Below, piece by piece: positions 1 through 64,000 of a stretch of DNA of 64,000 nucleotides (positions within the stretch are counted from its first letter, which is position 1; every line of letters starts with the position of its first letter). Both the position numbers and the translations under genes were made by a program. Below the pieces are notes generated by a model. The model was not told the origin of the DNA. It ran no database searches and worked only from the letters and a program-made list of their open reading frames with translations. This DNA comes from Thermoplasmatales archaeon E-plasma (lineage in GTDB: Archaea > Thermoplasmatota > Thermoplasmata > Thermoplasmatales > Thermoplasmataceae), in contig KI542675.1 of NCBI GenBank assembly GCA_000496135.1, positions 310,001-374,000 on the forward strand. The letters are read 5' to 3'.

Positions 1-2
1 AG

Positions 3-83
3 ATTAACATGGAAGACATAGTAAGAACAAAATGGAAAACTTTTACCAATGCTTTGAATGAAACAAGGCAAAGAAGATTATGA
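3..83 (+). CDS. Possible 3' end of a gene cut by the window edge
   Basis: An open frame runs from the left edge to a TGA at 81-83 and encodes a basic 26-residue tail. No family can be recognised from so little. It may be the end of a real gene or chance. Confidence 0.2.
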   Translation: MNMEDIVRTKWKTFTNALNETRQRRL

Positions 84-372
84 TGCATATCATAAACAAC
101 ACATTAATTATGGAAAATCTTATGATCACAAAAATATTCGAAGGCTTAGATATTTATTCAACACAAATGAAAAATATACTGATATTTTCCAAAACGATTA
201 ACTAAATAACAACTCTTGGAATTGGCAAAAATATATAATAAATGACTTAAAATCCGCATTTTCTGATATAATATAATGTTTCCGAAGTTACCTATTACAT
301 AGACATATTAAAGGAAAATTCAATAAATAACAACCATTTAGCATTTCCGGGAAATAATTTTATCAAATTTCT
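84..372. other. Intergenic stretch, nothing recognisable
   Basis: About 290 bases of AT-rich sequence with no open frame that looks coding and no RNA structure that I can recognise. Confidence 0.4.
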
Positions 373-681
373 ATGTTATCAGCACAGTTCATTTTTTTCC
401 AGATATCAACATATGTCGTTGCATATACAAACAATTCTTCAGCAATATCATCTCTATGTGCTGTCCTATCAAATACAGTGGCTGTTCTAGCGTCGAAGCC
501 TGCAAACCCTACAGAATTAATCTATCCCGGCCTTATCTTTGGTGTTATCTCCCTAGCAGTGTTCATACTGGCTAGAATTTATGGTGAGGATACTAAATAT
601 GCGCCGGAAAAGCTTCTTAGAACCAATGAAAGTTCAAAGAGTCCAGAGAAACGTGGAATTAAGGGTAAATTCAAGTCTTGA
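373..681 (+). CDS. Short membrane ORF, possibly the C-terminal remnant of a transporter
   Basis: The 102-residue product has a weakly hydrophobic N-terminal half, one clear membrane helix at about residues 50-68 and a basic, Ser/Lys-rich tail. A last helix followed by a basic cytoplasmic tail is what the end of a permease looks like, so this may be a truncated amino-acid or MFS-type transporter. No family motif is present. The preceding 370 bases hold no obvious N-terminal part. It may not be expressed. Confidence 0.35.
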   Translation: MLSAQFIFFQISTYVVAYTNNSSAISSLCAVLSNTVAVLASKPANPTELIYPGLIFGVISLAVFILARIYGEDTKYAPEKLLRTNESSKSPEKRGIKGKFKS

Positions 682-725
682 AGTATATTACAATAAGTTA
701 ATGTATTTTAGGATATTCTTGTTTT

Positions 726-1424
726 GTGCCGCAAGATGAATTAGGAAGGGATCAGGCAGAGATAGCTGATGATTATAACGAAAGGGGAGTTTCATTCTTT
801 AACCTGAATAAATATCCTGATGCAATTAAGGAGTTTACCAGAGCCATAAAGATACTCCCCAAAGATCCGGATTATTATTTTAACAGAGGGTTATCCTACT
901 ATTCAATGAGAATGTATGAGCCTGCCATAAAGGATTTTAAGAGATCAATAGAATTATACCCTGAGCATGCAGATTATTATAATGCAGCAGGGGCTGCACT
1001 GGAAGATTCTGGAGATCTTCAGGGAGCTTATGATCTTTTCACTCAGGCAATAAAGATTGAGGGTGACATACCTGATTATTACTATAACAGGGGAAATGTG
1101 CTTTGGAAGCTGAAAAGAAAGGACGAGGCCCTTAATGATTATACGGAAGCAGTAAGGCTAAACAGCATGGATCAGATTTTTGTCTACAGAAGATATGAGC
1201 TTCTTATGGAAATGGGCCAGACAGACAGGGCTCTAAAGGACATAGAAACTGCAATTTCACTCGTCCCTGAAAATTTCAATTATCACATAATAAAGGCAGA
1301 AACACTCGCTAAAATGGGAAAGAAGAAGGAGGCACTTGAAGCCTTTGAAGAAGCTACAAGATATATTTCACAACCGGAGTTAATTGAGGAAAAGAGAAAG
1401 GAACTTGAAAAGCTTCTCCAATAG
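726..1424 (+). CDS. TPR-repeat protein
   Basis: The 232-residue protein consists almost wholly of tetratricopeptide repeats of 34 residues, with the usual pattern of Tyr/Asn-Arg-Gly and Ala-Ile-Lys-Asp/Glu-Phe (five to six repeats from about residue 15). TPR proteins are protein-protein interaction scaffolds in the cytoplasm; the partner cannot be told. Translation starts at GTG 726. The stop lies 21 bases before the XPD helicase start, so the two are probably co-transcribed. No signal peptide or membrane segment is seen. Confidence 0.85.
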   Translation: MPQDELGRDQAEIADDYNERGVSFFNLNKYPDAIKEFTRAIKILPKDPDYYFNRGLSYYSMRMYEPAIKDFKRSIELYPEHADYYNAAGAALEDSGDLQGAYDLFTQAIKIEGDIPDYYYNRGNVLWKLKRKDEALNDYTEAVRLNSMDQIFVYRRYELLMEMGQTDRALKDIETAISLVPENFNYHIIKAETLAKMGKKKEALEAFEEATRYISQPELIEEKRKELEKLLQ

Positions 1425-1445
1425 AATATATAAGGGGTAAGCGGG

Positions 1446-3311
1446 TTGGTTCATGAATCTTTTGATGCTCTTAATTTAAGGGATTATCAGAGAGATGCAA
1501 TTGACTTTGTAATCAGCAGTCTTAAGGAAAAAAATGGTGCTATTCTTGAATCTCCTACAGGTTCAGGAAAAACAATCATGGGGCTTGTCTCTGCAATATC
1601 TTTTGCAAGGGAGAGCAAGAAAAAAATTCTTTATCTTACCAGAACAAATTCACAGCAAAGTCAGGTTATTGAGGAAATAAGGGTTATTCAAAAATTCTTA
1701 GACATAAAGGCAACTGCAATACAGGGAAGGGGAAATCTGTGTCCCCTTTATAGAGAGATTGAGAACGAGGACGATTTTACATCGGAATCACTGTCGAAAA
1801 TGTGTTCCTCCAGAAAGAAAAAAGTTGTGGAAGGGCACCAGGATGCTTGCAGGTTCTACAATTCCAGGGTGAAATCCGATGAGATCAAAAACCGGATTAT
1901 TACAGAACTTATAAGCCCGGAAGAAGTTTATGAAGAACTTGTACCTCTTGAAATCTGCCCATACGAGAGCATAAAATATGCAATGAGGGATGCAGAAATT
2001 TGCATAATGCCCTATTCTTATTTTCTAAATCCCGGGATAGCACCATCTGTATTGTATAACTGGAGAGCTTCAAGGGAAAGTATCGTTATAATTTTGGATG
2101 AGGCGCACAATCTTCCTGAGCTTTCAAGAGGGATTTTCTCATTCAAAATAACTATGAGACAGATTGAACTCGTGGAAAAGGAGTGTGCCGATTACGGTGA
2201 TCCGGAATTTCTTCCGAGAATCAGGGCAACAGATATTTGTGAATATATTAGAAACGCAATCATAGATATGGAAAAAGAGAGGCTTTCTGAGCAGGAGGAA
2301 AGCCGAATAATGTTTCAGGATTTCATAGATTACATTCAAATAAGCGGTAAATTAACCGGAGAGAATCTGGATTATATCATAGGGGGACTGGACACACTTG
2401 GAGATAGCATAGAGGAGGCAAAGGAAAAGCTCGGAAAGGTTCCCAGATCGCATGTTAAAACCCTCGCTTCTGAATTGAAATTTTGCTTCAATGCAGAAGA
2501 ATCAAACTATATTGCCATAATAAGGAAAGATAACGGAGGTGTTTTCGAGGCGTATTGCCTTGATCCATCAATAGTTTTGAAGCCGCTTCAGGAATCAGCA
2601 ACGATTCATTTGTCCGGTACGCTTCGGCCATTTGATATTTATTGCAGGATGACAGGTTTTGAAGACCTACCTGCAAAGGCTGTTGAGAATGTTTTTCCTG
2701 AGGAGAATCTTCTCATTGGATATAAGAGAGGAATTGGTACAAGATTTTCAGACCTGAATTCTGAAATGTTCCAGAAGATAGGGGAGGAAATTCAGTCAAT
2801 AATACAGTCAATTAAAAGAAAGACCATTGTGTTTTTTCCGTCAAGAAACTTAATGAATCAGGTCATTGAAATAATTGGAAATAAGGGAATTCTAGTTGAC
2901 TCAGGCGACATGGATCAGATAGATCTGATGCATCTTATATCAAAGTTCAAGAAAGGAAACAGGCCATTATTTACTGTTATTGGAGGCAGACTCTCAGAGG
3001 GAATAAATTTACCTGGTAAACTTCTGGAAATAGTTATTCTGGCTGGTATTCCATATCCAAAACCCGATGTTAAGCAGAGAACTATAATGGCATATTATGA
3101 TCATTTGTATGGAAGAGGCTGGGATTATGCTGTAACTTTTCCAACGCTGGTTAAAATGAGACAAACCATAGGAAGACTTATACGAAATGTTGATGACCGG
3201 GGCGTTGCATTAATTCTTGATGAGAGGGCAGAAATTTTTAAGGATTATCTCAGGGGATTAAGGGAATTTATTGATGTCAGGAATGAAATTGCGAATTTTT
3301 TCGTTGAATGA
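1446..3311 (+). CDS. xpd: XPD/Rad3-family Fe-S DNA helicase
   Basis: A 621-residue superfamily 2 helicase that unwinds DNA 5'->3' using ATP; in archaea it is linked to repair and replication-fork maintenance. Visible: Walker A PTGSGKT at residues 37-43, DEAH at 218-221, and the four cysteines C99, C120, C135 and C171 that bind the 4Fe-4S cluster specific to XPD/FancJ/DinG-type enzymes. The C-terminal motif VI region with QTIGRLIRN is present, and the length is normal for archaeal XPD. The start is TTG 1446 behind a G-rich ribosome site. A nearby ATG (1453) is out of frame. It lies directly after the TPR gene. Confidence 0.93.
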   Translation: MVHESFDALNLRDYQRDAIDFVISSLKEKNGAILESPTGSGKTIMGLVSAISFARESKKKILYLTRTNSQQSQVIEEIRVIQKFLDIKATAIQGRGNLCPLYREIENEDDFTSESLSKMCSSRKKKVVEGHQDACRFYNSRVKSDEIKNRIITELISPEEVYEELVPLEICPYESIKYAMRDAEICIMPYSYFLNPGIAPSVLYNWRASRESIVIILDEAHNLPELSRGIFSFKITMRQIELVEKECADYGDPEFLPRIRATDICEYIRNAIIDMEKERLSEQEESRIMFQDFIDYIQISGKLTGENLDYIIGGLDTLGDSIEEAKEKLGKVPRSHVKTLASELKFCFNAEESNYIAIIRKDNGGVFEAYCLDPSIVLKPLQESATIHLSGTLRPFDIYCRMTGFEDLPAKAVENVFPEENLLIGYKRGIGTRFSDLNSEMFQKIGEEIQSIIQSIKRKTIVFFPSRNLMNQVIEIIGNKGILVDSGDMDQIDLMHLISKFKKGNRPLFTVIGGRLSEGINLPGKLLEIVILAGIPYPKPDVKQRTIMAYYDHLYGRGWDYAVTFPTLVKMRQTIGRLIRNVDDRGVALILDERAEIFKDYLRGLREFIDVRNEIANFFVE

Positions 3312-3373
3312 ATGAAATAATCATGAGTACCGTTAACGGTTAATATTAAATCCCTCACAAGCACTATACATTC

Positions 3374-4351
3374 ATGTTAGCTGCGCGAATTCACAGTCCG
3401 GGAGGGGTTGAAAATCTGAAGCTGGATGAAATTGAAGAGCCTGAAATGAACGATGGAGATATTTCTGTTAAGGTGAAGCTGGCAGGGTTTAATCCATTGG
3501 AATATAACCTTATAAATGGAAAGGTGGTGTATTCGGTAAAGCCCTTTCCTCATATACCGGGTTCAGAGATTCTTGGGGAAGTTCTTAACGACGGAAAACT
3601 GGTAAAGAAAGGGGACAGGGTAATTGTATATAACAGGATATTTGATGGAAATTGCGACCTTTGTCTCTCCGGGAGGGAGAACCTCTGTTATAATGGTGGT
3701 CTATGGGGCGTTATGACAAACGGCGGTTTTACGGAAAAGATATTGATTAGTGAGAAGAATGTTGTAAAAATACCGGATTCAATTCCCGATGACATTGCCG
3801 TGTCAATACCCATTGGTGCACTCACAGCATATCATGCATTGAGAAAGGCCAATGCCTCAGCCGGAAAGAGCATACTTATTTATGGAGCATCTGGAAACAC
3901 AGGAATCTTTGCCGCTCAGATAGCAAGGATCATGGGATTAAGAGTTTACGGGGTATCCAGAAAAACATGGGTCAGGGATTATGGTGTCTTCAAGACATTT
4001 CTTATGGATGAGATACCAGAGGCAATGTCCTTCGACATCGTAGTCAATTCACTTGGCTCAAGATTCTGGGAAAGTTCCATAAGCCATGTTAAACAGGGAG
4101 GGTCTCTTGTCTCTTTTGGTGTTCTTACAGGAAAGGAAACCAGTCTCGATATCGCCACACTATATACCAGGGAAATTCAAATAGTTGGGAGCACAGGAGG
4201 AACAAGGAATGATCTGATGGAACTTCTTAAAATAATGGATACCAACCAGTTTAGAGTTCCTGTGGCCAGAAAATTCAAGCTCGAAGAAATAAGGGAGGCA
4301 ATAGCTTATTATGAAACTGTGAGGGATGGAAGAGTCTTAATTGAAATATGA
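3374..4351 (+). CDS. Zinc-type alcohol dehydrogenase (MDR family)
   Basis: A 325-residue medium-chain dehydrogenase/reductase. The N-terminal GroES-like domain includes HIPGSEILGEV (about 57-67). A cysteine-rich loop (FDGNCDLCLSGRENLC, about 94-110) corresponds to the structural-zinc lobe, although only three cysteines are visible. The Rossmann domain carries YGASGNTG (about 170) for NAD(P) binding. The substrate is unknown. A TATA-like box at about 3341-3350 lies about 27 bases before ATG 3374, which fits a leaderless transcript separate from xpd. Confidence 0.82.
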   Translation: MLAARIHSPGGVENLKLDEIEEPEMNDGDISVKVKLAGFNPLEYNLINGKVVYSVKPFPHIPGSEILGEVLNDGKLVKKGDRVIVYNRIFDGNCDLCLSGRENLCYNGGLWGVMTNGGFTEKILISEKNVVKIPDSIPDDIAVSIPIGALTAYHALRKANASAGKSILIYGASGNTGIFAAQIARIMGLRVYGVSRKTWVRDYGVFKTFLMDEIPEAMSFDIVVNSLGSRFWESSISHVKQGGSLVSFGVLTGKETSLDIATLYTREIQIVGSTGGTRNDLMELLKIMDTNQFRVPVARKFKLEEIREAIAYYETVRDGRVLIEI

Positions 4352-4376
4352 AAACTTTACATGCAATCACTTGCGA

Positions 4377-5021
4377 TCAGAGTGATCTAAGCTTTTCAAT
4401 TCTCTCGGCAATATTTCCGCCATAGATATATGAAGCGGACACAAGGATATTTGCTCCGGCATCCAAAGCCTTTTTTCCAGTTACATCGTTTATACCGCCG
4501 TCTATTTCAATCATTGTATTCAGACCATTCTTATCAATAAATTTTCTTGCTTCCTTAACATTGTTTAGGCTCATTTCAATGAACGATTGTCCAGAAAATC
4601 CTGGATATACAGACATTACAAGAACAATATGGGCACCATCAAGATACTGCTCTATCTTTGAGAACGGAGTATCAGGATTTATAACAATGCCAAATTTTTT
4701 CCCTGAATTTTCAATCTCTTTAAAGGTTTCCCTGATATTACACATTGATTCATAATGAATCAGGAATATGTCAGCGCCGGCATTTGAAAATTTTTTCCAG
4801 TATTTATCCGGTCTCTCAAGCATAAGGTGAACCTCAAGAGGAACCGTAGCAACACTTCTAATCGCTTTGACCATGTCCGGGCCCATGGTGAGATTAGGGA
4901 CAAAATGACCGTCCATGACATCAAGATGAAACATGTCCGCATGAGCAGCCTCTGACTGTTTAATCTGTTCTCCAAGTTCTGCAAGTTTACTGGAGATTAT
5001 GGAAGGAGATATCAGAACCAT
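4377..5021 (-). CDS. rpe: Ribulose-phosphate 3-epimerase
   Basis: A 214-residue TIM-barrel enzyme that interconverts ribulose 5-phosphate and xylulose 5-phosphate. Family signatures are clear: SPSII at the N-terminus, the metal-binding LDVMDGHFVPNLTMGP region (about 33-48), LEVHLM, MSVYPGFSGQSF (about 136-147) and EIDGGIN (about 173-179). Length is normal. It is convergent with the alcohol dehydrogenase and lies 42 bases downstream of the Nudix gene on the same strand. Confidence 0.95.
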   Translation of the reverse strand: MVLISPSIISSKLAELGEQIKQSEAAHADMFHLDVMDGHFVPNLTMGPDMVKAIRSVATVPLEVHLMLERPDKYWKKFSNAGADIFLIHYESMCNIRETFKEIENSGKKFGIVINPDTPFSKIEQYLDGAHIVLVMSVYPGFSGQSFIEMSLNNVKEARKFIDKNGLNTMIEIDGGINDVTGKKALDAGANILVSASYIYGGNIAERIEKLRSL

Positions 5022-5063
5022 GACAGTTTATTTCAATTACATATTAGATTTTCTCTAATGCAA

Positions 5064-5489
5064 CTATTTGTCTAAGTGGTTTTTTATAATGAAGTCATAT
5101 GCCTGTCTGATTATCTCTTTCTGATTCTGGAAAGACAGTGTTTTTAAAGCGTCATCAAGTGAAAGCCAGACAAAACCGGTATGTTCATTTGATATGCGTA
5201 CTTCAGCATTTTCTGAAACTATTCCAAGATAGAGGGATACCTTTTTCCATATTTTTTCACCTTCGTATGTATACCAATACTGCTGAAGTTCCCTGAAACC
5301 ATCAACAGGATTAACAGAAAGACCTGTTTCCTCAAGCGCTTCTCTCTTTGCAGCATTGAGTTCGCTTTCACCCTTTTCAACATGCCCCTTGGGCATGTCG
5401 AGGAAGCCCTCTCTTCTTTGAAGAAAAAGAAATTCTATTTTACCTCTGTTTCTGAATATTATGATACCTGAACTTATCTCTTCTTTCAT
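5064..5489 (-). CDS. Nudix hydrolase, Ap4A-hydrolase-like
   Basis: A 141-residue single-domain Nudix protein. The Nudix box is complete: G-x5-E-x7-RE-x2-EE-x-G, from GHVEKGE (about 35) to REALEETGL. Small stand-alone Nudix enzymes with this N-terminus (SSGIIIFR) usually cleave diadenosine polyphosphates or other nucleoside diphosphate derivatives, so a house-cleaning role is likely. Substrate specificity is not readable from sequence. It may be co-transcribed with rpe downstream. Confidence 0.88.
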   Translation of the reverse strand: MKEEISSGIIIFRNRGKIEFLFLQRREGFLDMPKGHVEKGESELNAAKREALEETGLSVNPVDGFRELQQYWYTYEGEKIWKKVSLYLGIVSENAEVRISNEHTGFVWLSLDDALKTLSFQNQKEIIRQAYDFIIKNHLDK

Positions 5490-5809
5490 ATCCTTCAGCC
5501 TATTGGGAAAGTGAAATAAAAGTTTCTATAAATTATTCTGTTCCAAATTTAATTCATTGAATTAATTGCTTTTAATGATCGAGTTTGTATTAGGAAGTGG
5601 TACACAATTTTGTGTGAGAATGCACATATAAGGATACGAAATCAATATAACATGTCAATACTAAATATCGTACATCTGCAGAAGCATTTAAAAAAAATTA
5701 CACTAACTTCTCTTGGATATACTAATAAAAAGCAGATATAAAGTCACAACATAGCCTGCAATAACTTTACTATCAATAAGTCAAAGTTCAGATTAGAATT
5801 TATCTCTAT
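5490..5809. other. Intergenic region between the Nudix gene and sufR
   Basis: About 320 bases, strongly AT-rich. It must hold the promoter of the Nudix gene near 5489 and the transcription end of sufR near 5810. I see no gene, RNA or clear repeat in it. Confidence 0.5.
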
Positions 5810-6469
5810 TTAAATTCCGACTTCAACAACACATTTATTTCCGCCGTCGGAAAATCTCTCTGTTATTTTAAAATCTTTTTCTCCAGATTCACCAATAACG
5901 TTTGTTCCAAGAACGCCACAAACAATCTTGCTGTTTGTCCTTGCAAGTTCATAAAAGATGCAGTTATGCCTGATAATTCTCACGGTATCCCCATCTATTT
6001 CCATTCTGGCATAATATCCCATCCTGTTCAATGCCTGGACAAAATTCTTCAGTTTTTCAACCTTTTCGTCTCTTGTAGTCAGGTTATTATCATGATCAGA
6101 AAATCCTGCCTGGTGGATCATCCTGTCAGCCACTTTTCCCAGGATAATGTTCAGCTGATCCTGACCAAGGGTCTTCTGAATTTCATCGAGAAGTATTGTG
6201 GATAGTTCTGCATATTTTTTGGGAAATAAATCTAGCCCCTTATCTGTAATTTCATAATTCTTCGAAGGTCTTCCGCTCTTCGCTTTCTTAAAAAATCCCT
6301 TTACATATCCCATTTTCTCAAGGGAATCCATGTGTTCTTTAACAGCAGTTTTGTTTATCGACAGAAGTTCTGAAAGTTCGGCCATGCTTCGCTCTGATTC
6401 TCCCAATAAATTCAGAATATTGTTTTTCATCTCTCCAAGGAGACCTTCAACTGCAAGATGGTTTTCCAT
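5810..6469 (-). CDS. sufR: SufR-like Fe-S-sensing transcriptional repressor
   Basis: A 219-residue regulator. Residues about 15-75 form a DeoR/ArsR-like winged helix (SINKTAVKEHMDSL is the recognition region, KSGRPSKNYEIT the wing). The C-terminal half has three conserved-looking cysteines, C170, C184 and C213, spaced like the cluster ligands of SufR. SufR proteins hold an Fe-S cluster and repress the suf operon when clusters are sufficient. It is divergent from sufC, and the 89-base gap between the two start codons carries both TATA boxes. The TATA-like box on its own strand (about 6491-6498) is about 25 bases from the ATG, so its mRNA is probably leaderless. Confidence 0.87.
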   Translation of the reverse strand: MENHLAVEGLLGEMKNNILNLLGESERSMAELSELLSINKTAVKEHMDSLEKMGYVKGFFKKAKSGRPSKNYEITDKGLDLFPKKYAELSTILLDEIQKTLGQDQLNIILGKVADRMIHQAGFSDHDNNLTTRDEKVEKLKNFVQALNRMGYYARMEIDGDTVRIIRHNCIFYELARTNSKIVCGVLGTNVIGESGEKDFKITERFSDGGNKCVVEVGI

Positions 6470-6489
6470 TATATCTCATAATATGTTCT

Positions 6490-6498
6490 GTATATAAG
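6490..6498 (-). promoter_or_regulatory. TATA box of sufR
   Basis: CTTATATA read on the minus strand is centred about 25 bases before the sufR ATG (6469). The archaeal TATA-to-start distance is about 26, so the transcript should begin at the start codon. Confidence 0.6.
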
Positions 6499-6528
6499 TA
6501 CTTTACCAAGTTTAAACATAAGAAAGTG

Positions 6529-6536
6529 TTTAAATA
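6529..6536 (+). promoter_or_regulatory. TATA box of the sufCBDSU operon
   Basis: TTTAAATA is centred about 27 bases before ATG 6559 and only 18 before ATG 6550. This favours 6559 as the transcription and translation start of sufC. The SufR operator is expected between here and 6490. Confidence 0.65.
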
Positions 6537-6558
6537 GAAAAAATCAATCATGTGGATA

Positions 6559-7299
6559 ATGACAGAACTTATAATCAAGAATCTTAGTGCAAAAGTTGAG
6601 GGAAAAGAGATCCTCAAAGATGTCAATCTTACCATAAGAGGCGGAGAAATTCATGCTCTGATGGGGCCAAACGGTGCAGGCAAAAGCACTCTCGGAAATG
6701 TTCTCATTGGACACCCCAATTATGAGATTACCGGTGGTTCAATAAAGCTTGATGGCGTTGAACTTGTTGGAAAATATCCTGAGGAACGGGCAAGGGCAGG
6801 TTTGTATCTTGCTTTTCAAAGTCCTGTTGCAATTCCGGGAGTAAAGCTATCTGCTTTTCTCAGGACTGCTTATAAAAACCTTCATCCGGAGGAAAAACTT
6901 TCAGTTAACGATTTCTATAAACTGGTCTCCTCTCACCTTAAGAAAGTTGGACTTGATGAATCATTCATGTCAAGATCAGTAAATGATGGCTTTTCGGGTG
7001 GAGAAAGAAAGAGGCTGGAAATTCTTCAAATGGTCATATTGAGACCGAAGATCATTATCCTGGATGAAATTGACTCAGGTCTGGATGTAGACGCGCTGGG
7101 TCTTATATCTGATGAAATTCTGCAATTCTTCAATGACCAGACAGCTTTTCTAATAGTGACGCACTATCAGAGAATTCTGAAGAGGATAGATCCTCAGTTT
7201 GTTCATGTATTAATGAATGGTAAAATTGCCAGGGAAGGAGACAGGGAGCTGGCTCTAAGGATTGAAAATGAAGGATATGACTGGATAAGAGGTAATTAA
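6559..7299 (+). CDS. sufC: SufC, Fe-S cluster assembly ATPase
   Basis: An ABC-type ATPase that works with SufB and SufD as the scaffold complex for Fe-S cluster assembly in the cytoplasm. With the chosen start it has 246 residues. Visible: Walker A GPNGAGKST, the Q-loop LAFQSPV, the ABC signature FSGGERKRLE, Walker B IILDEIDSGLD and the switch histidine in IVTHYQR. The start at ATG 6559 is preferred to ATG 6550 because of the TATA distance. First gene of sufCBDSU; its stop is one base before sufB. Confidence 0.96.
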   Translation: MTELIIKNLSAKVEGKEILKDVNLTIRGGEIHALMGPNGAGKSTLGNVLIGHPNYEITGGSIKLDGVELVGKYPEERARAGLYLAFQSPVAIPGVKLSAFLRTAYKNLHPEEKLSVNDFYKLVSSHLKKVGLDESFMSRSVNDGFSGGERKRLEILQMVILRPKIIILDEIDSGLDVDALGLISDEILQFFNDQTAFLIVTHYQRILKRIDPQFVHVLMNGKIAREGDRELALRIENEGYDWIRGN

Positions 7300-7300
7300 A

Positions 7301-8752
7301 ATGGAAATACAAAACATGAGTAAGGATGAAGAAATAGAAAAACTGCTGGAAAGTGTAAAGAATATCACTTCAAAGAAGAGTGACTGGGAATTCAAGGATT
7401 CATTTAAACCACAATATACGACCGGTAAGGGTCTAAGCAGAAAGGTCGTAGAGGAAATTTCTGATATAAAGAACGAGCCGGACTGGATGAGAAGAATCAG
7501 ACTGAAAGCTCTGGAGATTTTTGAGGCTAAACCGGTTCCAACATGGGGTCCGGATCTTTCTGGAATAGACTGGGAAAATATCTCATATTACAACAAACCG
7601 GGAGACAGTAACACTAACAGTTGGGAGGATGTACCGGAAATGATAAAAGATACCTTCGAAAAGCTTGGAATTCCAGAAATGGAACAGAAATACCTGGCTG
7701 GATCGGTCGCCCAATATGAAAGTGAAGGAGTATACCACTCCCTGAGAAAAGTATGGGAAGACAAAGGAGTAGTTTTCATGGATCTGGACAGTGCTATCAG
7801 AGAACACCCTGATCTTGTAAAGCAATATTTCTGCAAGGCTGTACCAATAACCGACAACAAATTTGCAGCGTTGAACGGAGCAGTGTGGAGCGGAGGATCA
7901 TTTCTATATGTGCCAAAAGGTGTGCATATTGACATGCCGCTTCAGACTTATTTCAGGATGAATAACGAGGGTACAGGTCAGTTTGAGCATACAATAGTAG
8001 TGGCTGATGAAGGTTCCAGCGTTCATTACATAGAAGGATGCACAGCACCAAGATGGGACAAGAACTCACTTCACAGTGCAATAGTTGAAATATATGTCAA
8101 CAGGAATGCAAAGGCTAGATATACAAGTGTTCAGAACTGGTCAAAGAGTGTTTACAACATGCCAACAAAGAGGGCATGGGTAGAGGAGAATGGCCAGATG
8201 GAATGGGTTGGAGGATCATTGGGTTCTAAGGTTACAATGCTTTATCCGTCATCATATCTGAGAGGTCCGCATGCATCAGCTTCCAACCTTAACATTTCGC
8301 TTGCCGGTCCGGGTACAGTTAAAGACACAGGAGCGAAGGCACTTCACTTTGCTCCATACACAACAAGTAAAATTGTTGCCAAGAGTATCAGTATAGAGGA
8401 TGGAAAGGCAATTTACAGAGGTCTTCTCAGGATAAATAAGGGAGCGATTGAGTCAAAGAGCCACGTTCAGTGCGATGCTCTTCTCATAAATGACGAATCT
8501 GCATCATATACATTCCCGCACGATGAAATATATGAGCCAACAGCAACATTTGGCCACGAAGCAAGTGTGGGTAAAATCGGAACGGAAGAATTAACATACC
8601 TGAGATCAAGAGGTCTTTCTGAAGACGAAGCAAGTTCCATGATAGTGCTTGGTTTTCTGGATGATGTAATGAGGGAAATTCCCATGGAATTTGCCATTGA
8701 GATGAACAGACTTATCAAGATGGAAATGTCCAAAATGGGCGCAGTAGGATGA
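7301..8752 (+). CDS. sufB: SufB, Fe-S cluster scaffold protein
   Basis: A 483-residue SufB with the typical C-terminal beta-helix core. Family stretches such as FEHTIVVADEGSSVHYIEGCTAP (in part) and QCDALLINDES are present, and the C-terminal half ends with the SufB/D signature ELTYLRSRGLSEDEA (about 428-442). SufB receives sulfur and builds the cluster with SufC and SufD. It begins one base after the sufC stop, so translation is coupled. Confidence 0.96.
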   Translation: MEIQNMSKDEEIEKLLESVKNITSKKSDWEFKDSFKPQYTTGKGLSRKVVEEISDIKNEPDWMRRIRLKALEIFEAKPVPTWGPDLSGIDWENISYYNKPGDSNTNSWEDVPEMIKDTFEKLGIPEMEQKYLAGSVAQYESEGVYHSLRKVWEDKGVVFMDLDSAIREHPDLVKQYFCKAVPITDNKFAALNGAVWSGGSFLYVPKGVHIDMPLQTYFRMNNEGTGQFEHTIVVADEGSSVHYIEGCTAPRWDKNSLHSAIVEIYVNRNAKARYTSVQNWSKSVYNMPTKRAWVEENGQMEWVGGSLGSKVTMLYPSSYLRGPHASASNLNISLAGPGTVKDTGAKALHFAPYTTSKIVAKSISIEDGKAIYRGLLRINKGAIESKSHVQCDALLINDESASYTFPHDEIYEPTATFGHEASVGKIGTEELTYLRSRGLSEDEASSMIVLGFLDDVMREIPMEFAIEMNRLIKMEMSKMGAVG

Positions 8753-8758
8753 TCTTCT

Positions 8759-9985
8759 ATGGAAGCCTATTCAGACATTCTCAAATCAAAAATCAGTGAT
8801 CCATCCTTCGATTATCGAAAGGAATCAATGCTGCGATTCCTGAAATCTCCAGTCAGAGATTACAAGGAAAGCCCCACAGTAAAAGACTACGTGGAAGTTA
8901 CTGACATAGAACTTGTCAAAATGGCCACAGGTAACTACTCCACAGGAAAAACTGACAAATCAAATTCAGCGGCAGATATAACTGTTTCAGGGAATCAGTT
9001 TACCAGGAGAAATGGAAATTCTGCTCACTTCGAAATGGATCATTTATCAAATGTTCTATCAAGATCTCCGCAAATAAGAAACAAGGTAGAATCATTTTTC
9101 GGGAACGAAAGGGAGGAACACCTTATCAATTCATCATGGCAGGATGGTCTATTTATAAAAACTCAACAGGATATGTCTCTTTCCATAAGCATAGAATCTA
9201 CAATAAATGCAGCAGAATCAGGTTCACAGAAGGATTTTGTATGGGTTGGAAGGAACACAAAGCTGATTCTCTCTGATATCAGGACAAGTGAGGGCTCAGG
9301 TAACGGCGTTCAGGGTAGAAACATTTACTTTTATCTTGAAGAGGGTGCGACTCTGGATTACCACTATTTGCAGGATAAGGCAGATGGTGTGTTCGATATC
9401 ACATATATCAGAACATTCGGGGAAAAGAACAGCCTTGGAACAATATATCACATAAATCATGGATCAGGAAAGGTCCTTTTTCAAAACGAATCAAATCAGA
9501 TGGGCGACCAGTCAGATTACAAGGTTTTTGGGGTAAGTTTCAGTTCAGGGAAACAGAAGATAGATATAAGGGACAGCAGTTTTCAGGTTGGAAAAAACAC
9601 CAACGCTGATATTCATGTCAGAGGCGTTGTCACCGGAGAAAGTTCAACAATTCACCGCGGTAATATTGATATAGAACTGGAAAGTACCAAATCGACCGGA
9701 TTTTATGATTCAAGAATTGTTCTTCTTTCAAAGCTTGGTTATGCTAATTCAAAGCCTGCATTAATGATAAAAAACAATGATACCAGATCAAAACATGGAT
9801 CGGCAATAAGCTCCATAGACAAAGAAGAGCTAACTTATATTAGGAGCAGAGGAATATCAGAGAAGGATGCAAAATCTATGATTTCTGCTGGTTTTGTAGG
9901 CTCTATGATCGAAAGGGCGAATAATGCAAAATTCACGGAAATGGTGGATAAATTTGCCCACGAGCTGATAATAGATGAAATTTGA
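8759..9985 (+). CDS. sufD: SufD, Fe-S cluster assembly protein
   Basis: A 408-residue SufB/SufD-family protein, less conserved than SufB. The C-terminal signature KEELTYIRSRGISEKDAKSM (about 355-374) and RGNIDIEL and IHRG beta-helix elements are visible. SufD forms the SufBC2D complex and helps deliver iron. It starts six bases after sufB and overlaps sufS by 11 bases. Confidence 0.93.
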   Translation: MEAYSDILKSKISDPSFDYRKESMLRFLKSPVRDYKESPTVKDYVEVTDIELVKMATGNYSTGKTDKSNSAADITVSGNQFTRRNGNSAHFEMDHLSNVLSRSPQIRNKVESFFGNEREEHLINSSWQDGLFIKTQQDMSLSISIESTINAAESGSQKDFVWVGRNTKLILSDIRTSEGSGNGVQGRNIYFYLEEGATLDYHYLQDKADGVFDITYIRTFGEKNSLGTIYHINHGSGKVLFQNESNQMGDQSDYKVFGVSFSSGKQKIDIRDSSFQVGKNTNADIHVRGVVTGESSTIHRGNIDIELESTKSTGFYDSRIVLLSKLGYANSKPALMIKNNDTRSKHGSAISSIDKEELTYIRSRGISEKDAKSMISAGFVGSMIERANNAKFTEMVDKFAHELIIDEI

Positions 9986-11258
9986 TGAGGTAAGGGAACA
10001 TTTTCCTATCTTCAAAAAATTAGACGCAGAAAAGGTTGTATATCTGGATAATGCTTCAACAACACAGAAGCCGTATGAGGTAATTAATGCGGTAATGGAT
10101 TTTTATGAGAATCATTGCAGCAATGTTCACCGGGGGGTATACAGGTTAGGCGAAGAAGCAACCGAGATGTTCAACCATTCCAGGGAGAATATCGGTAAAT
10201 TCATCGGTGCAAAAGACAGGGAAATAGTTTTTTTAAGGAATACAACTGAAGCGCTGAATCTTCTTGCCTACTCTCTTGGCAGCAGATTGAAAGAAGGCGA
10301 CGAGATTATTCTGAGCAATAGTGAACATCACTCTAATATTGTACCATGGCAGATGCTGAAAGAAAGAAAAAAAGTAAGATTAAAATTCATAAATTCCAGG
10401 CACGACCAACCAATTACTCCTGAAGATCTTTCCCCCTTAATATCAGGTAATACAAAGATTGTTTCCCTGACTGAATGTTCAAATATATTAGGAAATATCA
10501 ATGATATTAAGCCAATATCTAAAATAGCTCATGATGCAGGTGCAGTTATGATTGTTGATGGTGCTCAGAGCGTACCGCACATGCCAGTAAACGTCAAGGA
10601 AATGGATTGTGATTTCCTTGCATTTTCCGGACACAAAATGCTGGGACCTTCGGGTATAGGATGCCTTTACGGTAAGGAGGAATCACTGGAGGACCTCCCG
10701 CCATTCATGGGAGGAGGAGAAATGATCAGGACAGTCACAAAGGAAAATTTCACCTGTGAGGATATACCAATAAAATTCGAGGCTGGAACTCCAAATATAG
10801 AAGGTGCCATCGGTTTTTCTGCAGCAATAGATTTCCTCAGGAATTTAGGAATGTCCAATGTACGAAATCATGAGAAGGATCTGATTTCCTATACACTGAA
10901 GAAAGAGGAGGAGAGTAACATCAGGGATCTAATATCATATGGAACCAGAAACATAGAAAAAAGAGCCGGGATATATGCTTTTAACATTGGAGAAATACCA
11001 AAATTTGATAAGGAAAATATCATTTCAGAGAACATATCTGTGAAGGTACATGCAATACATCCGCATGATCTGTCTTCACTGGCGGATAAAACCTATGGAG
11101 TTGAATTGAGATCGGGGCACCACTGTGCCATGCCAATGACAGAAGATCTTGGAGTATCGGCTACTACCAGGGCATCATATTATGTGTATAACACACGTGA
11201 AGATGTTGAAAAACTGTTTGATGCCATAAGTGCCAGCATTAAGAGGTTTGGATTTTGA
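9975..11258 (+). CDS. sufS: SufS-type cysteine desulfurase
   Basis: A 427-residue PLP enzyme (class V aminotransferase fold, group II) that removes sulfur from cysteine for cluster assembly. Visible: LDNASTTQKP at the N-terminus, VDGAQSVPH (PLP-ring Asp), the Schiff-base lysine K221 in FSGHKMLGPSG and the persulfide cysteine C384 in RSGHHCAMP. It overlaps the end of sufD, and its stop overlaps the sufU start. Confidence 0.96.
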   Translation: MKFDEVREHFPIFKKLDAEKVVYLDNASTTQKPYEVINAVMDFYENHCSNVHRGVYRLGEEATEMFNHSRENIGKFIGAKDREIVFLRNTTEALNLLAYSLGSRLKEGDEIILSNSEHHSNIVPWQMLKERKKVRLKFINSRHDQPITPEDLSPLISGNTKIVSLTECSNILGNINDIKPISKIAHDAGAVMIVDGAQSVPHMPVNVKEMDCDFLAFSGHKMLGPSGIGCLYGKEESLEDLPPFMGGGEMIRTVTKENFTCEDIPIKFEAGTPNIEGAIGFSAAIDFLRNLGMSNVRNHEKDLISYTLKKEEESNIRDLISYGTRNIEKRAGIYAFNIGEIPKFDKENIISENISVKVHAIHPHDLSSLADKTYGVELRSGHHCAMPMTEDLGVSATTRASYYVYNTREDVEKLFDAISASIKRFGF

Positions 11259-11641
11259 CTGCAGACGAATATATCAATAGTGAGATTCTGGACGAACATT
11301 TCAGAACACCTAGAAATTTCGGTAGAATTCCAGAACATGATGTGGAAATAATAGAGACAAATCCAACATGCGGAGATACCATAGTCCTTGATATGAAATT
11401 TAAAGGAGAAATTTTAGTGGATATAAAATATATAACCAGAGGATGCTCAATCAGTACTGCTGCTGCATCAATCCTTTCGGAAAATCTAATGGGAAAGACC
11501 AGGGATGAAATAGAACATACAAGCAAGGAAGAGGTACTGGCGAATCTGGGTTTGAAACTCGGGCCAGCGAGAGAGAGGTGCGCATTAATCTCATATGATG
11601 CAGCACAAAAAGGAATAAAAAAGCACTTTAAGACCGTGTAA
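11255..11641 (+). CDS. sufU: SufU/IscU-like sulfur acceptor or scaffold
   Basis: A 128-residue IscU/SufU family protein with the three ligand cysteines C39 (in TCGD), C64 (in RGCSIS) and C109 (in RERCAL), plus the conserved Asp41. It accepts persulfide from SufS or acts as a scaffold. Start is TTG 11255, overlapping the sufS stop, so it is translationally coupled. It is the last gene of the suf operon and is convergent with the NicO-like gene, 12 bases away. Confidence 0.93.
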   Translation: MTADEYINSEILDEHFRTPRNFGRIPEHDVEIIETNPTCGDTIVLDMKFKGEILVDIKYITRGCSISTAAASILSENLMGKTRDEIEHTSKEEVLANLGLKLGPARERCALISYDAAQKGIKKHFKTV

Positions 11642-11653
11642 AAAATCAAAATT

Positions 11654-12265
11654 TCAAAACGAGGGAAATACGAGCAGAATTAAGGCAGTAGCCAGGAGAA
11701 GAAAACCAATCACGTAATCAAGGTTCTCAGGTTTCATTTCAGACATTCTTTTCCCAACAGTCTTTGAATTGAGGAACATGATTGCGTTTATGGACAGTAT
11801 GCTGGATATAAGAAATCCAATAAAAATCAGCAATCCGTACGGGAGAGTGTATTCTGAGGCTGAAACCATTATGGGTATAATGGCAAAATCCGGGAAAACA
11901 CTGACCGCAATGATTGAATTCTCAACATGTCTATTAGATTCTTTTGATTCCCCGTACCCGTTTATTATGAAGTATAAACCAACTACAATGAGCAGTGCAA
12001 TTGAAATATATATGAGTTCATCGACATCCGCCCTGAGAAATGTGAATCCAAGGAATAGAAAGAGTAGACCAATAGCTCCGGATATAGTTGCATGACCTCC
12101 GCCAATCAATGTAGCCATACCATATTTCTTAGTGCGAGAATACCCTCTTTTTGCTGAAAGCGATGTCAGTGGAATCCAATGATCTGGTGCGAGCATATGA
12201 AAGAACGCAATTAGAATGGCGAGAATTAAGAGAAAACCAAGAGGTATCATTTCGAGTAAATCCAT
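11654..12265 (-). CDS. NicO/UreH-like membrane metal transporter
   Basis: A 203-residue membrane protein with about six helices. The first helix contains H-x3-PDH (HMLAPDHWIPL), and a GGGHATIS motif follows; this pairing of HxxxxDH and a Gly/His helix marks the NicO/RcnA and UreH-like family of nickel or cobalt transporters. A related function is likely but not proven. The ATG at 12265 is the longest start. A TATA-like box at about 12269-12276 favours a start at ATG 12250 instead. Confidence 0.7.
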   Translation of the reverse strand: MDLLEMIPLGFLLILAILIAFFHMLAPDHWIPLTSLSAKRGYSRTKKYGMATLIGGGHATISGAIGLLFLFLGFTFLRADVDELIYISIALLIVVGLYFIINGYGESKESNRHVENSIIAVSVFPDFAIIPIMVSASEYTLPYGLLIFIGFLISSILSINAIMFLNSKTVGKRMSEMKPENLDYVIGFLLLATALILLVFPSF

Positions 12266-12370
12266 ATTTATATTTTAATCTATGTGAATTTTTTCCTGTT
12301 TATGTTTCATGTATTAATACACATTGAATGAAAATCATAATTCTTTCTTAACTATATTATATTAGTAAAA

Positions 12371-12444
12371 TGGGGCTGACCGGATTCGGACCGGTGACCT
12401 CCCGGTTATCAGCCGGGTGCTCCACCATGCTAAGCTACAGCCCC
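12371..12444 (-). tRNA. tRNA-Ile (anticodon GAT)
   Basis: A 74-base cloverleaf on the minus strand: acceptor GGGGCTG paired with CAGCCCC, anticodon stem CCCGG/CCGGG with loop CTGATAA, T-arm ACCGG-TCCGAAT-CCGGT and discriminator A. The anticodon GAT reads isoleucine codons AUC/AUU. CCA is not encoded and no intron is visible. Confidence 0.95.
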
Positions 12445-12690
12445 CTAACCATATGTTTCAGGTTGATCGGGATATGACAGATGAGCAAATTTTGTCAATC
12501 ACGACTGAACAAAATTTAATCCTGACGACGGTTGATTTCTTTGCACTACAAAAGCCTTATGATTACAGTGAAGGCATTCCTGTGCTCTGATGAATTTAAT
12601 ATGAAAAAATTGGAATATAAACTTCAATCCATAGTGAAGCCGGTTCTTTAATTAACAAAATAAAGTACGACAGATGTTTTTTAGCTTTTG

Positions 12691-13977
12691 TTATGAAGCC
12701 ATGGATTTAATGAGATTATCTAAATCTTCCATCTTTCCTGTAAACTGCTTTCCAGAATTCATATCCCTGATTGTTAATACGTTATCCCTTAATTCTTTAG
12801 GTCCAATTATTATGGTATGGGTCAAGCTGTTTGATGCGGCTTTCTTAAGCTGGTTTGATAGCGATGCCTGTGAAGTATCAACATTAACTGCATATCCCAA
12901 TCGCCTGATTTTTGTAGCTAATTCATAGGCAGTAAGTATGGCTTCGTCCCCCACGGTACAAACCCCAAAACTGCTTTCTTTCTCAGTCAAAACCCACAGG
13001 TTATTTTTCTTCAGCAGAAGTTCAAGAACTGCATCACCCATACCAAAACCCACAGCTTCAACCTGTGTACCGGCAATGAGTTGGCCCAGATTGTTATATC
13101 TGCCACCTCCAAAAATGGATCTGAATTCTCCGGCTGTATCGAATCCTTCAAAAACAATTCCTGTATAATATCCAAGCCCTCTTACAACAGAAGCGTCGTA
13201 GACGAGTTCGGCATCAGTAATTGTAGTGACCAGTTTACCTGTATTTAGAAGCCTTGAAATAATTTCCCCGTTCTCTTTTTTGAATTTCTCAGGGAATTTT
13301 GAACCAAGCTGATCTAATTTGATTTCTTTTCCCAATAATTGAAGAAGAAAGTCTGCTTTCTCTCTATCTTCGCATAATTCCAGCAACAGACTTTTAAATT
13401 CCTCTGCGCTCAATTTTCTGTAATGATCTATGAGTGAATATCCCCTGGAAATATCTGAAATTCCAATATCCCTGAGAAGTTTCTCCATTAACATTCTGTC
13501 GTTTATTCTAACTTTGTATTTGCCGGAAAGACCCAGTTTATCAAGTGTACTGCAAGCCAGACCTATAATTTCAGCATCGGCATACACTGAACCGTCTCCA
13601 AAAATATCAGCGTTAAATTGTGTATGTTCCCTTGATCTACCTGACTGGGGTTCCTCATATCTCCACAATTTAGGTAAGCAGAACCATTTTACCGGTTTTT
13701 TAAGATCTTTTCGGGATGTAAGCATTCTCACAACAGAAGGTGTAGCTTCCGGTATCATTGTTAATTCTCTGCCGCCTTTATCTGTAAAGGAGAATGTCTG
13801 TGTTAAAAGCTCTTCACCAGACTTTACACGATAAAGATCCAGATATTCCAGTGAAGGAATTTCAATCTGTGAAAAATAGAACTTCCTTGCGGTTTCTCTC
13901 ATCACATCGAACATTTTTTGCCTTGGGAGCATGTCCTCCGGATAGGAATCTCTAAAGCCTCTGACTCTTTCTATCAT
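12691..13977 (-). CDS. hisS: Histidyl-tRNA synthetase
   Basis: A 428-residue class II aminoacyl-tRNA synthetase. Visible: motif 1 region near the N-terminus (RGFRDSYPEDMLPRQKMF), motif 2 around LWRYEEPQSGRSREHTQFN (about 104-122), the histidine-specific GLGYYTGIVFE (about 270-280), motif 3 GGGRYNNL, and a C-terminal anticodon-binding domain. Length is normal. It is divergent from the fur-like gene with a short shared promoter region. Confidence 0.96.
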   Translation of the reverse strand: MIERVRGFRDSYPEDMLPRQKMFDVMRETARKFYFSQIEIPSLEYLDLYRVKSGEELLTQTFSFTDKGGRELTMIPEATPSVVRMLTSRKDLKKPVKWFCLPKLWRYEEPQSGRSREHTQFNADIFGDGSVYADAEIIGLACSTLDKLGLSGKYKVRINDRMLMEKLLRDIGISDISRGYSLIDHYRKLSAEEFKSLLLELCEDREKADFLLQLLGKEIKLDQLGSKFPEKFKKENGEIISRLLNTGKLVTTITDAELVYDASVVRGLGYYTGIVFEGFDTAGEFRSIFGGGRYNNLGQLIAGTQVEAVGFGMGDAVLELLLKKNNLWVLTEKESSFGVCTVGDEAILTAYELATKIRRLGYAVNVDTSQASLSNQLKKAASNSLTHTIIIGPKELRDNVLTIRDMNSGKQFTGKMEDLDNLIKSMAS

Positions 13978-14049
13978 CCTTAACGGAGGGTATATGCTAA
14001 CATATAATTATAAACTGTTTTATACTATTTGATAATTAATGTTAAATTG

Positions 14050-14472
14050 ATGACAGATTTAAGTGAGAAACTAAGGGATTCAGGATTAAAAATAACACCG
14101 CAGAGAATGCAGGTGATGAGATATGTTGTGGCCAATCCTGGCAGTCACTTTACTGCAGAGGATATTCATCAGGAGTTGATGAAAACAGAGCCTACAATTC
14201 CAATCTCTACCATTTATAATATAACAAGAGCTCTGTCAGATTCAGGGCTAATAAAAGCATTTGAAATTAACGGAAGAATGGTTTTCGAAAGCAATATGGA
14301 AACGCACGCGAATTTCTATTGCACTATGTGTAACGAAATCACCGATATACCCATATCAGAAGAGGCTATGGCAAATCTTGTGCCTCCAGATTATGTGGTA
14401 ACAGATATATCTTTAATTATAAAGGGAATCTGCAGAACCTGCAATGTTAAAGAAGTAGCTGCTGAAGCATAA
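14050..14472 (+). CDS. Fur/PerR-family metal-dependent repressor
   Basis: A Fur-family regulator of 140 residues from ATG 14050. The winged-helix domain has KITPQRMQVMRYV and STIYNITRALSDSGLI, and the C-terminal dimer domain has CTMC and CRTC, the two CxxC pairs of the structural zinc site. Whether it senses iron, peroxide, zinc or manganese cannot be decided. A TATA-like box near 14018-14026 is about 27 bases before ATG 14050, so that ATG is preferred to the upstream TTG 14029. Its last 26 bases overlap the end of folP, which converges on it. Confidence 0.88.
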   Translation: MTDLSEKLRDSGLKITPQRMQVMRYVVANPGSHFTAEDIHQELMKTEPTIPISTIYNITRALSDSGLIKAFEINGRMVFESNMETHANFYCTMCNEITDIPISEEAMANLVPPDYVVTDISLIIKGICRTCNVKEVAAEA

Positions 14473-15475
14473 TTAGTGCATTTCTATTTTCATTAACATC
14501 GTGTACTCTCAATATATCTACAGAGTTCATAGCTAAATGCAGTGAAGTGGCTATGGTTTCAGGCAGTCTTTCCTGAACGTTTGAACCTGTTAATTTACCA
14601 ATGAAACTTTTTCTGGAAGTTCCAAAGAGTACCTCTGGGCCAATACTAAATGAAATTGCATTAGCAGTTAAGCTCATATTTCCTTCTGACGTTTTTGAAA
14701 ATCCGACGCCGGGGTCTATTATTATTCTATCTGGTTTTATTCCGTAGTCCAGCATTGATCCAACTCTTTCGAAAAAGAACATATTAATTTCTGCAATTAG
14801 ATCATCATAATCAACAAGACTGTTCATTGTTTCAGGTGTTCCACGCATATGCATGACAATACACTTCTTTTTACCAGTCCTGGCAATATCCATCATCTTG
14901 CTGGAAGAAAATCCGGATATATCATTAATGTAGTCAATCTTCTGAGAGAACATTGTGGCAGTTGAAGGGTTACGGGTATCAAGTGAGATTTCAATATCAT
15001 TCTCTGGAAGATTGTCAAAGAAAAACTTCAATCTGCTCTGCTCATCTTTTGGGTTTACCGGTTCTGCACCAGGTCTTGTACTCTCACCACCTGCATCTAT
15101 TATATCCGGTTTGCACAGGTAGAGTCTGTTCAGCTCATCTAATTTTGTAAATCTTGATTCAGGATAGAATGAATCAGGGGTTATATTTACAATACCCATA
15201 AGTTTTGGAAAATTAAACCGATCCGTCAGTTTTTTGAATATTTTAAACGAAAAATCTCTGGAGAAATTGTGAAATTTTGACTGAATCAGTTCTCTCTCAA
15301 GGTCTTCTCTATACAGCTTCTTTTCATGCCCATATAAATAACCTTTGCCGATCCTTATTTTTGATGCAGATTTCTCGTTAGTTTCAGCTCTTTCTTCATT
15401 AAATATCTTGAATCTGGCGTATGGATCCTTGCTATCCTTTACTTTGGAAACCGGAAAAAGAAATTGCTCCACCAT
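14447..15475 (-). CDS. folP: Dihydropteroate synthase (archaeal, extended)
   Basis: The C-terminal two thirds is a dihydropteroate-synthase TIM barrel: MGIVNITPDSFYPESRF, DAGGESTRPGAEPV, DINDISGF, IVMHMRGTPETM, DPGVGFSKT and GTSRKSFIG are all in order. It makes the pterin-aminobenzoate precursor of folate or a related C1 carrier. About 90 residues at the N-terminus have no counterpart in the short bacterial enzyme. The start at ATG 15475 (342 residues) is chosen because a TATA-like box at about 15494-15503 lies about 25 bases upstream; a longer frame back to 15547 exists. Confidence 0.87.
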   Translation of the reverse strand: MVEQFLFPVSKVKDSKDPYARFKIFNEERAETNEKSASKIRIGKGYLYGHEKKLYREDLERELIQSKFHNFSRDFSFKIFKKLTDRFNFPKLMGIVNITPDSFYPESRFTKLDELNRLYLCKPDIIDAGGESTRPGAEPVNPKDEQSRLKFFFDNLPENDIEISLDTRNPSTATMFSQKIDYINDISGFSSSKMMDIARTGKKKCIVMHMRGTPETMNSLVDYDDLIAEINMFFFERVGSMLDYGIKPDRIIIDPGVGFSKTSEGNMSLTANAISFSIGPEVLFGTSRKSFIGKLTGSNVQERLPETIATSLHLAMNSVDILRVHDVNENRNALIMLQQLLL

Positions 15476-15599
15476 ATTGAATACTCTTTGAAAATTAAAG
15501 TTTTCACAGATGGTTAACAACGAAAAAATTTTAGTTTCCAATAACATTATTAGCTTTCTTACGATACCTATGTCCTATCAAGTTTCAAAAGGAGTAATC

Positions 15600-16031
15600 A
15601 TGGCAACAGATAATTCTAAGTTAAAAATTCAGGTAACACCCATAAGGAGTTACACAGATATTCATGAGCTTTCTACGGCTATAAGCAAAGGTCTCAGCCT
15701 TCAGCACAGAAGAATGGTTGCAGAGGAATCTATGGAAGCGGCAGAGCATCTCATAAATTTCTTTGGATACAATGATAGAGTCATAGACAATATGCTTGAG
15801 CCTGAGGATAGGGATGCGTTCTACACCATGGAAGATATTGGTGTTCTGCAAACAGAGAGAGAAGAAACCACTCTTTTCGATGGCAGAGAGTGGAGAATTC
15901 ATTACTGGATTCTTAATGTAAAAAAAATAATTGAGCTTTCAAATATGAAGATAGATGAAAGGGAACTCATCGCAGATACTGAATTTTCCATATATCAGGA
16001 GATCCCGGACGAGTACTGGAAGCCTAATTAG
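15600..16031 (+). CDS. Conserved small acidic protein of unknown function
   Basis: A soluble, acidic protein of 143 residues with no membrane segment, signal peptide or recognised motif. ATG 15600 follows AAAGGAG at the right spacing, so it is preferred to in-frame upstream codons. It stands eight bases before the ABCE1 gene and then archaeosine TGT, so it may belong to a translation-related operon. The function is unknown. Confidence 0.78.
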   Translation: MATDNSKLKIQVTPIRSYTDIHELSTAISKGLSLQHRRMVAEESMEAAEHLINFFGYNDRVIDNMLEPEDRDAFYTMEDIGVLQTEREETTLFDGREWRIHYWILNVKKIIELSNMKIDERELIADTEFSIYQEIPDEYWKPN

Positions 16032-16039
16032 GAATACAG

Positions 16040-17815
16040 ATGCATATTGCAATTTTGGACCATGAGAAATGCCATCCTAAGAAATGCCATCGGGAGTGTC
16101 AATATTATTGCCCACCTGTGAGGAGTGGAATAAAGACAATAGATTTTCCGGGTCCGGACACACAGCCAATTATTACCGAATCCCTGTGTATAGGATGTGG
16201 AATATGCCCTAAAAGATGCCCATTTGGCGCAATAAAGATTATAGGTATTCCAGATGAATTAAACAGGGATATAATCCACCAGTACGGTCTAAATTCATTC
16301 CGCCTCTATTCCATGCCGATGCCTGAAAAGAATGCTGTAACAGCCCTCCTTGGCTCAAACGGAATGGGAAAGACCACTACCATGAATATATTATCAGGAT
16401 TGGTTGTTCCTAATTTTGGAGATTATGAATCGAAACCAGACAAGGACAAGGTTATAGAAAGATATTCAAAATCAATTCTAGGTCAATATTTTAGAGATAT
16501 ATATGATGGAAAAAGAAAGACAGTTCTCAAAAGCCAGTTCGTGGATCAGATTCCAAGAATAGCAAAGGGAACCATAAGGGAAATCCTTGAAAAGGCAAAT
16601 ATATCCGGAAAGCTGGATGAAGTCGTTCAGGATCTCAATTTGGCCAACTCACTTTCAAAGGATGTCAAATCCGCCTCTGGCGGAGAATTGCAGAAACTTG
16701 CTATTGGAACGGCATTTCTCAAGGATGCAGACATTCTACTCATCGATGAAATGACTTCATATCTAGATATTTCCGAGCGTTTGAACATTGCAATAAAGAT
16801 TCAGGAAATGGCAAAGAAGAAGACAGTATTCGTTGTTGAGCATGATCTTGCCATACTGGACTGGATTGCTGACTCAGTTCATCTGGTATATGGTCAATCC
16901 GGAGCATATGGAGTTACCGTAAAACAGAAATCTTCCAGCAAGGCAATCAATGAATTTCTGTCAGGTTATCTTCAGGAGGAAAACGTCAGGATAAGGCCAT
17001 ACAGCATAGATTTTGATGAAAAAGGTTTCGTCAGAACACAGGTTTCTCCGGAACTTGTAAGATGGAACAATTTCACCATAAATTTAGGCGATTTCACTCT
17101 GGAAGCAAAGGAAGGAAGTATTGAGACAAGCTCAGTCATTGGCGTACTTGGCGCAAACGCCTTAGGGAAAACTACATTTGTAAAAGTACTGGCAGGTGTA
17201 ACAGAAGCAAAGGATGCAATTGTTGAGCCCAGGGTAAGAATAGCCTATAAGCCACAATACATCAGCACGGAATTTGAAGGTAGTGTATCTGAACTTATAT
17301 ATGCCACAGTAAGGGAAAGGTTCGATGATTCTTTTCTTAAGGTTGAACTGTTTAAGCCACTGGAAATTGACTCACTGATGGAACAGAGCGTTTCATCCCT
17401 GTCCGGTGGTGAACTTCAAAGACTTTCCATTGCAATTACTCTCGCAACCGATGCTGACCTTTATCTCATGGACGAACCTTCTGCCAATCTGGATAGCACA
17501 TACAGGATGATCTGCGCCAGGGTAATACGAAAAATAATGGAATCAAACAGAAAAAGTGCTCTTGTTGTTGACCATGATGTGTATTTTATTGATCTAATCT
17601 CAGATTCCATGATGGTGTTTGGTGGGGAACCCGGCAGGAAAGGCTATACAATGGGTCCAATGAAAATGGAAGACGGAATGAATACTTTCCTTAAGATGGC
17701 AAACATAACATTTAGAAGAGACCATAATACGAAAAGACCACGTATAAATAAATTGAACAGCAGCCTGGACCGAGAGCAAAAATATACTGGCAATTACTAT
17801 TATAAAGGTCATTGA
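16040..17815 (+). CDS. ABCE1/RLI ribosome-recycling ATPase
   Basis: A 591-residue ABCE1 protein that splits post-termination 70S ribosomes. The N-terminal domain has two 4Fe-4S ligand clusters (C-x4-C-x3-C near residues 10-19 and CIGCGICPKRC at about 51-61). Two ABC domains follow: Walker A GSNGMGKTT with signature ASGGELQK, then GANALGKTT with LSGGELQR. Each has a D-loop and a switch His (EHD, DHD). The Fe-S clusters tie it to the Suf system nearby. The stop is one base before the TGT start. Confidence 0.96.
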   Translation: MHIAILDHEKCHPKKCHRECQYYCPPVRSGIKTIDFPGPDTQPIITESLCIGCGICPKRCPFGAIKIIGIPDELNRDIIHQYGLNSFRLYSMPMPEKNAVTALLGSNGMGKTTTMNILSGLVVPNFGDYESKPDKDKVIERYSKSILGQYFRDIYDGKRKTVLKSQFVDQIPRIAKGTIREILEKANISGKLDEVVQDLNLANSLSKDVKSASGGELQKLAIGTAFLKDADILLIDEMTSYLDISERLNIAIKIQEMAKKKTVFVVEHDLAILDWIADSVHLVYGQSGAYGVTVKQKSSSKAINEFLSGYLQEENVRIRPYSIDFDEKGFVRTQVSPELVRWNNFTINLGDFTLEAKEGSIETSSVIGVLGANALGKTTFVKVLAGVTEAKDAIVEPRVRIAYKPQYISTEFEGSVSELIYATVRERFDDSFLKVELFKPLEIDSLMEQSVSSLSGGELQRLSIAITLATDADLYLMDEPSANLDSTYRMICARVIRKIMESNRKSALVVDHDVYFIDLISDSMMVFGGEPGRKGYTMGPMKMEDGMNTFLKMANITFRRDHNTKRPRINKLNSSLDREQKYTGNYYYKGH

Positions 17816-17816
17816 A

Positions 17817-19679
17817 ATGGATCTTATTCACAGAGAGGGTCTGGCCAGGGTAGGAAAATTTTCCACGCAACACGGAACCATTTCGACACCAACCATAATG
17901 CCTGTAATAAATCCAAATATTCGCACTATTTCCATCGAAGAAATGAAAAAAATGGGAATGGAAGCAATCATAACAAATAGTTACATCATAAGAAGAAATG
18001 ATGATCTCAGGACTCATGCTATTGAAAAAGGTCTTCATGACTTAATGGGATTCAACGGTCCAATAATGACAGATTCCGGGACATTTCAGAGTTATGTTTA
18101 TGGGGATATAGAATATGGAAACACTGAAATTGTGGATTTCCAGGAGAAAATAGGAAGCGATATATCTACTATTCTAGATATATTTTCAGTTCCCGAAGAT
18201 ACACATGAAAGGGCAGAAGCAGCTGTAAATGAAACATACAGGCGAATGAATGAAATATCTGGAGAAAGGAAGACCATTCTTGCAGGGCCAATACAGGGTT
18301 CAATATACAACGACCTCAGGGAAAAAAGTGCAAAGCTTATGTCCGGAACAGGTGCGGGTTACCTTCCAATAGGTGGAGTAGTTCCTCTTCTGGAGCAATA
18401 CCGTTATGGTAAGCTATGCGAAATAATCATAAATTCAAAACTCAATGCGTCTTTTGACAAACCCATACATCTCTTTGGAGGAGGGCATCCAATGTTCATG
18501 GGCATGGCGGTATTGCTGGGAGTCGATATATTTGATTCTGCTTCATATGTAAAATACGCAAGGGATGGAAGATTACTATTCCAGGAAGGAACAAGGGATT
18601 TGAAGGAGATAATGGAGTTTCCAATGTGGAGTCCCATTTATGGTAAATATACAGCAAAGGAATTGAAAGAGTCCCCCCTGGAGGAAAGAACCAGAGTTCT
18701 GGCTCATCATAACCTGTTTACTATTTTCATGGAATTAAGGGAGATAAGAGAACGGATCTATGAACAGACACTCTGGCAGTACGTTGAGGAAAAATCAAGA
18801 GCTCACCCTGCTCTATTTGCTGCTTTCAGGAACATACTAAAGTATAGAGAGAAACTAGAGCCATTCTTTGAACTTTATCGAAAACCACCATTGTATTATT
18901 TTGATGAAAGTTCGCAATTAAATCCATATTTTGTAAGACTGCAGAAATTCATTTCAGACAATCCAAGATTCAATTGTGAAAAAAATTATGTTCCAGAGGG
19001 GGTGTGGCAGCCTTCAAGACTCTCAGGGATGTTCATAACCGAGCAGTATGAAAAATCCAGTTTGCCTTATTTCATAAACTGGATGGGCATTCATGTTCCG
19101 GTTGAACTGGAAGAAGCTTACCCTGTTGAACAGGTTATCGATACAGATCATTATATGGAATCCGGACCATGTGATACTCCTGAAATTCCTGCTTCAAGAA
19201 GTAAAAGGGTAAGAGATTTTGACCTGGAAAAGATTAGAACACTTTGTGATTTCCAATTTGGATGTGGAACTGGAAAGCAAGTCTTTCCAGATAAAAGTGA
19301 AATCATAAAATCTAAGGCCACGGGGCGAATTAGAACAGTTAGCTTAAATGGAAAGTTTCTGGCAACTATGAGAGCCCATGATGGCTTCCTTGGTTTGAAT
19401 ATTGAAGGTGGAAATAGACTTCTACAGACAGTGAAGTATCCTGCAAACAGGGTAGTTGTGAATGAAGACAGTGCTGAATACAATGCCAGGGGTTACAATG
19501 TTTTTCGCAAGTTTGTGATCGACTTTGATCCTCATATTATCCCGTTAAATGACGTTCTTGTTGTAGATTCGGATGATAATCTGCTCGCTGTTGGAAGGGC
19601 CATGCTTTCCGGAATTGAGATGGCAACGTACAGGGGTGGAATGGTTGTTAGCGTTAATCATCATACCAGGGAGAGATAG
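17817..19679 (+). CDS. tgtA: Archaeosine tRNA-guanine transglycosylase
   Basis: A 620-residue enzyme that exchanges guanine-15 of archaeal tRNA for preQ0, the first step to archaeosine. The N-terminal TIM barrel carries MTDSGTFQS (nucleophile region), LAGPIQGS and LFGGGHPM. The C-terminal part contains the linker domains and a PUA domain (from about residue 530, with VVVNEDSAEYNARGYNVF). The length with fused PUA is that of full-size ArcTGT. It is probably co-transcribed with ABCE1. Confidence 0.93.
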   Translation: MDLIHREGLARVGKFSTQHGTISTPTIMPVINPNIRTISIEEMKKMGMEAIITNSYIIRRNDDLRTHAIEKGLHDLMGFNGPIMTDSGTFQSYVYGDIEYGNTEIVDFQEKIGSDISTILDIFSVPEDTHERAEAAVNETYRRMNEISGERKTILAGPIQGSIYNDLREKSAKLMSGTGAGYLPIGGVVPLLEQYRYGKLCEIIINSKLNASFDKPIHLFGGGHPMFMGMAVLLGVDIFDSASYVKYARDGRLLFQEGTRDLKEIMEFPMWSPIYGKYTAKELKESPLEERTRVLAHHNLFTIFMELREIRERIYEQTLWQYVEEKSRAHPALFAAFRNILKYREKLEPFFELYRKPPLYYFDESSQLNPYFVRLQKFISDNPRFNCEKNYVPEGVWQPSRLSGMFITEQYEKSSLPYFINWMGIHVPVELEEAYPVEQVIDTDHYMESGPCDTPEIPASRSKRVRDFDLEKIRTLCDFQFGCGTGKQVFPDKSEIIKSKATGRIRTVSLNGKFLATMRAHDGFLGLNIEGGNRLLQTVKYPANRVVVNEDSAEYNARGYNVFRKFVIDFDPHIIPLNDVLVVDSDDNLLAVGRAMLSGIEMATYRGGMVVSVNHHTRER

Positions 19680-19687
19680 TTTATAAT

Positions 19688-20602
19688 TCATTGAACAACT
19701 GGGTGGGTCAGATTATTTTTAGATCTCAAATATGCATCGATCACCGAGATAAACATGGCTGATATCATTATGGCACCTCCTATTATTGTATAAATCCCTA
19801 TCTGGTCATCTACTAAAATATAGGAAAAAATAGCAGCGAAAATGGGCTCGGTAACCAGCACAACCCCTGCTTTCTCCGGCTTTACATAAATGAGTGCTCG
19901 GTTAATCAGGAAATAACCCATGATCCCTGCAAAAATGGCTGTGAAGATCAGCGTGAATATTACAAGAGGGGATAAGAGATCATAATATATGGTGAACGTT
20001 GGTATTGTTATCAATGAAAATACTGCTACGGTGAACATCTGGTAAAAAGTGAATTTCATGGAGTCAATACGGGAAGAGTGTTTGGAAACATAGGCAATCT
20101 GAAGAGCATATCCTATGGCACAAATTACAGTTAAGATATTTCCGTATTCCACTGATGATGATCCGGATACTCCGTCTGAGAGGATTATTAACCCTATCAT
20201 GGCTATTAGAACCGCTGCCCAGTCTATTCTGGAAACCTTACTCTTGAGATAAACATAGGAAAGCAATGGCACTATGACGACATATAGACCTGTAATTATT
20301 CCGGAATCTGCAGGGGTAGTGAACTTCAATCCCACAGTTTGAAAGTAATATCCTATAAACAAAAGGAAGCCTGCAATGATCCCTTCAACTTCACCTCCCC
20401 TTGTTCTTAGTTTCTTTATTCCAACGAGCGGGAGTAATATTATTGATGATATTAGGAATCTTATAAACAGGAAAATTACAGGGGAAATTAATTGCAGGGA
20501 AAGATTTATGAGTGGAAATGTAAGACCCCACGAGATTGTTGCCAGTAAAAGCAAGAGGATATAGAACAGGCTTTTAGACTCCATTTTTTCATCACACTCC
20601 AT
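19688..20602 (-). CDS. EamA/DMT-family transporter
   Basis: A 304-residue membrane protein with ten predicted helices in two homologous halves, as in the drug/metabolite transporter superfamily. The first half has WGLTFPLI and the EamA-type PADSGIITGLYVVIVPLL. Substrates in this family are metabolites such as amino acids or drugs; none can be assigned here. It is convergent with tgtA, eight bases apart. ATG 20584 is an alternative start. Confidence 0.85.
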   Translation of the reverse strand: MECDEKMESKSLFYILLLLLATISWGLTFPLINLSLQLISPVIFLFIRFLISSIILLPLVGIKKLRTRGGEVEGIIAGFLLFIGYYFQTVGLKFTTPADSGIITGLYVVIVPLLSYVYLKSKVSRIDWAAVLIAMIGLIILSDGVSGSSSVEYGNILTVICAIGYALQIAYVSKHSSRIDSMKFTFYQMFTVAVFSLITIPTFTIYYDLLSPLVIFTLIFTAIFAGIMGYFLINRALIYVKPEKAGVVLVTEPIFAAIFSYILVDDQIGIYTIIGGAIMISAMFISVIDAYLRSKNNLTHPVVQ

Positions 20603-20879
20603 TCAAATAAAATCTTCTCTGTTTTAAGTTGTAATATAAATGATGGTGATTTGTTTTAAATATATCTACATTTTAGTACAACGCAGACCCCGGTTCATAT
20701 AACTAACAGGAATTGAGAATCTATAATTATCAGGGGAAATTTGATCTCATTAAAATGAAATAACCTGCAATGATTTCTGTTTTTTATCTATTTTTAAACC
20801 CCAATACGGCTTATATGAATTATTTCCCATCCACAATCCATGGCATGTTCCTAAGGCCTTCATCTCTTACCATATTATA

Positions 20880-22034
20880 TTAAGTAAAGGTGTTTCCCTT
20901 TCTTGGGAACAATATATGTGAAATTATTGTTGGGTTTCTCAGTATTAGTGAAGCCACAACCCTGGAAGGAAAGTCTATGTCTCCGACACGGTTGATAACT
21001 TTCATGTTTTCCTCCTTTGATATGACTTCATAGAGTTTATTGAAAGAATAATCTGTTATTTTCGAGAATAACTTTTGAATTATCAGATCTACTTTTAATT
21101 CTCTCCCTATTTCAGATTTCCACATTCTTTCATATTGAGCCAGGTAACTTTCCGAAAAATTATTGTTTTCAAGTGCAATCTCAAGGGTTCTGGCAGCTTT
21201 GGAACCGGAGAGGATTCCAGTATAAATTCCGCCGCCGCTCAATGGTTTCACAATTCCCGCAGCATCGCCAACTAAAATTGTTCTATCACCATAAGTCTTC
21301 TTTAATGTGCTAATTGGAATTGGTCCGCCTGTTATGGAAAGTATTTTGTTATTTCTGAATCTCCTGTTCAATTCCTGAAAATAGCTTCTGCTGGTACCTC
21401 CTATGGATGCAGTTCCAATTCTTGAGGTATCTCCGGCTGGTGTTGCCCATCCAAAATATCCCTTTGTTATTTTGCTCCCCAAATATACATTGACATTATC
21501 CTGGTCTTCCATGACATCAGCAGATTCTACCTGGTACGCAGAAGCTACTCTACCTATTCTCTTTCCAAAAAGATCTTTTCTTACAATGCTATTTGCACCA
21601 TCTGCACCAATGACTGCTCTTGCTGATATTTCTTTGACATTTCCGTCATGTCTCAGGTTTACTTTAACACCTTCGGAATTTCTGGTAATCTTTAGGGCCC
21701 TGGCATTAACCAGAAGATTAACACTAGAACCTGTAGCCATACCGGAAACGTCCTTATCAAATTCGTCTCTCTCCAGAACCACGGTATCTTCAGCTTTGGA
21801 AATACTGATCATGCCGTCATTGGGAAAATATACATGAGCTCCATGAACCCTGTTAATTATTGATTTTGTATTCACAAAGGATAACACTCTCTTTGATACC
21901 AGCCCTGTGCATTCCACTGGTTTTCCAACTTCACGATGCTCCTCCAATTGAGTGACGGTGAAGCCTTTTTTAGCCAGCATGAAGGCAGCATATGAGCCCG
22001 CAGGACCGGCACCAACAACGATCACATCCTGCAT
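20880..22034 (-). CDS. Geranylgeranyl reductase family flavoprotein
   Basis: A 384-residue FAD enzyme. Visible: the dinucleotide motif VVGAGPAGS at residues 6-14, EEHREVGKPVECTGLVS (the PxxCxG motif typical of geranylgeranyl reductases, about 31-47), GADGANS and the second FAD motif LVGDAAGIVKPLSGGGI (about 255-271). In archaea this family saturates the isoprenoid chains of membrane ether lipids (digeranylgeranylglycerophospholipid reductase). That role is likely for an acidophile with saturated tetraether lipids. Confidence 0.9.
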   Translation of the reverse strand: MQDVIVVGAGPAGSYAAFMLAKKGFTVTQLEEHREVGKPVECTGLVSKRVLSFVNTKSIINRVHGAHVYFPNDGMISISKAEDTVVLERDEFDKDVSGMATGSSVNLLVNARALKITRNSEGVKVNLRHDGNVKEISARAVIGADGANSIVRKDLFGKRIGRVASAYQVESADVMEDQDNVNVYLGSKITKGYFGWATPAGDTSRIGTASIGGTSRSYFQELNRRFRNNKILSITGGPIPISTLKKTYGDRTILVGDAAGIVKPLSGGGIYTGILSGSKAARTLEIALENNNFSESYLAQYERMWKSEIGRELKVDLIIQKLFSKITDYSFNKLYEVISKEENMKVINRVGDIDFPSRVVASLILRNPTIISHILFPRKGNTFT

Positions 22035-22219
22035 AGGATATGATCACCGCGTACCTAATTTACTTTATCTGCTAAAGCATGGAATAATTGAATGTAACTC
22101 TGCGAAATTTAGTAGTTGGAATTCAGTGAATACATCCTATTTATTCTAATTTTTCCTCAACTTCCGAGGCTTTTCAAAGCATATAATATCTGTTGATAGG
22201 ATTAAAAAAAATAATTTAG

Positions 22220-22660
22220 TTAAAGATATGAATTCTTAGTCTCAACAGAACATATCTTGAAATATGAAAGGACAACTATAATGAAAGAACCTATAATAAA
22301 TGTAGCAAATAGTGTCCACGCACAATTCACGGCCTGCTGTGAATTTGGTGGACTATATAAGCTGGATGCGAGGTATGAAGGATTAAGAAGAGAATTGTTA
22401 GAAAACACATCCCAATAATAAAAAATTAATGCCAAATCTATAAACAGAATTATGAACCCAAAAATGCTGATGGAAAGAAGGAACATTTTGGAAGGCTTCC
22501 TTCCCTGTTTTTTGAAATTCCACACATAAAGCCTTTGTTCATAGTAGTTTTCCGGATGCTTTAAATAATATATTCCTGTAAAAATTAAAAAAATTGATCC
22601 TTCAATCAGTTCTCCCAAAGGAACATCAAATAAGAAAAGTAAACCATGAAGGGAACTCAT
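22220..22660 (-). CDS. Small membrane protein, unknown
   Basis: A 146-residue protein with three hydrophobic segments (about 8-30, 62-82 and 115-135) and a basic cytoplasmic loop around residues 45-60. No family is recognised. It follows the broken secreted gene on the same strand and frame, so the two may once have formed an operon. Confidence 0.6.
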   Translation of the reverse strand: MSSLHGLLFLFDVPLGELIEGSIFLIFTGIYYLKHPENYYEQRLYVWNFKKQGRKPSKMFLLSISIFGFIILFIDLALIFYYWDVFSNNSLLNPSYLASSLYSPPNSQQAVNCAWTLFATFIIGSFIIVVLSYFKICSVETKNSYL

Positions 22661-22681
22661 GACCAGCTACCTTAATACCCC

Positions 22682-23884
22682 TCATAGACCAGATTGTTTA
22701 TCCCTTGACCAGTTATTTGCAAAGTTTGGCGCAAACGCGGAAAAATATCCATACATGGACATAGGCTGACCATTAATATCGATTGGCGTTCCTGAACCCA
22801 AAGCAATCCGGGGAGGTATTGTTTGGGTATTGCCACCAGAGAGACAACCAAATAATCCAAGTGAAGAATCAAGTGTACCTGCGACAGTTACCCAAGGGTA
22901 GTAATAATTATTAACCATGAATACCCACATATATTTATCGCCCCAATTATTGTCAGCGAAGGGTGACTCATAAATTTACTTATACGCTGAACTCATGGCA
23001 TAATAAGTTGCAGCTACTAATAAACTAGCAGGAGCACCGGCAATAACTCCCGCAATTCCACCTGCAAGTCCGAATAGAGTCCCTGTCAGAATAGTCTCAA
23101 GTATTTCAGTTATATCTACTGTCTGGCTCACCCTGCTGTAATAGGTCTGTGCAGGCATCCCTGAATAAATTGTATTAATAACGTCCTGTTCACTGAAATT
23201 TAATGAATACAGGTAACCAATCCTTGGTGCCCACCATGGACCAGGATGCCACATAGGAATACTGTAATGACTTATACAAACCATTTCCCATTAGCCAGAA
23301 ATATTCAAAACATTTGTTGGAGGGGTAGTGCTTGGACTCTCCGATCTGGAAAACAGGTAGTTAGAATTACTTGTTTGCATAACATATTGGCATTTTCTTT
23401 TAAATTTCCCACTATGTAACATTGATATGAATTCTATATGTGCAAGATTGTTTTGAGTGGCGAATTTTGCCTTTTCCAGAGCTGTTATTTCTCGCAAAAG
23501 TGACACTGCTGATGGATCCGATAGAAGGAACTGTGAGGTTAATGTTTTCAAACTTTTATTAAATTTTAAATTCATATGGAGATTTGAAATATGGCCGCCA
23601 TTGTAAGGATTTGCATTTTCCCTGTTAAGATACCATGAAACAAATGCATTTTAAAATTGATCCGATGCATTAACAGGTTTCTGTATGAAATATCTGTCAT
23701 ACTCAATCTGTTGCTTCACGGATACCGTTGCTGTCCTCTGATTACTATGAGTGGTTGCAGGTTGCATTGCCATTCCCATAAATAATACCACAATTACAAT
23801 TGCTGTTATTGATAATAGAGCTTTTCTAAGTTCCATAGCACCGAAGTGTGGAGGGGTAGGATTAATAAAAATTCCTTGACACAT
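22682..23884 (-). pseudogene. Secreted protein gene interrupted by three in-frame TAA codons
   Basis: Four segments lie in one minus-strand frame: 23884-23651, 23575-23291, 23284-22976 and 22930-22682. The bases between them are also open in that frame, so only TAA codons at 23651-23653, 23291-23293 and 22976-22978 interrupt a reading frame of about 400 codons. The first segment has a strong signal or anchor helix (from ATG 23836). The third has a Gly/Ala-rich hydrophobic helix like a pore-forming or bacteriocin-like segment. The last is rich in Tyr, Trp and Gly. A TATA-like box lies near 23913-23920. It could be a recently silenced gene, a run of small genes, or a readthrough gene; I favour silencing. 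Confidence 0.55.
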
Positions 23885-24391
23885 TATGGCAATATCGCTC
23901 TCACCCTATGAGAATGTATAACATGTAAGGATTAGTTTGATGGATGATGACCCTTTCACATTTTTATGAAAATATGGAAAAGCTATATTTACTAACATCA
24001 GAGCACACATTCTCCCAAATAGAATATCATTAGCATGATGCGAGTACATGAAAAAGTTATATCGTCAATACTTGACTCTCGTTAGACTAATATTAAATTT
24101 CATAGAATTTTGTCATTCAAAGGAAATAAACCCACGATAACTTTCTCGCACTTTCTATCTTTTCTCTCATCATGTGGTTTGACTCGTCGAACGTAATTTA
24201 TTAATGGATTCTAGAGAGCCTTTTATTATCCTTTGATATCTGGAAAACATTGAATAATTGAGTATCCTCCTCAAGGAATTAAATTTCCTAGCTTAGTAAG
24301 AACTCTAAAAATTAGGTCTAAGACTTATCACTAAAGTTTACCGCATATCCAGAACTTCAGACAGGAAAGATTATGGGAATAAGTGGTTAGT
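23885..24391. other. Long intergenic region upstream of the surface-protein operon
   Basis: About 500 AT-rich bases between divergent genes. The left edge carries the promoter of the broken gene and the right edge the promoter of the GA-tract gene. I see no other gene, RNA or repeat. Confidence 0.5.
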
Positions 24392-24399
24392 TTTATAAA
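24392..24399 (+). promoter_or_regulatory. TATA box of the GA-tract surface-protein operon
   Basis: TTTATAAA is centred about 26 bases before position 24422. The transcript should start a few bases before ATG 24429, which makes this ATG the natural start codon even though it is out of frame with the long gene body. Confidence 0.6.
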
Positions 24400-24444
24400 T
24401 ATTATAGTGCTCGGGGTTCGAAGTAAAAATGAATAATATTCTGT

Positions 24445-27120
24445 TTGAAAGAGAGAGAGAGAGAGAGAGAGACCGAGATCAATGCGCTTAAACTAATCTT
24501 GATTTTGTTGATTTCTATGATGATGGCCATACCTATAATTCAACATGTTCAAAGTGAATATTCATCCACACCTGTGGAATCATATTCATATTACAATGAA
24601 ATGGTAAAATTCATCGGTCAAAACGTTTTCATCGGATTTGGATATAACATATATCCAGTTTCATGGACACTGTTAAAAGAAAATTATGTTTCCCCAAAAA
24701 ATGGGGTGGTTAATCCATTTACCGCACAAATAAACACTTCATCTCCCCTTATAAAACAGACATTCTCACACTATTACGTTAAGAGGATATCAACCGGTCA
24801 ACAGAATTCTGCCATTATGGTGGAATGGAATAGCAATATTAGGATTGCTGAGATATTTACTTTTTTAAATAATTCAATAGATGCTTCCATATCAATTAAA
24901 AACATAGGTGTTTCATCTTTATATATGAGTGTATTTTCAATTTCTACAAATCATCATGCTCACGCTTCTGTTAATGGGCTTTCTCCGGAAGCTTTCAATT
25001 CAACCAGTGGTAATATCATTATACCTGGAAATGACAATCAGGTTTTCATTGGACACGTTTCAATAAATTGGGGTTCAGAATCATCTATATTTAGTATAGG
25101 AGCAATTCAAAATTCCGGAGGCAGAGACATACTCACCCTTCCGTTTAATGTTGGAGTCCTTTCTCCAAATGAAACATATACAATAGATCCAATTATTAGA
25201 TCGGGGCCAATTTCGCCAATAGTCAGAATTCCAAGTCCTCCTCCACCTGCAACTTCTCATGTAGTATTTACCGAAAATGGTCTCCCTTCTGGTGCTGGAT
25301 GGTCGGTTGTTTATGGTGGACAAATTCACACATCATCATCAACAACGTTAACTTTATCCAGTTCAGCAGGAACCAATAGCTTTTCGGTTGGCGCAGTTAG
25401 CGGACAAGGACAAATAGCGGAATATAAACCTTCTCCCGCATCGGGTTCTGTAGTTGTCTCTTCATATTCCACATCATATGTTTCAATAAGTTATACTGCA
25501 ATAAAAGCCGTAACCTATGTTGTAACTTTTACCGAATCTGGGTTGCCTTCAGGTACTGAATGGACTGTCACAATTAACGGAGAAACACATTCATCCAGTT
25601 CCTCCTCCATTTCTTTCAATTTATACAATGGGACTCATTCTTATTCAATATCTACGCCATATGGATATTCAACTGGACAATCTTCTGGTTCTATTGATGT
25701 CAACGGGGCTGCAAAGAACATTGAAGTTAATTTTCATGCGCTTTATCCCGTGCAACTGACAGATTTGAACATAACATATTGCGAAATAGGGGCTAGCATC
25801 GTGGGGCAGCATGATTATAGCAGTTTATCTTATCTTATTCAAAAGCATACAACCACACAAAGTGGAGCCAGTTCCTGGGGCATAGTTTGCGGGGGAATCT
25901 ATAATTTTACTGTGGCTGTCAATTATCATAATTCAAGCGGACCCGGTGTCTACTATATACCATATAATGTTGGGGGATACACTGTAAACGTTCCAGTTTA
26001 CTATGGTGATATGCAGATTTGGGCTCTCAATTCAGTGTCAGGTCTAAGGCAGCTTATTGCATACAAGGCCGTTCCCAAGGGCAACGGAACATTTACTTAC
26101 ACTTTTCAGATAACACCCGGAGTTTACGGTGGGTTCTATGTATGCTTAAACAATAAAACTTCTAATTCCGAAGTAAATCAGGTAGGGCAATTTGACGTAA
26201 AAACCACTTTTATGAATGAACCTCCTTGTCTTCCTCCCAATGCAAATAGCATTGCGCGTTACTTATTTTATGAATGCGGGATTGCGGCCGCATCTTCTTC
26301 TGAGGTGTATAATTCCACAGGTTCAATGATCGGTTATTTGACAGAATCGGTTCAAGGTTTAAACATAAATTATACTAAAGGGCAGACCAGATGCATTAAT
26401 TATGATTTTGGATTTTACAGCCCACAGAATAACGGGTTAAATGGGCACAGGAAATATGGGATTTTTTCATACAATCAGGCTATGGTGTTTAATGGGAATC
26501 AGGATCCAACTACTTATTCTTCTCATTGTCCATACATAGTCAACAATTATGGGGGTACAGCCACGCAAGGTGATTCCAACGGTGCGGCGACAAATGTATC
26601 AGAAGCCCTATATCTGGGGATAACTGCAGCACTTTCAATAGACCCTTATACTGCAGTTGTTGGAGTTGCATTGGCAGCAATGTACCCATTCGTTTTTAAT
26701 GAATTTAATTCTCCTCTATACCAATCAAAGCCTAATAATTTCTATTGCAACCAGACAGCAGTATGTAAGCAAATTTGGCTGTCGACGTCTGACTGTATTG
26801 AAACCGGTCCGAGTGTTTTACCATTTTTTAAAGTAATTAGTACTAGCAACGATAACGTCTCTCTAATTCAGGATGCTAAGGTATATTCTTTCTTAAAGGG
26901 ACAGCCAAGTAGCTTTTTATCGTGGATGACCGATCTTAATTTCTTTACATATACAGTTAACACAAGGATAGTACCGGTAGATTTAACCCCGCCAATTGGA
27001 GTTTGCCAGTATGATCTGGTAAATTATACAAGCTCTTGGTCAGGTGGTCCAACCGGATATACTGGCCCTTCTTATTCTGTTGCAGTATCAGAGCCAATTT
27101 ACATGGGACAGGTGGGATAA
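24445..27120 (+). CDS. Large Cys-rich secreted surface protein with two FTESGLPSG modules
   Basis: An 891-residue secreted protein. The N-terminus reads through the GA tract as Glu-Arg repeats, then a signal helix at about residues 14-33. Residues about 45-260 form a thermopsin-like beta region, followed by two beta modules starting with (F)TE(N/S)GLPSG at about 274 and 360. The C-terminal half has about a dozen cysteines and many N-glycosylation sequons. A Gly/Ala hydrophobic helix lies at about 725-750. The written start is TTG 24445, because ATG 24429 is out of frame at the present tract length. It is followed four bases later by a second secreted protein. It resembles Thermoplasmatales surface proteins; no enzymatic residues are recognised. 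Confidence 0.75.
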   Translation: MKERERERETEINALKLILILLISMMMAIPIIQHVQSEYSSTPVESYSYYNEMVKFIGQNVFIGFGYNIYPVSWTLLKENYVSPKNGVVNPFTAQINTSSPLIKQTFSHYYVKRISTGQQNSAIMVEWNSNIRIAEIFTFLNNSIDASISIKNIGVSSLYMSVFSISTNHHAHASVNGLSPEAFNSTSGNIIIPGNDNQVFIGHVSINWGSESSIFSIGAIQNSGGRDILTLPFNVGVLSPNETYTIDPIIRSGPISPIVRIPSPPPPATSHVVFTENGLPSGAGWSVVYGGQIHTSSSTTLTLSSSAGTNSFSVGAVSGQGQIAEYKPSPASGSVVVSSYSTSYVSISYTAIKAVTYVVTFTESGLPSGTEWTVTINGETHSSSSSSISFNLYNGTHSYSISTPYGYSTGQSSGSIDVNGAAKNIEVNFHALYPVQLTDLNITYCEIGASIVGQHDYSSLSYLIQKHTTTQSGASSWGIVCGGIYNFTVAVNYHNSSGPGVYYIPYNVGGYTVNVPVYYGDMQIWALNSVSGLRQLIAYKAVPKGNGTFTYTFQITPGVYGGFYVCLNNKTSNSEVNQVGQFDVKTTFMNEPPCLPPNANSIARYLFYECGIAAASSSEVYNSTGSMIGYLTESVQGLNINYTKGQTRCINYDFGFYSPQNNGLNGHRKYGIFSYNQAMVFNGNQDPTTYSSHCPYIVNNYGGTATQGDSNGAATNVSEALYLGITAALSIDPYTAVVGVALAAMYPFVFNEFNSPLYQSKPNNFYCNQTAVCKQIWLSTSDCIETGPSVLPFFKVISTSNDNVSLIQDAKVYSFLKGQPSSFLSWMTDLNFFTYTVNTRIVPVDLTPPIGVCQYDLVNYTSSWSGGPTGYTGPSYSVAVSEPIYMGQVG
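24451..24472 (+). repeat. (GA)11 microsatellite inside the 5' coding region
   Basis: Eleven uninterrupted GA units (22 bases) lie just after ATG 24429 and TTG 24445 and before the signal-peptide core of the secreted protein. At 11 units the TTG frame continues into the gene and the ATG frame ends at TAA 24489. At 12 or 9 units the ATG frame would be joined. At 10 or 13 neither would be. Such tracts are classical slippage sites. Confidence 0.9.
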
Positions 27121-27124
27121 ACAT

Positions 27125-27796
27125 ATGGACAAAACAACAAAGAAAAAGCTGGCTGCCATTTTTATTATTTTCACATTCGCTTTCACAGCATACGGTTTAT
27201 ATGATTGGACACATCATCCATATATTATGCCTCCTAAACCATTATATGGAATTGAATCAAACATTTGCAGGCAGGAATTGGTCAATGTTACACCATACGG
27301 AAATAATGTGGAAATAGGCATGGTAGGTGCGATTCTAGGATCATCCTCAAACAATTCTACGGATTTTGCCAATAGTGCAGGGAATATGGGAAATTTTGAT
27401 GTTTGGATAAAAGGAGAAAACCTTCATGTTCCCTTCGATGCTGTCACACTTGTATTCAGCAATTTTAACATAGCTGTTAACGGAACAGTTTTTAGGAATT
27501 TCACTCATCCTTATGACAGACATGATATTCTTCCCAATCTCAACGTTTCTCAATGGTTCACCACACAAATGCCATGCGGGGCTTATTGCTTTAGTGTCTG
27601 GAACGGACCAGATCTCTCAGTTCTGTTTGCTAATGATATGGCTTATGGAAGTTTTACCTACTGGGTAAATGTCACCGTGATCCCAATATTATTCCTTGGC
27701 CCATACTATTTTCCAGTGAATCCTATCCCAATGTCCCTTGTATTTCACGAGAACTATTCTTATCCTTACTGGTATTATAATAATACAATACCCTGA
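27125..27796 (+). CDS. Membrane-anchored extracellular protein, partner of the upstream gene
   Basis: A 223-residue protein with a basic start, a signal or anchor helix (about 10-27) and an extracellular domain rich in Asn-x-Ser/Thr sequons and aromatic residues, with one CGAYC pair. ATG 27125 is chosen because it lies four bases after the upstream stop and gives a good signal peptide; a longer frame from 27044 runs inside the preceding gene. No family is recognised. It probably functions with the protein encoded by the preceding gene and would share its switching. Confidence 0.7.
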   Translation: MDKTTKKKLAAIFIIFTFAFTAYGLYDWTHHPYIMPPKPLYGIESNICRQELVNVTPYGNNVEIGMVGAILGSSSNNSTDFANSAGNMGNFDVWIKGENLHVPFDAVTLVFSNFNIAVNGTVFRNFTHPYDRHDILPNLNVSQWFTTQMPCGAYCFSVWNGPDLSVLFANDMAYGSFTYWVNVTVIPILFLGPYYFPVNPIPMSLVFHENYSYPYWYYNNTIP

Positions 27797-27893
27797 AAAT
27801 AGTGGAATAGATCTTTAAAACAATTTTCCTATCAATGCACTCCCCGCCATTCCATCGAACGCTTAAAGTTACAGGTTTCTTCAAGACATTGGA

Positions 27894-28181
27894 TTATACT
27901 ACTTCATGAATGGTCAAAAAATTCTCTCCGGTTATCATACCGGGCGAGGGCTTTCTGGCATGAGCTTTCCTAAAGTCATCACTTTCTGTCCAGGCCTTAA
28001 AATCTTCCATGGTTTCCCAGTAGGTAAGAACTATATATGAATCGCCTTTAATAGGCCGTAATATTTCATTCTTTACGAAACCTTTTCTGTGTTTCAGATT
28101 TTCATTGGTATTTGCAAATCTTCCCTCGAAATCGCTGGCCATTGATGGATCCACTGGAATATGGTTCTGAACAACTATCAC
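27894..28181 (-). CDS. Antibiotic-biosynthesis-monooxygenase (ABM) domain protein
   Basis: A 95-residue ferredoxin-like ABM protein with the pattern IPVDPSMASDFEGRF, HRKGFVKNEILRP, YIVLTYWETMEDFKAWTESDDFRKAH. Relatives include haem-degrading (HmoA/MhuD/IsdG) enzymes and quinol monooxygenases. The Trp-rich YWETMEDFKAW stretch is closest to the HmoA type. Substrate unknown. Confidence 0.8.
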   Translation of the reverse strand: MIVVQNHIPVDPSMASDFEGRFANTNENLKHRKGFVKNEILRPIKGDSYIVLTYWETMEDFKAWTESDDFRKAHARKPSPGMITGENFLTIHEVV

Positions 28182-28207
28182 AAGCTAATAATGTAATTCT
28201 GTCTTAA

Positions 28208-30574
28208 TTAGTTTTTGAAAAAGCTTTCAAGAGTATTCTGCTGCGGATGGATTTCATCTTTCTTCTTTGTCTTTGGAATCTTGCCCGTCAGGGTCAAAGC
28301 CATGTCAAAGCTTTCCAGAACCCTGTTTACCGTTTCTTCAACTCTTTTCGCATAATATGCCCAATCCGGTTCATATGGAAAGTCCTGCCCATCTATGAAC
28401 GGTTCCACTTCCTGTGGAGATTTTGAACTGTCAGTTACAATCCATGAAACCTTCATTCCCGGGATGAACCGTTCCCCTTGCTCCTGAAGTTTTTTTGAAA
28501 TTCTTACATTTGCAAGTGAATCAGCATCCTTATACTTGTCGTAATCCTTCACAGATCTTGAAATTACCAGTTTTTTTATGTCCAACGTTCGATCCCCATC
28601 CAGTAATCTTTTGACGATTTTTTCACTGAATTCTCTGGCCCCTTCCTTATCTCTTTTCATAATGTAGTTAAAAACGGTTTCCAGAACCTCACTCTGTAAA
28701 TCAAAGGAATCTGTTCTCCTTACTTCATATCCTCTTACCAGCATTTTGCCTCTATCTGATTCAGGGTATGTGATCATACCAACATATCTCTTTTTGGCAC
28801 CGTGGGAGAAGAATGGATCCATAACCTTTTCGAATTCTATGGAAACGGAAAGTTCTGATGAAATCTTCGAACTCAGATCTTTGCCTATGGTTACCGCCTC
28901 TTCATCAGTCTTTGCTCCGGATTCTATGAATACACTATCAGTATCTCCATAAATAACTCTGAACCCATCATGCTTCAGAGTTTCAATAAGGCTCATTATG
29001 GTTTTCCTCGCATATGCTGTGATCGATCCTCCAATTTCCAGATTAGTAAACCGGTAAAAGGAAGATGCAAGAACTCCATAGAACGTATTCATCAATATTT
29101 TCAGAGCATTCTGAACTCCATCGTAATAGTCATATTCGGATCCGGATGATTTTTTGAGAAGTGCCTTGATCTTATCTCTCTCATTCATCAGCTCCCTGAG
29201 AATTCTAGGAACAAGTCCTTCTTTTTGTTTTATGTCGAGGAATCTGACTCCCGTTGGTGAAACAGTTGTTCCATTGGGATCAAGTGTGGTGAAACATATA
29301 TTGTACTTGATAATCATTGACGGGTACATGCTCTTGAAATCAAGCACAATTACTCTTGAGTACAATCCTGCTCCTATGGACTCAACATGCCCCCCTTCAA
29401 TGGGTTTTTCCTTTAGTGCCTGGGAAGCAGTCATTGGTACTCCAATATTTTCGCGGTCTGCCTTCCTTATAAGAATGGAATCAACGTAATTACTGGTTCC
29501 GCCATTGGTAGTATCTTCCAACGGGAGTTTAGTCACAGTAGCCATGAACATATTCCTGTCCAGAACCCTCATCTTATCCATTATCTGGAAAGTGAGGTAT
29601 GAATCTTTTATGCAATAATCTATAACTTCCTGTCTTCTGTTTCTCCATTCCTCCTCTATCTTCAGTCTGTCAATGTCATCCTTTCCTTCTCCCAGAAGTT
29701 CATTGGAAACATAGTTGAGGGTCTCATGCTTTGGTTTCAATATTCTTTTTACATTCCACCACACATCACTGACAATCCTTCCCTTTAACCTCCAGTACTG
29801 GTTTTGAATCCTTCTTGGTTCAGAACTGTCTCTTCCTATATTGAATCTGATTCCATACCTCTTCATTCTGTATTCAATAACAGGTAGATCGTAACCATCT
29901 ACGTTGTATCCAATAAGAACATCGGGGTCCTGAGATTGTACAAGTTTCACAAAATTTCTCAGGAGATCATCTTCCTCACCATCAACAGCACCCTTTGTTA
30001 TTTTATCTCCTTCCGCTATCGTATAACCTATAACGAGAATTTTTCCGTATTGTTCAGATGAAGATTCTGGAAATGCATTTTCTATATCAAAGCTTAGAAC
30101 CTTCAGAGCTGGATTGAAGTCAGTTGTGGTTACAATTTTATCAGCCCTGACTACCACATCAGTTAAATAATGTTTTTCTGTATTATATTCCTCACCAGTT
30201 ATTTCCACACAGGCTCCCAGATCGAGATCATATATGAAACGGTGATGGAACGGGATATCTGCAGCCATAACTGTTGAAACAAATAAACCTCTTATTTCAG
30301 GGACTTTCCATGGATGTTTAATGTATATGCGTTGAGCCTCTTTCATTTCGCCATTAACCCACAGGGATTTCCTTTCCATCTTTACAAACTCAGGATTTTT
30401 ACTGATTCCATCAAGTTCTCTCTGCTGTGGCGATATAACATCAAAATAAGGTAGAAAACCAAAATAGAGGGCAGTAACTGATTTTCCATCTTCTGTCCTT
30501 CCAAATAGCTCAACGATTAGCGGGTCTTCACGGAAAGAGTATGAAGCTGAAACCAACCTCATTTTTATGTTCAT
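28208..30574 (-). CDS. polB: Family B DNA polymerase
   Basis: An archaeal replicative-type DNA polymerase of about 790 residues with 3'-5' exonuclease. In order: Exo I (SFDIENAF), Exo II (GYNVDGYDLPV), Exo III (YCIKDSYLTFQ), Pol motif A (DFKSMYPSMII), motif B (KILMNTFYGVLASSFYR) and motif C (YGDTDSVF). All catalytic acidic residues are present. The C-terminus ends in QQNTLESFFKN, a PCNA-binding (PIP) box. The frame is open to 30604; ATG 30574 or 30562 is a more likely start because homologues begin close to RLVSASYSF. Confidence 0.96.
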   Translation of the reverse strand: MNIKMRLVSASYSFREDPLIVELFGRTEDGKSVTALYFGFLPYFDVISPQQRELDGISKNPEFVKMERKSLWVNGEMKEAQRIYIKHPWKVPEIRGLFVSTVMAADIPFHHRFIYDLDLGACVEITGEEYNTEKHYLTDVVVRADKIVTTTDFNPALKVLSFDIENAFPESSSEQYGKILVIGYTIAEGDKITKGAVDGEEDDLLRNFVKLVQSQDPDVLIGYNVDGYDLPVIEYRMKRYGIRFNIGRDSSEPRRIQNQYWRLKGRIVSDVWWNVKRILKPKHETLNYVSNELLGEGKDDIDRLKIEEEWRNRRQEVIDYCIKDSYLTFQIMDKMRVLDRNMFMATVTKLPLEDTTNGGTSNYVDSILIRKADRENIGVPMTASQALKEKPIEGGHVESIGAGLYSRVIVLDFKSMYPSMIIKYNICFTTLDPNGTTVSPTGVRFLDIKQKEGLVPRILRELMNERDKIKALLKKSSGSEYDYYDGVQNALKILMNTFYGVLASSFYRFTNLEIGGSITAYARKTIMSLIETLKHDGFRVIYGDTDSVFIESGAKTDEEAVTIGKDLSSKISSELSVSIEFEKVMDPFFSHGAKKRYVGMITYPESDRGKMLVRGYEVRRTDSFDLQSEVLETVFNYIMKRDKEGAREFSEKIVKRLLDGDRTLDIKKLVISRSVKDYDKYKDADSLANVRISKKLQEQGERFIPGMKVSWIVTDSSKSPQEVEPFIDGQDFPYEPDWAYYAKRVEETVNRVLESFDMALTLTGKIPKTKKKDEIHPQQNTLESFFKN

Positions 30575-30751
30575 ATAACACAATCCGTTATTATTACTTA
30601 ACATCTATGAGCAGGAAAATTTATGATGATTAAGGAAAATTCAACTTCGAATTAATTTATGAAAACGAGTTAAGTGGTAACCCTAATATTTCTGCAAAAC
30701 AATTAATAATGTATTATTTATTATATTTAAATCCAGAAATGGTGCAAAAGC

Positions 30752-31921
30752 ATGAATATTTTAAATGATCTGGTTAATAAGCATAATTTCTATCGGGAAT
30801 CCACCTTAAATCTGCAGGCTTCTGAAAATGTATTGAGTCAATCCGTGAGGGAGGCTTTGAGCTCTGATCTCGCATCCAGATATTCACACATCATGGATTC
30901 AGGGATCAATGGATATGGAGGCTGCAGGTACTCTGAAGAAATTCTAAGTGAAACAGAAAATTTGATGAAAAAACTCTATGGTTCAAAGTATGCTGAAGTA
31001 AAGACCATAGGTGGGCACGTTGCAGCTGAAGTAGCAATTCTTTCAACTATGAAAAAGAAGGAGAATATGCTGGCAATTGGAGAAAATTGTGGGGGATATA
31101 CAGGTTATTTTGGAAACTATATACCTTCAATGTTTTCCATTAATTCCTACGAAATTCCCTATGATGCCCAGAATCAGGAAATTAAATATGAAGAACTGGA
31201 AGGGGTTTGTAAAAATATAAATCCCTCAGTAATTATGCTTGGGCAATCCTTTTTTGTAAAGCCATATGATATGAAGAGAATTAGAGAAATTGGGAATGAG
31301 TGCAATGCACGAATAATCTATGACGGTTCCCATGTAATGGGTCTGATAGCAGGAAAACAGTTTCAGCCGGACGCTCTTAAGTATTCTGACATTCTTCTCG
31401 GTTCTACCCACAAGACCTTCTTCGGTCCTCAGGGAGGAATCGCCCTGACAAACGATGAGGAACTGAGCAGTAGAATGTCATTCAACACAGTGTGGAAAAC
31501 AATGGATAATTACCATTTAAACAGGATTGCGGCTCTTGGTGTAGCTGCTGAAGAAATGCTGCAGTATGGGGATGAATATGCGTCTCAGGTATGCAAAAAT
31601 TCCAGGCAACTTGGAAAGGCTCTGGAGGAACACGGAATAAAAGTAAAATATTCTCCATGGTATTCCTACTCACACCAGGTACATCTTTCCACTGAAAACG
31701 AGGGCAGATTTGGAAATTTCCATAAAATCAGCCAAAAACTTGAAGAGAATGGAATCATAACGGATAGGGAAGGGCGAATCGGAACCGCCGAGATAACAAG
31801 GATGGGCTATAATGAAATGGGTAATATTGCATCCTTAATCGAAGAATCTCTATTGGGTAAAGATGTAAAGTATAATGTAAAAGAGTTGAGAAGAAGTTTG
31901 AAAATGAGATATTGCAGGTGA
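30752..31921 (+). CDS. glyA: Serine hydroxymethyltransferase
   Basis: A 389-residue PLP enzyme, shorter than bacterial GlyA, converting serine and a tetrahydropterin to glycine and methylene-pterin. Visible: NLQASENVLS, SRYSHIMDSGINGYGGCRY, YDGSHVMGLIAG and the lysine of LGSTHKTFFGPQGG. TATA-like TTTAAAT at about 30726-30732 is about 26 bases before ATG 30752, so the mRNA should be leaderless. The next gene starts six bases after it. The glycine cleavage subunits are elsewhere in the window, which fits a shared C1 metabolism. Confidence 0.9.
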   Translation: MNILNDLVNKHNFYRESTLNLQASENVLSQSVREALSSDLASRYSHIMDSGINGYGGCRYSEEILSETENLMKKLYGSKYAEVKTIGGHVAAEVAILSTMKKKENMLAIGENCGGYTGYFGNYIPSMFSINSYEIPYDAQNQEIKYEELEGVCKNINPSVIMLGQSFFVKPYDMKRIREIGNECNARIIYDGSHVMGLIAGKQFQPDALKYSDILLGSTHKTFFGPQGGIALTNDEELSSRMSFNTVWKTMDNYHLNRIAALGVAAEEMLQYGDEYASQVCKNSRQLGKALEEHGIKVKYSPWYSYSHQVHLSTENEGRFGNFHKISQKLEENGIITDREGRIGTAEITRMGYNEMGNIASLIEESLLGKDVKYNVKELRRSLKMRYCR

Positions 31922-31926
31922 TATAA

Positions 31927-33030
31927 ATGAAATCAGTAAATGATATAATGACGCAGAATCCAGTAAGTGTAGAAGAAGGTATGACAATAATGAATGTTAT
32001 TTCAAAACTGAAAGATAACAGAATAAGCCAGGTTCCAGTTGTTTCAGGGAAAAGGTATGTGGGTATGCTGGGATATCGTGAAATTTTAAGGAGAAAAAGT
32101 ATCAGCATAAATGCCAGAGTTGGAAATATGGCAGTGACTTCATCAACTTTATCACCATCTGATTCTATTGAAGCTGCATTGAGAAAATTAAAGCAAAGCG
32201 GCAATAACGCCATACCAGTTGTAGAGAAAGATCATCTTGTAGGGATAGTTTCCAGGTCTGATATCCTGAAAAATATCGAGGAATTCGGTGGTATGGAAAA
32301 CATGAAAATCATGGATATAATAATTGAAGATCCATTTCTGGTTAAGGAATCTGAAGATGCAGAAAAGGCATTGGAAATAATGCGGTCGCAGGATTCAAGT
32401 GAGTTACCAGTTGTTGATGATCTGGGTAGAATTACCGGAATAATAAGATTCAATGAAATATCAGATATAGATTACAGAGGAGAATTTGCAAAGCTCAGAT
32501 TTGGTCAACTTTCATCTGGAGATATGGAAAAGGGGATAATATGCGGGTCTATTAAAGAAAATCCAGTCTATGCACTGGAATCCGAAAATATACTTGATGC
32601 AAGAGACACACTCATAGAATCTAAACTTCACAGTCTGCCAGTATGCACGAAAGATCTCAGGGTCATAGGAATAATAACTATTGATGACATTCTCAATACA
32701 ATCCCTTCTGAAAAATCTGATGATGGAATAATGCTTAATATTTCCGGATTGGGAACAGGAGATTCAGATTTATACGATATTATATACTTTTTAACAGATA
32801 AATTCACTCAAAGGGTTACAAAAGTAGCTGGCCTGAACAATGGAACTTTGAATATCCATGTGATGAAGCATCACTCACAGGGGAGAACAAAATATTCAAT
32901 AAGGACCAGATTTGCTGCAAAGAGAACGAATATGACAATCAGCGATCACGATTGGAACTTTGGAAAGTGTCTGTCGCGTATCTTTGAGACATATGAAAAG
33001 AGATTAAAAAAGGACATGAATAAGGATTGA
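31927..33030 (+). CDS. Four-CBS-domain protein with a C-terminal hibernation-factor-like domain
   Basis: A 367-residue protein. Four CBS motifs form two Bateman modules in residues about 1-255 (each contains a variant of IPVV or LPVV and VGIVSRSDIL). The last 95 residues look like an HPF/S30EA (ribosome hibernation) fold: a short beta strand LNIHVMKHH, then KYSIRTRFAAKRTNM and a helix with EKRLKK. CBS modules bind adenosine nucleotides, so the protein may adjust ribosome hibernation to energy state. The hibernation assignment is inference from the pattern. An AGGTGAT ribosome site ends at the glyA stop, so it is in one operon with glyA. Confidence 0.75.
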   Translation: MKSVNDIMTQNPVSVEEGMTIMNVISKLKDNRISQVPVVSGKRYVGMLGYREILRRKSISINARVGNMAVTSSTLSPSDSIEAALRKLKQSGNNAIPVVEKDHLVGIVSRSDILKNIEEFGGMENMKIMDIIIEDPFLVKESEDAEKALEIMRSQDSSELPVVDDLGRITGIIRFNEISDIDYRGEFAKLRFGQLSSGDMEKGIICGSIKENPVYALESENILDARDTLIESKLHSLPVCTKDLRVIGIITIDDILNTIPSEKSDDGIMLNISGLGTGDSDLYDIIYFLTDKFTQRVTKVAGLNNGTLNIHVMKHHSQGRTKYSIRTRFAAKRTNMTISDHDWNFGKCLSRIFETYEKRLKKDMNKD

Positions 33031-33393
33031 ATGCCAAATCCAAAATAATATTTCCTTTTTTATTTTATATGTTTTCCGGTGTTATATGCCCATAGAACGC
33101 ATTTTTGAAATTTTTTAGGAATACTATTTTGTATTAGGTAAAACTTGGTTATTTGATCACATATTTAAGATAGGGGGTATCATATTCAAAAACCGATAAC
33201 AACTCTACAAAATACAGTTCTCAATGATATTATAAAATGACATTATGATCACCTCATCAGGTGTAGTTGAATGAAAATTCATTTAAAATCGCGACAATAA
33301 ATGATCAGAATTGTGAAATTAAATATGATTTTTAGTAGCTTATGATTGCCCAAGTGTTCAAAAATAATGGATTTGAAAATTTAATTTCCAAAC
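33031..33393. other. Intergenic region between convergent genes
   Basis: About 360 AT-rich bases between convergent genes. A T-rich run at 33051-33068 is a likely terminator of the glyA-CBS operon. Nothing else is visible. Confidence 0.5.
33051..33068 (+). terminator. T-rich terminator after the CBS gene
   Basis: TTTCC followed by a run of T and A-T bases lies 20 bases after the CBS stop. Archaeal termination needs only such U-rich tracts. Confidence 0.4.
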
Positions 33394-35778
33394 CTATTTT
33401 ATTCTTTCATTCAACTTCTGGTAAATGGTAAGTTCCTCAACCCCTTTTTCAATTCCCTGGTTAATGTCAGGGGACTTATTCCTATTAACAAAGTCATCTA
33501 TTTTTGCTTTGTCCGTGAGTCCCACATATGGAATAACAGATTCAATGAATCTCGATTCATATCCGGTACCTCCGTAGTATTTTCTGAACAGGGCTAGAAG
33601 AGAATCCATATCATTGGCTATATTCTTTCTTGTATCAGGGTTTCTGGATGCAGTGACAAAAAAGGTCCTGGAATCCTGCTTTTTTATCTGCTGTGACTTC
33701 ACAAGTTCCATGATCCTGTTGTAGTTATTCTCTCCCTTAAGCCATCCCATTGATGATATGAGTTTAACCCTGTCCTCGTCGTTATTCTGTCTTTTCATTG
33801 ATTCAACAAGACTTTCACTGTCATTGGTTGCGATTGCATGGGCCGTGGACACAGCCATTCTCAGGTTGGGATCAATTTTATCATAATCTTTGAACTTCTT
33901 ATCCAGTTCCTTGGCAAACTCACTATCAAAATGTACAAGGGCCAGATTAACACGCCCCCTCAATATTGAAATATTTGCGGGTTCACCGTTTTTCTTATCA
34001 CCAAGTCTCTTCTGATGATAAGAGAAATATTCCTTTCCAAGAGGCATTATCTTTTCCTTATTTTGAATGACCAAACGCAATTCAGACAATTGTCCTATGA
34101 TTTCATTTATCACCGTATATTCTTCATCCTTCGAAAAACTTGTTAGTATGTTTTTATAGGTATTGAAGTTGGAGGCTCCTGAGACAAGAGCGGCGAAAGC
34201 ATCTGAAAGAATTCCCCACTTGTCAAAAGAATTCATTGAATCCTTTTTGGAAAGAACATGTTGCAGGAGATCGCCTTCATAATTTACTCGATAAAACCCT
34301 GTATGGTTCTCATTAAATCTAAGAAAATCCTTTCCGTCAATATCCATTTCATTTTTATTGAATAATATGGATTCCTTCTTTGAACCACTCCTGATCACTG
34401 TAAGAGGGATTGGCCATATTGTATCATCAGAGCTACCATCCAGTCTGAACTTTTTTTGCGAAAGGTGTATCCTATCGCCGGATTTCTTCGCTGTTATTAT
34501 GGGATAACCCGGTGTTTTTATCCATGCACTCATAACATTGGAAATATCCTTCCCGGAAGCTTTTTCTATTGCTGTCCAAAGATCATTTCCTATGGCATTC
34601 GAAAAGCTGTTTTTCTTCAGGTGGTTTCTAACCCCGTCTCTGAATGCACTTTCCCCTGCATATGCCTCAATCATTCTTAATATGCTGCCACCCTTACCAT
34701 AACTGATTTCATCGAATATTTGGGCTATTTCATTTGGATTCTTTACTTCCACATCTATTGGATGGGTTTTTCTAAGACTATCCCCATGCAATGCACCGCT
34801 TGTTTGCGATATGATAAAATCGTCAAATACATTCCATTCCTTATGCCTTGCATCAGCAGACTTAAAACTCATGAAGGTAGCAAAGCTTTCGTTTAGCCAG
34901 AGGTCATTCCACCATTTCATTGTCACTAGATTTCCAAACCACTGATGTGCCAGTTCATGGGCAATTACTTCATCAGCATTTTTTATGGCGGAAGCACTTG
35001 ATGATCCATCAAGATTCAGGAGAACCTCTCTGAATGTTATGGCTCCCCAGTTTTCCATTGCTCCGAATGCAAATTCAGGTACTGCAATGAGGTGAAGTTT
35101 AGGTAGCTGGTAATTAATACCGAAATATTCCTCATAGAATTTTAGTGAACCCTTAGCCATTTCTATTGGTATGCTTGAGTCTTTCATATTTCCCTTCGAC
35201 GTGATCAAATAAACAGGCTTTCCGTTATAATCTCCTCTACCAACATCGTAGTGTCCTGCACCAATATACACCAGATATGTTGACATTTTAGGGGTTTTCA
35301 TGAATTTTATGGTTTTTCTTTGGCCATTTTCTGTTATTCTCTCCTCAGGCATATTCGAAATTGCTTCAAAGTCCCTTGGAATATCCATTGTTATTGAAAA
35401 TTCAGCCTTATATGCGGGGTTGTCTATGCATGGAAACGTGTACCTTGCACCTGTGGCTTCAAATTGAGATGAAAAGAAAGGTCCCGATTTAGTATCTGAA
35501 TAATAAAGTCCATTTAATGAGTCTGAAACCTTACCATTAAATACTATGTCAAGCTCAATTTTCCCTGAAAAATTTCCATTGACTCTAAGCTCCTGCTTTT
35601 CATTGTCTATGTTAAATTGGCAATCCTTTCCGTTTATCTTAAGGCTCGAGATGGATAAACCAACAGAATCAAGTGCAATCGAACCATTTGCAATTCCAAT
35701 AATTTTTTCTATACCTCTGAAAGTCTTTTTTTCCGTATCAAGGTTTAGCTCGATATTATATAGTTCAACGCTTTCCAT
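33394..35778 (-). CDS. M1 aminopeptidase, tricorn-interacting factor F2/F3 type
   Basis: A zinc aminopeptidase of about 794 residues that completes breakdown of peptides released by the proteasome or tricorn protease in the cytoplasm. Visible: the exopeptidase motif GAMENWGAITFRE (about 238-250) and the zinc motif HELAHQWFGN-x-VTMKWWNDLWLNE (about 270-295) with both histidines and the distal Glu. The family C-terminal helical domain follows. F2 and F3 of Thermoplasma are this length; which one this is cannot be told. ATG 35778 is preferred to the upstream GTG 35787. Confidence 0.92.
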   Translation of the reverse strand: MESVELYNIELNLDTEKKTFRGIEKIIGIANGSIALDSVGLSISSLKINGKDCQFNIDNEKQELRVNGNFSGKIELDIVFNGKVSDSLNGLYYSDTKSGPFFSSQFEATGARYTFPCIDNPAYKAEFSITMDIPRDFEAISNMPEERITENGQRKTIKFMKTPKMSTYLVYIGAGHYDVGRGDYNGKPVYLITSKGNMKDSSIPIEMAKGSLKFYEEYFGINYQLPKLHLIAVPEFAFGAMENWGAITFREVLLNLDGSSSASAIKNADEVIAHELAHQWFGNLVTMKWWNDLWLNESFATFMSFKSADARHKEWNVFDDFIISQTSGALHGDSLRKTHPIDVEVKNPNEIAQIFDEISYGKGGSILRMIEAYAGESAFRDGVRNHLKKNSFSNAIGNDLWTAIEKASGKDISNVMSAWIKTPGYPIITAKKSGDRIHLSQKKFRLDGSSDDTIWPIPLTVIRSGSKKESILFNKNEMDIDGKDFLRFNENHTGFYRVNYEGDLLQHVLSKKDSMNSFDKWGILSDAFAALVSGASNFNTYKNILTSFSKDEEYTVINEIIGQLSELRLVIQNKEKIMPLGKEYFSYHQKRLGDKKNGEPANISILRGRVNLALVHFDSEFAKELDKKFKDYDKIDPNLRMAVSTAHAIATNDSESLVESMKRQNNDEDRVKLISSMGWLKGENNYNRIMELVKSQQIKKQDSRTFFVTASRNPDTRKNIANDMDSLLALFRKYYGGTGYESRFIESVIPYVGLTDKAKIDDFVNRNKSPDINQGIEKGVEELTIYQKLNERIK

Positions 35779-36012
35779 AGTTGACACATCTTAATTCCAT
35801 AATTAACTATTTCGTTAGGTTTTATCATGCAGCATGTCAATCTCTATCACCACGAAAATCGTAAAATATAATCCTGTTCTAATTTTGAAAACAGGTTTTT
35901 TCAATTTAATTTTATGCGTATATATTTGAAACTATTTGTAATCGCTCGCTTTTGACACTTCGAAGTAATAACACGTGCAAAAAATCTTAACTTTGTTATG
36001 AGAAGATCATTT

Positions 36013-36020
36013 CTTATAAA
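36013..36020 (+). promoter_or_regulatory. TATA box of sua5-purE-purK
   Basis: CTTATAAA is centred about 27 bases before TTG 36044. This supports the TTG as both transcript start and translation start. Confidence 0.55.
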
Positions 36021-36043
36021 CGACGATGGTATAATCCTTCAGA

Positions 36044-37054
36044 TTGACAGAATATCTTAATTCGAATTGCAATCAATTTAACTCAGACGACGTATATTCA
36101 GCTTCAAAAGTGATTGTTAATGATGGAATTGTCATATTTCCAACAGAGACAGTTTATGGAATAGGAGCAAATGCCCTTTCCAACAGGGCATGTGAAAAAA
36201 TTTTCAAGATAAAAGGGCGGCCACAGGATAACCCATTGATTGTCCATGCCTCATCAACGGAGGAGGTGGAAAAAATAGCCGATGTTAAGAAAGTTACCCA
36301 TTTTCAAGAATTAACAAAACTCTGGCCAGGTCCGTTAACGGTAATATTTCCATCACTGGGCGTAGTCAGTTCTTCAGCAACAGCTGGTCAGGATACAGTG
36401 GCCATAAGAATTCCGGACTGTAATCTTGCACTTGAGCTAATTCGAAAGAGCGGGGTGCCAATTGCAGCGCCTAGCGCCAATCTCTCAACAAGACCGAGCA
36501 TAACTGATTCTGTTTATCTGAAAAGTAATTTTGATGGAAAAGTGGATGTTATATTTGATGCAGGGAAGACCAGATATGGTATAGAATCAACAGTTATTAT
36601 GCCCAGAGGCGATTCCTGCCTTATATTAAGACCAGGAATTTATACAGAAGATGATCTCAGTGAAATATTCAACAAAGTGACCTTTTCAGAAGATTTGGCA
36701 GGCTCCCCAAGATCTCCAGGAACAAAGTACAGGCATTATTCCCCGTCAAAGAAGCTATATATGCCATGGTCCACGGAAGATTTAATGAAAATTCAGGAAA
36801 AGCGCCCCGAAAGATATGCAATTATATGTTCGTCAGAGACGGGTATAAAAATAGGGGGAAAAAATTTAATTCTCATGGGTAGTAACAGGGATCCATATGA
36901 AATTGCATCTAATCTGTATGATTCTCTTATAAAGTTTGATATAGGTCCGTACGAAGAAGGTCTTATTGAACCTCTTTCCGGGAGTGGCATATATTTATCT
37001 ATTATGAATAGAATAAAGAAAGCAGCAATACCTCTTAAGGAGGGTGAGTTATAA
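36044..37054 (+). CDS. Threonylcarbamoyl-AMP synthase (Sua5)
   Basis: A 336-residue Sua5 protein that makes threonylcarbamoyl-AMP for t6A at tRNA position 37. The N-terminal YrdC domain has [48 protein letters not shown] and [11 protein letters not shown]. The C-terminal Sua5 domain (from about 225) completes the longer form found in archaea. The start is TTG 36044, apparently leaderless. It is the first gene of an operon with purE and purK, although the functions are unrelated. Confidence 0.94.
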
Positions 37055-37055
37055 A

Positions 37056-37526
37056 ATGCCAAGTGTGAGTATAATTATGGGAAGCAGAAGTGATCTGGAG
37101 GTAATGAAGGAAGCCAAAGATATATTTGACGAATTCTCAGTGGAATCCGAGATAAAAATTGTATCAGCCCATCGAACTCCTCAATACATGTATGAGTTTG
37201 CAAAATCTGCTTCATCAAGGGGGATTAAAGTAATTATCGCTGGAGCAGGCGGATCTGCCCACCTTCCAGGGATGACTGCCTCTTTGACAACATTACCGGT
37301 GATAGGTGTTCCCATATCGACCAAATCGCTTAAAGGAATGGACTCGCTTCTTTCTATTGTTCAAATGCCATTTGGGATTCCGGTGGCAACTGTTGCCATC
37401 AACGGTTCGAAGAATGCGGCCCTCCTTGCCATTCGGATTCTGGCAGTTTCTGATTCAGCTCTTTCAGATAAACTAAAAATCTTCATGGAACGACAGACAA
37501 AGGCAGTTATGGAAGATAGCTTATGA
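37056..37526 (+). CDS. purE: PurE, N5-carboxyaminoimidazole ribonucleotide mutase
   Basis: A 156-residue PurE with [42 protein letters not shown] and GVPI signatures. It converts N5-CAIR to CAIR in purine synthesis. ATG 37056 is chosen because a strong AAGGAGGGTGA ribosome site lies about eight bases upstream. It overlaps purK by four bases (ATGA). Confidence 0.95.
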
Positions 37527-38605
37527 AAAAACTTGGAATAATAGGCGGTGGACAACTTGGTCTCATGATGATACTCGAATCCCGTTACCTGCCAATCCAT
37601 TTTAATGTTCTGGTTGAAAATAGAAATGAACCGGCATGCAAAATTGCCGATGATGTTTATCTTGTTAATGATTACAGGGACTTTGTAGACAACTCAGACA
37701 TTGTAACATTCGAGTTTGAACATGTGGATGAGAGGGCGCTTGATTATGCATCGCAACAAAATAAACTGCGGCCCAATATTAATTGCATATCGCTTAAGCG
37801 CCAGCGGATGCTGGAGAAACAATTTCTGCTTGACAAAAAACTTCCGGTGGGAAAGTTTACAGTATGCGGCAACAGAAAAGAGCTCATGGAGGCACTCAAT
37901 GCTTTTGACCGCGGTGTTATCAAAGAATCAGCAGGTGGTTATGACGGAAAAGGGCAGTATTATTACACGAAAAACAATGTTCCAGAGATCCTTTCCGATG
38001 GGCCATTCGTAGTTGAGGAGTTTGTTGACTATGACTACGAAGCTTCCATTATAGGCTGCAGGACTGAGAATGGGGATTTCTTTTCCTATGAGCCATCATT
38101 TAATAAGAATCTCAGGGGTATGCTTCTGTGGAATCTCGGACCAAGGAAACTGGAAGACGCGAAGGATCTGGCGAGAAAGTTAATGGATTCTCTGGATTAT
38201 ATTGGAGTAATGGGCCTTGAACTTTTCGTTTCAAAGGGGAAGGTGTTAATAAATGAATTTGCGCCAAGAGTTCACAACTCCGGTCATCACACCCTTATGG
38301 GGCATTCTATTTCCCAGTTTGAGTTACACGTAAGAACAGTTATGGGTTTTCCTGTTCTGGAACCGGTTGCTTTTACTAATACTGGAATCATAAACATCAT
38401 TGGAAAAACTTTAACAGATAATGAAACTGAGAAAATCCTCTCGATTGAGGGAACAAGGTTATTCTCTTACGGGAAGGCAGAAACCAGACGAAGAAGAAAA
38501 ATGGGGCATATATGTGTTTCCGGAGAATCTCAGGAAGTTCTTCTCAACAATATTGAGAATATTCAAAATATAGTCTATGGAGAAAAAATTGAAGATTATA
38601 TATGA
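37523..38605 (+). CDS. purK: PurK, N5-carboxyaminoimidazole ribonucleotide synthetase
   Basis: A 360-residue ATP-grasp enzyme that carboxylates AIR with ATP and bicarbonate. Visible: the N-terminal [21 protein letters not shown], a glycine loop near [26 protein letters not shown], and [15 protein letters not shown] (about 250-264). Its product feeds PurE, the adjacent gene with which it overlaps, so this is the two-step PurK/PurE route. Confidence 0.95.
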
Positions 38606-38660
38606 CAGGCGTGCTAACATTTTCCAGCATGAAATACAAAATCACCATGTGTGCAGGACT

Positions 38661-39998
38661 TCATGGAGTCTGAGGAACAGAACTGTAGTTATCCATATTC
38701 AAAAGCTCTTTCTTACGTAGAACGAGAAGCAATCCTATCATTGCCCCCAAGGCTGCCAGAATAAACTCCATACTGGTTCCAAGATAAAAAAGAACAAGGC
38801 CTGATACAAGACCAGCCACGATCTGTCCAATACCTATGACTGAATTATAATATCCAATTGCACTTCCTCTGTTAACTTTCTTTGCAATTTTTGAGATGAC
38901 AGTAATCTGTGTTATATTTATGAAACTCCAGAAAGCACCAATTCCGCCATATACTAATATGGCAAGATAAACAGTCCATGATGTGTTGTTTGCGTACAGG
39001 GGCAAAATTGCCGCCCCGCTGAATGCAAAAATCCTTATTATCAGAGGTATAAAAAGTGCTTTTCCCAAAGACGATCTTTTTATATATGCGCCGGCATAAT
39101 TGAATGTTACTGTTGATAGAACATTGTTCAGCAGATACATTATATATATGGTTGTCTCACTGGCACCATATGAATTCAGCATAAAGACGGGGAAAGGAAT
39201 AAAAAACAGTTGAAATGCAAACATTAAAAACATGCACACAACAAGATAGTACTTTAAAATGGGGCGGAACGGTTCACGATCCTTCCTGTGAAACAACCTG
39301 ACAATATGATAAACATAGGACGGTGAGTATCTGGCCTTTTCCAGAGTTCTCACCGAGAAAATCCATGAAAGTCTCCTTCTGTTTATCCGTTTAGATGGTT
39401 CCTTCAGCAGGAAAATAGAGAGAACAAAAGATAGGAGGTATATCAGGGCTGAAATCAGGTAGATTATTTTCAATATATCTGTATTATTAAGACCAGCGCT
39501 TACAATGGCTAACCCGAAAACAAGACCAATTACTGATCCTATGGATGATATCATACTGAATATGGACACAGTCCTTGCCCACTGGCTTTCAACTGAATTC
39601 TCTATGACAAGAAGCGTTGAAACCGGCACCGAAGCCATTGAAAAAATTTGAAATGAAACTAAGAGTATTATGTATTCTTCAAGGTTTCCAACAAGCATTA
39701 TTAAGGCAAGAGATAGAAAAGACCCAAAAAACGCTATGAGTATGAATATTTTCCGTTTACCCATGCTATCAGAGAGATTACCCCAAAAAATGAGTGCCAC
39801 TACTGATGCAGTGGAAGCTGCAGACGATGTAATTCCATAATATATTATATTTTGATGGAGATAATTTGTTACAAAAAGTGGCATAAGAGGCGTCATCAAA
39901 CCTCCAGAAATATTTGCCACTAAAAAGGAAATATACCAGAGATGAGAGGTATCATAGCCCCTTTTCGGAAGGGTAGCTTTTTCCTCTCCTGCCTCCAT
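38661..39998 (-). CDS. MFS transporter
   Basis: A 445-residue membrane protein with twelve predicted helices in two halves. The loop between helices 2 and 3 has GNLSDSMGKRKIF, the MFS signature G-x3-D-x2-GRR variant. It is most like sugar or drug MFS carriers; the substrate is unknown. A basic central loop lies at about residues 200-245. It is convergent with purK and 23 bases downstream of the MqnD-like gene. Confidence 0.85.
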   Translation of the reverse strand: MEAGEEKATLPKRGYDTSHLWYISFLVANISGGLMTPLMPLFVTNYLHQNIIYYGITSSAASTASVVALIFWGNLSDSMGKRKIFILIAFFGSFLSLALIMLVGNLEEYIILLVSFQIFSMASVPVSTLLVIENSVESQWARTVSIFSMISSIGSVIGLVFGLAIVSAGLNNTDILKIIYLISALIYLLSFVLSIFLLKEPSKRINRRRLSWIFSVRTLEKARYSPSYVYHIVRLFHRKDREPFRPILKYYLVVCMFLMFAFQLFFIPFPVFMLNSYGASETTIYIMYLLNNVLSTVTFNYAGAYIKRSSLGKALFIPLIIRIFAFSGAAILPLYANNTSWTVYLAILVYGGIGAFWSFINITQITVISKIAKKVNRGSAIGYYNSVIGIGQIVAGLVSGLVLFYLGTSMEFILAALGAMIGLLLVLRKKELLNMDNYSSVPQTP

Positions 39999-40021
39999 TT
40001 TATTCCCTTCGATTAATATTT

Positions 40022-40837
40022 TCAGACTATTTCAATGTTGAATGGCTTTACCAGTCCCATTGAAAAAGCTTTTTTAAAGTATAGGTCAAGTGCTAATCTA
40101 CCGGGTTTTCCAAAATCTATGGACAGGTCATTAACATACATTTTGATGAATTTTGTTTCCAGCTCCAGATTCTCATATCTTGCGTATTTCATGGCATATC
40201 TTGCGGCTTCTTCAACATGTTCCTGTGCATATTTTATGGATGCCTCAAAATCCGCCCTGTACCTGGCGGCTACATCCTTTCCAAGGGATTTCTTGACCGC
40301 ATTAAAGCCTAGAGGGAGTGGTAAATCTCCTGAATACTCTATCCATTTTTCATATAGATCCACAACTTTCACTAACCCTTTGTCCTGAAATGTCAGCTGT
40401 TCATCATGAATTACTATTCCTGCATCTATTTCTCCTGCAATAACTGCATCAGGAATCTGATCAAACCGGACTGCCTTAAACTTAGCATCTTTGTTGACAA
40501 ACATTCTGTACAGAAGGTGAGAAGAGGTCCCATAACCCGGCGTACCGATTATGGCATTTTTAAGATCTATATTCTTCTTCGCTACTACTGCCGGTCCATA
40601 ATGTAATCCAAAGCTGGCACCGGATGCAGTCAGAAAGTATTTGTCGTGAATTTCGGAATATGCGTTTCCGGAAATAGCACTAACGTCATAAGTTCCTTTC
40701 CTGGCTTCAATATTCAATGTCTCTATGTCAGCAATAACCTGTTCATATTCCATACTGACATCAATCCTTCCTTTTATCATTGCATAAAACATGAAGGCGT
40801 CATCAGGGTCTGGCGTATGAGCTACCGTTAACTTCAT
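40022..40837 (-). CDS. MqnD-like (menaquinone biosynthesis) protein
   Basis: A cytoplasmic protein of about 271 residues with the periplasmic-binding-protein fold of MqnA/MqnD. The N-terminal HTPDPDDAFMFYAMIKG and the active-site histidine in IVIHDEQLTF (about 161-170) match 1,4-dihydroxy-6-naphthoate synthase of the futalosine pathway, which would serve menaquinone made by Thermoplasmatales. No other menaquinone gene is adjacent. The start at ATG 40837 fits homologues better than ATG 40858. Confidence 0.72.
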   Translation of the reverse strand: MKLTVAHTPDPDDAFMFYAMIKGRIDVSMEYEQVIADIETLNIEARKGTYDVSAISGNAYSEIHDKYFLTASGASFGLHYGPAVVAKKNIDLKNAIIGTPGYGTSSHLLYRMFVNKDAKFKAVRFDQIPDAVIAGEIDAGIVIHDEQLTFQDKGLVKVVDLYEKWIEYSGDLPLPLGFNAVKKSLGKDVAARYRADFEASIKYAQEHVEEAARYAMKYARYENLELETKFIKMYVNDLSIDFGKPGRLALDLYFKKAFSMGLVKPFNIEIV

Positions 40838-40896
40838 CAAACCTAATCCAAAGATCAATCATAATCTTTGCTAAGCGCAAAGCATAGGTGAAATGC

Positions 40897-41559
40897 TTAA
40901 TGCTTTCTTTTCAACGTTAACGCTGCTGTTGAAATAACTATTACGGCAGCAAAACCCCCTATAAGCATTTCATAATATGGTACATAATTCTGGGAATTGT
41001 GAGAATTGTCGCTACCCGTGATGGAACCATTGAGCATTACATTTGTAGAAAATAAGGCATAATTACAATATTCACTGCTATAATTTCCCATGTATGTTTT
41101 GTTCAACCTCAATGGCAGCCCTGAATATGCATCTAGGCAATCGTATGTCTTGCGTATGTTAAATTTAGTTCCACTGTTTTTGCAGGTCTCATTCAAAAAC
41201 AGTTTATCCACGGTAATGTTTCTATTCATATAATGGGCAGAACAATTAATTCTTAGGGACGCGTTAATTATGTTATTAGTATCATTTTTATATGGATTTT
41301 TTCCATTGTGGATAGAATTCAGAACTATTGCAGAAGCCCCTGGAAAAAGTTTCATGGAGGTATTTATATAACAGTAAGAGAGGCTGGAATCGCATGTACC
41401 ATGACCAGCTTTCATATTTTCGTAATAAGAAGTGATACCACACTCTCTATTGACATCAGATATCATAATTCCTATACGCTGGTAGACTCCATTATCATTT
41501 AATGTAAAGTTCGAGTAAGAATAGTTAAATAACCATGGTGGCAAATTTTGATTTAACAC
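40897..41559 (-). CDS. Cys-rich membrane-anchored surface protein, apparently split from its signal peptide
   Basis: A 220-residue product with eight cysteines, about twenty Asn-rich glycosylation-like sites, and a C-terminal membrane anchor (about 197-216) ending in basic residues. The start GTG 41559 lacks a signal peptide. The frame is open upstream to a TGA and reads as plausible protein (about 10 residues). A good signal peptide is present in another frame just upstream (41657-41553), so a frameshift near 41590-41600 is likely. If so the gene is broken or mis-assembled. Confidence 0.6.
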   Translation of the reverse strand: MLNQNLPPWLFNYSYSNFTLNDNGVYQRIGIMISDVNRECGITSYYENMKAGHGTCDSSLSYCYINTSMKLFPGASAIVLNSIHNGKNPYKNDTNNIINASLRINCSAHYMNRNITVDKLFLNETCKNSGTKFNIRKTYDCLDAYSGLPLRLNKTYMGNYSSEYCNYALFSTNVMLNGSITGSDNSHNSQNYVPYYEMLIGGFAAVIVISTAALTLKRKH

Positions 41560-41657
41560 ATCTTTGAATACATTGTAGTAAATTGGATTTCATGATTACT
41601 TCCTATTCCCAGAACAACAATCAAAAATGAAACTGCTGTTATTATGGATAAAACCAT
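41553..41657 (-). pseudogene. Signal-peptide fragment preceding the Cys-rich membrane protein
   Basis: A 34-codon frame from ATG 41657 encodes a hydrophobic segment with the N-region, core and cleavage-like region of a signal peptide, then runs to TAA overlapping GTG 41559. It looks like the missing N-terminus of the next gene, one base out of frame. Confidence 0.45.
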
Positions 41658-41779
41658 ACTTATATTTTTTGAGCGCACTGCCGTGAATAAATAAATTTTA
41701 TTTAATTATTGTTGTCACTTTAGCTATGAAAAATAGGAATAACCCAAATCCGTCTTGTTTAAAAGATTTGGTTCAGAGT

Positions 41780-43195
41780 TCATTTCTTGCTCATTTTTCT
41801 CATAACTTCAGTTACGATTAGAGCAAGAACAACCAATCCTGCTCCTGCAAATACCCCATAGAAGTAATAGACTAAACCCGGAATCTTGGTAAATGTTATG
41901 GTCTCATTGAGCTCCTCAAAATAGACTGTGATATTTCCAGTCATTTGAGAAGTCTGATACCCTGATGGAACCATTGTAATGTTGAAGCATTGGGTTCCAG
42001 TAGGTGCCAGAATACCGATGTTGCTTGAGGTGGAATTCACAAAGGTACTGCCCAGTTGAACTCCCCACTCTGTCGAGGACGGCAAACCGGATTCCTCGAA
42101 TACAACATAATACTCTGTAATATTTGCAAATGAATAGGCAGTCGAATAAGTTTGATTTCCGCTTGAACCACCGAACAATATCAGCGTTGAATTTGCTTCA
42201 TAACGTGCCATTGTTTGTCCAAAGTAGACATTGGGTTCAGCCCCTCTCAATTGAACGCTTGTCCATGTATTGGAAGATGAATTAAACTCCCAGGTTCCCT
42301 GAACAGGACCATTGGAGTTGACTCCACCAAACAGAATTGTCATATTGTCTAAAAGATAGAATTTCAATTCTCCAAAAGCTCTTGACCCAGGGTTGTTTAT
42401 TGTTCTTATTTGATTCCATGTCAAGGAACTGCTCATTACCCAGGTGGAATCAGAATAACTTGAATTATAACCACCAAACATTATGGGATAACCGGCTGAA
42501 TCATACGCCATCTCAGATCCATCCATGGAAGGCATTTTTTTACTTTCACTGGTTATGTTGATCCACTTATTCTTGTATTCCCATGTGGAATTAAGATATC
42601 CATTTGGTCCTATTCCGCCATAAAGGATTATGGCGTTCAGCGCAGGTGAATAACTCATGGCCCCGAAAGCCCGTGATGAAGGATGTATTGAAAAGTTCAA
42701 AACTGACCAGGTTTTCCCAGTGAAAATCCACGTTTGACTGAAATACGAGGTTTTGTTCATTCCGCCAAATAGTAATATGTATCCGGTAGACGGGTCATAC
42801 TGCATTGATCCTCCTATCATTGCGGGGGGTGCATTCGAGCTGGTAAGATTTGTCCAGCTTCCCGAGTAATATTGCCACGTTTGATTTAGAAATGTTGTAT
42901 TTGGGCCATTAAAAATTTCGCCACCAAATAGAATCACACCACTGGTTGTGGAACCGTATGCCATACTGGCATTAGCTCTAGGACCAGGTCCCGCTGCCGT
43001 AATTGGCGACCATTGGTTCTCGCTAACCGGGTTATTATAGTTTGTAGCAACAGCGTTCGGGTTAAATATCGCTTTCATTGAAGAGTGGTATGGCACCACT
43101 CCAATACCGAAGAATGATACCAATATCACTAAAGTTACTGATAGAGAAAGGACTCTAATGAACAAGGGTCTTCTCAAAATTTCCCTGATTGACAT
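41780..43195 (-). CDS. Kelch-repeat surface protein with one ESGLPSS module and a membrane anchor
   Basis: A secreted protein of about 471 residues. Signal helix at the N-terminus; residues about 45-340 hold about six kelch-type blades, each with a hydrophobic strand plus (I/L)LFGG and a Trp; one beta module begins with FEESGLPSSTEW near residue 365; a membrane anchor (about 445-465) and a basic tail end it. Such kelch proteins are abundant on Thermoplasmatales surfaces. ATG 43195 is preferred: an ATTTATAAAT box at 43216-43225 lies about 26 bases upstream (leaderless). A sugar-nucleotide gene follows upstream. Confidence 0.83.
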   Translation of the reverse strand: MSIREILRRPLFIRVLSLSVTLVILVSFFGIGVVPYHSSMKAIFNPNAVATNYNNPVSENQWSPITAAGPGPRANASMAYGSTTSGVILFGGEIFNGPNTTFLNQTWQYYSGSWTNLTSSNAPPAMIGGSMQYDPSTGYILLFGGMNKTSYFSQTWIFTGKTWSVLNFSIHPSSRAFGAMSYSPALNAIILYGGIGPNGYLNSTWEYKNKWINITSESKKMPSMDGSEMAYDSAGYPIMFGGYNSSYSDSTWVMSSSLTWNQIRTINNPGSRAFGELKFYLLDNMTILFGGVNSNGPVQGTWEFNSSSNTWTSVQLRGAEPNVYFGQTMARYEANSTLILFGGSSGNQTYSTAYSFANITEYYVVFEESGLPSSTEWGVQLGSTFVNSTSSNIGILAPTGTQCFNITMVPSGYQTSQMTGNITVYFEELNETITFTKIPGLVYYFYGVFAGAGLVVLALIVTEVMRKMSKK

Positions 43196-43215
43196 TACAC
43201 ACAGATTCAACGGTC

Positions 43216-43225
43216 ATTTATAAAT
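43216..43225 (-). promoter_or_regulatory. TATA box of the kelch surface-protein gene
   Basis: ATTTATAAAT is self-complementary. It is centred about 26 bases from ATG 43195, which decides between that ATG and the codon at 43210. Confidence 0.55.
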
Positions 43226-43266
43226 TTTCTAGAGGTTCGGGAAATTATCACCCTATTGGCTCTATT

Positions 43267-44442
43267 TCATTTGTCCAATCCCGGACTATTTTTCCATACA
43301 GTTTTGGGTTTGATGACACCTCTTAGATTATCCGCTTTTCCCTTGAATTTTTCTATGTCTTTGAGCATAAGTATAATCTCCTCTTTAAGAGCTCTTTTCC
43401 TCTCATAGCCAAGAGCTTTCAGTTTTGAATGTTCAGGATTATAGTAATGTTCTTCCTTTTCTATTCTGGGATTCTCTACATGTTCAATTTTCCCCCTTTT
43501 ATTTAAGATGTCTCTTGCAGTTGATGATGTTATCTCTGCAAGTTCATTAACGGAATAATGTTCATCAAACTGATTAAAAACTCTGTATTCTCCATGTTCG
43601 GGTGGTTTTTCCAGTCCTATAGTCAGGCAACTTATACTATCCTCCAGGGATAAGAATCCTCTTCTTTGAAAGCCCTTTCCATATGGTGTTATTGGCTCAT
43701 CCAAAACAGCTTGGGTGCAGAATCTGTTTAGAGCGGTTCCCCACACTTCATCTATATCAAATCTTGTGTATAGATCAGTTTCTTCAATTTCTTTTGTCCT
43801 AGTTCCATATACAACTCCCTGCATTACATCTGTTATTCTTAAATTCCATAGCTTATTTGCGAACATCAGATTATTGGTATCGTGTACCTTGCTCCAGTGA
43901 TACCAGGAACCTGCAAACTTTGGGAATGGAAGGAAATCCTTTCTATCTTTGTATTCGATTTCGAAAAAGCCTTCAGGAATGTCTATATTTGGCGTTCCGT
44001 ATTCTCCCATGGTTCCTAATTTTAACAGATGAGATTCCGGGATTATATCTTTCATTGCATAAACTAAATTCAGAGTTCCTATCATATTTTTTGTTAAAGT
44101 ATCCGTAGCCTGCTTTAACCCAAGCATTGAATAAGGTGCTGACCTCTGTTCTGCCAGATGGACTATTGCATCAGGTTTTATTTTTTTGATAAGATCATAA
44201 ACAAATTCAGGATCGCTGACATCTCCCTTGTGGAATTCTATTTTTTTCTTCCACAACTGGTACAATTTTTGTAATCTATCCTCCATTGAAACAATGGGTG
44301 TAATTGAGTCTGAATTTACTTCTCTGACCCTTTCTCTTGTAAAAAAAGAATCTGCCCCTGATACTTCATGCCCTCTGGCAATAAGTCTCAGTGCAAGGGG
44401 CCAGCCTATATATCCGTCAATTCCCAGAATAAGAATCTTCAT
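43267..44442 (-). CDS. UDP-sulfoquinovose synthase (Agl3/SQD1 family)
   Basis: A 391-residue extended SDR protein. The NAD motif GIDGYIGWPLALRL (about 7-20) is followed by QRSAPYSM and a YHWSKVHD active site (about 182-189), both typical of SQD1/Agl3. It makes UDP-sulfoquinovose from UDP-glucose and sulfite. In Sulfolobus, Agl3 supplies sulfoquinovose for the N-glycan of surface proteins, and the same use is likely here. The minus-strand TATA at about 44462-44469 lies 25 bases before ATG 44442. Confidence 0.88.
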   Translation of the reverse strand: MKILILGIDGYIGWPLALRLIARGHEVSGADSFFTRERVREVNSDSITPIVSMEDRLQKLYQLWKKKIEFHKGDVSDPEFVYDLIKKIKPDAIVHLAEQRSAPYSMLGLKQATDTLTKNMIGTLNLVYAMKDIIPESHLLKLGTMGEYGTPNIDIPEGFFEIEYKDRKDFLPFPKFAGSWYHWSKVHDTNNLMFANKLWNLRITDVMQGVVYGTRTKEIEETDLYTRFDIDEVWGTALNRFCTQAVLDEPITPYGKGFQRRGFLSLEDSISCLTIGLEKPPEHGEYRVFNQFDEHYSVNELAEITSSTARDILNKRGKIEHVENPRIEKEEHYYNPEHSKLKALGYERKRALKEEIILMLKDIEKFKGKADNLRGVIKPKTVWKNSPGLDK

Positions 44443-44542
44443 TTCAGCTTGATCTAATCCTAATTTAAAATCTTATTTATTGGTGAGGTGTTTTCTATTT
44501 CCCTTAAAAAAAACTATTATATTGAGATAATAATATCGGAAA

Positions 44543-45157
44543 ATGGATATAAAAAATCTATTCGACATTGCAAAAATATTCATACCTTTGTTTGTTGTAA
44601 TAGATCCTATTGGTTCGATGGTTCTCTTTGTTTCAATGACATCATCCTATTCAGAATTGGAGAAAAGAGAAGCGACAAAAGATGCGTTCGTTTACGGTCT
44701 CATCATTATGATTTTGTTCACGCTTGGGGGAAGCATACTACTTGAGCTTATGGGAATATCCATAGCTGCGATCCAAATCGCAGGCGGTATTATTCTTCTT
44801 ATCATGGGAATTGAAATGGTAAGAGAAGGCGACAGACCAAAGTCTACAGGAAAGACCTATAAAAACCCTGATCTGGGAATAGTTCCTTTCGCCACCCCTC
44901 TTTTGGCAGGACCAGGAGCAATTTCCCTTGTGATAATTCTATCTCAATCCGGCTTATACGCAATCATAGAAGTCCTCGCATCTCTTATTACCATATTCGT
45001 AATAGTTGTCATTCTTTTTACATTCGGAACAAAAATATCAAGGGCCATAGGAGACAAGTCCCTAAAAGCTATAACAAGAATTTTTGGTTTATTAGTTGCA
45101 GCATTTGCCATTCAGTTTATAATCGATGCTATTGAAATAATTTCACTGGTAGTTTAA
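44543..45157 (+). CDS. MarC-family integral membrane protein
   Basis: A 204-residue protein with six membrane helices. The N-terminal IPLFVVIDPIGS and the central PFATPLLAGPGAI are diagnostic of MarC/UPF0056. The family's transport role is not established. It is divergent from the sulfoquinovose gene, and a TATA-like box at 44517-44524 lies about 26 bases before ATG 44543 (leaderless). Confidence 0.9.
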   Translation: MDIKNLFDIAKIFIPLFVVIDPIGSMVLFVSMTSSYSELEKREATKDAFVYGLIIMILFTLGGSILLELMGISIAAIQIAGGIILLIMGIEMVREGDRPKSTGKTYKNPDLGIVPFATPLLAGPGAISLVIILSQSGLYAIIEVLASLITIFVIVVILFTFGTKISRAIGDKSLKAITRIFGLLVAAFAIQFIIDAIEIISLVV

Positions 45158-45179
45158 AAGAAAAATGAAATATGGAAAA

Positions 45180-46406
45180 CTAAAAAGAAAATTCCTCTCC
45201 ATTCATTGGAAGAATTATCTCATAGTTTGCAAGATCCTCAAGCATTTTTTCCCGCTGCTCTCCGTGACAAAAAATAACCCTGTCCGGTTCGCATCCCTTG
45301 ATAAATTTAACGAGATCATCATGACCAGCGTGTGCAGACATGTCAAAAAATTCAATTTTCATTTTAGGTCTTACCTGGGCACCTGCAATGTTCAAGGTAC
45401 CCGTTTCCATTAGCTGTCTTCCATTTGTTCCCTCAACCTGATATCCTGTCATGAAAATGGCACTCTTCTTATCATCAAGAAGCTTCTCGATGTATCCAAG
45501 AGCAGGTCCACCATCTAACATGCCTGAAGTTGATATAATTATATCATTTTCAAGTGCGGTTTCTCTCATATTTCTTCCCTTAATTTCATTAACATTCGAC
45601 AGGGCTTTCCTGAAATTCTTATCAGACCTTAAATATCCTGGTGTGTGCATATAAATGTTTGAGATTAAATTACCCATTCCATCTGTTGCTATGTTGTAAG
45701 GCAAATCGCTGATTGACATGACAAGTTCCTGGGTTCTGCCCATTGCAAAGGATGGAAGGATAACCTTTCCTCCGCCTTCAACAATTTCCTTTATTGATTC
45801 TCTCAAATTTTTTCTTACTGCTTCCCTGTCTACATGGTTTTTCCCCGCGTAGGTGCTTTCAATAATCAGGGTATCACACTTCTGCGGTTCAGCACCCTTG
45901 AGAAGAAGTGAATCGCTGGTATATAAGTCACCTGTCACCATTATACTGGATGAATTTTCAAACTTCCACATGGTTGACCCGGGAATATGACCTGCGCTTT
46001 TCGGAGAGATTTTAAATCCATCGGACTCAATTGTTTCACCGTATTTTACAGTCCTTAAGTTCTCGTAAAGCTTCTCAATATCATCAGGTGTAAATCTTAC
46101 TGGATATCCTTCCAGATTCATGACCTTAATTGAATCTCTCAGCATAGGGCGCATGCTGTTAGCAGTCATATCGGTTGCGTAAATATTTGGGGAATAATCC
46201 TGATAGAAGATAGGAAGAGCTCCTATGTGGTCAAGGTGGGAGTGTGTTACAAATATTGAATCTACCTTTTCTGGAGGGAGTGGATATAGAGGTGGTTTTT
46301 CCGGAATAACTCCATAATCTATGAGAACCTTTTTTCCATGTTCTTCTATTATAATCCCGAGTCGCCCAACCTCCTGAGCGCCCCCTAAAAATTTTATTTT
46401 ATACAT
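45180..46406 (-). CDS. Beta-CASP ribonuclease, archaeal RNase J
   Basis: A 408-residue metallo-beta-lactamase/beta-CASP nuclease of aRNase J length, without KH domains. Visible: metal motif HSHLDHIGALP (about 54-64), GDLYTSD, the beta-CASP SFAMGRTQEL, STSGMLDGGPA and the C-terminal HAGHDDL and FCHGEQ. RNase J degrades RNA 5'->3' and processes 5' ends. It begins one base after the stop of the MTA phosphorylase, forming a two-gene operon. Confidence 0.9.
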   Translation of the reverse strand: MYKIKFLGGAQEVGRLGIIIEEHGKKVLIDYGVIPEKPPLYPLPPEKVDSIFVTHSHLDHIGALPIFYQDYSPNIYATDMTANSMRPMLRDSIKVMNLEGYPVRFTPDDIEKLYENLRTVKYGETIESDGFKISPKSAGHIPGSTMWKFENSSSIMVTGDLYTSDSLLLKGAEPQKCDTLIIESTYAGKNHVDREAVRKNLRESIKEIVEGGGKVILPSFAMGRTQELVMSISDLPYNIATDGMGNLISNIYMHTPGYLRSDKNFRKALSNVNEIKGRNMRETALENDIIISTSGMLDGGPALGYIEKLLDDKKSAIFMTGYQVEGTNGRQLMETGTLNIAGAQVRPKMKIEFFDMSAHAGHDDLVKFIKGCEPDRVIFCHGEQREKMLEDLANYEIILPMNGEEFSF

Positions 46407-46407
46407 C

Positions 46408-47169
46408 TTATAACCTTGCGCCTTCCAATCTCTTGCTACACTGGCAGCTTCTTGGCGTGTTTTCTTTTACAAACGTTTCTATATTTTTCATTGTTTTTTC
46501 CTCATTTTCCTTAATTATCTTGATTACTTCCGAAGCTTCAACCGGGTGTTCAGACCAGACGTCATAATCAGTTACCGTAGCCAGCATTGAGTAACACATA
46601 CTCATTTCATCGGCAAGGGTAATTTCTGGAACCAAAGTCATTCCTATTATATCTCCAAAATTCCTGAACATTCTTGATTCTGCCCTTGTTGAAAATCTTG
46701 GGCCTTCTATGACTATATATGTTCCTCCATTATGAGTTTTCCCATTCTTTTTGGAAACAGAGTATAAGATTTCATTCATTCTAGGGCAAAAGGGGTCGGC
46801 TGTTGATATATGTACAACATCCGGACCGTCAAAGAATGTTAGTGGCCTCTTTTTAGTGAAATCAATGAATTGATCCGGTATGACTGTATCTCCGGGTTCG
46901 ATGTTTTCTTTTAGTGATCCAACAGCATTGATTCCCAGTATTTCATTGCAACCAGCCTTCTCAAGAGCATAGATATTTGCCCTGTAGTTGACCATATGCG
47001 GGGGAATTTGGTGCTTGTTGCCATGCCTTGGTATAAATGCAACTTCTTTCCCTGAGATTGTTCCGGTTTGAATATCCGATGAAGGTTCCCCGTAGGGAGT
47101 CTTAATTCTTAATGATTTCTTTTCAGAAAGAAGGTTATATATTCCGCTGCCTCCTATAATGCCAATCAA
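46408..47169 (-). CDS. mtnP: S-methyl-5'-thioadenosine phosphorylase (MTAP)
   Basis: A 253-residue PNP/MTAP family enzyme that cleaves methylthioadenosine or purine nucleosides with phosphate. Visible: [34 protein letters not shown] and TDYDVW; the Asp in TDYDVW favours adenine nucleosides, as in MTAP. It starts with TTG 47169 behind GAGGAG, a clear ribosome site about five bases upstream. Confidence 0.88.
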
Positions 47170-47291
47170 TTTATCTCCTCTTATTTTTAGTGGTAAATTT
47201 ATGTATTGTATTTAACCAATCGTTTTTAGAGTATGCGAAAAAAAGCTATTTTATATCAATGTGCCTTTAACTTCATAGAGGTAGTTTTCTG

Positions 47292-48380
47292 TTGGTTATA
47301 AAAAAAATAGGAGAAATTACAGATGAAGTTCAGGATATTGAAATGACGGTAAAAATATTGTCACTTTCACAAAAGGAGAGAAATTCAGATAAAGGGAATA
47401 GTGTATACCATTACGGCCTTTTGGGAGATGAAACAGGGGTTTTACCATTCACTGCATGGAATATATCCTCAATTGTTAAGGAAAAGGATGTAGTCAATAT
47501 AAAGCGCGCTTATACAAAGAAATATAATGATAAGATAAGAATATATTTTGATGATAAGACCGAATTTGCCCTGATGCCGGGCGTTGAAATGGAAGTTAAG
47601 CGAACCTATAACTATGAGAAAATCCGAAATCTTGGAACCGGGAGTAAGTTTGTTGCCCTGGAAGGTATCCTGAGTGAAGAGAAAGAAAGGGAGTTTGAAA
47701 CAAACGGTGAAAAAAGAAAAGTCTATTCATACGTTATGGAGGATGACACCGGAAGCATAAGGTTGTCATCCTTTGGAAGAAAATTACCCATGGGTCATGG
47801 TATAAGGCTTGAAGGGGTAAAGATAGAAGAATTTAACGGAAGGATTAATGCAAGCGTTGGAGAAAAAGCTGAGGTTCAGGAGATAGAACTTCAAATTGAA
47901 AAGGGACCCAAATTTACGTATATATCAGAAATAGAAAATCCAATTGGAGGGTTATACATATCCGGTTTTCCAATTTCAATTGGGGAGAAAAGTGGTCTTA
48001 TAAAGAGATGTAAAGAGTGTAAGAAGAAAATTGATGATGAAAGGTGTGAAACACATCCGGATGCTGGATTTTACTTCGATATATTTGCATATTTTAATAT
48101 TGACGATGGAACTGGATACATTTCCGTCACAAGCGGAATGGAAGCGCTCAAGGATATCTGCGGAATAAAATCTGATGAGCTTTCAAATGAAAAAAGGCCT
48201 CCTCTAAGGAAGGAAATATATGAAAGAATTGAACACTCACTAATGGGAAAAGCTTTAAAGGTTCAGGGGAGTCTTTCAAAGAATACAATGGGGATGAGTT
48301 TAAGGGCGAGCCTTATTTCCTCAATTGGCCCGGAAGACAATAAAGAACTTAAAAAAATAATGGAGAGTGAGTTTTTATGA
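47292..48380 (+). CDS. RPA-like single-stranded DNA-binding protein
   Basis: A 362-residue protein with two to three OB folds (about 1-100, 110-200, 240-340) and a zinc-finger-like CKECKKKIDDERCETHPD (about 240-257), as in euryarchaeal RPA. It coats ssDNA in replication and repair. The start is TTG 47292 behind a GAGGT ribosome site. The four-base overlap (ATGA) with the next gene shows a coupled operon. Confidence 0.85.
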   Translation: MVIKKIGEITDEVQDIEMTVKILSLSQKERNSDKGNSVYHYGLLGDETGVLPFTAWNISSIVKEKDVVNIKRAYTKKYNDKIRIYFDDKTEFALMPGVEMEVKRTYNYEKIRNLGTGSKFVALEGILSEEKEREFETNGEKRKVYSYVMEDDTGSIRLSSFGRKLPMGHGIRLEGVKIEEFNGRINASVGEKAEVQEIELQIEKGPKFTYISEIENPIGGLYISGFPISIGEKSGLIKRCKECKKKIDDERCETHPDAGFYFDIFAYFNIDDGTGYISVTSGMEALKDICGIKSDELSNEKRPPLRKEIYERIEHSLMGKALKVQGSLSKNTMGMSLRASLISSIGPEDNKELKKIMESEFL

Positions 48381-49198
48381 GAGAAGGAAAGAGAGAGCCG
48401 GCAAGGTGGATTTTCTCCAAGGAATTGCGGGAAACTACTGTTATAGAAGAAAACACGGAGGGCGAAAAGATGAGGTCAATGTTTTTGACGCCACTAGGTT
48501 CCATAGGAAGGAGAATTTTGTTTGCGGGAAAAGTAACGAATCAGCGCGAGGATGAAAAATCCATCAGATTAACAGTTTCGGATCCAACGGGTGCTTTCTA
48601 TCTTTCATTTTTTGAGAGAGATTTCAATCAAAATGTTAAGAGACAACTGGAAAAAATAGAGTTAAATCAAACCGTCACGGTTATGGGTAGAGTTAGCCAT
48701 TATACTGGTGAAGATGGGAAAATACTTTTCAATATAAACCCTGAACTGATTTATGAAACGGATGCAGAAAGCATGAATTTCTGGAACGCGAGGACAGCCT
48801 ATCTTTGCAGAAGAAGGATAATGAGAATAAAAGAGGCTTTAAAAAAACCGGATATTTCCACAGGAGTATTAACTGCCTCCGGGTCAACAGAGGATGAAGC
48901 TGAAGGAATTTTAAAGAGCATTAAGGCTTACCCGAATTATGATTATACAAAATTTGAAGAGGTTCTGACATCATTGTTGTTTAATCAGCAGATTTCACAA
49001 AATATTAACATTGCAAAAGACGGCATTCTGGAATTTCTTTCTTCTCATGTTGATCCACAGGGAATAAAATATGAAGAGATAGTCAACGAACTTTTGAAAA
49101 AAGGTATTTCCCAGAATGAGGTTGATGAAGCTCTTAATGTTCTCGGTCATGAGGGCGATGTTTTTGAGGTCTCATTGAAGAGGTACAGGAAAATTTAA
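48377..49198 (+). CDS. RPA-associated OB-fold protein
   Basis: A 273-residue protein with an N-terminal OB fold (about 40-130, ILFAGKVTNQ, VSDPTGAFYLSFF, VTVMGRVSHY) and a helical or winged C-terminal region. This is the form of archaeal RPA-associated proteins (RPAP/COG3390) encoded next to RPA. It probably forms a complex with the preceding gene product. Confidence 0.85.
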   Translation: MREGKREPARWIFSKELRETTVIEENTEGEKMRSMFLTPLGSIGRRILFAGKVTNQREDEKSIRLTVSDPTGAFYLSFFERDFNQNVKRQLEKIELNQTVTVMGRVSHYTGEDGKILFNINPELIYETDAESMNFWNARTAYLCRRRIMRIKEALKKPDISTGVLTASGSTEDEAEGILKSIKAYPNYDYTKFEEVLTSLLFNQQISQNINIAKDGILEFLSSHVDPQGIKYEEIVNELLKKGISQNEVDEALNVLGHEGDVFEVSLKRYRKI

Positions 49199-49436
49199 AG
49201 ACAATTATGAACTATTTTATTATATCTTTAATTTGGTCAGGAAGTCTAATCTTCCCAATTTTGAATCATTTATCTATCGCGAAAACTGAGGATAAAAGCG
49301 GAAAATTTAATTTATTATTTTCATAATGAGACAGAAATTGAATTTGTTATTAAAATGTATTATCGATAAAAGCAAAATTTCGCTCTATACTAAACAAATA
49401 TAAAAACATTAATAAAAACGCTATACATGTTAACGT

Positions 49437-52400
49437 ATGTCTAGGCAACCATTACAATATTCAACTTTCATAAAAATTGTTGTAATTGTAATAATAGCTA
49501 TGACTATATTTTCTTACGCTTCTTTTTTAAAGCCCAGTCAAGATTCCAATTCAAAAAAAGCTGGAACTAATTCGATTTCCATTCGCTTGGATTCTGCAGC
49601 ACAATATCCGGACAAAAGTTCTGTAAATCCATATGATTACACGGTTCAACCTGCACCGATCGGTATAGCTGATTTTGGAATTGGCGCATACGGAAAGCCC
49701 TATGAATATAATACTTCATCATTTGTTGGTTCTATAAACATTAAGAAACTCACTGCGTTTAATAGTAGCCTAGGAAGCCTTGGAGATAACAATCTAACTT
49801 TTCAGTTGAACTCTATTTTGGTGTTTGTGAATAATGGTACTCTTTATAATTACTGGATTCAGGATGTATATTATTACAATACAACAACTAGATTATTATC
49901 GATCAATAATAACATATGGAACTGGTCCAATCCGGTAGATCAAAATCTTACTTCATCCACAGTAACAGGGAATGGAACAATTTACACGGGATGTGCGCCT
50001 TCAGGTAATGTGTATATTGATTCACCTGCTGCGTCATCATTACTGCCAGGGAATTGCAAAGCTATCTCGCTCCCCAGGACGATCTCGCTGAGAATTAATT
50101 CCACTCTCGTGTCGAATGTCCCAGAGGTGATATTTCAATACAACAATGGAACATCAGGATGGGTAACTTATGATAATGCAAAATTTATTTTTGCAAAGAA
50201 TGTAGAGGCAGATTATGGTTTCGTCGTGAATGGTAATGTTTCTGCTCTCAATGGTCTATATTATGAAACAGACTTAATAGTAGGAGGTCCCGGTGACGGT
50301 ACAAAAAATATAATTACTGCCTCTAATATGACAATGAAGCTTGATTACGCCAATGGAAACAACTATCAATCAATAAATAACGCTTATGACTTTTCTGGAA
50401 ATACCGGAGAAGCTGTTTCAAACCTGACGGATGTGCTTAAGGAAAATACTACATCAGGGCAAATATGTGCTTCTTTGAATAATTCTGGATCTGGAAAGAC
50501 TGAAACAAATTATAAAACTACAACGCTATTTCAGGCAGATAATCTTTCAGCACTGGATTTTGTAAGTTCAGTGGATGATGGAACATTAATAGTTAATTCC
50601 ACGTCATACCATTTCACAGGAAACAGAATCAATTTAACACTTAAGCCAGGACCATATAATGTGCAATTGTGGCAGGGTTCGACGGAAGTTATGAGTGGAT
50701 CATATACCTTGCTGAAGGGAAATACTCTTTTAGTAATGTATAACGAATATATTGCAAACTTCTATGAAGAAAATCTCCCACCGGATACTTTCTGGAACAT
50801 TACTATTAACGGCCTGACCTATTATACGTATACAGATGCAATAGCAGTTCCACTGGCTACGGGTACTTATGCATTTAGTGTAGGAAAAATATACGGTTAC
50901 TCTGATATTACTTCCTCGGGTTCAATTAGTATTGGGAGTTCCAATGCTAGTAGTGAGATATCATTCTTTCAATCTGAAAAAGTGATTGCCGGGGCTCTTA
51001 CCATAACTGGTAATCTTGCAAGTTACGGGACTACAGCCTCTACATCTGAATATATAGTTGTTACTCCCGGTCCATCTTCGATGACAGTAAATAGAATATC
51101 TCTTATCTTTACTGGCGATGGTTCATTTGAGTTTTCCATCGGAACACAGCTTGGTAAACCAAACCTCTTGCAAAATGTCAGTGGGGGAACATATTCCTTC
51201 GGGAATAATTTTGGATGGGTTAATTTGACTTTTCCTTACACTACACTTTATGGAGGTGGTTTTTACTACCTTAACGTTTGGTTAACATCCACTTCTCCCG
51301 GCGGAACAAACGCTTTCCAGTTGGCACTTAATTATACAAAAAGTCCATTGGTATTAAACAAAAATTCGCTGAGTGGATATCTCGTTCAGACAGGCGCTAC
51401 ATATTACCTTCCCTATTTAAATCAGTATATGTTTGAATTATATTATGTGTCGTATTCTATTACTTTTACAGAATCAGGTCTCCCTTCAGGTGATATTTGG
51501 TACACGAATCTTTCAAACGATGAATCATTTACATCCTATTCTTCGTCTTTCACAATTGGCCTCAGAAACGGATCATACCAATACAACATTGCAACAAACA
51601 ACAAGATATACCATGCACCTGCATCATCATTCACAGTAAATGGAGCAGCTTTAACTGAATCGGTATCATTTTCACTTTACACATATTCAGTTACATTCTC
51701 AGAATCTGGATTACCAACAGGTGATCTCTGGTATGTGAACATAACAGGTCAAACATCATCAGGAGCAATAAATTCAGGATCAACTTATTCATTCTCATTA
51801 GCAAACGGATCATACCAATACAACATTGCAACAAACAACAAGATATACCATGCACCTGCATCATCATTCACAGTAAATGGAGCAGCTTTAACTGAATCGG
51901 TATCATTTTCACTTTACACATATTCAGTTACATTCTCAGAATCTGGATTACCAACAGGTGATCTCTGGTATGTGAACATAACAGGTCAAACATCATCAGG
52001 AGCAATCGATGCAGGATCATCATTCTCAATTGATCTCACTAACGGATCATACCAATACAACATTGCAACAAACAACAAGATATACCATGCACCTGCATCA
52101 TCATTCACAGTAAATGGAGCAGCTTTAACTGAATCGGTATCATTTTCACTTTACACATATTCAGTTACATTCTCAGAATCTGGATTACCAACAGGTGATC
52201 TCTGGTATGTGAACATAACAGGTCAAACATCATCAGGAGCAATAAATTCAGGATCAACTTATTCATTCTCATTAGCAAACGGATCATACCAATACAACAT
52301 TGCAACAAACAACAAGATATACCATGCACCTGCATCATCATTCACAGTAAATGGAGCAGCTTTAACTGAATCGGTATCATTTTCACTTTACACATATTCA

Positions 52401-53465
52401 GTTACATTCTCAGAATCTGGATTACCAACAGGTGATCTCTGGTATGTGAACATAACAGGTCAAACATCATCAGGAGCAATCGATGCAGGATCATCATTCT
52501 CAATTGATCTCACTAACGGATCATACCAATACAACATTGCAACAAACAACAAGATATACCATGCACCTGCATCATCATTCACAGTAAATGGAGCAGCTTT
52601 AACTGAATCGGTATCATTTTCACTTTACACATATTCAGTTACATTCTCAGAATCTGGATTACCAACAGGTGATCTCTGGTATGTGAACATAACAGGTCAA
52701 ACATCATCAGGAGCAATAAATTCAGGATCAACTTATTCATTCTCATTAGCAAACGGATCATACCAATACAACATTGCAACAAACAACAAGATATACCATG
52801 CACCTGCATCATCATTCACAGTAAATGGAGCAGCTTTAACTGAATCGGTATCATTTTCACTTTACACATATTCAGTTACATTCTCAGAATCTGGATTACC
52901 AACAGGTGATCTCTGGTATGTGAACATAACAGGTCAAACATCATCAGGAGCAATCGATGCAGGATCATCATTCTCAATTGATCTCACTAACGGATCATAC
53001 CAATACAACATTGCAACAAACAACAAGATATACCATGCACCTGCATCATCATTCACAGTAAATGGAGCAGCTTTAACTGAATCGGTATCATTTTCACTTT
53101 ACACATATTCAGTTACATTCTCAGAATCAGGCCTTCCATCAACCGATCTCTGGTATGTGAACATAACAGGTCAAACATCATCAGGAGCAATCGATGCAGG
53201 ATCATCATTCTCAATTGATCTCACTAACGGATCATATAAATATGTTGTTAATTCGAGTGAGGCTGGATATGTTGTAATTCAAGATTCAACGCAATTCAGT
53301 ATTAATGGTAGAGCAAAGACAATGAATATAGATTTTGTAGGAACTGGTGGAAAAGTAAAGGTAAACTTTTTGTGGTTTTATTTTCTTATAGGTGCTATTG
53401 GATTAATAGCCATTCTAATATTAATATCTCATAGAAAAAAATTGAGCATATTTGGTGTTCGATGA
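49437..53465 (+). CDS. Giant tandem-repeat surface protein (nine ESGLPSG-type modules)
   Basis: A 1342-residue membrane-anchored exoprotein. Signal helix at about residues 12-32; a large beta N-domain to about 440; a divergent module from about 442; a jelly-roll-like domain at about 520-675; then eight further modules of about 79 residues with TFSESGLPTGDLWYVNITGQ; a C-terminal anchor (about 1307-1330) ends in a basic tail. Copies within 51567-53237 are nearly identical in DNA. Sequons are abundant. A TATA-like AATATAAAA at about 49397-49405 lies about 36 bases upstream. It is probably a stalk or adhesin; exact function is unknown. Confidence 0.88.
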   Translation: MSRQPLQYSTFIKIVVIVIIAMTIFSYASFLKPSQDSNSKKAGTNSISIRLDSAAQYPDKSSVNPYDYTVQPAPIGIADFGIGAYGKPYEYNTSSFVGSINIKKLTAFNSSLGSLGDNNLTFQLNSILVFVNNGTLYNYWIQDVYYYNTTTRLLSINNNIWNWSNPVDQNLTSSTVTGNGTIYTGCAPSGNVYIDSPAASSLLPGNCKAISLPRTISLRINSTLVSNVPEVIFQYNNGTSGWVTYDNAKFIFAKNVEADYGFVVNGNVSALNGLYYETDLIVGGPGDGTKNIITASNMTMKLDYANGNNYQSINNAYDFSGNTGEAVSNLTDVLKENTTSGQICASLNNSGSGKTETNYKTTTLFQADNLSALDFVSSVDDGTLIVNSTSYHFTGNRINLTLKPGPYNVQLWQGSTEVMSGSYTLLKGNTLLVMYNEYIANFYEENLPPDTFWNITINGLTYYTYTDAIAVPLATGTYAFSVGKIYGYSDITSSGSISIGSSNASSEISFFQSEKVIAGALTITGNLASYGTTASTSEYIVVTPGPSSMTVNRISLIFTGDGSFEFSIGTQLGKPNLLQNVSGGTYSFGNNFGWVNLTFPYTTLYGGGFYYLNVWLTSTSPGGTNAFQLALNYTKSPLVLNKNSLSGYLVQTGATYYLPYLNQYMFELYYVSYSITFTESGLPSGDIWYTNLSNDESFTSYSSSFTIGLRNGSYQYNIATNNKIYHAPASSFTVNGAALTESVSFSLYTYSVTFSESGLPTGDLWYVNITGQTSSGAINSGSTYSFSLANGSYQYNIATNNKIYHAPASSFTVNGAALTESVSFSLYTYSVTFSESGLPTGDLWYVNITGQTSSGAIDAGSSFSIDLTNGSYQYNIATNNKIYHAPASSFTVNGAALTESVSFSLYTYSVTFSESGLPTGDLWYVNITGQTSSGAINSGSTYSFSLANGSYQYNIATNNKIYHAPASSFTVNGAALTESVSFSLYTYSVTFSESGLPTGDLWYVNITGQTSSGAIDAGSSFSIDLTNGSYQYNIATNNKIYHAPASSFTVNGAALTESVSFSLYTYSVTFSESGLPTGDLWYVNITGQTSSGAINSGSTYSFSLANGSYQYNIATNNKIYHAPASSFTVNGAALTESVSFSLYTYSVTFSESGLPTGDLWYVNITGQTSSGAIDAGSSFSIDLTNGSYQYNIATNNKIYHAPASSFTVNGAALTESVSFSLYTYSVTFSESGLPSTDLWYVNITGQTSSGAIDAGSSFSIDLTNGSYKYVVNSSEAGYVVIQDSTQFSINGRAKTMNIDFVGTGGKVKVNFLWFYFLIGAIGLIAILILISHRKKLSIFGVR
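51567..53237 (+). repeat. 237-bp tandem array in the giant surface-protein gene
   Basis: Six whole units start at 51681, 51918, 52155, 52392, 52629 and 52866, each 237 bp (79 codons), with partial units on both sides. Most of each unit is identical. A 35-40-base cassette alternates strictly between type A (AATTCAGGATCAACT) and type B (GATGCAGGATCATCA), giving a 474-bp higher-order period. Confidence 0.95.
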
Positions 53466-53584
53466 AAACAATTTAATGTGCTGATTAAAATAAAGTTATT
53501 TCATTTGCATGAAATGAAGAGTTCATTTTATTTCTTAAGTGCCGATTATCCTATTTTTCAGTCATGTTATGTTACCTAAAAGTA

Positions 53585-53592
53585 TTTTTTTT
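53585..53592 (+). terminator. T8 run downstream of the giant gene
   Basis: Eight consecutive T bases about 120 bases after the giant gene stop may end its transcript. The adjacent gene is on the other strand. Confidence 0.35.
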
Positions 53593-53695
53593 CACAACAA
53601 TAAGAAATAAATCAAGTACACAAAATTGGTATAAAATTAGGTTAGATGAAACTACAACTGCTCTAATTGTTGCTATTATTGTTTTTAGTTAGGAG

Positions 53696-55114
53696 TTACC
53701 ACCTTAGAACCATATCCTTAGCTGCCTTGACTTCATTAGCTCTCTTTATCGATAGTGTATCTGGCAGTGACTCCAGGTAAGATGTATCAGAATGTAATGC
53801 ATCAATCATGAGCTGACAAAATCTATCCAGATCATCAACGCTAACATCTTCCGTGGGTTCTATCATTAGAGCCTCATGGACAATTAGGGGAAAATATATC
53901 GTTGGGGAATGTACACCATTATTTATGAGGTATTTGGCTATGTCAAGAGCTTTTTTGCCTTTGTTTTCTGATGATACCACAACCTCATGTTTTTTTAGAT
54001 CGCCTGAAACACTCTCATATTCTCCTTTAAGTTTTGCAGAAACGTAATTTGCGTTCATGACGGCCCTGAGGGTGTTTTTATACATTCCGTCTTTTCCATG
54101 ATATCTCATATAAGCCCAGGCCCTTAATAAATTAATAAAAGAACCATGAAATGAGGAAATTCTTCCTATTGAGTGAATTGCATTATAATTAAAGAAATAA
54201 TTATCTCCATTTCTATCGACGAATGGTGTAGGTATAAATTCCATTAACTTTTTGTTTACGGCTATGGGTCCGGCACCAGGCCCTCCACCTCCATGTGGAG
54301 TAGCAAATGTTTTATGGAGGTTAAAATGAACAAGATCAAATCCCATTTTTCCAGGGTTTGTTACTCCTACAATTGCATTAAAATTGGCACCATCATAATA
54401 AAGAAGTGCACCAGCTGAGTGAATTATAGAAGCTATCTCTTTAATTTTTGGTTCAAACACACCCAGAGTGTTAGGGTTGGTTATCATAAACGCAGCTGTC
54501 TTCGGACCAAGAGCTGCTTTAAGGGCTTCAATATCAATCCCCCCATCTGAACTGCTTGGGATTTCAATCACGGAAAAACCAGCCATTGCAGCCGAAGCTG
54601 GGTTAGTACCGTGGGCTGAATCAGGAATGATTATTTCGTCCCTATCCTTCATACCGGAATTCTCTAAATATTTCCTAATAATAAGAAGTGCTGTATATTC
54701 GCCCTGTGCACCTGCTAGAGGTTGAAGTGATACCCTTTCCATTCCTGAAATCTCCTTCAAATTTTGCTGTAATTCATACATAATCTGAAGTGTTCCCTGT
54801 ATCGTTTTTTCATTCTGATTTGGGTGTAAAGTGTTAAATTCACTAAACGAGGCTATTTTATCAGCAAACTTTGGATTGAATTTCATTGTACAGGACCCCA
54901 GAGGATAAATTCCTAAGTCAACGCAATAATTCATCTGTGATAATCTAGTGTAATGCCGTATAACATCATATTCAGCAACGTCTGGTAACTTCAATTCCTT
55001 CCTTAAAAGGTTATTCGGTAAAATGGTTTCATCCACATGCTGGAATTTGAAATCATTCCCTGATCTATACTTATTCAGAAGTTTTTCATCGTAGTTTGCC
55101 TGATGATATGTCAT
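53696..55114 (-). CDS. gcvPB: Glycine dehydrogenase (P protein) subunit 2
   Basis: A 472-residue PLP subunit of the glycine cleavage system P protein. Visible: LGSCTMKFNPK near the N-terminus, SAHGTNPASAAM, ITNPNTLGVFEP and the PLP lysine stretch NLHKTFATPHGGGGPG. With subunit 1 it decarboxylates glycine and loads the aminomethyl group onto lipoyl-H protein. It overlaps the end of subunit 1 by four bases. The T, H and L genes are not in the window. Confidence 0.96.
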   Translation of the reverse strand: MTYHQANYDEKLLNKYRSGNDFKFQHVDETILPNNLLRKELKLPDVAEYDVIRHYTRLSQMNYCVDLGIYPLGSCTMKFNPKFADKIASFSEFNTLHPNQNEKTIQGTLQIMYELQQNLKEISGMERVSLQPLAGAQGEYTALLIIRKYLENSGMKDRDEIIIPDSAHGTNPASAAMAGFSVIEIPSSSDGGIDIEALKAALGPKTAAFMITNPNTLGVFEPKIKEIASIIHSAGALLYYDGANFNAIVGVTNPGKMGFDLVHFNLHKTFATPHGGGGPGAGPIAVNKKLMEFIPTPFVDRNGDNYFFNYNAIHSIGRISSFHGSFINLLRAWAYMRYHGKDGMYKNTLRAVMNANYVSAKLKGEYESVSGDLKKHEVVVSSENKGKKALDIAKYLINNGVHSPTIYFPLIVHEALMIEPTEDVSVDDLDRFCQLMIDALHSDTSYLESLPDTLSIKRANEVKAAKDMVLRW

Positions 55115-56439
55115 TTAACAACCTCCAAAGTTTTTGCGAGTAAGTCTATCTCATCCTCACTTCTTTTCTCAGTAACAGAGAAAAAGTATGTTTTAGAATT
55201 TTTAACTGGTGGAATATTCAAAAGACTTTCTGTTGTTATTCCTCCCATTATGCCATGTTCAAGAAGTTTCTCTTCCAGATTGTTATTTGTATCTACCCCG
55301 ACTACTACGTCAGAGAAGAATACGCCTTTGAATACATAGGGATCAACACCAGAAATTTTCTCTAACTTTTTCTGAAGTAGTTTTGCTCTTGAAAAATTAG
55401 TCAGCGCAATATTTTTAAGCCCTGATGAACCTACTATTGCAAGGTAAATTGAAGACGCTATTGAAAGCAATGCTTGATTAGTGCATATATTACTGGTGGC
55501 CTTATCTCTTCGAATGTGCTGTTCTCTTGTTTGTAGGGTCATTACGAAAGCATCTTTTCCATCCTTGTCTATTGTTTTACCAATGATTCTTCCAGGGGAT
55601 TTCCTCACATATTCTTTCCTAAAAGAGAAAAGCCCTAATGTTGGCCCGCCAAAATTTTGAGATATTCCTAAACCCTGACCGTCTGATACTGCAATATCTG
55701 CCCCCAATTCCCCAGGTGACTTAATAACTCCAAGTGATACCGGGTCATAATAATAAATTAACAGAGAATTTCCTTTGAAGGTATTTATTTCATTTATCTT
55801 ACTTTCAACTATGCCATAGCAGTTGGGGTTATAGACGATAATACAGCAGCTATCCTCTGTTGTTTTAGATCTTAAGTCATGAATATCGATTTCTCCTGAA
55901 TCTGGATCTAATTTATAAAATTCAAAAGTAGGGTCTATGCCTGATCCGTAATTTCGAAGAACGCTTAGATGGCTCTTTAAGATATTCTCTGGAAGCAGGA
56001 CTTTTTTGTTACCATTTACCCTGTATGCCATCCTCATTGCTTCCCCTAAAGCAGTTGAACTATCATACATTGAAGAATTCGTATAATCCATTTCAGTTAA
56101 ATCACTTATGAGACTCTGATATTCGAACAGTGCCTGAAGCATACCCTGGGACATCTCAGCCTGATATGGGGTATATGCTGTCAGAAATTCGCTTCTACTC
56201 AATATAGAGTCAACAGATGATGGTATAAATCGGTCATATATACCATTACCAAGGAAATTTATATTCCCGGTATAATTTTTCTTTGCTATTTTTGAAGCTT
56301 CCGACAGCAGCTCCATTTCACTTATCCCATTTGCAATGTTGGTCAACCTAACCTTCAAATCACTGGGTATGTCCGAAAATAGTTTTTCAGCAGAATCTAT
56401 GTTCAAAACCTCTAAAATATGTTGTTCAGAATCGTTCAT
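55111..56439 (-). CDS. gcvPA: Glycine dehydrogenase (P protein) subunit 1
   Basis: A 442-residue non-catalytic-lysine subunit of the split P protein. Visible: FLGNGIYDRFIPS near the N-terminus, YTPYQAEMSQGMLQALFEYQSLI, DLTEMDYTNSSMYDSSTA and the internal region QGLGISQNFGGPTLG. First gene of the two-gene operon with gcvPB. A TATA-like box at about 56455-56465 lies about 22 bases upstream. Confidence 0.95.
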   Translation of the reverse strand: MNDSEQHILEVLNIDSAEKLFSDIPSDLKVRLTNIANGISEMELLSEASKIAKKNYTGNINFLGNGIYDRFIPSSVDSILSRSEFLTAYTPYQAEMSQGMLQALFEYQSLISDLTEMDYTNSSMYDSSTALGEAMRMAYRVNGNKKVLLPENILKSHLSVLRNYGSGIDPTFEFYKLDPDSGEIDIHDLRSKTTEDSCCIIVYNPNCYGIVESKINEINTFKGNSLLIYYYDPVSLGVIKSPGELGADIAVSDGQGLGISQNFGGPTLGLFSFRKEYVRKSPGRIIGKTIDKDGKDAFVMTLQTREQHIRRDKATSNICTNQALLSIASSIYLAIVGSSGLKNIALTNFSRAKLLQKKLEKISGVDPYVFKGVFFSDVVVGVDTNNNLEEKLLEHGIMGGITTESLLNIPPVKNSKTYFFSVTEKRSEDEIDLLAKTLEVVK

Positions 56440-56489
56440 AATCTAAAGCCAACACTATATCATATTGCGCTATTTATCAGTTATCAACT

Positions 56490-56513
56490 ACCAACGGCTG
56501 AAGGACGTTGGCT
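56490..56513 (+). mobile_element. Hairpin end of an IS200/IS605-type element
   Basis: ACCAACG and CGTTGG form a stem around the loop GCTGAAGGA. It is flanked by AACTACC on one side and GGCTT on the other, the layout of the subterminal hairpin of IS200/IS605-type ends. Confidence 0.45.
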
Positions 56514-56640
56514 TGCAACTGGGTGGATCGAATGATCAAAAATAGCATCCGCTACAATAGGTTGTTTGACAGCAGCCCTGTTCCTGATGTTGATGAAAGC
56601 GATGAGACAGGATAAGGAAATAAAGGCAAATGCAGATCAG
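56492..56640 (-). pseudogene. C-terminal TnpB remnant
   Basis: A minus-strand frame contains AFINIRNRAAVKQPIV, like the conserved (N)A-INIRNR stretch near the end of TnpB, and ends in SQRPSAVGS* overlapping the hairpin. The frame is closed upstream by TGA, so only the tail of tnpB is left. Confidence 0.45.
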
Positions 56641-56696
56641 ACTATTCTTCGGCCAAATCTGTAAATAATGTTCACACCTGAAGAAGTGGTGTAAAG

Positions 56697-56990
56697 TCAT
56701 AGAGGTAATGCTCTTAAGAAGTGGAGTTTGCTTGAACCTATTAATTTTAAAACTTTTTCCATAAAGATATTGGACTTATGTTTTAAGATCTCTACGGTAA
56801 TGGATTTGGATTGAATGTCAAAAGGGATAACGAATAGCTTCATTTTCCCGGTAAGCGAACGCAAACTTTCAATTGTTGCGGTAAAAATAGTATATGGTTT
56901 TGACTCTGAGAGGTTTAGTAAAGAGTTATTTCGAAAGGGAAAGGGCATTTTACCCGCTTTCGTCCGGTAATGTACGTTTAACCCGGTCAA
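56697..56990 (-). CDS. Doubtful small ORF of 97 residues
   Basis: No motif is recognised. It lies between the tnpB tail and the mevalonate kinase gene on the minus strand, so it may be more of the decayed element or a chance frame. Composition is basic and moderately hydrophobic, with no membrane segment. Confidence 0.25.
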   Translation of the reverse strand: MTGLNVHYRTKAGKMPFPFRNNSLLNLSESKPYTIFTATIESLRSLTGKMKLFVIPFDIQSKSITVEILKHKSNIFMEKVLKLIGSSKLHFLRALPL

Positions 56991-57047
56991 ATATCATAAT
57001 ATAGAATCACATGTAAGATTGAATAATACGAAGCTATACTGATATTT

Positions 57048-58016
57048 ATGGACTCTTCAGAGAGATATGTAGAAGCAACCGCACATCCTACAATAGGTAT
57101 TGTTCTTTTGGGAGGGTTGAGCGACCCAAATAATCGGATTCCTCTACATGGTTCTTCAGGTATTGCTTATACCATTAAGAATAAGGAATCAGTTGCAAGA
57201 ACAAGAATTTCCTTATCGGATAAGAAACATGTATATACTTTTAACGGGAAGGAAATTGAGGAAAGTTCAAGATCACCAATTGCATTAATTCAAAAGTACG
57301 AAGAAAGATTGAAAACCAAATATAGAACAGAATACGTGAACTTTAAGTCAGAAAATCAGGATATTCTAAGCGGAAGTTCGGATGCTGGAGCTGCTGCTCT
57401 TGGCAAATGCATACAATATCTGTTGCCTGATGAAGACCCTTTTTCTATGGAAAATAACCTTAGAATAATTTCTGAGAGTGTTGGAAGGAGTCTATACGGT
57501 GGACTGACCGTTACAGATGTAAGTAATCATGGTACACGAACAAGGCAAATTTTAAATCCTGAGGAATTTGGCGGGTATGAAATAACAGCATTTACATTTC
57601 CACACGAAAGGAGACCGTCAGATGATATACATTTTAATATCAAGAAACTCCCTGAGTATCCCAACAGAGTCAAGAACGCAAATTATAAGTTAATCGAGCT
57701 GCAAAAACTCGCTGAGAAGAAGGATATAAGGGGAATCTTTGAACTTGCGCATAATGATACTGAAGAATATCATTCCCTTGTTGAAAAAGCTGGAGTAATA
57801 ATTATTACTCCAGAGATGAGGCAGCTAATGAAAGAGGTTGACAGGATCAGGAAGAATATTTGGTGCTCATATATTGTTACGGGTGGGAACAATGTTTTCG
57901 TTGTGACCAGAAACGAAGATTCGGAAACAATTTCTGACAAACTTCGAAGGCGGGATGTGAGAATTACAAAACTCATTGTTGCAGGTCATCCTAAGATTAC
58001 TTCTTCAAATATTTGA
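57048..58016 (+). CDS. Mevalonate 3-kinase
   Basis: A 322-residue GHMP-family relative of mevalonate diphosphate decarboxylase. The N-terminus HPTIGIVLLGG, PLHGSSGIAYT, LSGSSDAGAAALG (about 105-117), SLYGGLTVT and YIVTGGNNVFV match the Thermoplasma enzyme that phosphorylates mevalonate at O3. This starts the Thermoplasma route to isopentenyl phosphate that passes through mevalonate 3,5-bisphosphate and supplies isoprenoid lipids. The 3' end overlaps the signal peptidase gene (convergent) by 20 bases. Confidence 0.9.
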   Translation: MDSSERYVEATAHPTIGIVLLGGLSDPNNRIPLHGSSGIAYTIKNKESVARTRISLSDKKHVYTFNGKEIEESSRSPIALIQKYEERLKTKYRTEYVNFKSENQDILSGSSDAGAAALGKCIQYLLPDEDPFSMENNLRIISESVGRSLYGGLTVTDVSNHGTRTRQILNPEEFGGYEITAFTFPHERRPSDDIHFNIKKLPEYPNRVKNANYKLIELQKLAEKKDIRGIFELAHNDTEEYHSLVEKAGVIIITPEMRQLMKEVDRIRKNIWCSYIVTGGNNVFVVTRNEDSETISDKLRRRDVRITKLIVAGHPKITSSNI

Positions 58017-58815
58017 GCTTCCTTATTATTTTATCATAAGGTAGTAATGCAGCTACAAAGAGCAAAGTTAGAGATAAGATAAGATATAAATAACTATTTT
58101 TTGCAACATCAGCAGAATCTGGCCATTTATGTTCCAATCCAAGAATATTTAGTTTAACCAAGCCAATCCAAGGAACCTGACCGAAAGCTACACCAACAAT
58201 TCTGGATAAGTTTACAGGTGGATAATTAAAAATTGTTTGATCCGCAGCTTCATACGATTGGTATTTTGGATTATATGGTACATAAGGTGACCCGAGATTA
58301 TTATCTCCCATTGTAATAAATCCATTTTGTCCTGAGAACACAGATACATTAATTGAGAAATTTCTATGGGTAAACCCAACATCCTTAATTACTACGCAAT
58401 CTCCATAAACATTTAGCCAGCTCTGATTGCTGTAATTATTTATAGAAAGCCTTCCATCAATCCATTTGATATACATTATAGCGCGGTGAATTATTATTGT
58501 ACCCTGGGGGTTTTTATAAAGAATAACGTTTCCATATTCTCCATATGTTGAGTAGCCGGTTTCCCTCCCCTGAACATATGTTACTATATCGTTAATGGAA
58601 TTTACTTTCTTTACAAAGACAATATCCCCGGTATTTATAACGCCAGGTGTCCAGTATTCAGAATGTTCCATACTGGACGATTCTACCACTGAAATGGGTG
58701 GCCACTCCCCAGAGTATAGAAAGAGGGAAATGAAAATGGCGACGAAGATAATAGCGGCAATTGTGTAGGGCTTATTTTTAAGTTTCTTAAATTCCTGCTT
58801 TGATCTTTTCATCAT
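57997..58815 (-). CDS. Archaeal signal peptidase I
   Basis: A membrane-bound S26B-type signal peptidase of about 272 residues. An N-terminal anchor (about 15-35) is followed by the nucleophile serine in VESSSMEH (about 48-55), then IIHRAIMYIKW with the catalytic histidine used instead of lysine in archaeal and ER enzymes, and FITMGDNN. A C-terminal helix (about 246-264) is also present. It cuts Sec signal peptides on the outer face. Start at ATG 58815 or 58812 is preferred to 58827 because of a TATA-like box at about 58831-58840. secG lies upstream on the other strand. Confidence 0.9.
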   Translation of the reverse strand: MMKRSKQEFKKLKNKPYTIAAIIFVAIFISLFLYSGEWPPISVVESSSMEHSEYWTPGVINTGDIVFVKKVNSINDIVTYVQGRETGYSTYGEYGNVILYKNPQGTIIIHRAIMYIKWIDGRLSINNYSNQSWLNVYGDCVVIKDVGFTHRNFSINVSVFSGQNGFITMGDNNLGSPYVPYNPKYQSYEAADQTIFNYPPVNLSRIVGVAFGQVPWIGLVKLNILGLEHKWPDSADVAKNSYLYLILSLTLLFVAALLPYDKIIRKLKYLKK

Positions 58816-58827
58816 AGTTTGCACCAC

Positions 58828-59235
58828 AATCTATACTACAGTTGTGTAATTCTTCAGTTCTTAACATTGATGCTACATACATGTACATGTTTATCACACC
58901 GATGATGGAAGCTGACCTCTAACTCAATCTCTTCACTACTAAATCCAGTAATTCCTGTGTAACCTAAACCGGAATGAGGCTGAGCCTCTTTATGTTTTTC
59001 GAAGCTTTTCAGATTCTAAATGATTGCATCTATGATTTTTAATTGTTCAAACGGAATTCTCGCGACAGTCGAAGTGTCAACAATCAAACTCATTTTCTAT
59101 GATTAAACTAATTTACTAATCTCTATTATATTCTTCTGTTTCTACCTTACCATGTTGCGGCATTGGAAGTTTGATTTTAATCGTATAATTAAAAAAAACA
59201 GACATGGAAAAAGTAAACAATTTGTTTAGAAACTG
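58828..59235. other. Intergenic region between signal peptidase and secG
   Basis: About 400 bases with two perfect palindromes (58879-58890 and 58976-58988). No gene or RNA is recognised. It contains both promoters of this divergent pair. Confidence 0.5.
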
Positions 59236-59243
59236 TTATATCT
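59236..59243 (+). promoter_or_regulatory. TATA box of secG
   Basis: The TTATATC box is centred about 25 bases before ATG 59264. This makes 59264 the start and leaves the longer frame (from 59204) unlikely. Confidence 0.55.
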
Positions 59244-59263
59244 ATTGCTTACATTTACATATT

Positions 59264-59425
59264 ATGGCAGATAAGAAGGACGGCTTCCAATCTGGGGCTG
59301 GATTGATAAGGTACTTCGACGAAGAAGAAATTGAAGGCCCTGCCATGGATCCTAAACTTATAATATACATAGGGATAGTTTTGGCTATTATTGTCGAACT
59401 AGCACAGTTCTTCTGGCCAGTCTAA
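59264..59425 (+). CDS. secG: SecG/Sec61-beta translocase subunit
   Basis: A 53-residue archaeal Sec61-beta-like protein: hydrophilic N-terminus with SGAGLIRYFDEEE, then one membrane helix IIYIGIVLAIIVELAQFFW. It is the small subunit of the SecYEG protein-conducting channel. Start ATG 59264 is leaderless by TATA spacing. Its last bases overlap the end of the winged-helix gene on the opposite strand. Confidence 0.87.
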   Translation: MADKKDGFQSGAGLIRYFDEEEIEGPAMDPKLIIYIGIVLAIIVELAQFFWPV

Positions 59426-59652
59426 ACGATCCTAAGGCAATAAAACCTTTTTCTGGTATCGCTCAGGCAAACATGAACATCTATTAACCCTAAATTTCTT
59501 AAATCCCGAATAGAATTCATTATTGTTCTTCTGGAGAGTTTTGATCTGTTTTGTATTTCATTTACGGTGGCAATTTTTTTTTCCTGAAGGATCATCAGCA
59601 CAAATCTTGATGAAGTTGTCATGTTAGTAACTATGCCGATCTGTTCTCCCAT
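59422..59652 (-). CDS. Small winged-helix DNA-binding protein
   Basis: A compact protein of about 76 residues: helices, then the recognition helix SRRTIMNSIRDLRNLGLIDV (about 45-64) and a wing SDTRKRFY. It matches MarR/ArsR-like winged helices without an effector domain. Start ATG 59652 has a TATA-like TTTTAATG at about 59674-59681. It may regulate a nearby surface or secretion gene, but its target is unknown. Confidence 0.75.
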   Translation of the reverse strand: MGEQIGIVTNMTTSSRFVLMILQEKKIATVNEIQNRSKLSRRTIMNSIRDLRNLGLIDVHVCLSDTRKRFYCLRIV

Positions 59653-60107
59653 GCTTAGCATAATCTGTCTAACATTAAAATGTAATTGTTGTGCAGAAAG
59701 CTATTTTTATTAATATTTAAGCGCACTGCTTCAAAGAAAGAAAATCAGTTCATTATCTTTTGTTTGGGTCAGGTTAAAATCTTAAAGAGGTTTATCCAAA
59801 ATCTAGTGCAATATTGAGTAAGTCCTGCGATTCTACTTTGGGCAAATGTTAAAATAAATATCTCTCAGGTAAAATAAGTGTTATTTGATTATATACTCAT
59901 TAAGCAGTATATATGGGTCAGCAACTAATATGAAGGTCACATACGGAATAGAATTAATTGCAGGAACAAGTTGCAAATCATACTTGAAATAAATTGTCGT
60001 TATATTGAATTTTGATTATGAATCATCATTTTACAATCAAATCCCGTCTTATTTGCAATGAATAATTGTATTATATTTATCATATACATACATAAGCATA
60101 TACATAG
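59653..60107. other. Long intergenic region upstream of the S53 protease
   Basis: About 450 AT-rich bases between divergent genes. No gene is visible. The right edge contains two TATA-like boxes for the protease gene. Confidence 0.5.
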
Positions 60108-60137
60108 TATATAAAGTACATAAAAACTCAAATATAA
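60108..60137 (+). promoter_or_regulatory. Two TATA boxes before the S53 protease gene
   Basis: TATATAAA at 60108-60115 would start transcription near 60138, and AATATAAT at 60130-60137 would start it at ATG 60160. With the distal start, a five-codon frame (ATG 60141 to TAG 60158) precedes the gene. Confidence 0.5.
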
Positions 60138-60159
60138 TCCATGAGTACCATTGTCTAGC

Positions 60160-63100
60160 ATGAATAAGCAATTTGCTATATTAGTATTGATTATCATGGT
60201 CCTGGGGGCGTTTGTCACGCTAGCCGGGAACAGCAATGCGCAGAATGTGCCATCTATGCAATCCCAAACAACAGGGATGGTTTCACTTTCTGCAGGGACT
60301 AACCACGTACTTAACAACATGAATGGCATAACAAGAATAGGAAATGTGTATGAGAAACAGTTATCAGTAATGATAACACTTAAGTTTAGAAATCAGGCCC
60401 AATTAAACAGCCTTTTAGCTAACTTGCAAAATACGAATTCTCCAATGTACCATAAATATTTGACATCTCAGGAATTCATAAATGAATTTTCACCTTCTGC
60501 AAGTGTCTATAACAGCATGGTAACTTACTATAAAGCGCTGGGATTTTCAGTTAAAACATACAATGACAGAACCTCTTTCGTTCTTGGTGGAAGCGTCTTA
60601 CAATTCAACAATGTCTTCCATGCTGGAATTCAGTTATTCGAAAAAGGTAGCTATCAATTCACGGCACCAACAACATCGGCAATGATACCTGCGCAATTCG
60701 CATCTCAGGTTATAAACATTGCAGGTATGAATAATGAACATCTGGCAACATTGAATCTGGTGAACCCAAATCCTCTGTTTACAACTTCATCTGGAAGCCA
60801 GTTATTATACGGTTCAGATATGCAGAATGCATATCAGCTTAGCCAGTTATACAGTAAATATGGATACCCAACAAACGAAACAATAGCAACAATCCTGTGG
60901 TCTGGAACTAACAGCGCAGGGGCATCTGTCGCGCCGTTTGTACCATCGGATATCTATAGCTACTTTAATAAGACGTTACCAGCAGGTGAGCCTCACTCTT
61001 CTGTATACGGGGCTCCACTTGGAGGAGCACCAGCACCTGGTCCATCCGCAGCAAACGATAACACCCAGGCTGATTTTGAGAGTACTCTTGATCTGGAAAT
61101 GGCAGGATCCGCTGCACCAGGAGCAACAGTGGTTGAAGTTTACGGACCACAGGCAACACAGACTTACCTTGACCAGGCTTTCTCATTTATATTGAGTCCT
61201 AGCTCTTCTTACCCACAGCTAACACACACAGTTGCAATATCTAACTCATGGGGAGGAACTGATATGACTGATGCAACATGGACATCAGATCTTCAACAGG
61301 CTGCAGCAATGGGAATATCTGTTTTCGCATCATCAGGTGATGATGGAAATTCTGGAACATCCGGAGCAGCACCAAGTTTCCCGGCAACGGCATCATATAA
61401 CACCTACGGAGCAACAGCAGTTGGTGGATTAACCACAACAGTATCTGGAACTGCATCAACAGATGGCAGTGGCACAACAGGTATATCGACAGAATCCGTT
61501 TGGTATAATACGCCTAATTCCGGTGACGGTTCACAGGGAGGAGTCAGTACAGTTTATGCGGAACCATCATGGCAGAAGGCAAGTTCTGATGCAAATTCAG
61601 TAATTACTGGGGCATCTGCAACAACAGGAGTTAGCTCAGGAAGAGGAACCCCGGATGTAGCAGCAGATGGAGCCAATATGGAAATCTGGATTTCCTACAG
61701 TGGAAGCACTGGCTACCAGGAACTCTGGGGAACGAGTATTGCATCACCTTTAACAGCAGGATTATTTGCAACGATGGATTATGCAGTTGGACACAAACTT
61801 GGGTTTGCAAATCCACTTATATACCAGCTTGCACAAGCTGAATATAACGGTTCGTACAGTTCCAGCAGGCCATTCTACTTTGTATCCAATGGATCAAATG
61901 CTCTATTTAGTGCTAATAATGGATACAGTCTGGCAGTAGGATGGGGGTCAATCAACGCAAATAACTTTGTAAATGACATAACATCATCCTCACCGACAAG
62001 CTATCCAGTAACATTCACTGAATCAGGATTACCATCCGGTACATCATGGTCAGTGACATTCAACGGACAGACATCATCCTCAACATCAACAACAGTTTCA
62101 TTCAGCGCAGTTGACGGAACATACTCCTACACAATAGGTGCAGTCTCAGGTTACACATCCTCACCATCAAGCGGATCAGTAACTGTAAACGGAGCATCGG
62201 CAGGAGTAAGCGTAACATTCACAGCGTCATCAACGCCGCCACCAACACAGACAGCTGCTACATATTCTATTGTAAATGCAACCTCATCTAACATTAATCT
62301 GTACACATTACCTGAAGCTGAGAAATTCACAGTTTCCAACACGGTTACTGTGAACAATGTAGTTCTTTACCTTGGTGGATCCGGAACAGTATCGTTCTCC
62401 ATAGGAACATCCTTCCAGGGTACTCAGGTATTGGGAGCAACAAATGTAGTTGTTGGATCTACAATAGGCTGGTATAGCACAACATTCGCAAATGTAACAC
62501 TTTCAGCAGGCACGGACTACTTCCTTAACGTAAACCTTGTCTCAGGAAGCACACAGTGGGGATACACCTCTTCAACTTCAACATCAGTTGACACAGGAGC
62601 ATTACAGGACTATTGGTACAGTGGATCAACGCTGACTCATGACAACTCATATCCTGATATATATTCAGTTGGGTATGTGCCTGTTTCATCCTCACCGACA
62701 AGCTATCCAGTAACATTCACTGAATCAGGATTACCATCCGGTACATCATGGTCAGTGACATTCAACGGACAGACATCATCCTCAACATCAACAACAGTTT
62801 CATTCAGCGCAGTTGACGGAACATACTCCTACACAATAGGTGCAGTCTCAGGTTACACATCCTCACCATCAAGCGGATCAGTAACTGTAAACGGAGCATC
62901 AGCAGGAGTTAACATAGCGTTCACACAGGATAAGTATCCAGTAACATTCACTGAATCAGGATTACCATCCGGTACATCATGGTCAGTGACATTCAACGGA
63001 CAGACATCATCCTCAACATCAACAACAGTTTCATTCAGCGCAGTTGACGGAACATACTCCTACACAATAGGTGCAGTCTCAGGTTACACATCCTCACCAT

Positions 63101-63681
63101 CAAGCGGATCAGTAACTGTAAACGGAGCATCGGCAGGAGTTAGCATAGCCTTCTCGGCTACAACAACCAGCTACCCGGTGGGAACCTATGTTATAGTAAA
63201 TGCAACTTCGTCGAATATCTATCTTTACACATTACCTGAAGCTGAGAAATTCACAGTTTCCAACACGGTTACTGTAAACAATGTTGTTCTATATCTGGGA
63301 GGTGGATCCGGTAAGGTTTCATTCTCAATAGGAACATCACGTGGAGGATCTCAAACGCTGGGAACTACAGATGTTACAGTAGGTTCTTCAACAGGTTGGG
63401 TTAAAGTATTCTTCAATGATGTTACCTTAACAGCAGGCACGGACTACTTCCTTAACGTAAACCTTGTCTCAGGAAGCACACAGTGGGGATACACCTCTTC
63501 ACCATCAGTTGACACAGGAGCATTACAGGACTTCTGGTACAGTGGATCAACGCTGTATCATGACAACTCATATCCTGATATATTCTCCATTGGCTATAAC
63601 ACACAATCAACAGCAGCAATACTGGGTCAGATGTTCTCTGACAACACAATGTCAGGCGTCAGCTTACCAAACATTTTTTAA
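60160..63681 (+). CDS. Large secreted S53 (sedolisin/kumamolisin-like) protease with C-terminal beta modules
   Basis: A secreted serine-carboxyl protease of 1173 residues from ATG 60160. Signal peptide (about 1-28), pro-kumamolisin activation domain (about 40-190), and the S53 catalytic domain (about 210-610): E307 and D311 (DFESTLD), oxyanion Asp394 (SSGDDG) and nucleophile Ser526 (GTSIASP). The remainder carries three near-identical FTESGLPSGTSW modules and two copies of a jelly-roll-like beta domain. Sedolisins work at acid pH, fitting an acidophile. No C-terminal anchor is seen, so it may be released or bound by other means. Confidence 0.93.
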   Translation: MNKQFAILVLIIMVLGAFVTLAGNSNAQNVPSMQSQTTGMVSLSAGTNHVLNNMNGITRIGNVYEKQLSVMITLKFRNQAQLNSLLANLQNTNSPMYHKYLTSQEFINEFSPSASVYNSMVTYYKALGFSVKTYNDRTSFVLGGSVLQFNNVFHAGIQLFEKGSYQFTAPTTSAMIPAQFASQVINIAGMNNEHLATLNLVNPNPLFTTSSGSQLLYGSDMQNAYQLSQLYSKYGYPTNETIATILWSGTNSAGASVAPFVPSDIYSYFNKTLPAGEPHSSVYGAPLGGAPAPGPSAANDNTQADFESTLDLEMAGSAAPGATVVEVYGPQATQTYLDQAFSFILSPSSSYPQLTHTVAISNSWGGTDMTDATWTSDLQQAAAMGISVFASSGDDGNSGTSGAAPSFPATASYNTYGATAVGGLTTTVSGTASTDGSGTTGISTESVWYNTPNSGDGSQGGVSTVYAEPSWQKASSDANSVITGASATTGVSSGRGTPDVAADGANMEIWISYSGSTGYQELWGTSIASPLTAGLFATMDYAVGHKLGFANPLIYQLAQAEYNGSYSSSRPFYFVSNGSNALFSANNGYSLAVGWGSINANNFVNDITSSSPTSYPVTFTESGLPSGTSWSVTFNGQTSSSTSTTVSFSAVDGTYSYTIGAVSGYTSSPSSGSVTVNGASAGVSVTFTASSTPPPTQTAATYSIVNATSSNINLYTLPEAEKFTVSNTVTVNNVVLYLGGSGTVSFSIGTSFQGTQVLGATNVVVGSTIGWYSTTFANVTLSAGTDYFLNVNLVSGSTQWGYTSSTSTSVDTGALQDYWYSGSTLTHDNSYPDIYSVGYVPVSSSPTSYPVTFTESGLPSGTSWSVTFNGQTSSSTSTTVSFSAVDGTYSYTIGAVSGYTSSPSSGSVTVNGASAGVNIAFTQDKYPVTFTESGLPSGTSWSVTFNGQTSSSTSTTVSFSAVDGTYSYTIGAVSGYTSSPSSGSVTVNGASAGVSIAFSATTTSYPVGTYVIVNATSSNIYLYTLPEAEKFTVSNTVTVNNVVLYLGGGSGKVSFSIGTSRGGSQTLGTTDVTVGSSTGWVKVFFNDVTLTAGTDYFLNVNLVSGSTQWGYTSSPSVDTGALQDFWYSGSTLYHDNSYPDIFSIGYNTQSTAAILGQMFSDNTMSGVSLPNIF
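62002..62207 (+). repeat. Module repeat copy 1 in the S53 gene
   Basis: First of three nearly identical 206-base DNA copies encoding the FTESGLPSGTSW module. The other copies are at 62704-62909 and 62935-63140. Confidence 0.9.
62704..62909 (+). repeat. Module repeat copy 2 in the S53 gene
   Basis: Second of three 206-base copies, differing from copy 1 at about two bases near its end (AGC for CGG). It is separated by 25 bases from copy 3. Confidence 0.9.
62935..63140 (+). repeat. Module repeat copy 3 in the S53 gene
   Basis: Third copy, closely matching the other two. Confidence 0.9.
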
Positions 63682-64000
63682 ATTCCCAACAAATAATTTT
63701 TTTAATTTTTAAAAATTTTTTAGAATTTATAATTACGCACTTTCTTCAAATTGTATTTACCTATGACCTACTTTTATGCGTTAAAAATCTACATCAGTTT
63801 TATTCAATTAAGGAAACCTACCCTCGATGAGGAATTTTTACAAACTAAATACATATGTACTATCTCATTTCTGCTATTCGCATTGATATTGCCCCATTAA
63901 AATATTGAAATTACCCAGAAGAACTCTAATTGCCTGGTAATAAATAGAAGGAGTGCTAGGCGTAATTTTTAAAAAATATCATTTCTCAATGCTCTTGATT
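63682..64000. other. Intergenic region at the right edge
   Basis: Very AT-rich. After a T-rich tract near the S53 stop, nothing coding or structured is visible up to the window end. Confidence 0.5.
63693..63722 (+). terminator. T-rich terminator after the S53 gene
   Basis: Several T runs, including a palindrome AATTTTTAAAAATT at 63704-63717 followed by more T, lie 10-40 bases after the stop. This fits archaeal U-tract termination. Confidence 0.55.

Follow-up and report, generated by a model that had tools for sequence, protein, structure and literature searches.

The window, a stretch of 64,000 nucleotides equal to bases 310001-374000 of a 911-kb contig, belongs to the genome of Thermoplasmatales archaeon E-plasma (1.66 Mb, 96% complete) and carries on its forward strand a gene for a predicted secreted protein, whose 5' end combines a promoter, two start codons, and a dinucleotide repeat. 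The TATA box (TTTATA, 24392-24397) is located exactly 37 nt before the first start codon, ATG 24429-24431 (ATG1). At the present repeat length, ATG1 is out of frame with the body of the gene, and its own frame comprises 20 codons followed by TAA at 24489-24491. The second start, TTG 24445-24447, lies 16 nt after ATG1 and is the only codon that opens the 891-codon frame of the body (24445-27120). The two starts, ATG 24429 and TTG 24445, are placed in different frames upstream of an uninterrupted tract of 11 GA units (24451-24472), the proposed slippage site, as is typical of the lic type of switch; TRF describes the tract as (AG)11.5 at 24450-24472 with 100% matches. It is followed by the predicted hydrophobic core of a signal peptide, INALKLILILLISMMMAIPIIQ (24478-24543), recognized from the translation and a hydropathy scan and conserved in the family alignment. 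Since the repeat unit is not a multiple of three and the tract runs without interruption between start and body, the layout is that of a contingency locus. The first-pass annotation had placed the promoter, both starts, the tract, and the body here, and all of these positions were borne out in the sequence; ORF translation confirmed that the ATG is out of frame and the TTG in frame. Its frame arithmetic is right as well: at 9 or 12 units the body would be read from the ATG, at 11 from the TTG, and at 10 or 13 from neither. On the same strand, 4 nt after the stop codon of the switch gene, begins an ORF for a 223-aa protein with an N-terminal hydrophobic segment (27125-27796). As homologues of this protein also sit behind members of the GA family in other genera, a two-gene unit may be under the control of the switch.

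The encoded protein consists of a conserved N-terminal part and a beta-rich remainder with repeats of the form FTESGLPSGTxW. Its predicted signal peptide, a hydrophobic core after a charged N-region, is conserved across the family. No domain match was found in Pfam and no sequence relative in the PDB, and a search of plasmid and viral collections returned no relatives. The structure model contains beta strands and is of low confidence (mean pLDDT 55.8); Foldseek matches obtained with this low-confidence model include pilins and Ig-repeat surface proteins, at low TM-scores. The product is treated here as a surface protein, on its signal peptide and repeats only. FTESGLPSGTxW-form repeats are common to many other large ORFs in the same genomes. 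Within the window, the 1176-aa protein encoded at 60151-63681 carries SGLPSGTSW repeats, with two 231-bp units that are 98% identical, and resembles, by eye, a secreted sedolisin-type peptidase. Another ORF, 49437-53465, encodes a 1342-aa surface-type protein in which a 237-bp unit is present about seven times at 94% identity, and its repeat number is likely to change.

A tract of this length is exceptional in its genome. From base composition, (GA)11 is expected about 1e-7 times per genome, and a pattern search of the 1.66 Mb revealed no other GA tract of at least eight units. Tracts of at least five units number four, namely the one in the window (11), one in a sister gene (6), and two 5-unit runs at C3:468475 and C3:567271, both of which lie within ordinary conserved coding sequence. 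The idea that codon preference produced the tract was ruled out: GAG is a rare codon for Glu (27 of 144 codons), while Arg is encoded by AGA in 41 of 83 cases. In the class as a whole, only 10 of 400 genomes contain (GA)8 or longer, and across the 77 genomes of the archaeal family, tracts of at least seven units occur in eight places. Six of these belong to the gene family considered here, including one at a contig end (G047:C71). The remaining two are a further signal-peptide start in G047:C212 and a tract in G015 that fits neither description. In the former (L114, G047:C212:13744-13757), (GA)7 directly follows the ATG of a different, 296-aa secreted ORF without an in-frame start. It was considered as a second switch family and set aside as a single case, given that five of its relatives lack a long tract and carry an ATG in frame ahead of the hydrophobic segment.

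The long GA tracts found elsewhere in the class occur at positions other than signal-peptide starts. One of them, (GA)18 in L143 (G292:C73:35672-35705), is situated within a restriction-type gene (Mrr_cat_2 and the start of ResIII), where the frame before the tract differs from the helicase-like frame after it, so that the sequenced copy looks phase-off; this gene is a second candidate contingency locus in the archaeal class. The region between the target-recognition halves of type I restriction specificity proteins is a classic place for variation, and in L142 (G345:C2:78524-78539) an in-frame (GA)8 is found between the two halves of such a protein (Methylase_S).

The most direct comparison is provided by the orthologue in another species of the genus (L038, G001:C24), which is 92% identical at the protein level. 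The two genes match almost completely in their upstream DNA and without exception in the 80 bp that follow the tract, while the tract itself contains 10 GA units in the orthologue instead of 11. The body frame of this copy meets a TGA directly before the tract and has no ATG, GTG, or TTG before the signal core, which matches the state without a usable start that had been predicted for 10 units. Its body is nevertheless open over 889 codons and shows purifying selection against the window gene (dN/dS 0.22). Compared with the window, this copy has also lost 4 bp right at the TATA box, some 50-70 bases before the tract, so the G001 locus may differ in more than frame, and promoter strength may vary too between the two copies. 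Within the body, a scan in 150-base steps delimited a segment with approximate edges at 25648 and 26498 (plus strand of the window) in which identity to the orthologue falls to about 72-79% (near 91% at its edges), between sides of 96-99% identity. This pattern suggests exchange of a block by recombination, and the segment is a possible mosaic block.

A profile of the N-terminal region has matches, some of them weak, in 28 of the 77 genomes and 10 of the 19 genera, and 33 members from 17 genomes were examined. At least three GA units are present between promoter and signal core in 24 of the 33. Among these 24, an ATG is in frame in nine, a TTG or GTG is the sole in-frame start in four (the window gene included), and 11 lack any start before the core; beyond the two main genera, the calls depend on body frames and core positions that were chosen automatically. 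In-frame copies include G000:843434 and G003:C148. Nine in-frame ATGs out of 24 fit free drift among three frames, the counts being phylogenetically non-independent. In most members with at most two units, an in-frame start is present. The distance from TTTATT or TTTATA to the first start is exactly 37 nt in 14 of the 15 members from two genera, where the tract that follows this start comprises between 2 and 11 units and all three frames relative to the body occur. The constant spacing together with the changing frame indicates that promoter and start are fixed and that the tract between start and body varies.

The variation can be followed in closely related pairs, some of which share a member; most such pairs differ in unit number, which evolves faster than the flanking sequence. 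Besides the orthologues (11/10), six further pairs differ in their number of units (6/4, 6/3, 9/7, 11/9, 5/3, and 10/5), as is expected of contingency loci, and their 80-bp flanks are 79-100% identical and nearly gap-free, with gaps only in 11/10 (upstream flank) and 10/5 (cut contig end). A tract of fixed length in relatives had been named in advance as evidence against switching; this was looked at, and the unit number varies. As the relatives compared are species representatives assembled as MAGs from short reads, and dinucleotide runs can be miscounted, part of the variation might be ascribed to assembly or sequencing error in the repeat. A 22-nt tract is, however, well within a short read, and the frame also differs in genomes from several sites and in tracts of 3-6 units, which are unlikely to be miscounted; this makes the explanation scarcely credible. 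One point against the switch model is that some copies have short or eroded tracts of 2-4 units, which would slip rarely.

It could be assumed that the out-of-frame copies are ordinary decaying pseudogenes and that the tract is a hot spot of breakage. Truncated or stopped copies do occur: G000:174231 has only 71 codons, G054:C100 an early TAA, and G001:C18 an internal deletion. In the last of these (L039, G001:C18:6510-7166), the N-terminal part runs straight into the C-terminal part, for a total of 339 codons, which looks like a deletion of the middle. Most start-less copies, by contrast, keep stop-free bodies of 330 to 1048 codons with low dN/dS, and breaks in pseudogenes would not be limited to the GA tract. 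Over the first 249 codons, dN/dS is 0.17 between G000:4537 (6 units, no start) and G000:843434 (4 units, second start in frame), and it is 0.41 between two start-less G078 copies. In-frame and out-of-frame states thus occur side by side with conserved bodies (dN/dS 0.17-0.41), as in contingency loci. The adjoining divergent gene (22682-23836, minus strand), which has a signal-peptide-like start and is intact in G001 (386 aa), serves as a comparison. In the window genome it contains three internal TAA stops, all in one otherwise open frame, at a divergence similar to that of the switch gene; disuse therefore leads to decay here within such a period, and the switch gene has not decayed. It is an imperfect control, since its pairwise dN/dS is still 0.37, a value that is expected if its loss was recent. 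In view of the long open bodies under purifying selection, the pseudogene explanation was rejected as quite improbable.

A second way to deprive the tract of its proposed role is to place the true start downstream of it, or to regard the tract as a leader, e.g., a purine-rich ribosome-binding element, of which the length would be irrelevant. The GA-rich sequence does partly resemble a Shine-Dalgarno element, and in a few members a start codon falls within the hydrophobic core or at its edge, e.g., in G078:C41 and C48, where the core begins with an ATG; in those few members, such starts could give a shortened product, which is a further point against the switch model. In the window gene and most members, on the other hand, the next start codon in frame is within the hydrophobic core, so that its use would destroy the signal peptide. 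The 37-nt promoter spacing is fixed at ATG1, and members that have lost the tract use an in-frame ATG upstream. This explanation is therefore considered very unlikely.

The preferred explanation is translational phase variation by slippage in the GA tract, similar to that of bacterial contingency loci, to which a probability of about 0.85 is assigned from sequence comparison. It is proposed that the conserved TATA promoter places the mRNA 5' end immediately upstream of ATG1 and that the ribosome would initiate at this codon, or perhaps 16 nt further on at the second start, and then translate the GA tract and the signal peptide. Replication slippage would add or remove a GA unit and thereby move the frame between start and body by 2 nt. 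With ATG1 in frame, the secreted protein would be made; at 11 units, the state of the window, it would be made from the second start, perhaps more weakly; and at 10 units, the state of the orthologue, it would not be made. Whatever the frame, GA repeats encode Arg and Glu and are free of stop codons, so that a change of length which preserves the frame would affect nothing but the hydrophilic N-region of the signal peptide. A genome would contain several related secreted proteins controlled in this way, each through a tract of its own. The model presupposes that slippage proceeds within a population often enough to be of use, that switching is reversible, that expression depends on the frame, and that surface variation is the benefit. 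Neither MutS nor NucS was detected in the genome, under a search that gave positive matches in control genomes, and slippage would be favored by the lack of detectable MutS or NucS. The proposal of the first-pass annotation that a GA tract phase-switches a secreted protein is well supported by these comparisons, that is, by 11 versus 10 units in the orthologues and by tracts of 2-11 units, three frames, and intact, selected bodies in the sister genes.

The debatable issue is whether the two starts yield more than an on and an off state. It had been suggested that starts 16 nt apart and in different frames result in three levels of expression, strong from ATG1, weak from the second start, and off when neither is in frame. 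The part of this claim that concerns the second start gained support, because a start pair with the same 16-nt distance recurs in six members (ATG/ATG, GTG/ATG, and ATG/TTG), and in three of them, the window gene, G000:843434 (with a 1084-codon frame), and G000:174231, the second start is in frame. The other three have no in-frame start at all, and in none of the six two-start members was the first start found in frame. Moreover, a second start codon is missing at this position from four other members of the G003/G046 type, so the arrangement is not general, and no Shine-Dalgarno-like sequence is evident before the second start. Three expression levels are plausible; as an explanation of the dual start, graded expression is tentative, and its chances are put somewhat below even.

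The proposed switch most closely resembles, by analogy, the CT-repeat signal-peptide switches of Helicobacter pylori and the dual-start CAAT loci of Haemophilus. In the outer-membrane protein genes oipA, sabA, and babB of H. pylori, which contain CT repeats, and in the opa genes of Neisseria, which contain CTCTT repeats in the leader, slippage shifts the frame. As in the archaeal genes, a short repeat in or before the signal-peptide region changes the frame in a multigene surface family, and in both bacterial families each copy is set independently. The archaeal genes differ in having no sequence relation to these systems, in carrying GA on the coding strand just after the start, in their TATA promoter, and in belonging to free-living organisms. 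The lic loci of Haemophilus influenzae have CAAT repeats and several start codons in different frames, an arrangement that allows graded expression. They likewise place more than one start upstream of the repeat in different frames, although the grading is only predicted for the archaeal gene, which also differs in its dinucleotide unit and in encoding a secreted, structural-type protein rather than an enzyme.

As for archaea, a survey that included 18 archaeal genomes described a statistical excess of short homopolymers, poly(A) and poly(T), at the 5' ends of genes in prokaryotes (PMC2831843). Those tracts are likewise slippage-prone and near gene starts, archaea included, but the passages of the survey considered here describe no gene family with observed frame states, unlike the GA family. 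The VARTIG loci of Thermococcales encode variable archaeal proteins with Ig-like domains that are varied by gene replacement, and the passage on phase variation in that paper concerns shuffling of the recombinase type and not repeats as in the present case (PMC8416519). In a review of phase variation from 2025, archaea are mentioned solely as a direction for future work (PMC11868660). In the open-access literature, no archaeal gene family switched by such repeats was found.

Repeat-based contingency loci are a textbook bacterial strategy and have been studied mainly in pathogens that face host immunity. It can be proposed, with the odds about evenly divided, that this archaeal family maintains a repertoire of several secreted surface proteins in a genome, with a separate GA switch for each and with two starts and three levels for some, and that frame switching and sequence exchange may act together, in a manner comparable to the opa proteins of Neisseria or the outer-membrane proteins of H. 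pylori, in free-living organisms with no animal host. Start-less or TTG-started ORFs of this kind in annotated genomes may then be switched-off genes, not pseudogenes. If the switches are real, then a multigene GA-switch family in Thermoplasmata would show that the contingency strategy is used in archaea too, and the likely selective forces would be viruses, predators, or neighbours, not immunity.

What the first reader, a model, noticed from the sequence alone, without database searches (positions are those of the whole stretch)
49437..53465. Giant surface protein has a nearly perfect 237-bp array with strictly alternating cassettes
Seen: six full units of 237 bp identical over most of their length, with a short A or B cassette alternating, so the real period is 474 bp. 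The identity extends to silent positions. Inference: recent expansion by unequal recombination of a two-module unit, and a likely length-variable stalk or adhesin. It is also a place where short-read assemblies would collapse.
Basis: seen in the sequence. Interest (0 to 1): 0.72.

Follow-up and report, generated by a model that had tools for sequence, protein, structure and literature searches.

The report
Archaeal protease stalk with copied modules
An acid-loving archaeon carries a membrane-anchored thermopsin-type protein held out on a stalk of near-identical building blocks that were copied very recently, so the stalk's true length is uncertain and may vary.

Summary
Window 51684-53105 holds six 237-bp units in the order A-B-A-B-A-B. 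The three A units are identical to each other, as are the three B units. A and B differ at 16 positions, all inside one 34-bp block. Beyond the first report: the flanking modules are diverged, the alternation ends B-B at the 3' end, and the protein is a thermopsin-family (PF05317) ectodomain on a stalk of transthyretin/CnaB-like beta-sandwich modules with a C-terminal membrane anchor. 'Adhesin' has no support.

Recent local copying is well supported. Such module arrays are common in relatives, but near-identical copies are rare: 4 of 44 multi-module ORFs surveyed. Two more genes of this genome show recent module duplication. The neighbouring sedolisin gene has three modules here and two in a sister species. 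Module tracts look shared between different surface genes by ectopic recombination.

Population-level length variation is untested. The only close orthologue, from a short-read MAG, stops at the array edge, so the copy number is that of one assembly.

Verdict: new variant of a known kind, a thermopsin-plus-Ig-stalk protein with a Periscope-like array.

The parts
49437..53465 (+). Whole gene, 1342 aa: thermopsin head, diverged module, middle domain, eight-module stalk, C-terminal membrane anchor
   Evidence: ORF; Pfam; hydropathy
49449..49538 (+). N-terminal hydrophobic segment (signal peptide or signal anchor), about aa 5-34
   Evidence: 19-residue hydropathy above 1.6 from aa 5-16 starts; cleavage not tested
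49620..50426 (+). Thermopsin (peptidase A5) domain, aa 62-330
   Evidence: PF05317 E 2.3e-76, 257 bits against a cut-off of 25
50748..50984 (+). Diverged stalk-type module upstream of the array
   Evidence: HMM hit; alignment A1, 21% identity to the B unit
50985..51440 (+). Middle domain, also present in the neighbouring sedolisin gene
   Evidence: alignment A3, 32% identity to the sedolisin rows; its fold prediction failed, pLDDT 44
51447..51683 (+). First stalk module (third cassette type; 3' half identical to the array)
51684..51920 (+). Unit A1
51921..52157 (+). Unit B1
52158..52394 (+). Unit A2
52395..52631 (+). Unit B2
52632..52868 (+). Unit A3
52869..53105 (+). Unit B3
51770..51803 (+). 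Cassette block of unit A1 (unit positions 87-120), the only part where A and B differ; recurs every 237 bp
   Evidence: 16 differences, all in this block; loop plus strand 34-38 in the model
53106..53336 (+). Last module: B cassette, diverged 3' half
53355..53438 (+). C-terminal membrane segment followed by a short basic tail
   Evidence: hydropathy above 1.6 from aa 1307-1316 starts
60151..63681 (+). Neighbouring sedolisin-type gene with three modules of the same family (62002-62223, 62704-62925, 62935-63159)
   Evidence: Pro-kumamolisin activation domain E 1e-20; module identity 97-98%

Best explanation
The gene encodes a membrane-tethered thermopsin-family protein. Its N-terminal A5 domain is carried away from the membrane by a row of transthyretin/CnaB-like beta-sandwich modules. 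The stalk grew recently by duplication of a 474-bp two-module unit, giving three identical AB pairs in this assembly, most simply by unequal recombination between repeats. Modules and parts of modules have also been exchanged between different surface-protein genes of the lineage by ectopic gene conversion. Most likely use: to place the head at a set distance from the cell surface, with module number as an easily changed length setting, as in bacterial Periscope Proteins. Shown here: the array, its identity, the domain order, the predicted fold, the rarity of such identity, and a module-number difference between species in the neighbouring gene. Inferred: the recombination mechanism, surface display, the spacing role, length variation in populations, and proteolytic activity (three of five candidate aspartates from the literature are replaced).
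For: PF05317 at 2.3e-76. Exact 474-bp periodicity. Two-module model with pLDDT 91.7, all beta; best single-domain matches are the transthyretin-like domain of carboxypeptidase D (5aq0, Z 9.1, rmsd 2.5 over 74 residues) and, among others, a CnaB2 domain (8bdw, Z 8.1, rmsd 2.4 over 77); the Sulfolobus S-layer stalk protein SlaB (8qox) is listed at Z 7.3. Terminal hydrophobic segments and two N-glycosylation sequons per full unit. Near-identical modules in only 4 of 44 multi-module ORFs, three of them in this genome. Sedolisin modules: dS 0.05 within this genome, 0.21 within G001, 0.39-0.45 between the two; three modules against two. Mosaic tracts: module p3 of a propeller gene in G003 matches the array at 77 of 78 positions in its first 78 columns, where it matches its own gene's p1 at 55 of 78, while p1 and p3 agree at 150 of 159 positions after that. 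Empty site between the flanking genes in G001 and G002.
Against: No second complete array was found, so copy-number change of this array is not shown. Assembly or polishing could have altered the copy number or made copies alike; the reads were not available. Synonymous change is slow in these modules in the sedolisin (0.39-0.45 against 1.66 in the catalytic part), so low divergence may overstate recency. Of five candidate aspartates named in PMC3842238, the motif positions corresponding to Asp144, Asp257 and Asp302 read N, E and N here, so activity is doubtful. Of the five pairs tested for mosaicism, B-p3 (3369 of 5000 permutations) and B-p1 (614 of 5000) were not significant.
Confidence: 0.66

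Rival explanations
1. Structural surface protein rather than a working protease: the thermopsin domain serves as a docking or lattice-binding head, as with Saci1846, a thermopsin-family membrane protein with Ig-like domains that helps to anchor the Sulfolobus S-layer.
For: Same parts (signal, thermopsin family, Ig-like domains, C-terminal membrane helix) described for Saci1846 in PMC12207459, section 6. SlaB appears among the structural matches. Three of five candidate aspartates are replaced in the window protein and its orthologue.
Against: Cultured relatives in Cuniculiplasmataceae lack an S-layer by electron microscopy (PMC5155288, passages); whether this organism has one is unknown. The true active site of thermopsin is not known (PMC3842238), so replacement of candidates does not prove inactivity.
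Confidence: 0.35
2. The perfect identity or the number of copies is partly an assembly or polishing product, and the real array is shorter, longer or less uniform.
For: Identical 474-bp copies cannot be ordered by short reads (inference). The orthologue's contig in G003 stops at the array edge and a G002 contig starts inside a sedolisin module.
Against: The window lies inside a 911-kb contig of an 8-contig assembly. Flanking modules carry distinct cassettes and join without a frame break. The neighbouring sedolisin and a propeller gene show similar recent duplications.
Confidence: 0.15
3. Strict A-B alternation is kept by selection (for example to keep neighbouring identical modules from misfolding together) rather than being a by-product of copying a two-module unit.
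For: A and B share 203 identical bases yet keep different cassettes, and single-unit (237-bp) exchanges would be expected to leave A-A or B-B pairs (reasoned). High identity between neighbouring domains is said to be disfavoured (PMC8201768, passages).
Against: Two duplications of one AB unit explain the order without selection. The run itself ends B-B'. A and B proteins are 91% identical, so alternation would do little against misfolding.
Confidence: 0.15
4. Adhesin with a ligand-binding head.
For: CnaB-like modules occur in bacterial adhesins and pilins (structural matches).
Against: The head is a thermopsin domain and no known binding domain was found.
Confidence: 0.08

Closest known systems
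Saci1846 / M164_1049 type thermopsin-family membrane proteins of Sulfolobales
   Same: Thermopsin family, Ig-like domains, N-terminal signal, C-terminal membrane helix (PMC12207459, section 6 read)
   Different: Three Ig-like domains there, against eight array modules plus one diverged module here; no near-identical array is described in the section read; the modules were not aligned to Saci1846 here
Periscope Proteins (SasG, Rib, Sgo0707; bacterial)
   Same: Functional head on a stalk of tandem modules with very high DNA identity that should promote intragenic recombination (PMC8201768 and PMC9704523, passages)
   Different: Archaeal, thermopsin head, membrane helix as anchor, two alternating module versions; variation between strains not shown
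Thermopsin, peptidase family A5
   Same: PF05317 over nearly the full profile; the QDV motif (Asp129) and the YD motif (Asp228) are kept
   Different: Three of five candidate aspartates replaced; long C-terminal stalk
Transthyretin-like / CnaB beta-sandwich domains
   Same: Predicted fold
   Different: No sequence match in Pfam above cut-off or in PDB sequences below E 0.07; isopeptide bonds not examined

Membership tests
Thermopsin family A5 | Match to PF05317 over its curated cut-off | tested here: met
   257 bits against 25, profile positions 2-256 of 256
Thermopsin family A5 | Proteolytic activity at low pH | not testable with these tools
   active site unknown in the literature
Thermopsin family A5 | Candidate aspartates Asp129, 144, 228, 257, 302 kept (well but not absolutely conserved in the family) | tested here: inconclusive
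   by motif, 2 of 5 kept (129, 228) and 3 replaced by N, E, N in both the window protein and the G003 orthologue; numbering mapped by motif, not by alignment to S. acidocaldarius thermopsin
Periscope Proteins | Tandem individually folding domains with very high DNA identity forming a stalk | tested here: met
   exact 474-bp periodicity; two-module model pLDDT 91.7. The rod shape itself was not measured
Periscope Proteins | Repeat number varies between strains | not tested
   one genome per species is held; the orthologue's contig ends at the array. A three-against-two difference between species is seen only in the neighbouring sedolisin
Periscope Proteins | Attached to the cell surface, head distal | tested here: inconclusive
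   terminal hydrophobic segments by hydropathy; no experiment
Saci1846-type S-layer anchor | Thermopsin family plus Ig-like domains plus C-terminal membrane helix | tested here: met
Saci1846-type S-layer anchor | Holds an S-layer | not testable with these tools
   presence of an S-layer in this organism unknown
CnaB / transthyretin-like domain | Fold similarity | tested here: met
   Z 9.1 and 8.1 over 74-77 residues; moderate values, so a shared fold rather than proven descent
CnaB / transthyretin-like domain | Match to a curated sequence family | tested here: not met
   no Pfam family over its cut-off for the AB pair or the sedolisin modules

The most novel reading that the evidence does not exclude
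Surface proteins of these acidophilic archaea (thermopsins, sedolisins, beta-propeller proteins) draw on a shared, recombining pool of stalk modules. Tracts move between genes, and perhaps between species, and local arrays expand in two-module steps. The lineage could thereby retune the reach of its surface enzymes quickly, an archaeal counterpart of Periscope Proteins with cross-gene module traffic.
Probability: 0.3. Interest if true: 0.62.

Novelty: new variant of a known kind. Interest (0 to 1): 0.4.

Why it matters
If the stalk length varies, it would extend the Periscope idea to archaea and to a protein with an enzyme-family head, in a group where some cultured members lack an S-layer (PMC5155288, passages). 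It also marks a class of genes that short-read MAGs of this group can break or shorten, so counts of surface proteases and stalk lengths from such MAGs should be distrusted. The stalk module itself matches no Pfam family over its cut-off although it occurs in 34 of 35 family genomes searched.

Tried and rejected
Adhesin or lectin head: rejected, because the head is thermopsin. The other Pfam and NCBIfam hits on the stalk (X25, Gal-bind_lectin, MtxRegRemB and others) are short partial matches over the array and were set aside.

General property of the module family: rejected. Most arrays have adjacent modules 51-73% alike; at least one pair of 95% or more occurs in 4 of 44 distinct ORFs with two or more modules (50 ORFs and 234 modules listed; 5 single-module ORFs dropped, and L104, the same gene as window 24432, counted once). 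The 20 relative regions were chosen by me from strong hits, not at random, and identity there ignores gap columns, which overstates A-B identity (97% there; 16 differences in 237 ungapped).

Transfer of a module between species after the split: kept only as a possibility. B against p3 has dS 0.19, while the orthologous thermopsin part has dS 0.71, with a minimum of 0.46 over 589 windows of 79 codons, and best-matching modules of another orthologous thermopsin pair (L093/L114, five modules) give 0.53-3.3. Against it: sedolisin modules also show low dS between species (0.39-0.45) next to 1.66 in their catalytic part, so slow synonymous change in this module type may suffice.

Relatives in viral contigs: none of 28 pattern matches was confirmed. 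Fold of the middle region: failed, pLDDT 44, not used. PDB sequence search: nothing for the whole protein; for the module only weak GH11 xylanase matches, E 0.075 or worse, taken as chance. Literature: no paper holds the string SGLPSGT. Searches on thermopsin, surface repeats and Periscope terms listed no title on a near-identical repeat array in a thermopsin; that is a statement about this library's listings only. PMC2447325 (archaeal surface repeats) was opened, but only its short held text was searched and gave nothing of use.
Full report
WHAT IS THERE. The array is as described. Six 237-bp units run from 51684 to 53105 in the order A-B-A-B-A-B. Copies of one kind are identical; A and B differ at 16 positions, all within unit positions 87-120; a 474-bp shift matches exactly over 1088 bp (TRF row). 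The cassette block changes 7 of 12 residues at once (read from the translations), which looks like a swapped tract rather than scattered mutation. Two flanking modules complete the run. The first (51447-51683) has a third cassette and an array-type 3' half. The last (53106-53336) has a B cassette and a diverged 3' half, so the full order is C-A-B-A-B-A-B-B'.

THE PROTEIN. The ORF 49437-53465 encodes 1342 aa. Residues 62-330 match Thermopsin, PF05317, at E 2.3e-76. A hydrophobic segment lies at the N-terminus and another at about aa 1307-1334, followed by a short basic tail. Between head and array lie a diverged module (50748-50984) and a middle domain that also occurs in the sedolisin gene 7 kb downstream. 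The AB pair was modelled with pLDDT 91.7 from eight window sequences. Its matches are transthyretin-like and CnaB-type domains (5aq0 Z 9.1; 8bdw Z 8.1) and, lower, the Sulfolobus S-layer stalk protein SlaB (8qox, Z 7.3, rmsd 2.6 over 76 residues). In the model the cassette (residues 29-40) covers a loop and the strand at 34-38. Each full unit has two N-glycosylation sequons and no cysteine.

HOW COMMON THE MODULE IS. The own genome has 50 matches to the B unit at E up to 0.01 and five thermopsin domains. In the family 34 of 35 genomes at 90% completeness or more have the module. Over the phylum 28 of 196 sampled genomes do, 20 of them in the own family and 6 in one other family of the class. 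Heads differ: thermopsin, pro-kumamolisin/sedolisin and beta-propeller proteins. Near identity is the exception: 4 of 44 distinct ORFs with two or more modules have any pair at 95% or more, and three of those four are in this genome: this gene, the sedolisin at 60151-63681, and a propeller-type gene at C3:575k with a 299-bp exact run at a 246-bp shift.

RECENCY. With about 118 synonymous sites per 474 bp and no difference among three copies, the 95% upper bound is about 0.017 pairwise dS, against 0.71 for the orthologous part between this genome and G003. The bound is soft: modules of this type may change slowly at silent sites (below), homogenisation may be continuing, and polishing cannot be excluded.

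COMPARISON WITH SISTERS. Three other genomes of the genus are held. G003, which by its identical contig is MAG Thermoplasmata archaeon YP3.bin100, has the orthologue at 92% aa over residues 1-668. Its 6275-base contig ends at the array edge, about window 51554, and the 3' part was not found in G003. In G002 the two flanking genes are 429 bp apart with no thermopsin between them and a 72-aa Mutator transposase remnant. In G001 they nearly touch (sequence printed). So the gene was most simply gained in the ancestor of this species and G003, though loss elsewhere is possible.

MODULE TRAFFIC. Outside its own gene the closest module found is p3 in a propeller gene of G003 (89.9% identity). p3 is mosaic. 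In alignment columns 1-78 it matches the array at 77 of 78 and its own neighbour p1 at 55 of 78; in the rest it matches p1 at 150 of 159. The longest similar p1-p3 segment was reached in 4 of 5000 codon permutations. In the own genome, a module of a 1288-aa propeller gene matches the array at 59 of 63 in columns 121-183 but 52 of 78 in columns 1-78 (18 of 5000 permutations for A, 21 of 5000 for B), with a 32-bp exact stretch. Five pairs were tested; B-p3 and B-p1 were not significant. The tract borders were set by eye after seeing the alignment. I read this as ectopic gene conversion among surface genes. Whether it crossed species after the split is open: dS B-p3 is 0.19 against 0.71 for the orthologue and a minimum of 0.46 over 589 windows, but sedolisin modules also show low dS between species (0.39-0.45) beside 1.66 in the catalytic part.

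THE NEIGHBOUR AS A CONTROL. The sedolisin gene shows the same process in a case where both species are readable. Modules within this genome differ by dS 0.05, within G001 by 0.21, and between the two by 0.39-0.45. There are three modules here and two in G001. Within-species likeness together with a changed module number is what concerted evolution with gain or loss of a module would leave.

HOW IT PROBABLY WORKS. The head is held away from the membrane by the modules. With about 4 nm per module (recalled, not measured) eight modules would span about 30 nm, near the 37 nm reported between membrane and S-layer in Sulfolobus. Whether the head cuts proteins is uncertain. Rawlings (PMC3842238; passages and section 12) names five candidate aspartates and says the active site is unknown. 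By motif, the window protein and its orthologue keep two and replace three. The structural reading, after Saci1846 (PMC12207459, section 6), is therefore a serious rival.

KNOWN KINDS. The architecture resembles Saci1846-type proteins; the array resembles Periscope Proteins (PMC8201768, PMC9704523; passages). Strain variation, which defines the latter, could not be tested. I therefore call it Periscope-like and not a member. Novelty: a new variant of a known kind. Interest is moderate.

Noticed in passing
window 60151-63681; L177: Sedolisin-type gene with three near-identical modules here and two in sister genome G001; within-genome likeness exceeds between-genome likeness.
   Followed up: yes
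L101 1193-2494 (G000 C3:573500-577500): Propeller-type ORF with a 299-bp exact run at a 246-bp shift: a third recent module duplication in this genome.
   Followed up: partly
L117 10145-10360: Mutator-family transposase remnant (PF00872, E 7e-6) in G002 at the site where the thermopsin gene stands in the window.
   Followed up: partly
window 49437-50470: Three of five candidate catalytic aspartates of thermopsins are replaced (N, E, N by motif) in this protein and its G003 orthologue.
   Followed up: partly
window 51450-53336: Serine codon TCA makes up 97 of 129 serines in the modules of this gene against 18 of 66 outside them; over the other module genes examined in the genome the excess is milder (371 of 888 against 362 of 1125).
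   Followed up: partly
G002:C161:859-4314 (L044, L048): One 1561-aa open frame in G002 holds two thermopsin-like stretches in tandem.
   Followed up: no
window 51684-52157 and 62701-63159: The stalk module, common in the family, matches no Pfam family over its cut-off.
   Followed up: partly
window 41783-43213 (- strand): A 477-residue open frame with one copy of the module near its C-terminal end (one search prints it in reverse-strand coordinates); a similar ORF lies at L117 2554-3987 in G002.
   Followed up: no
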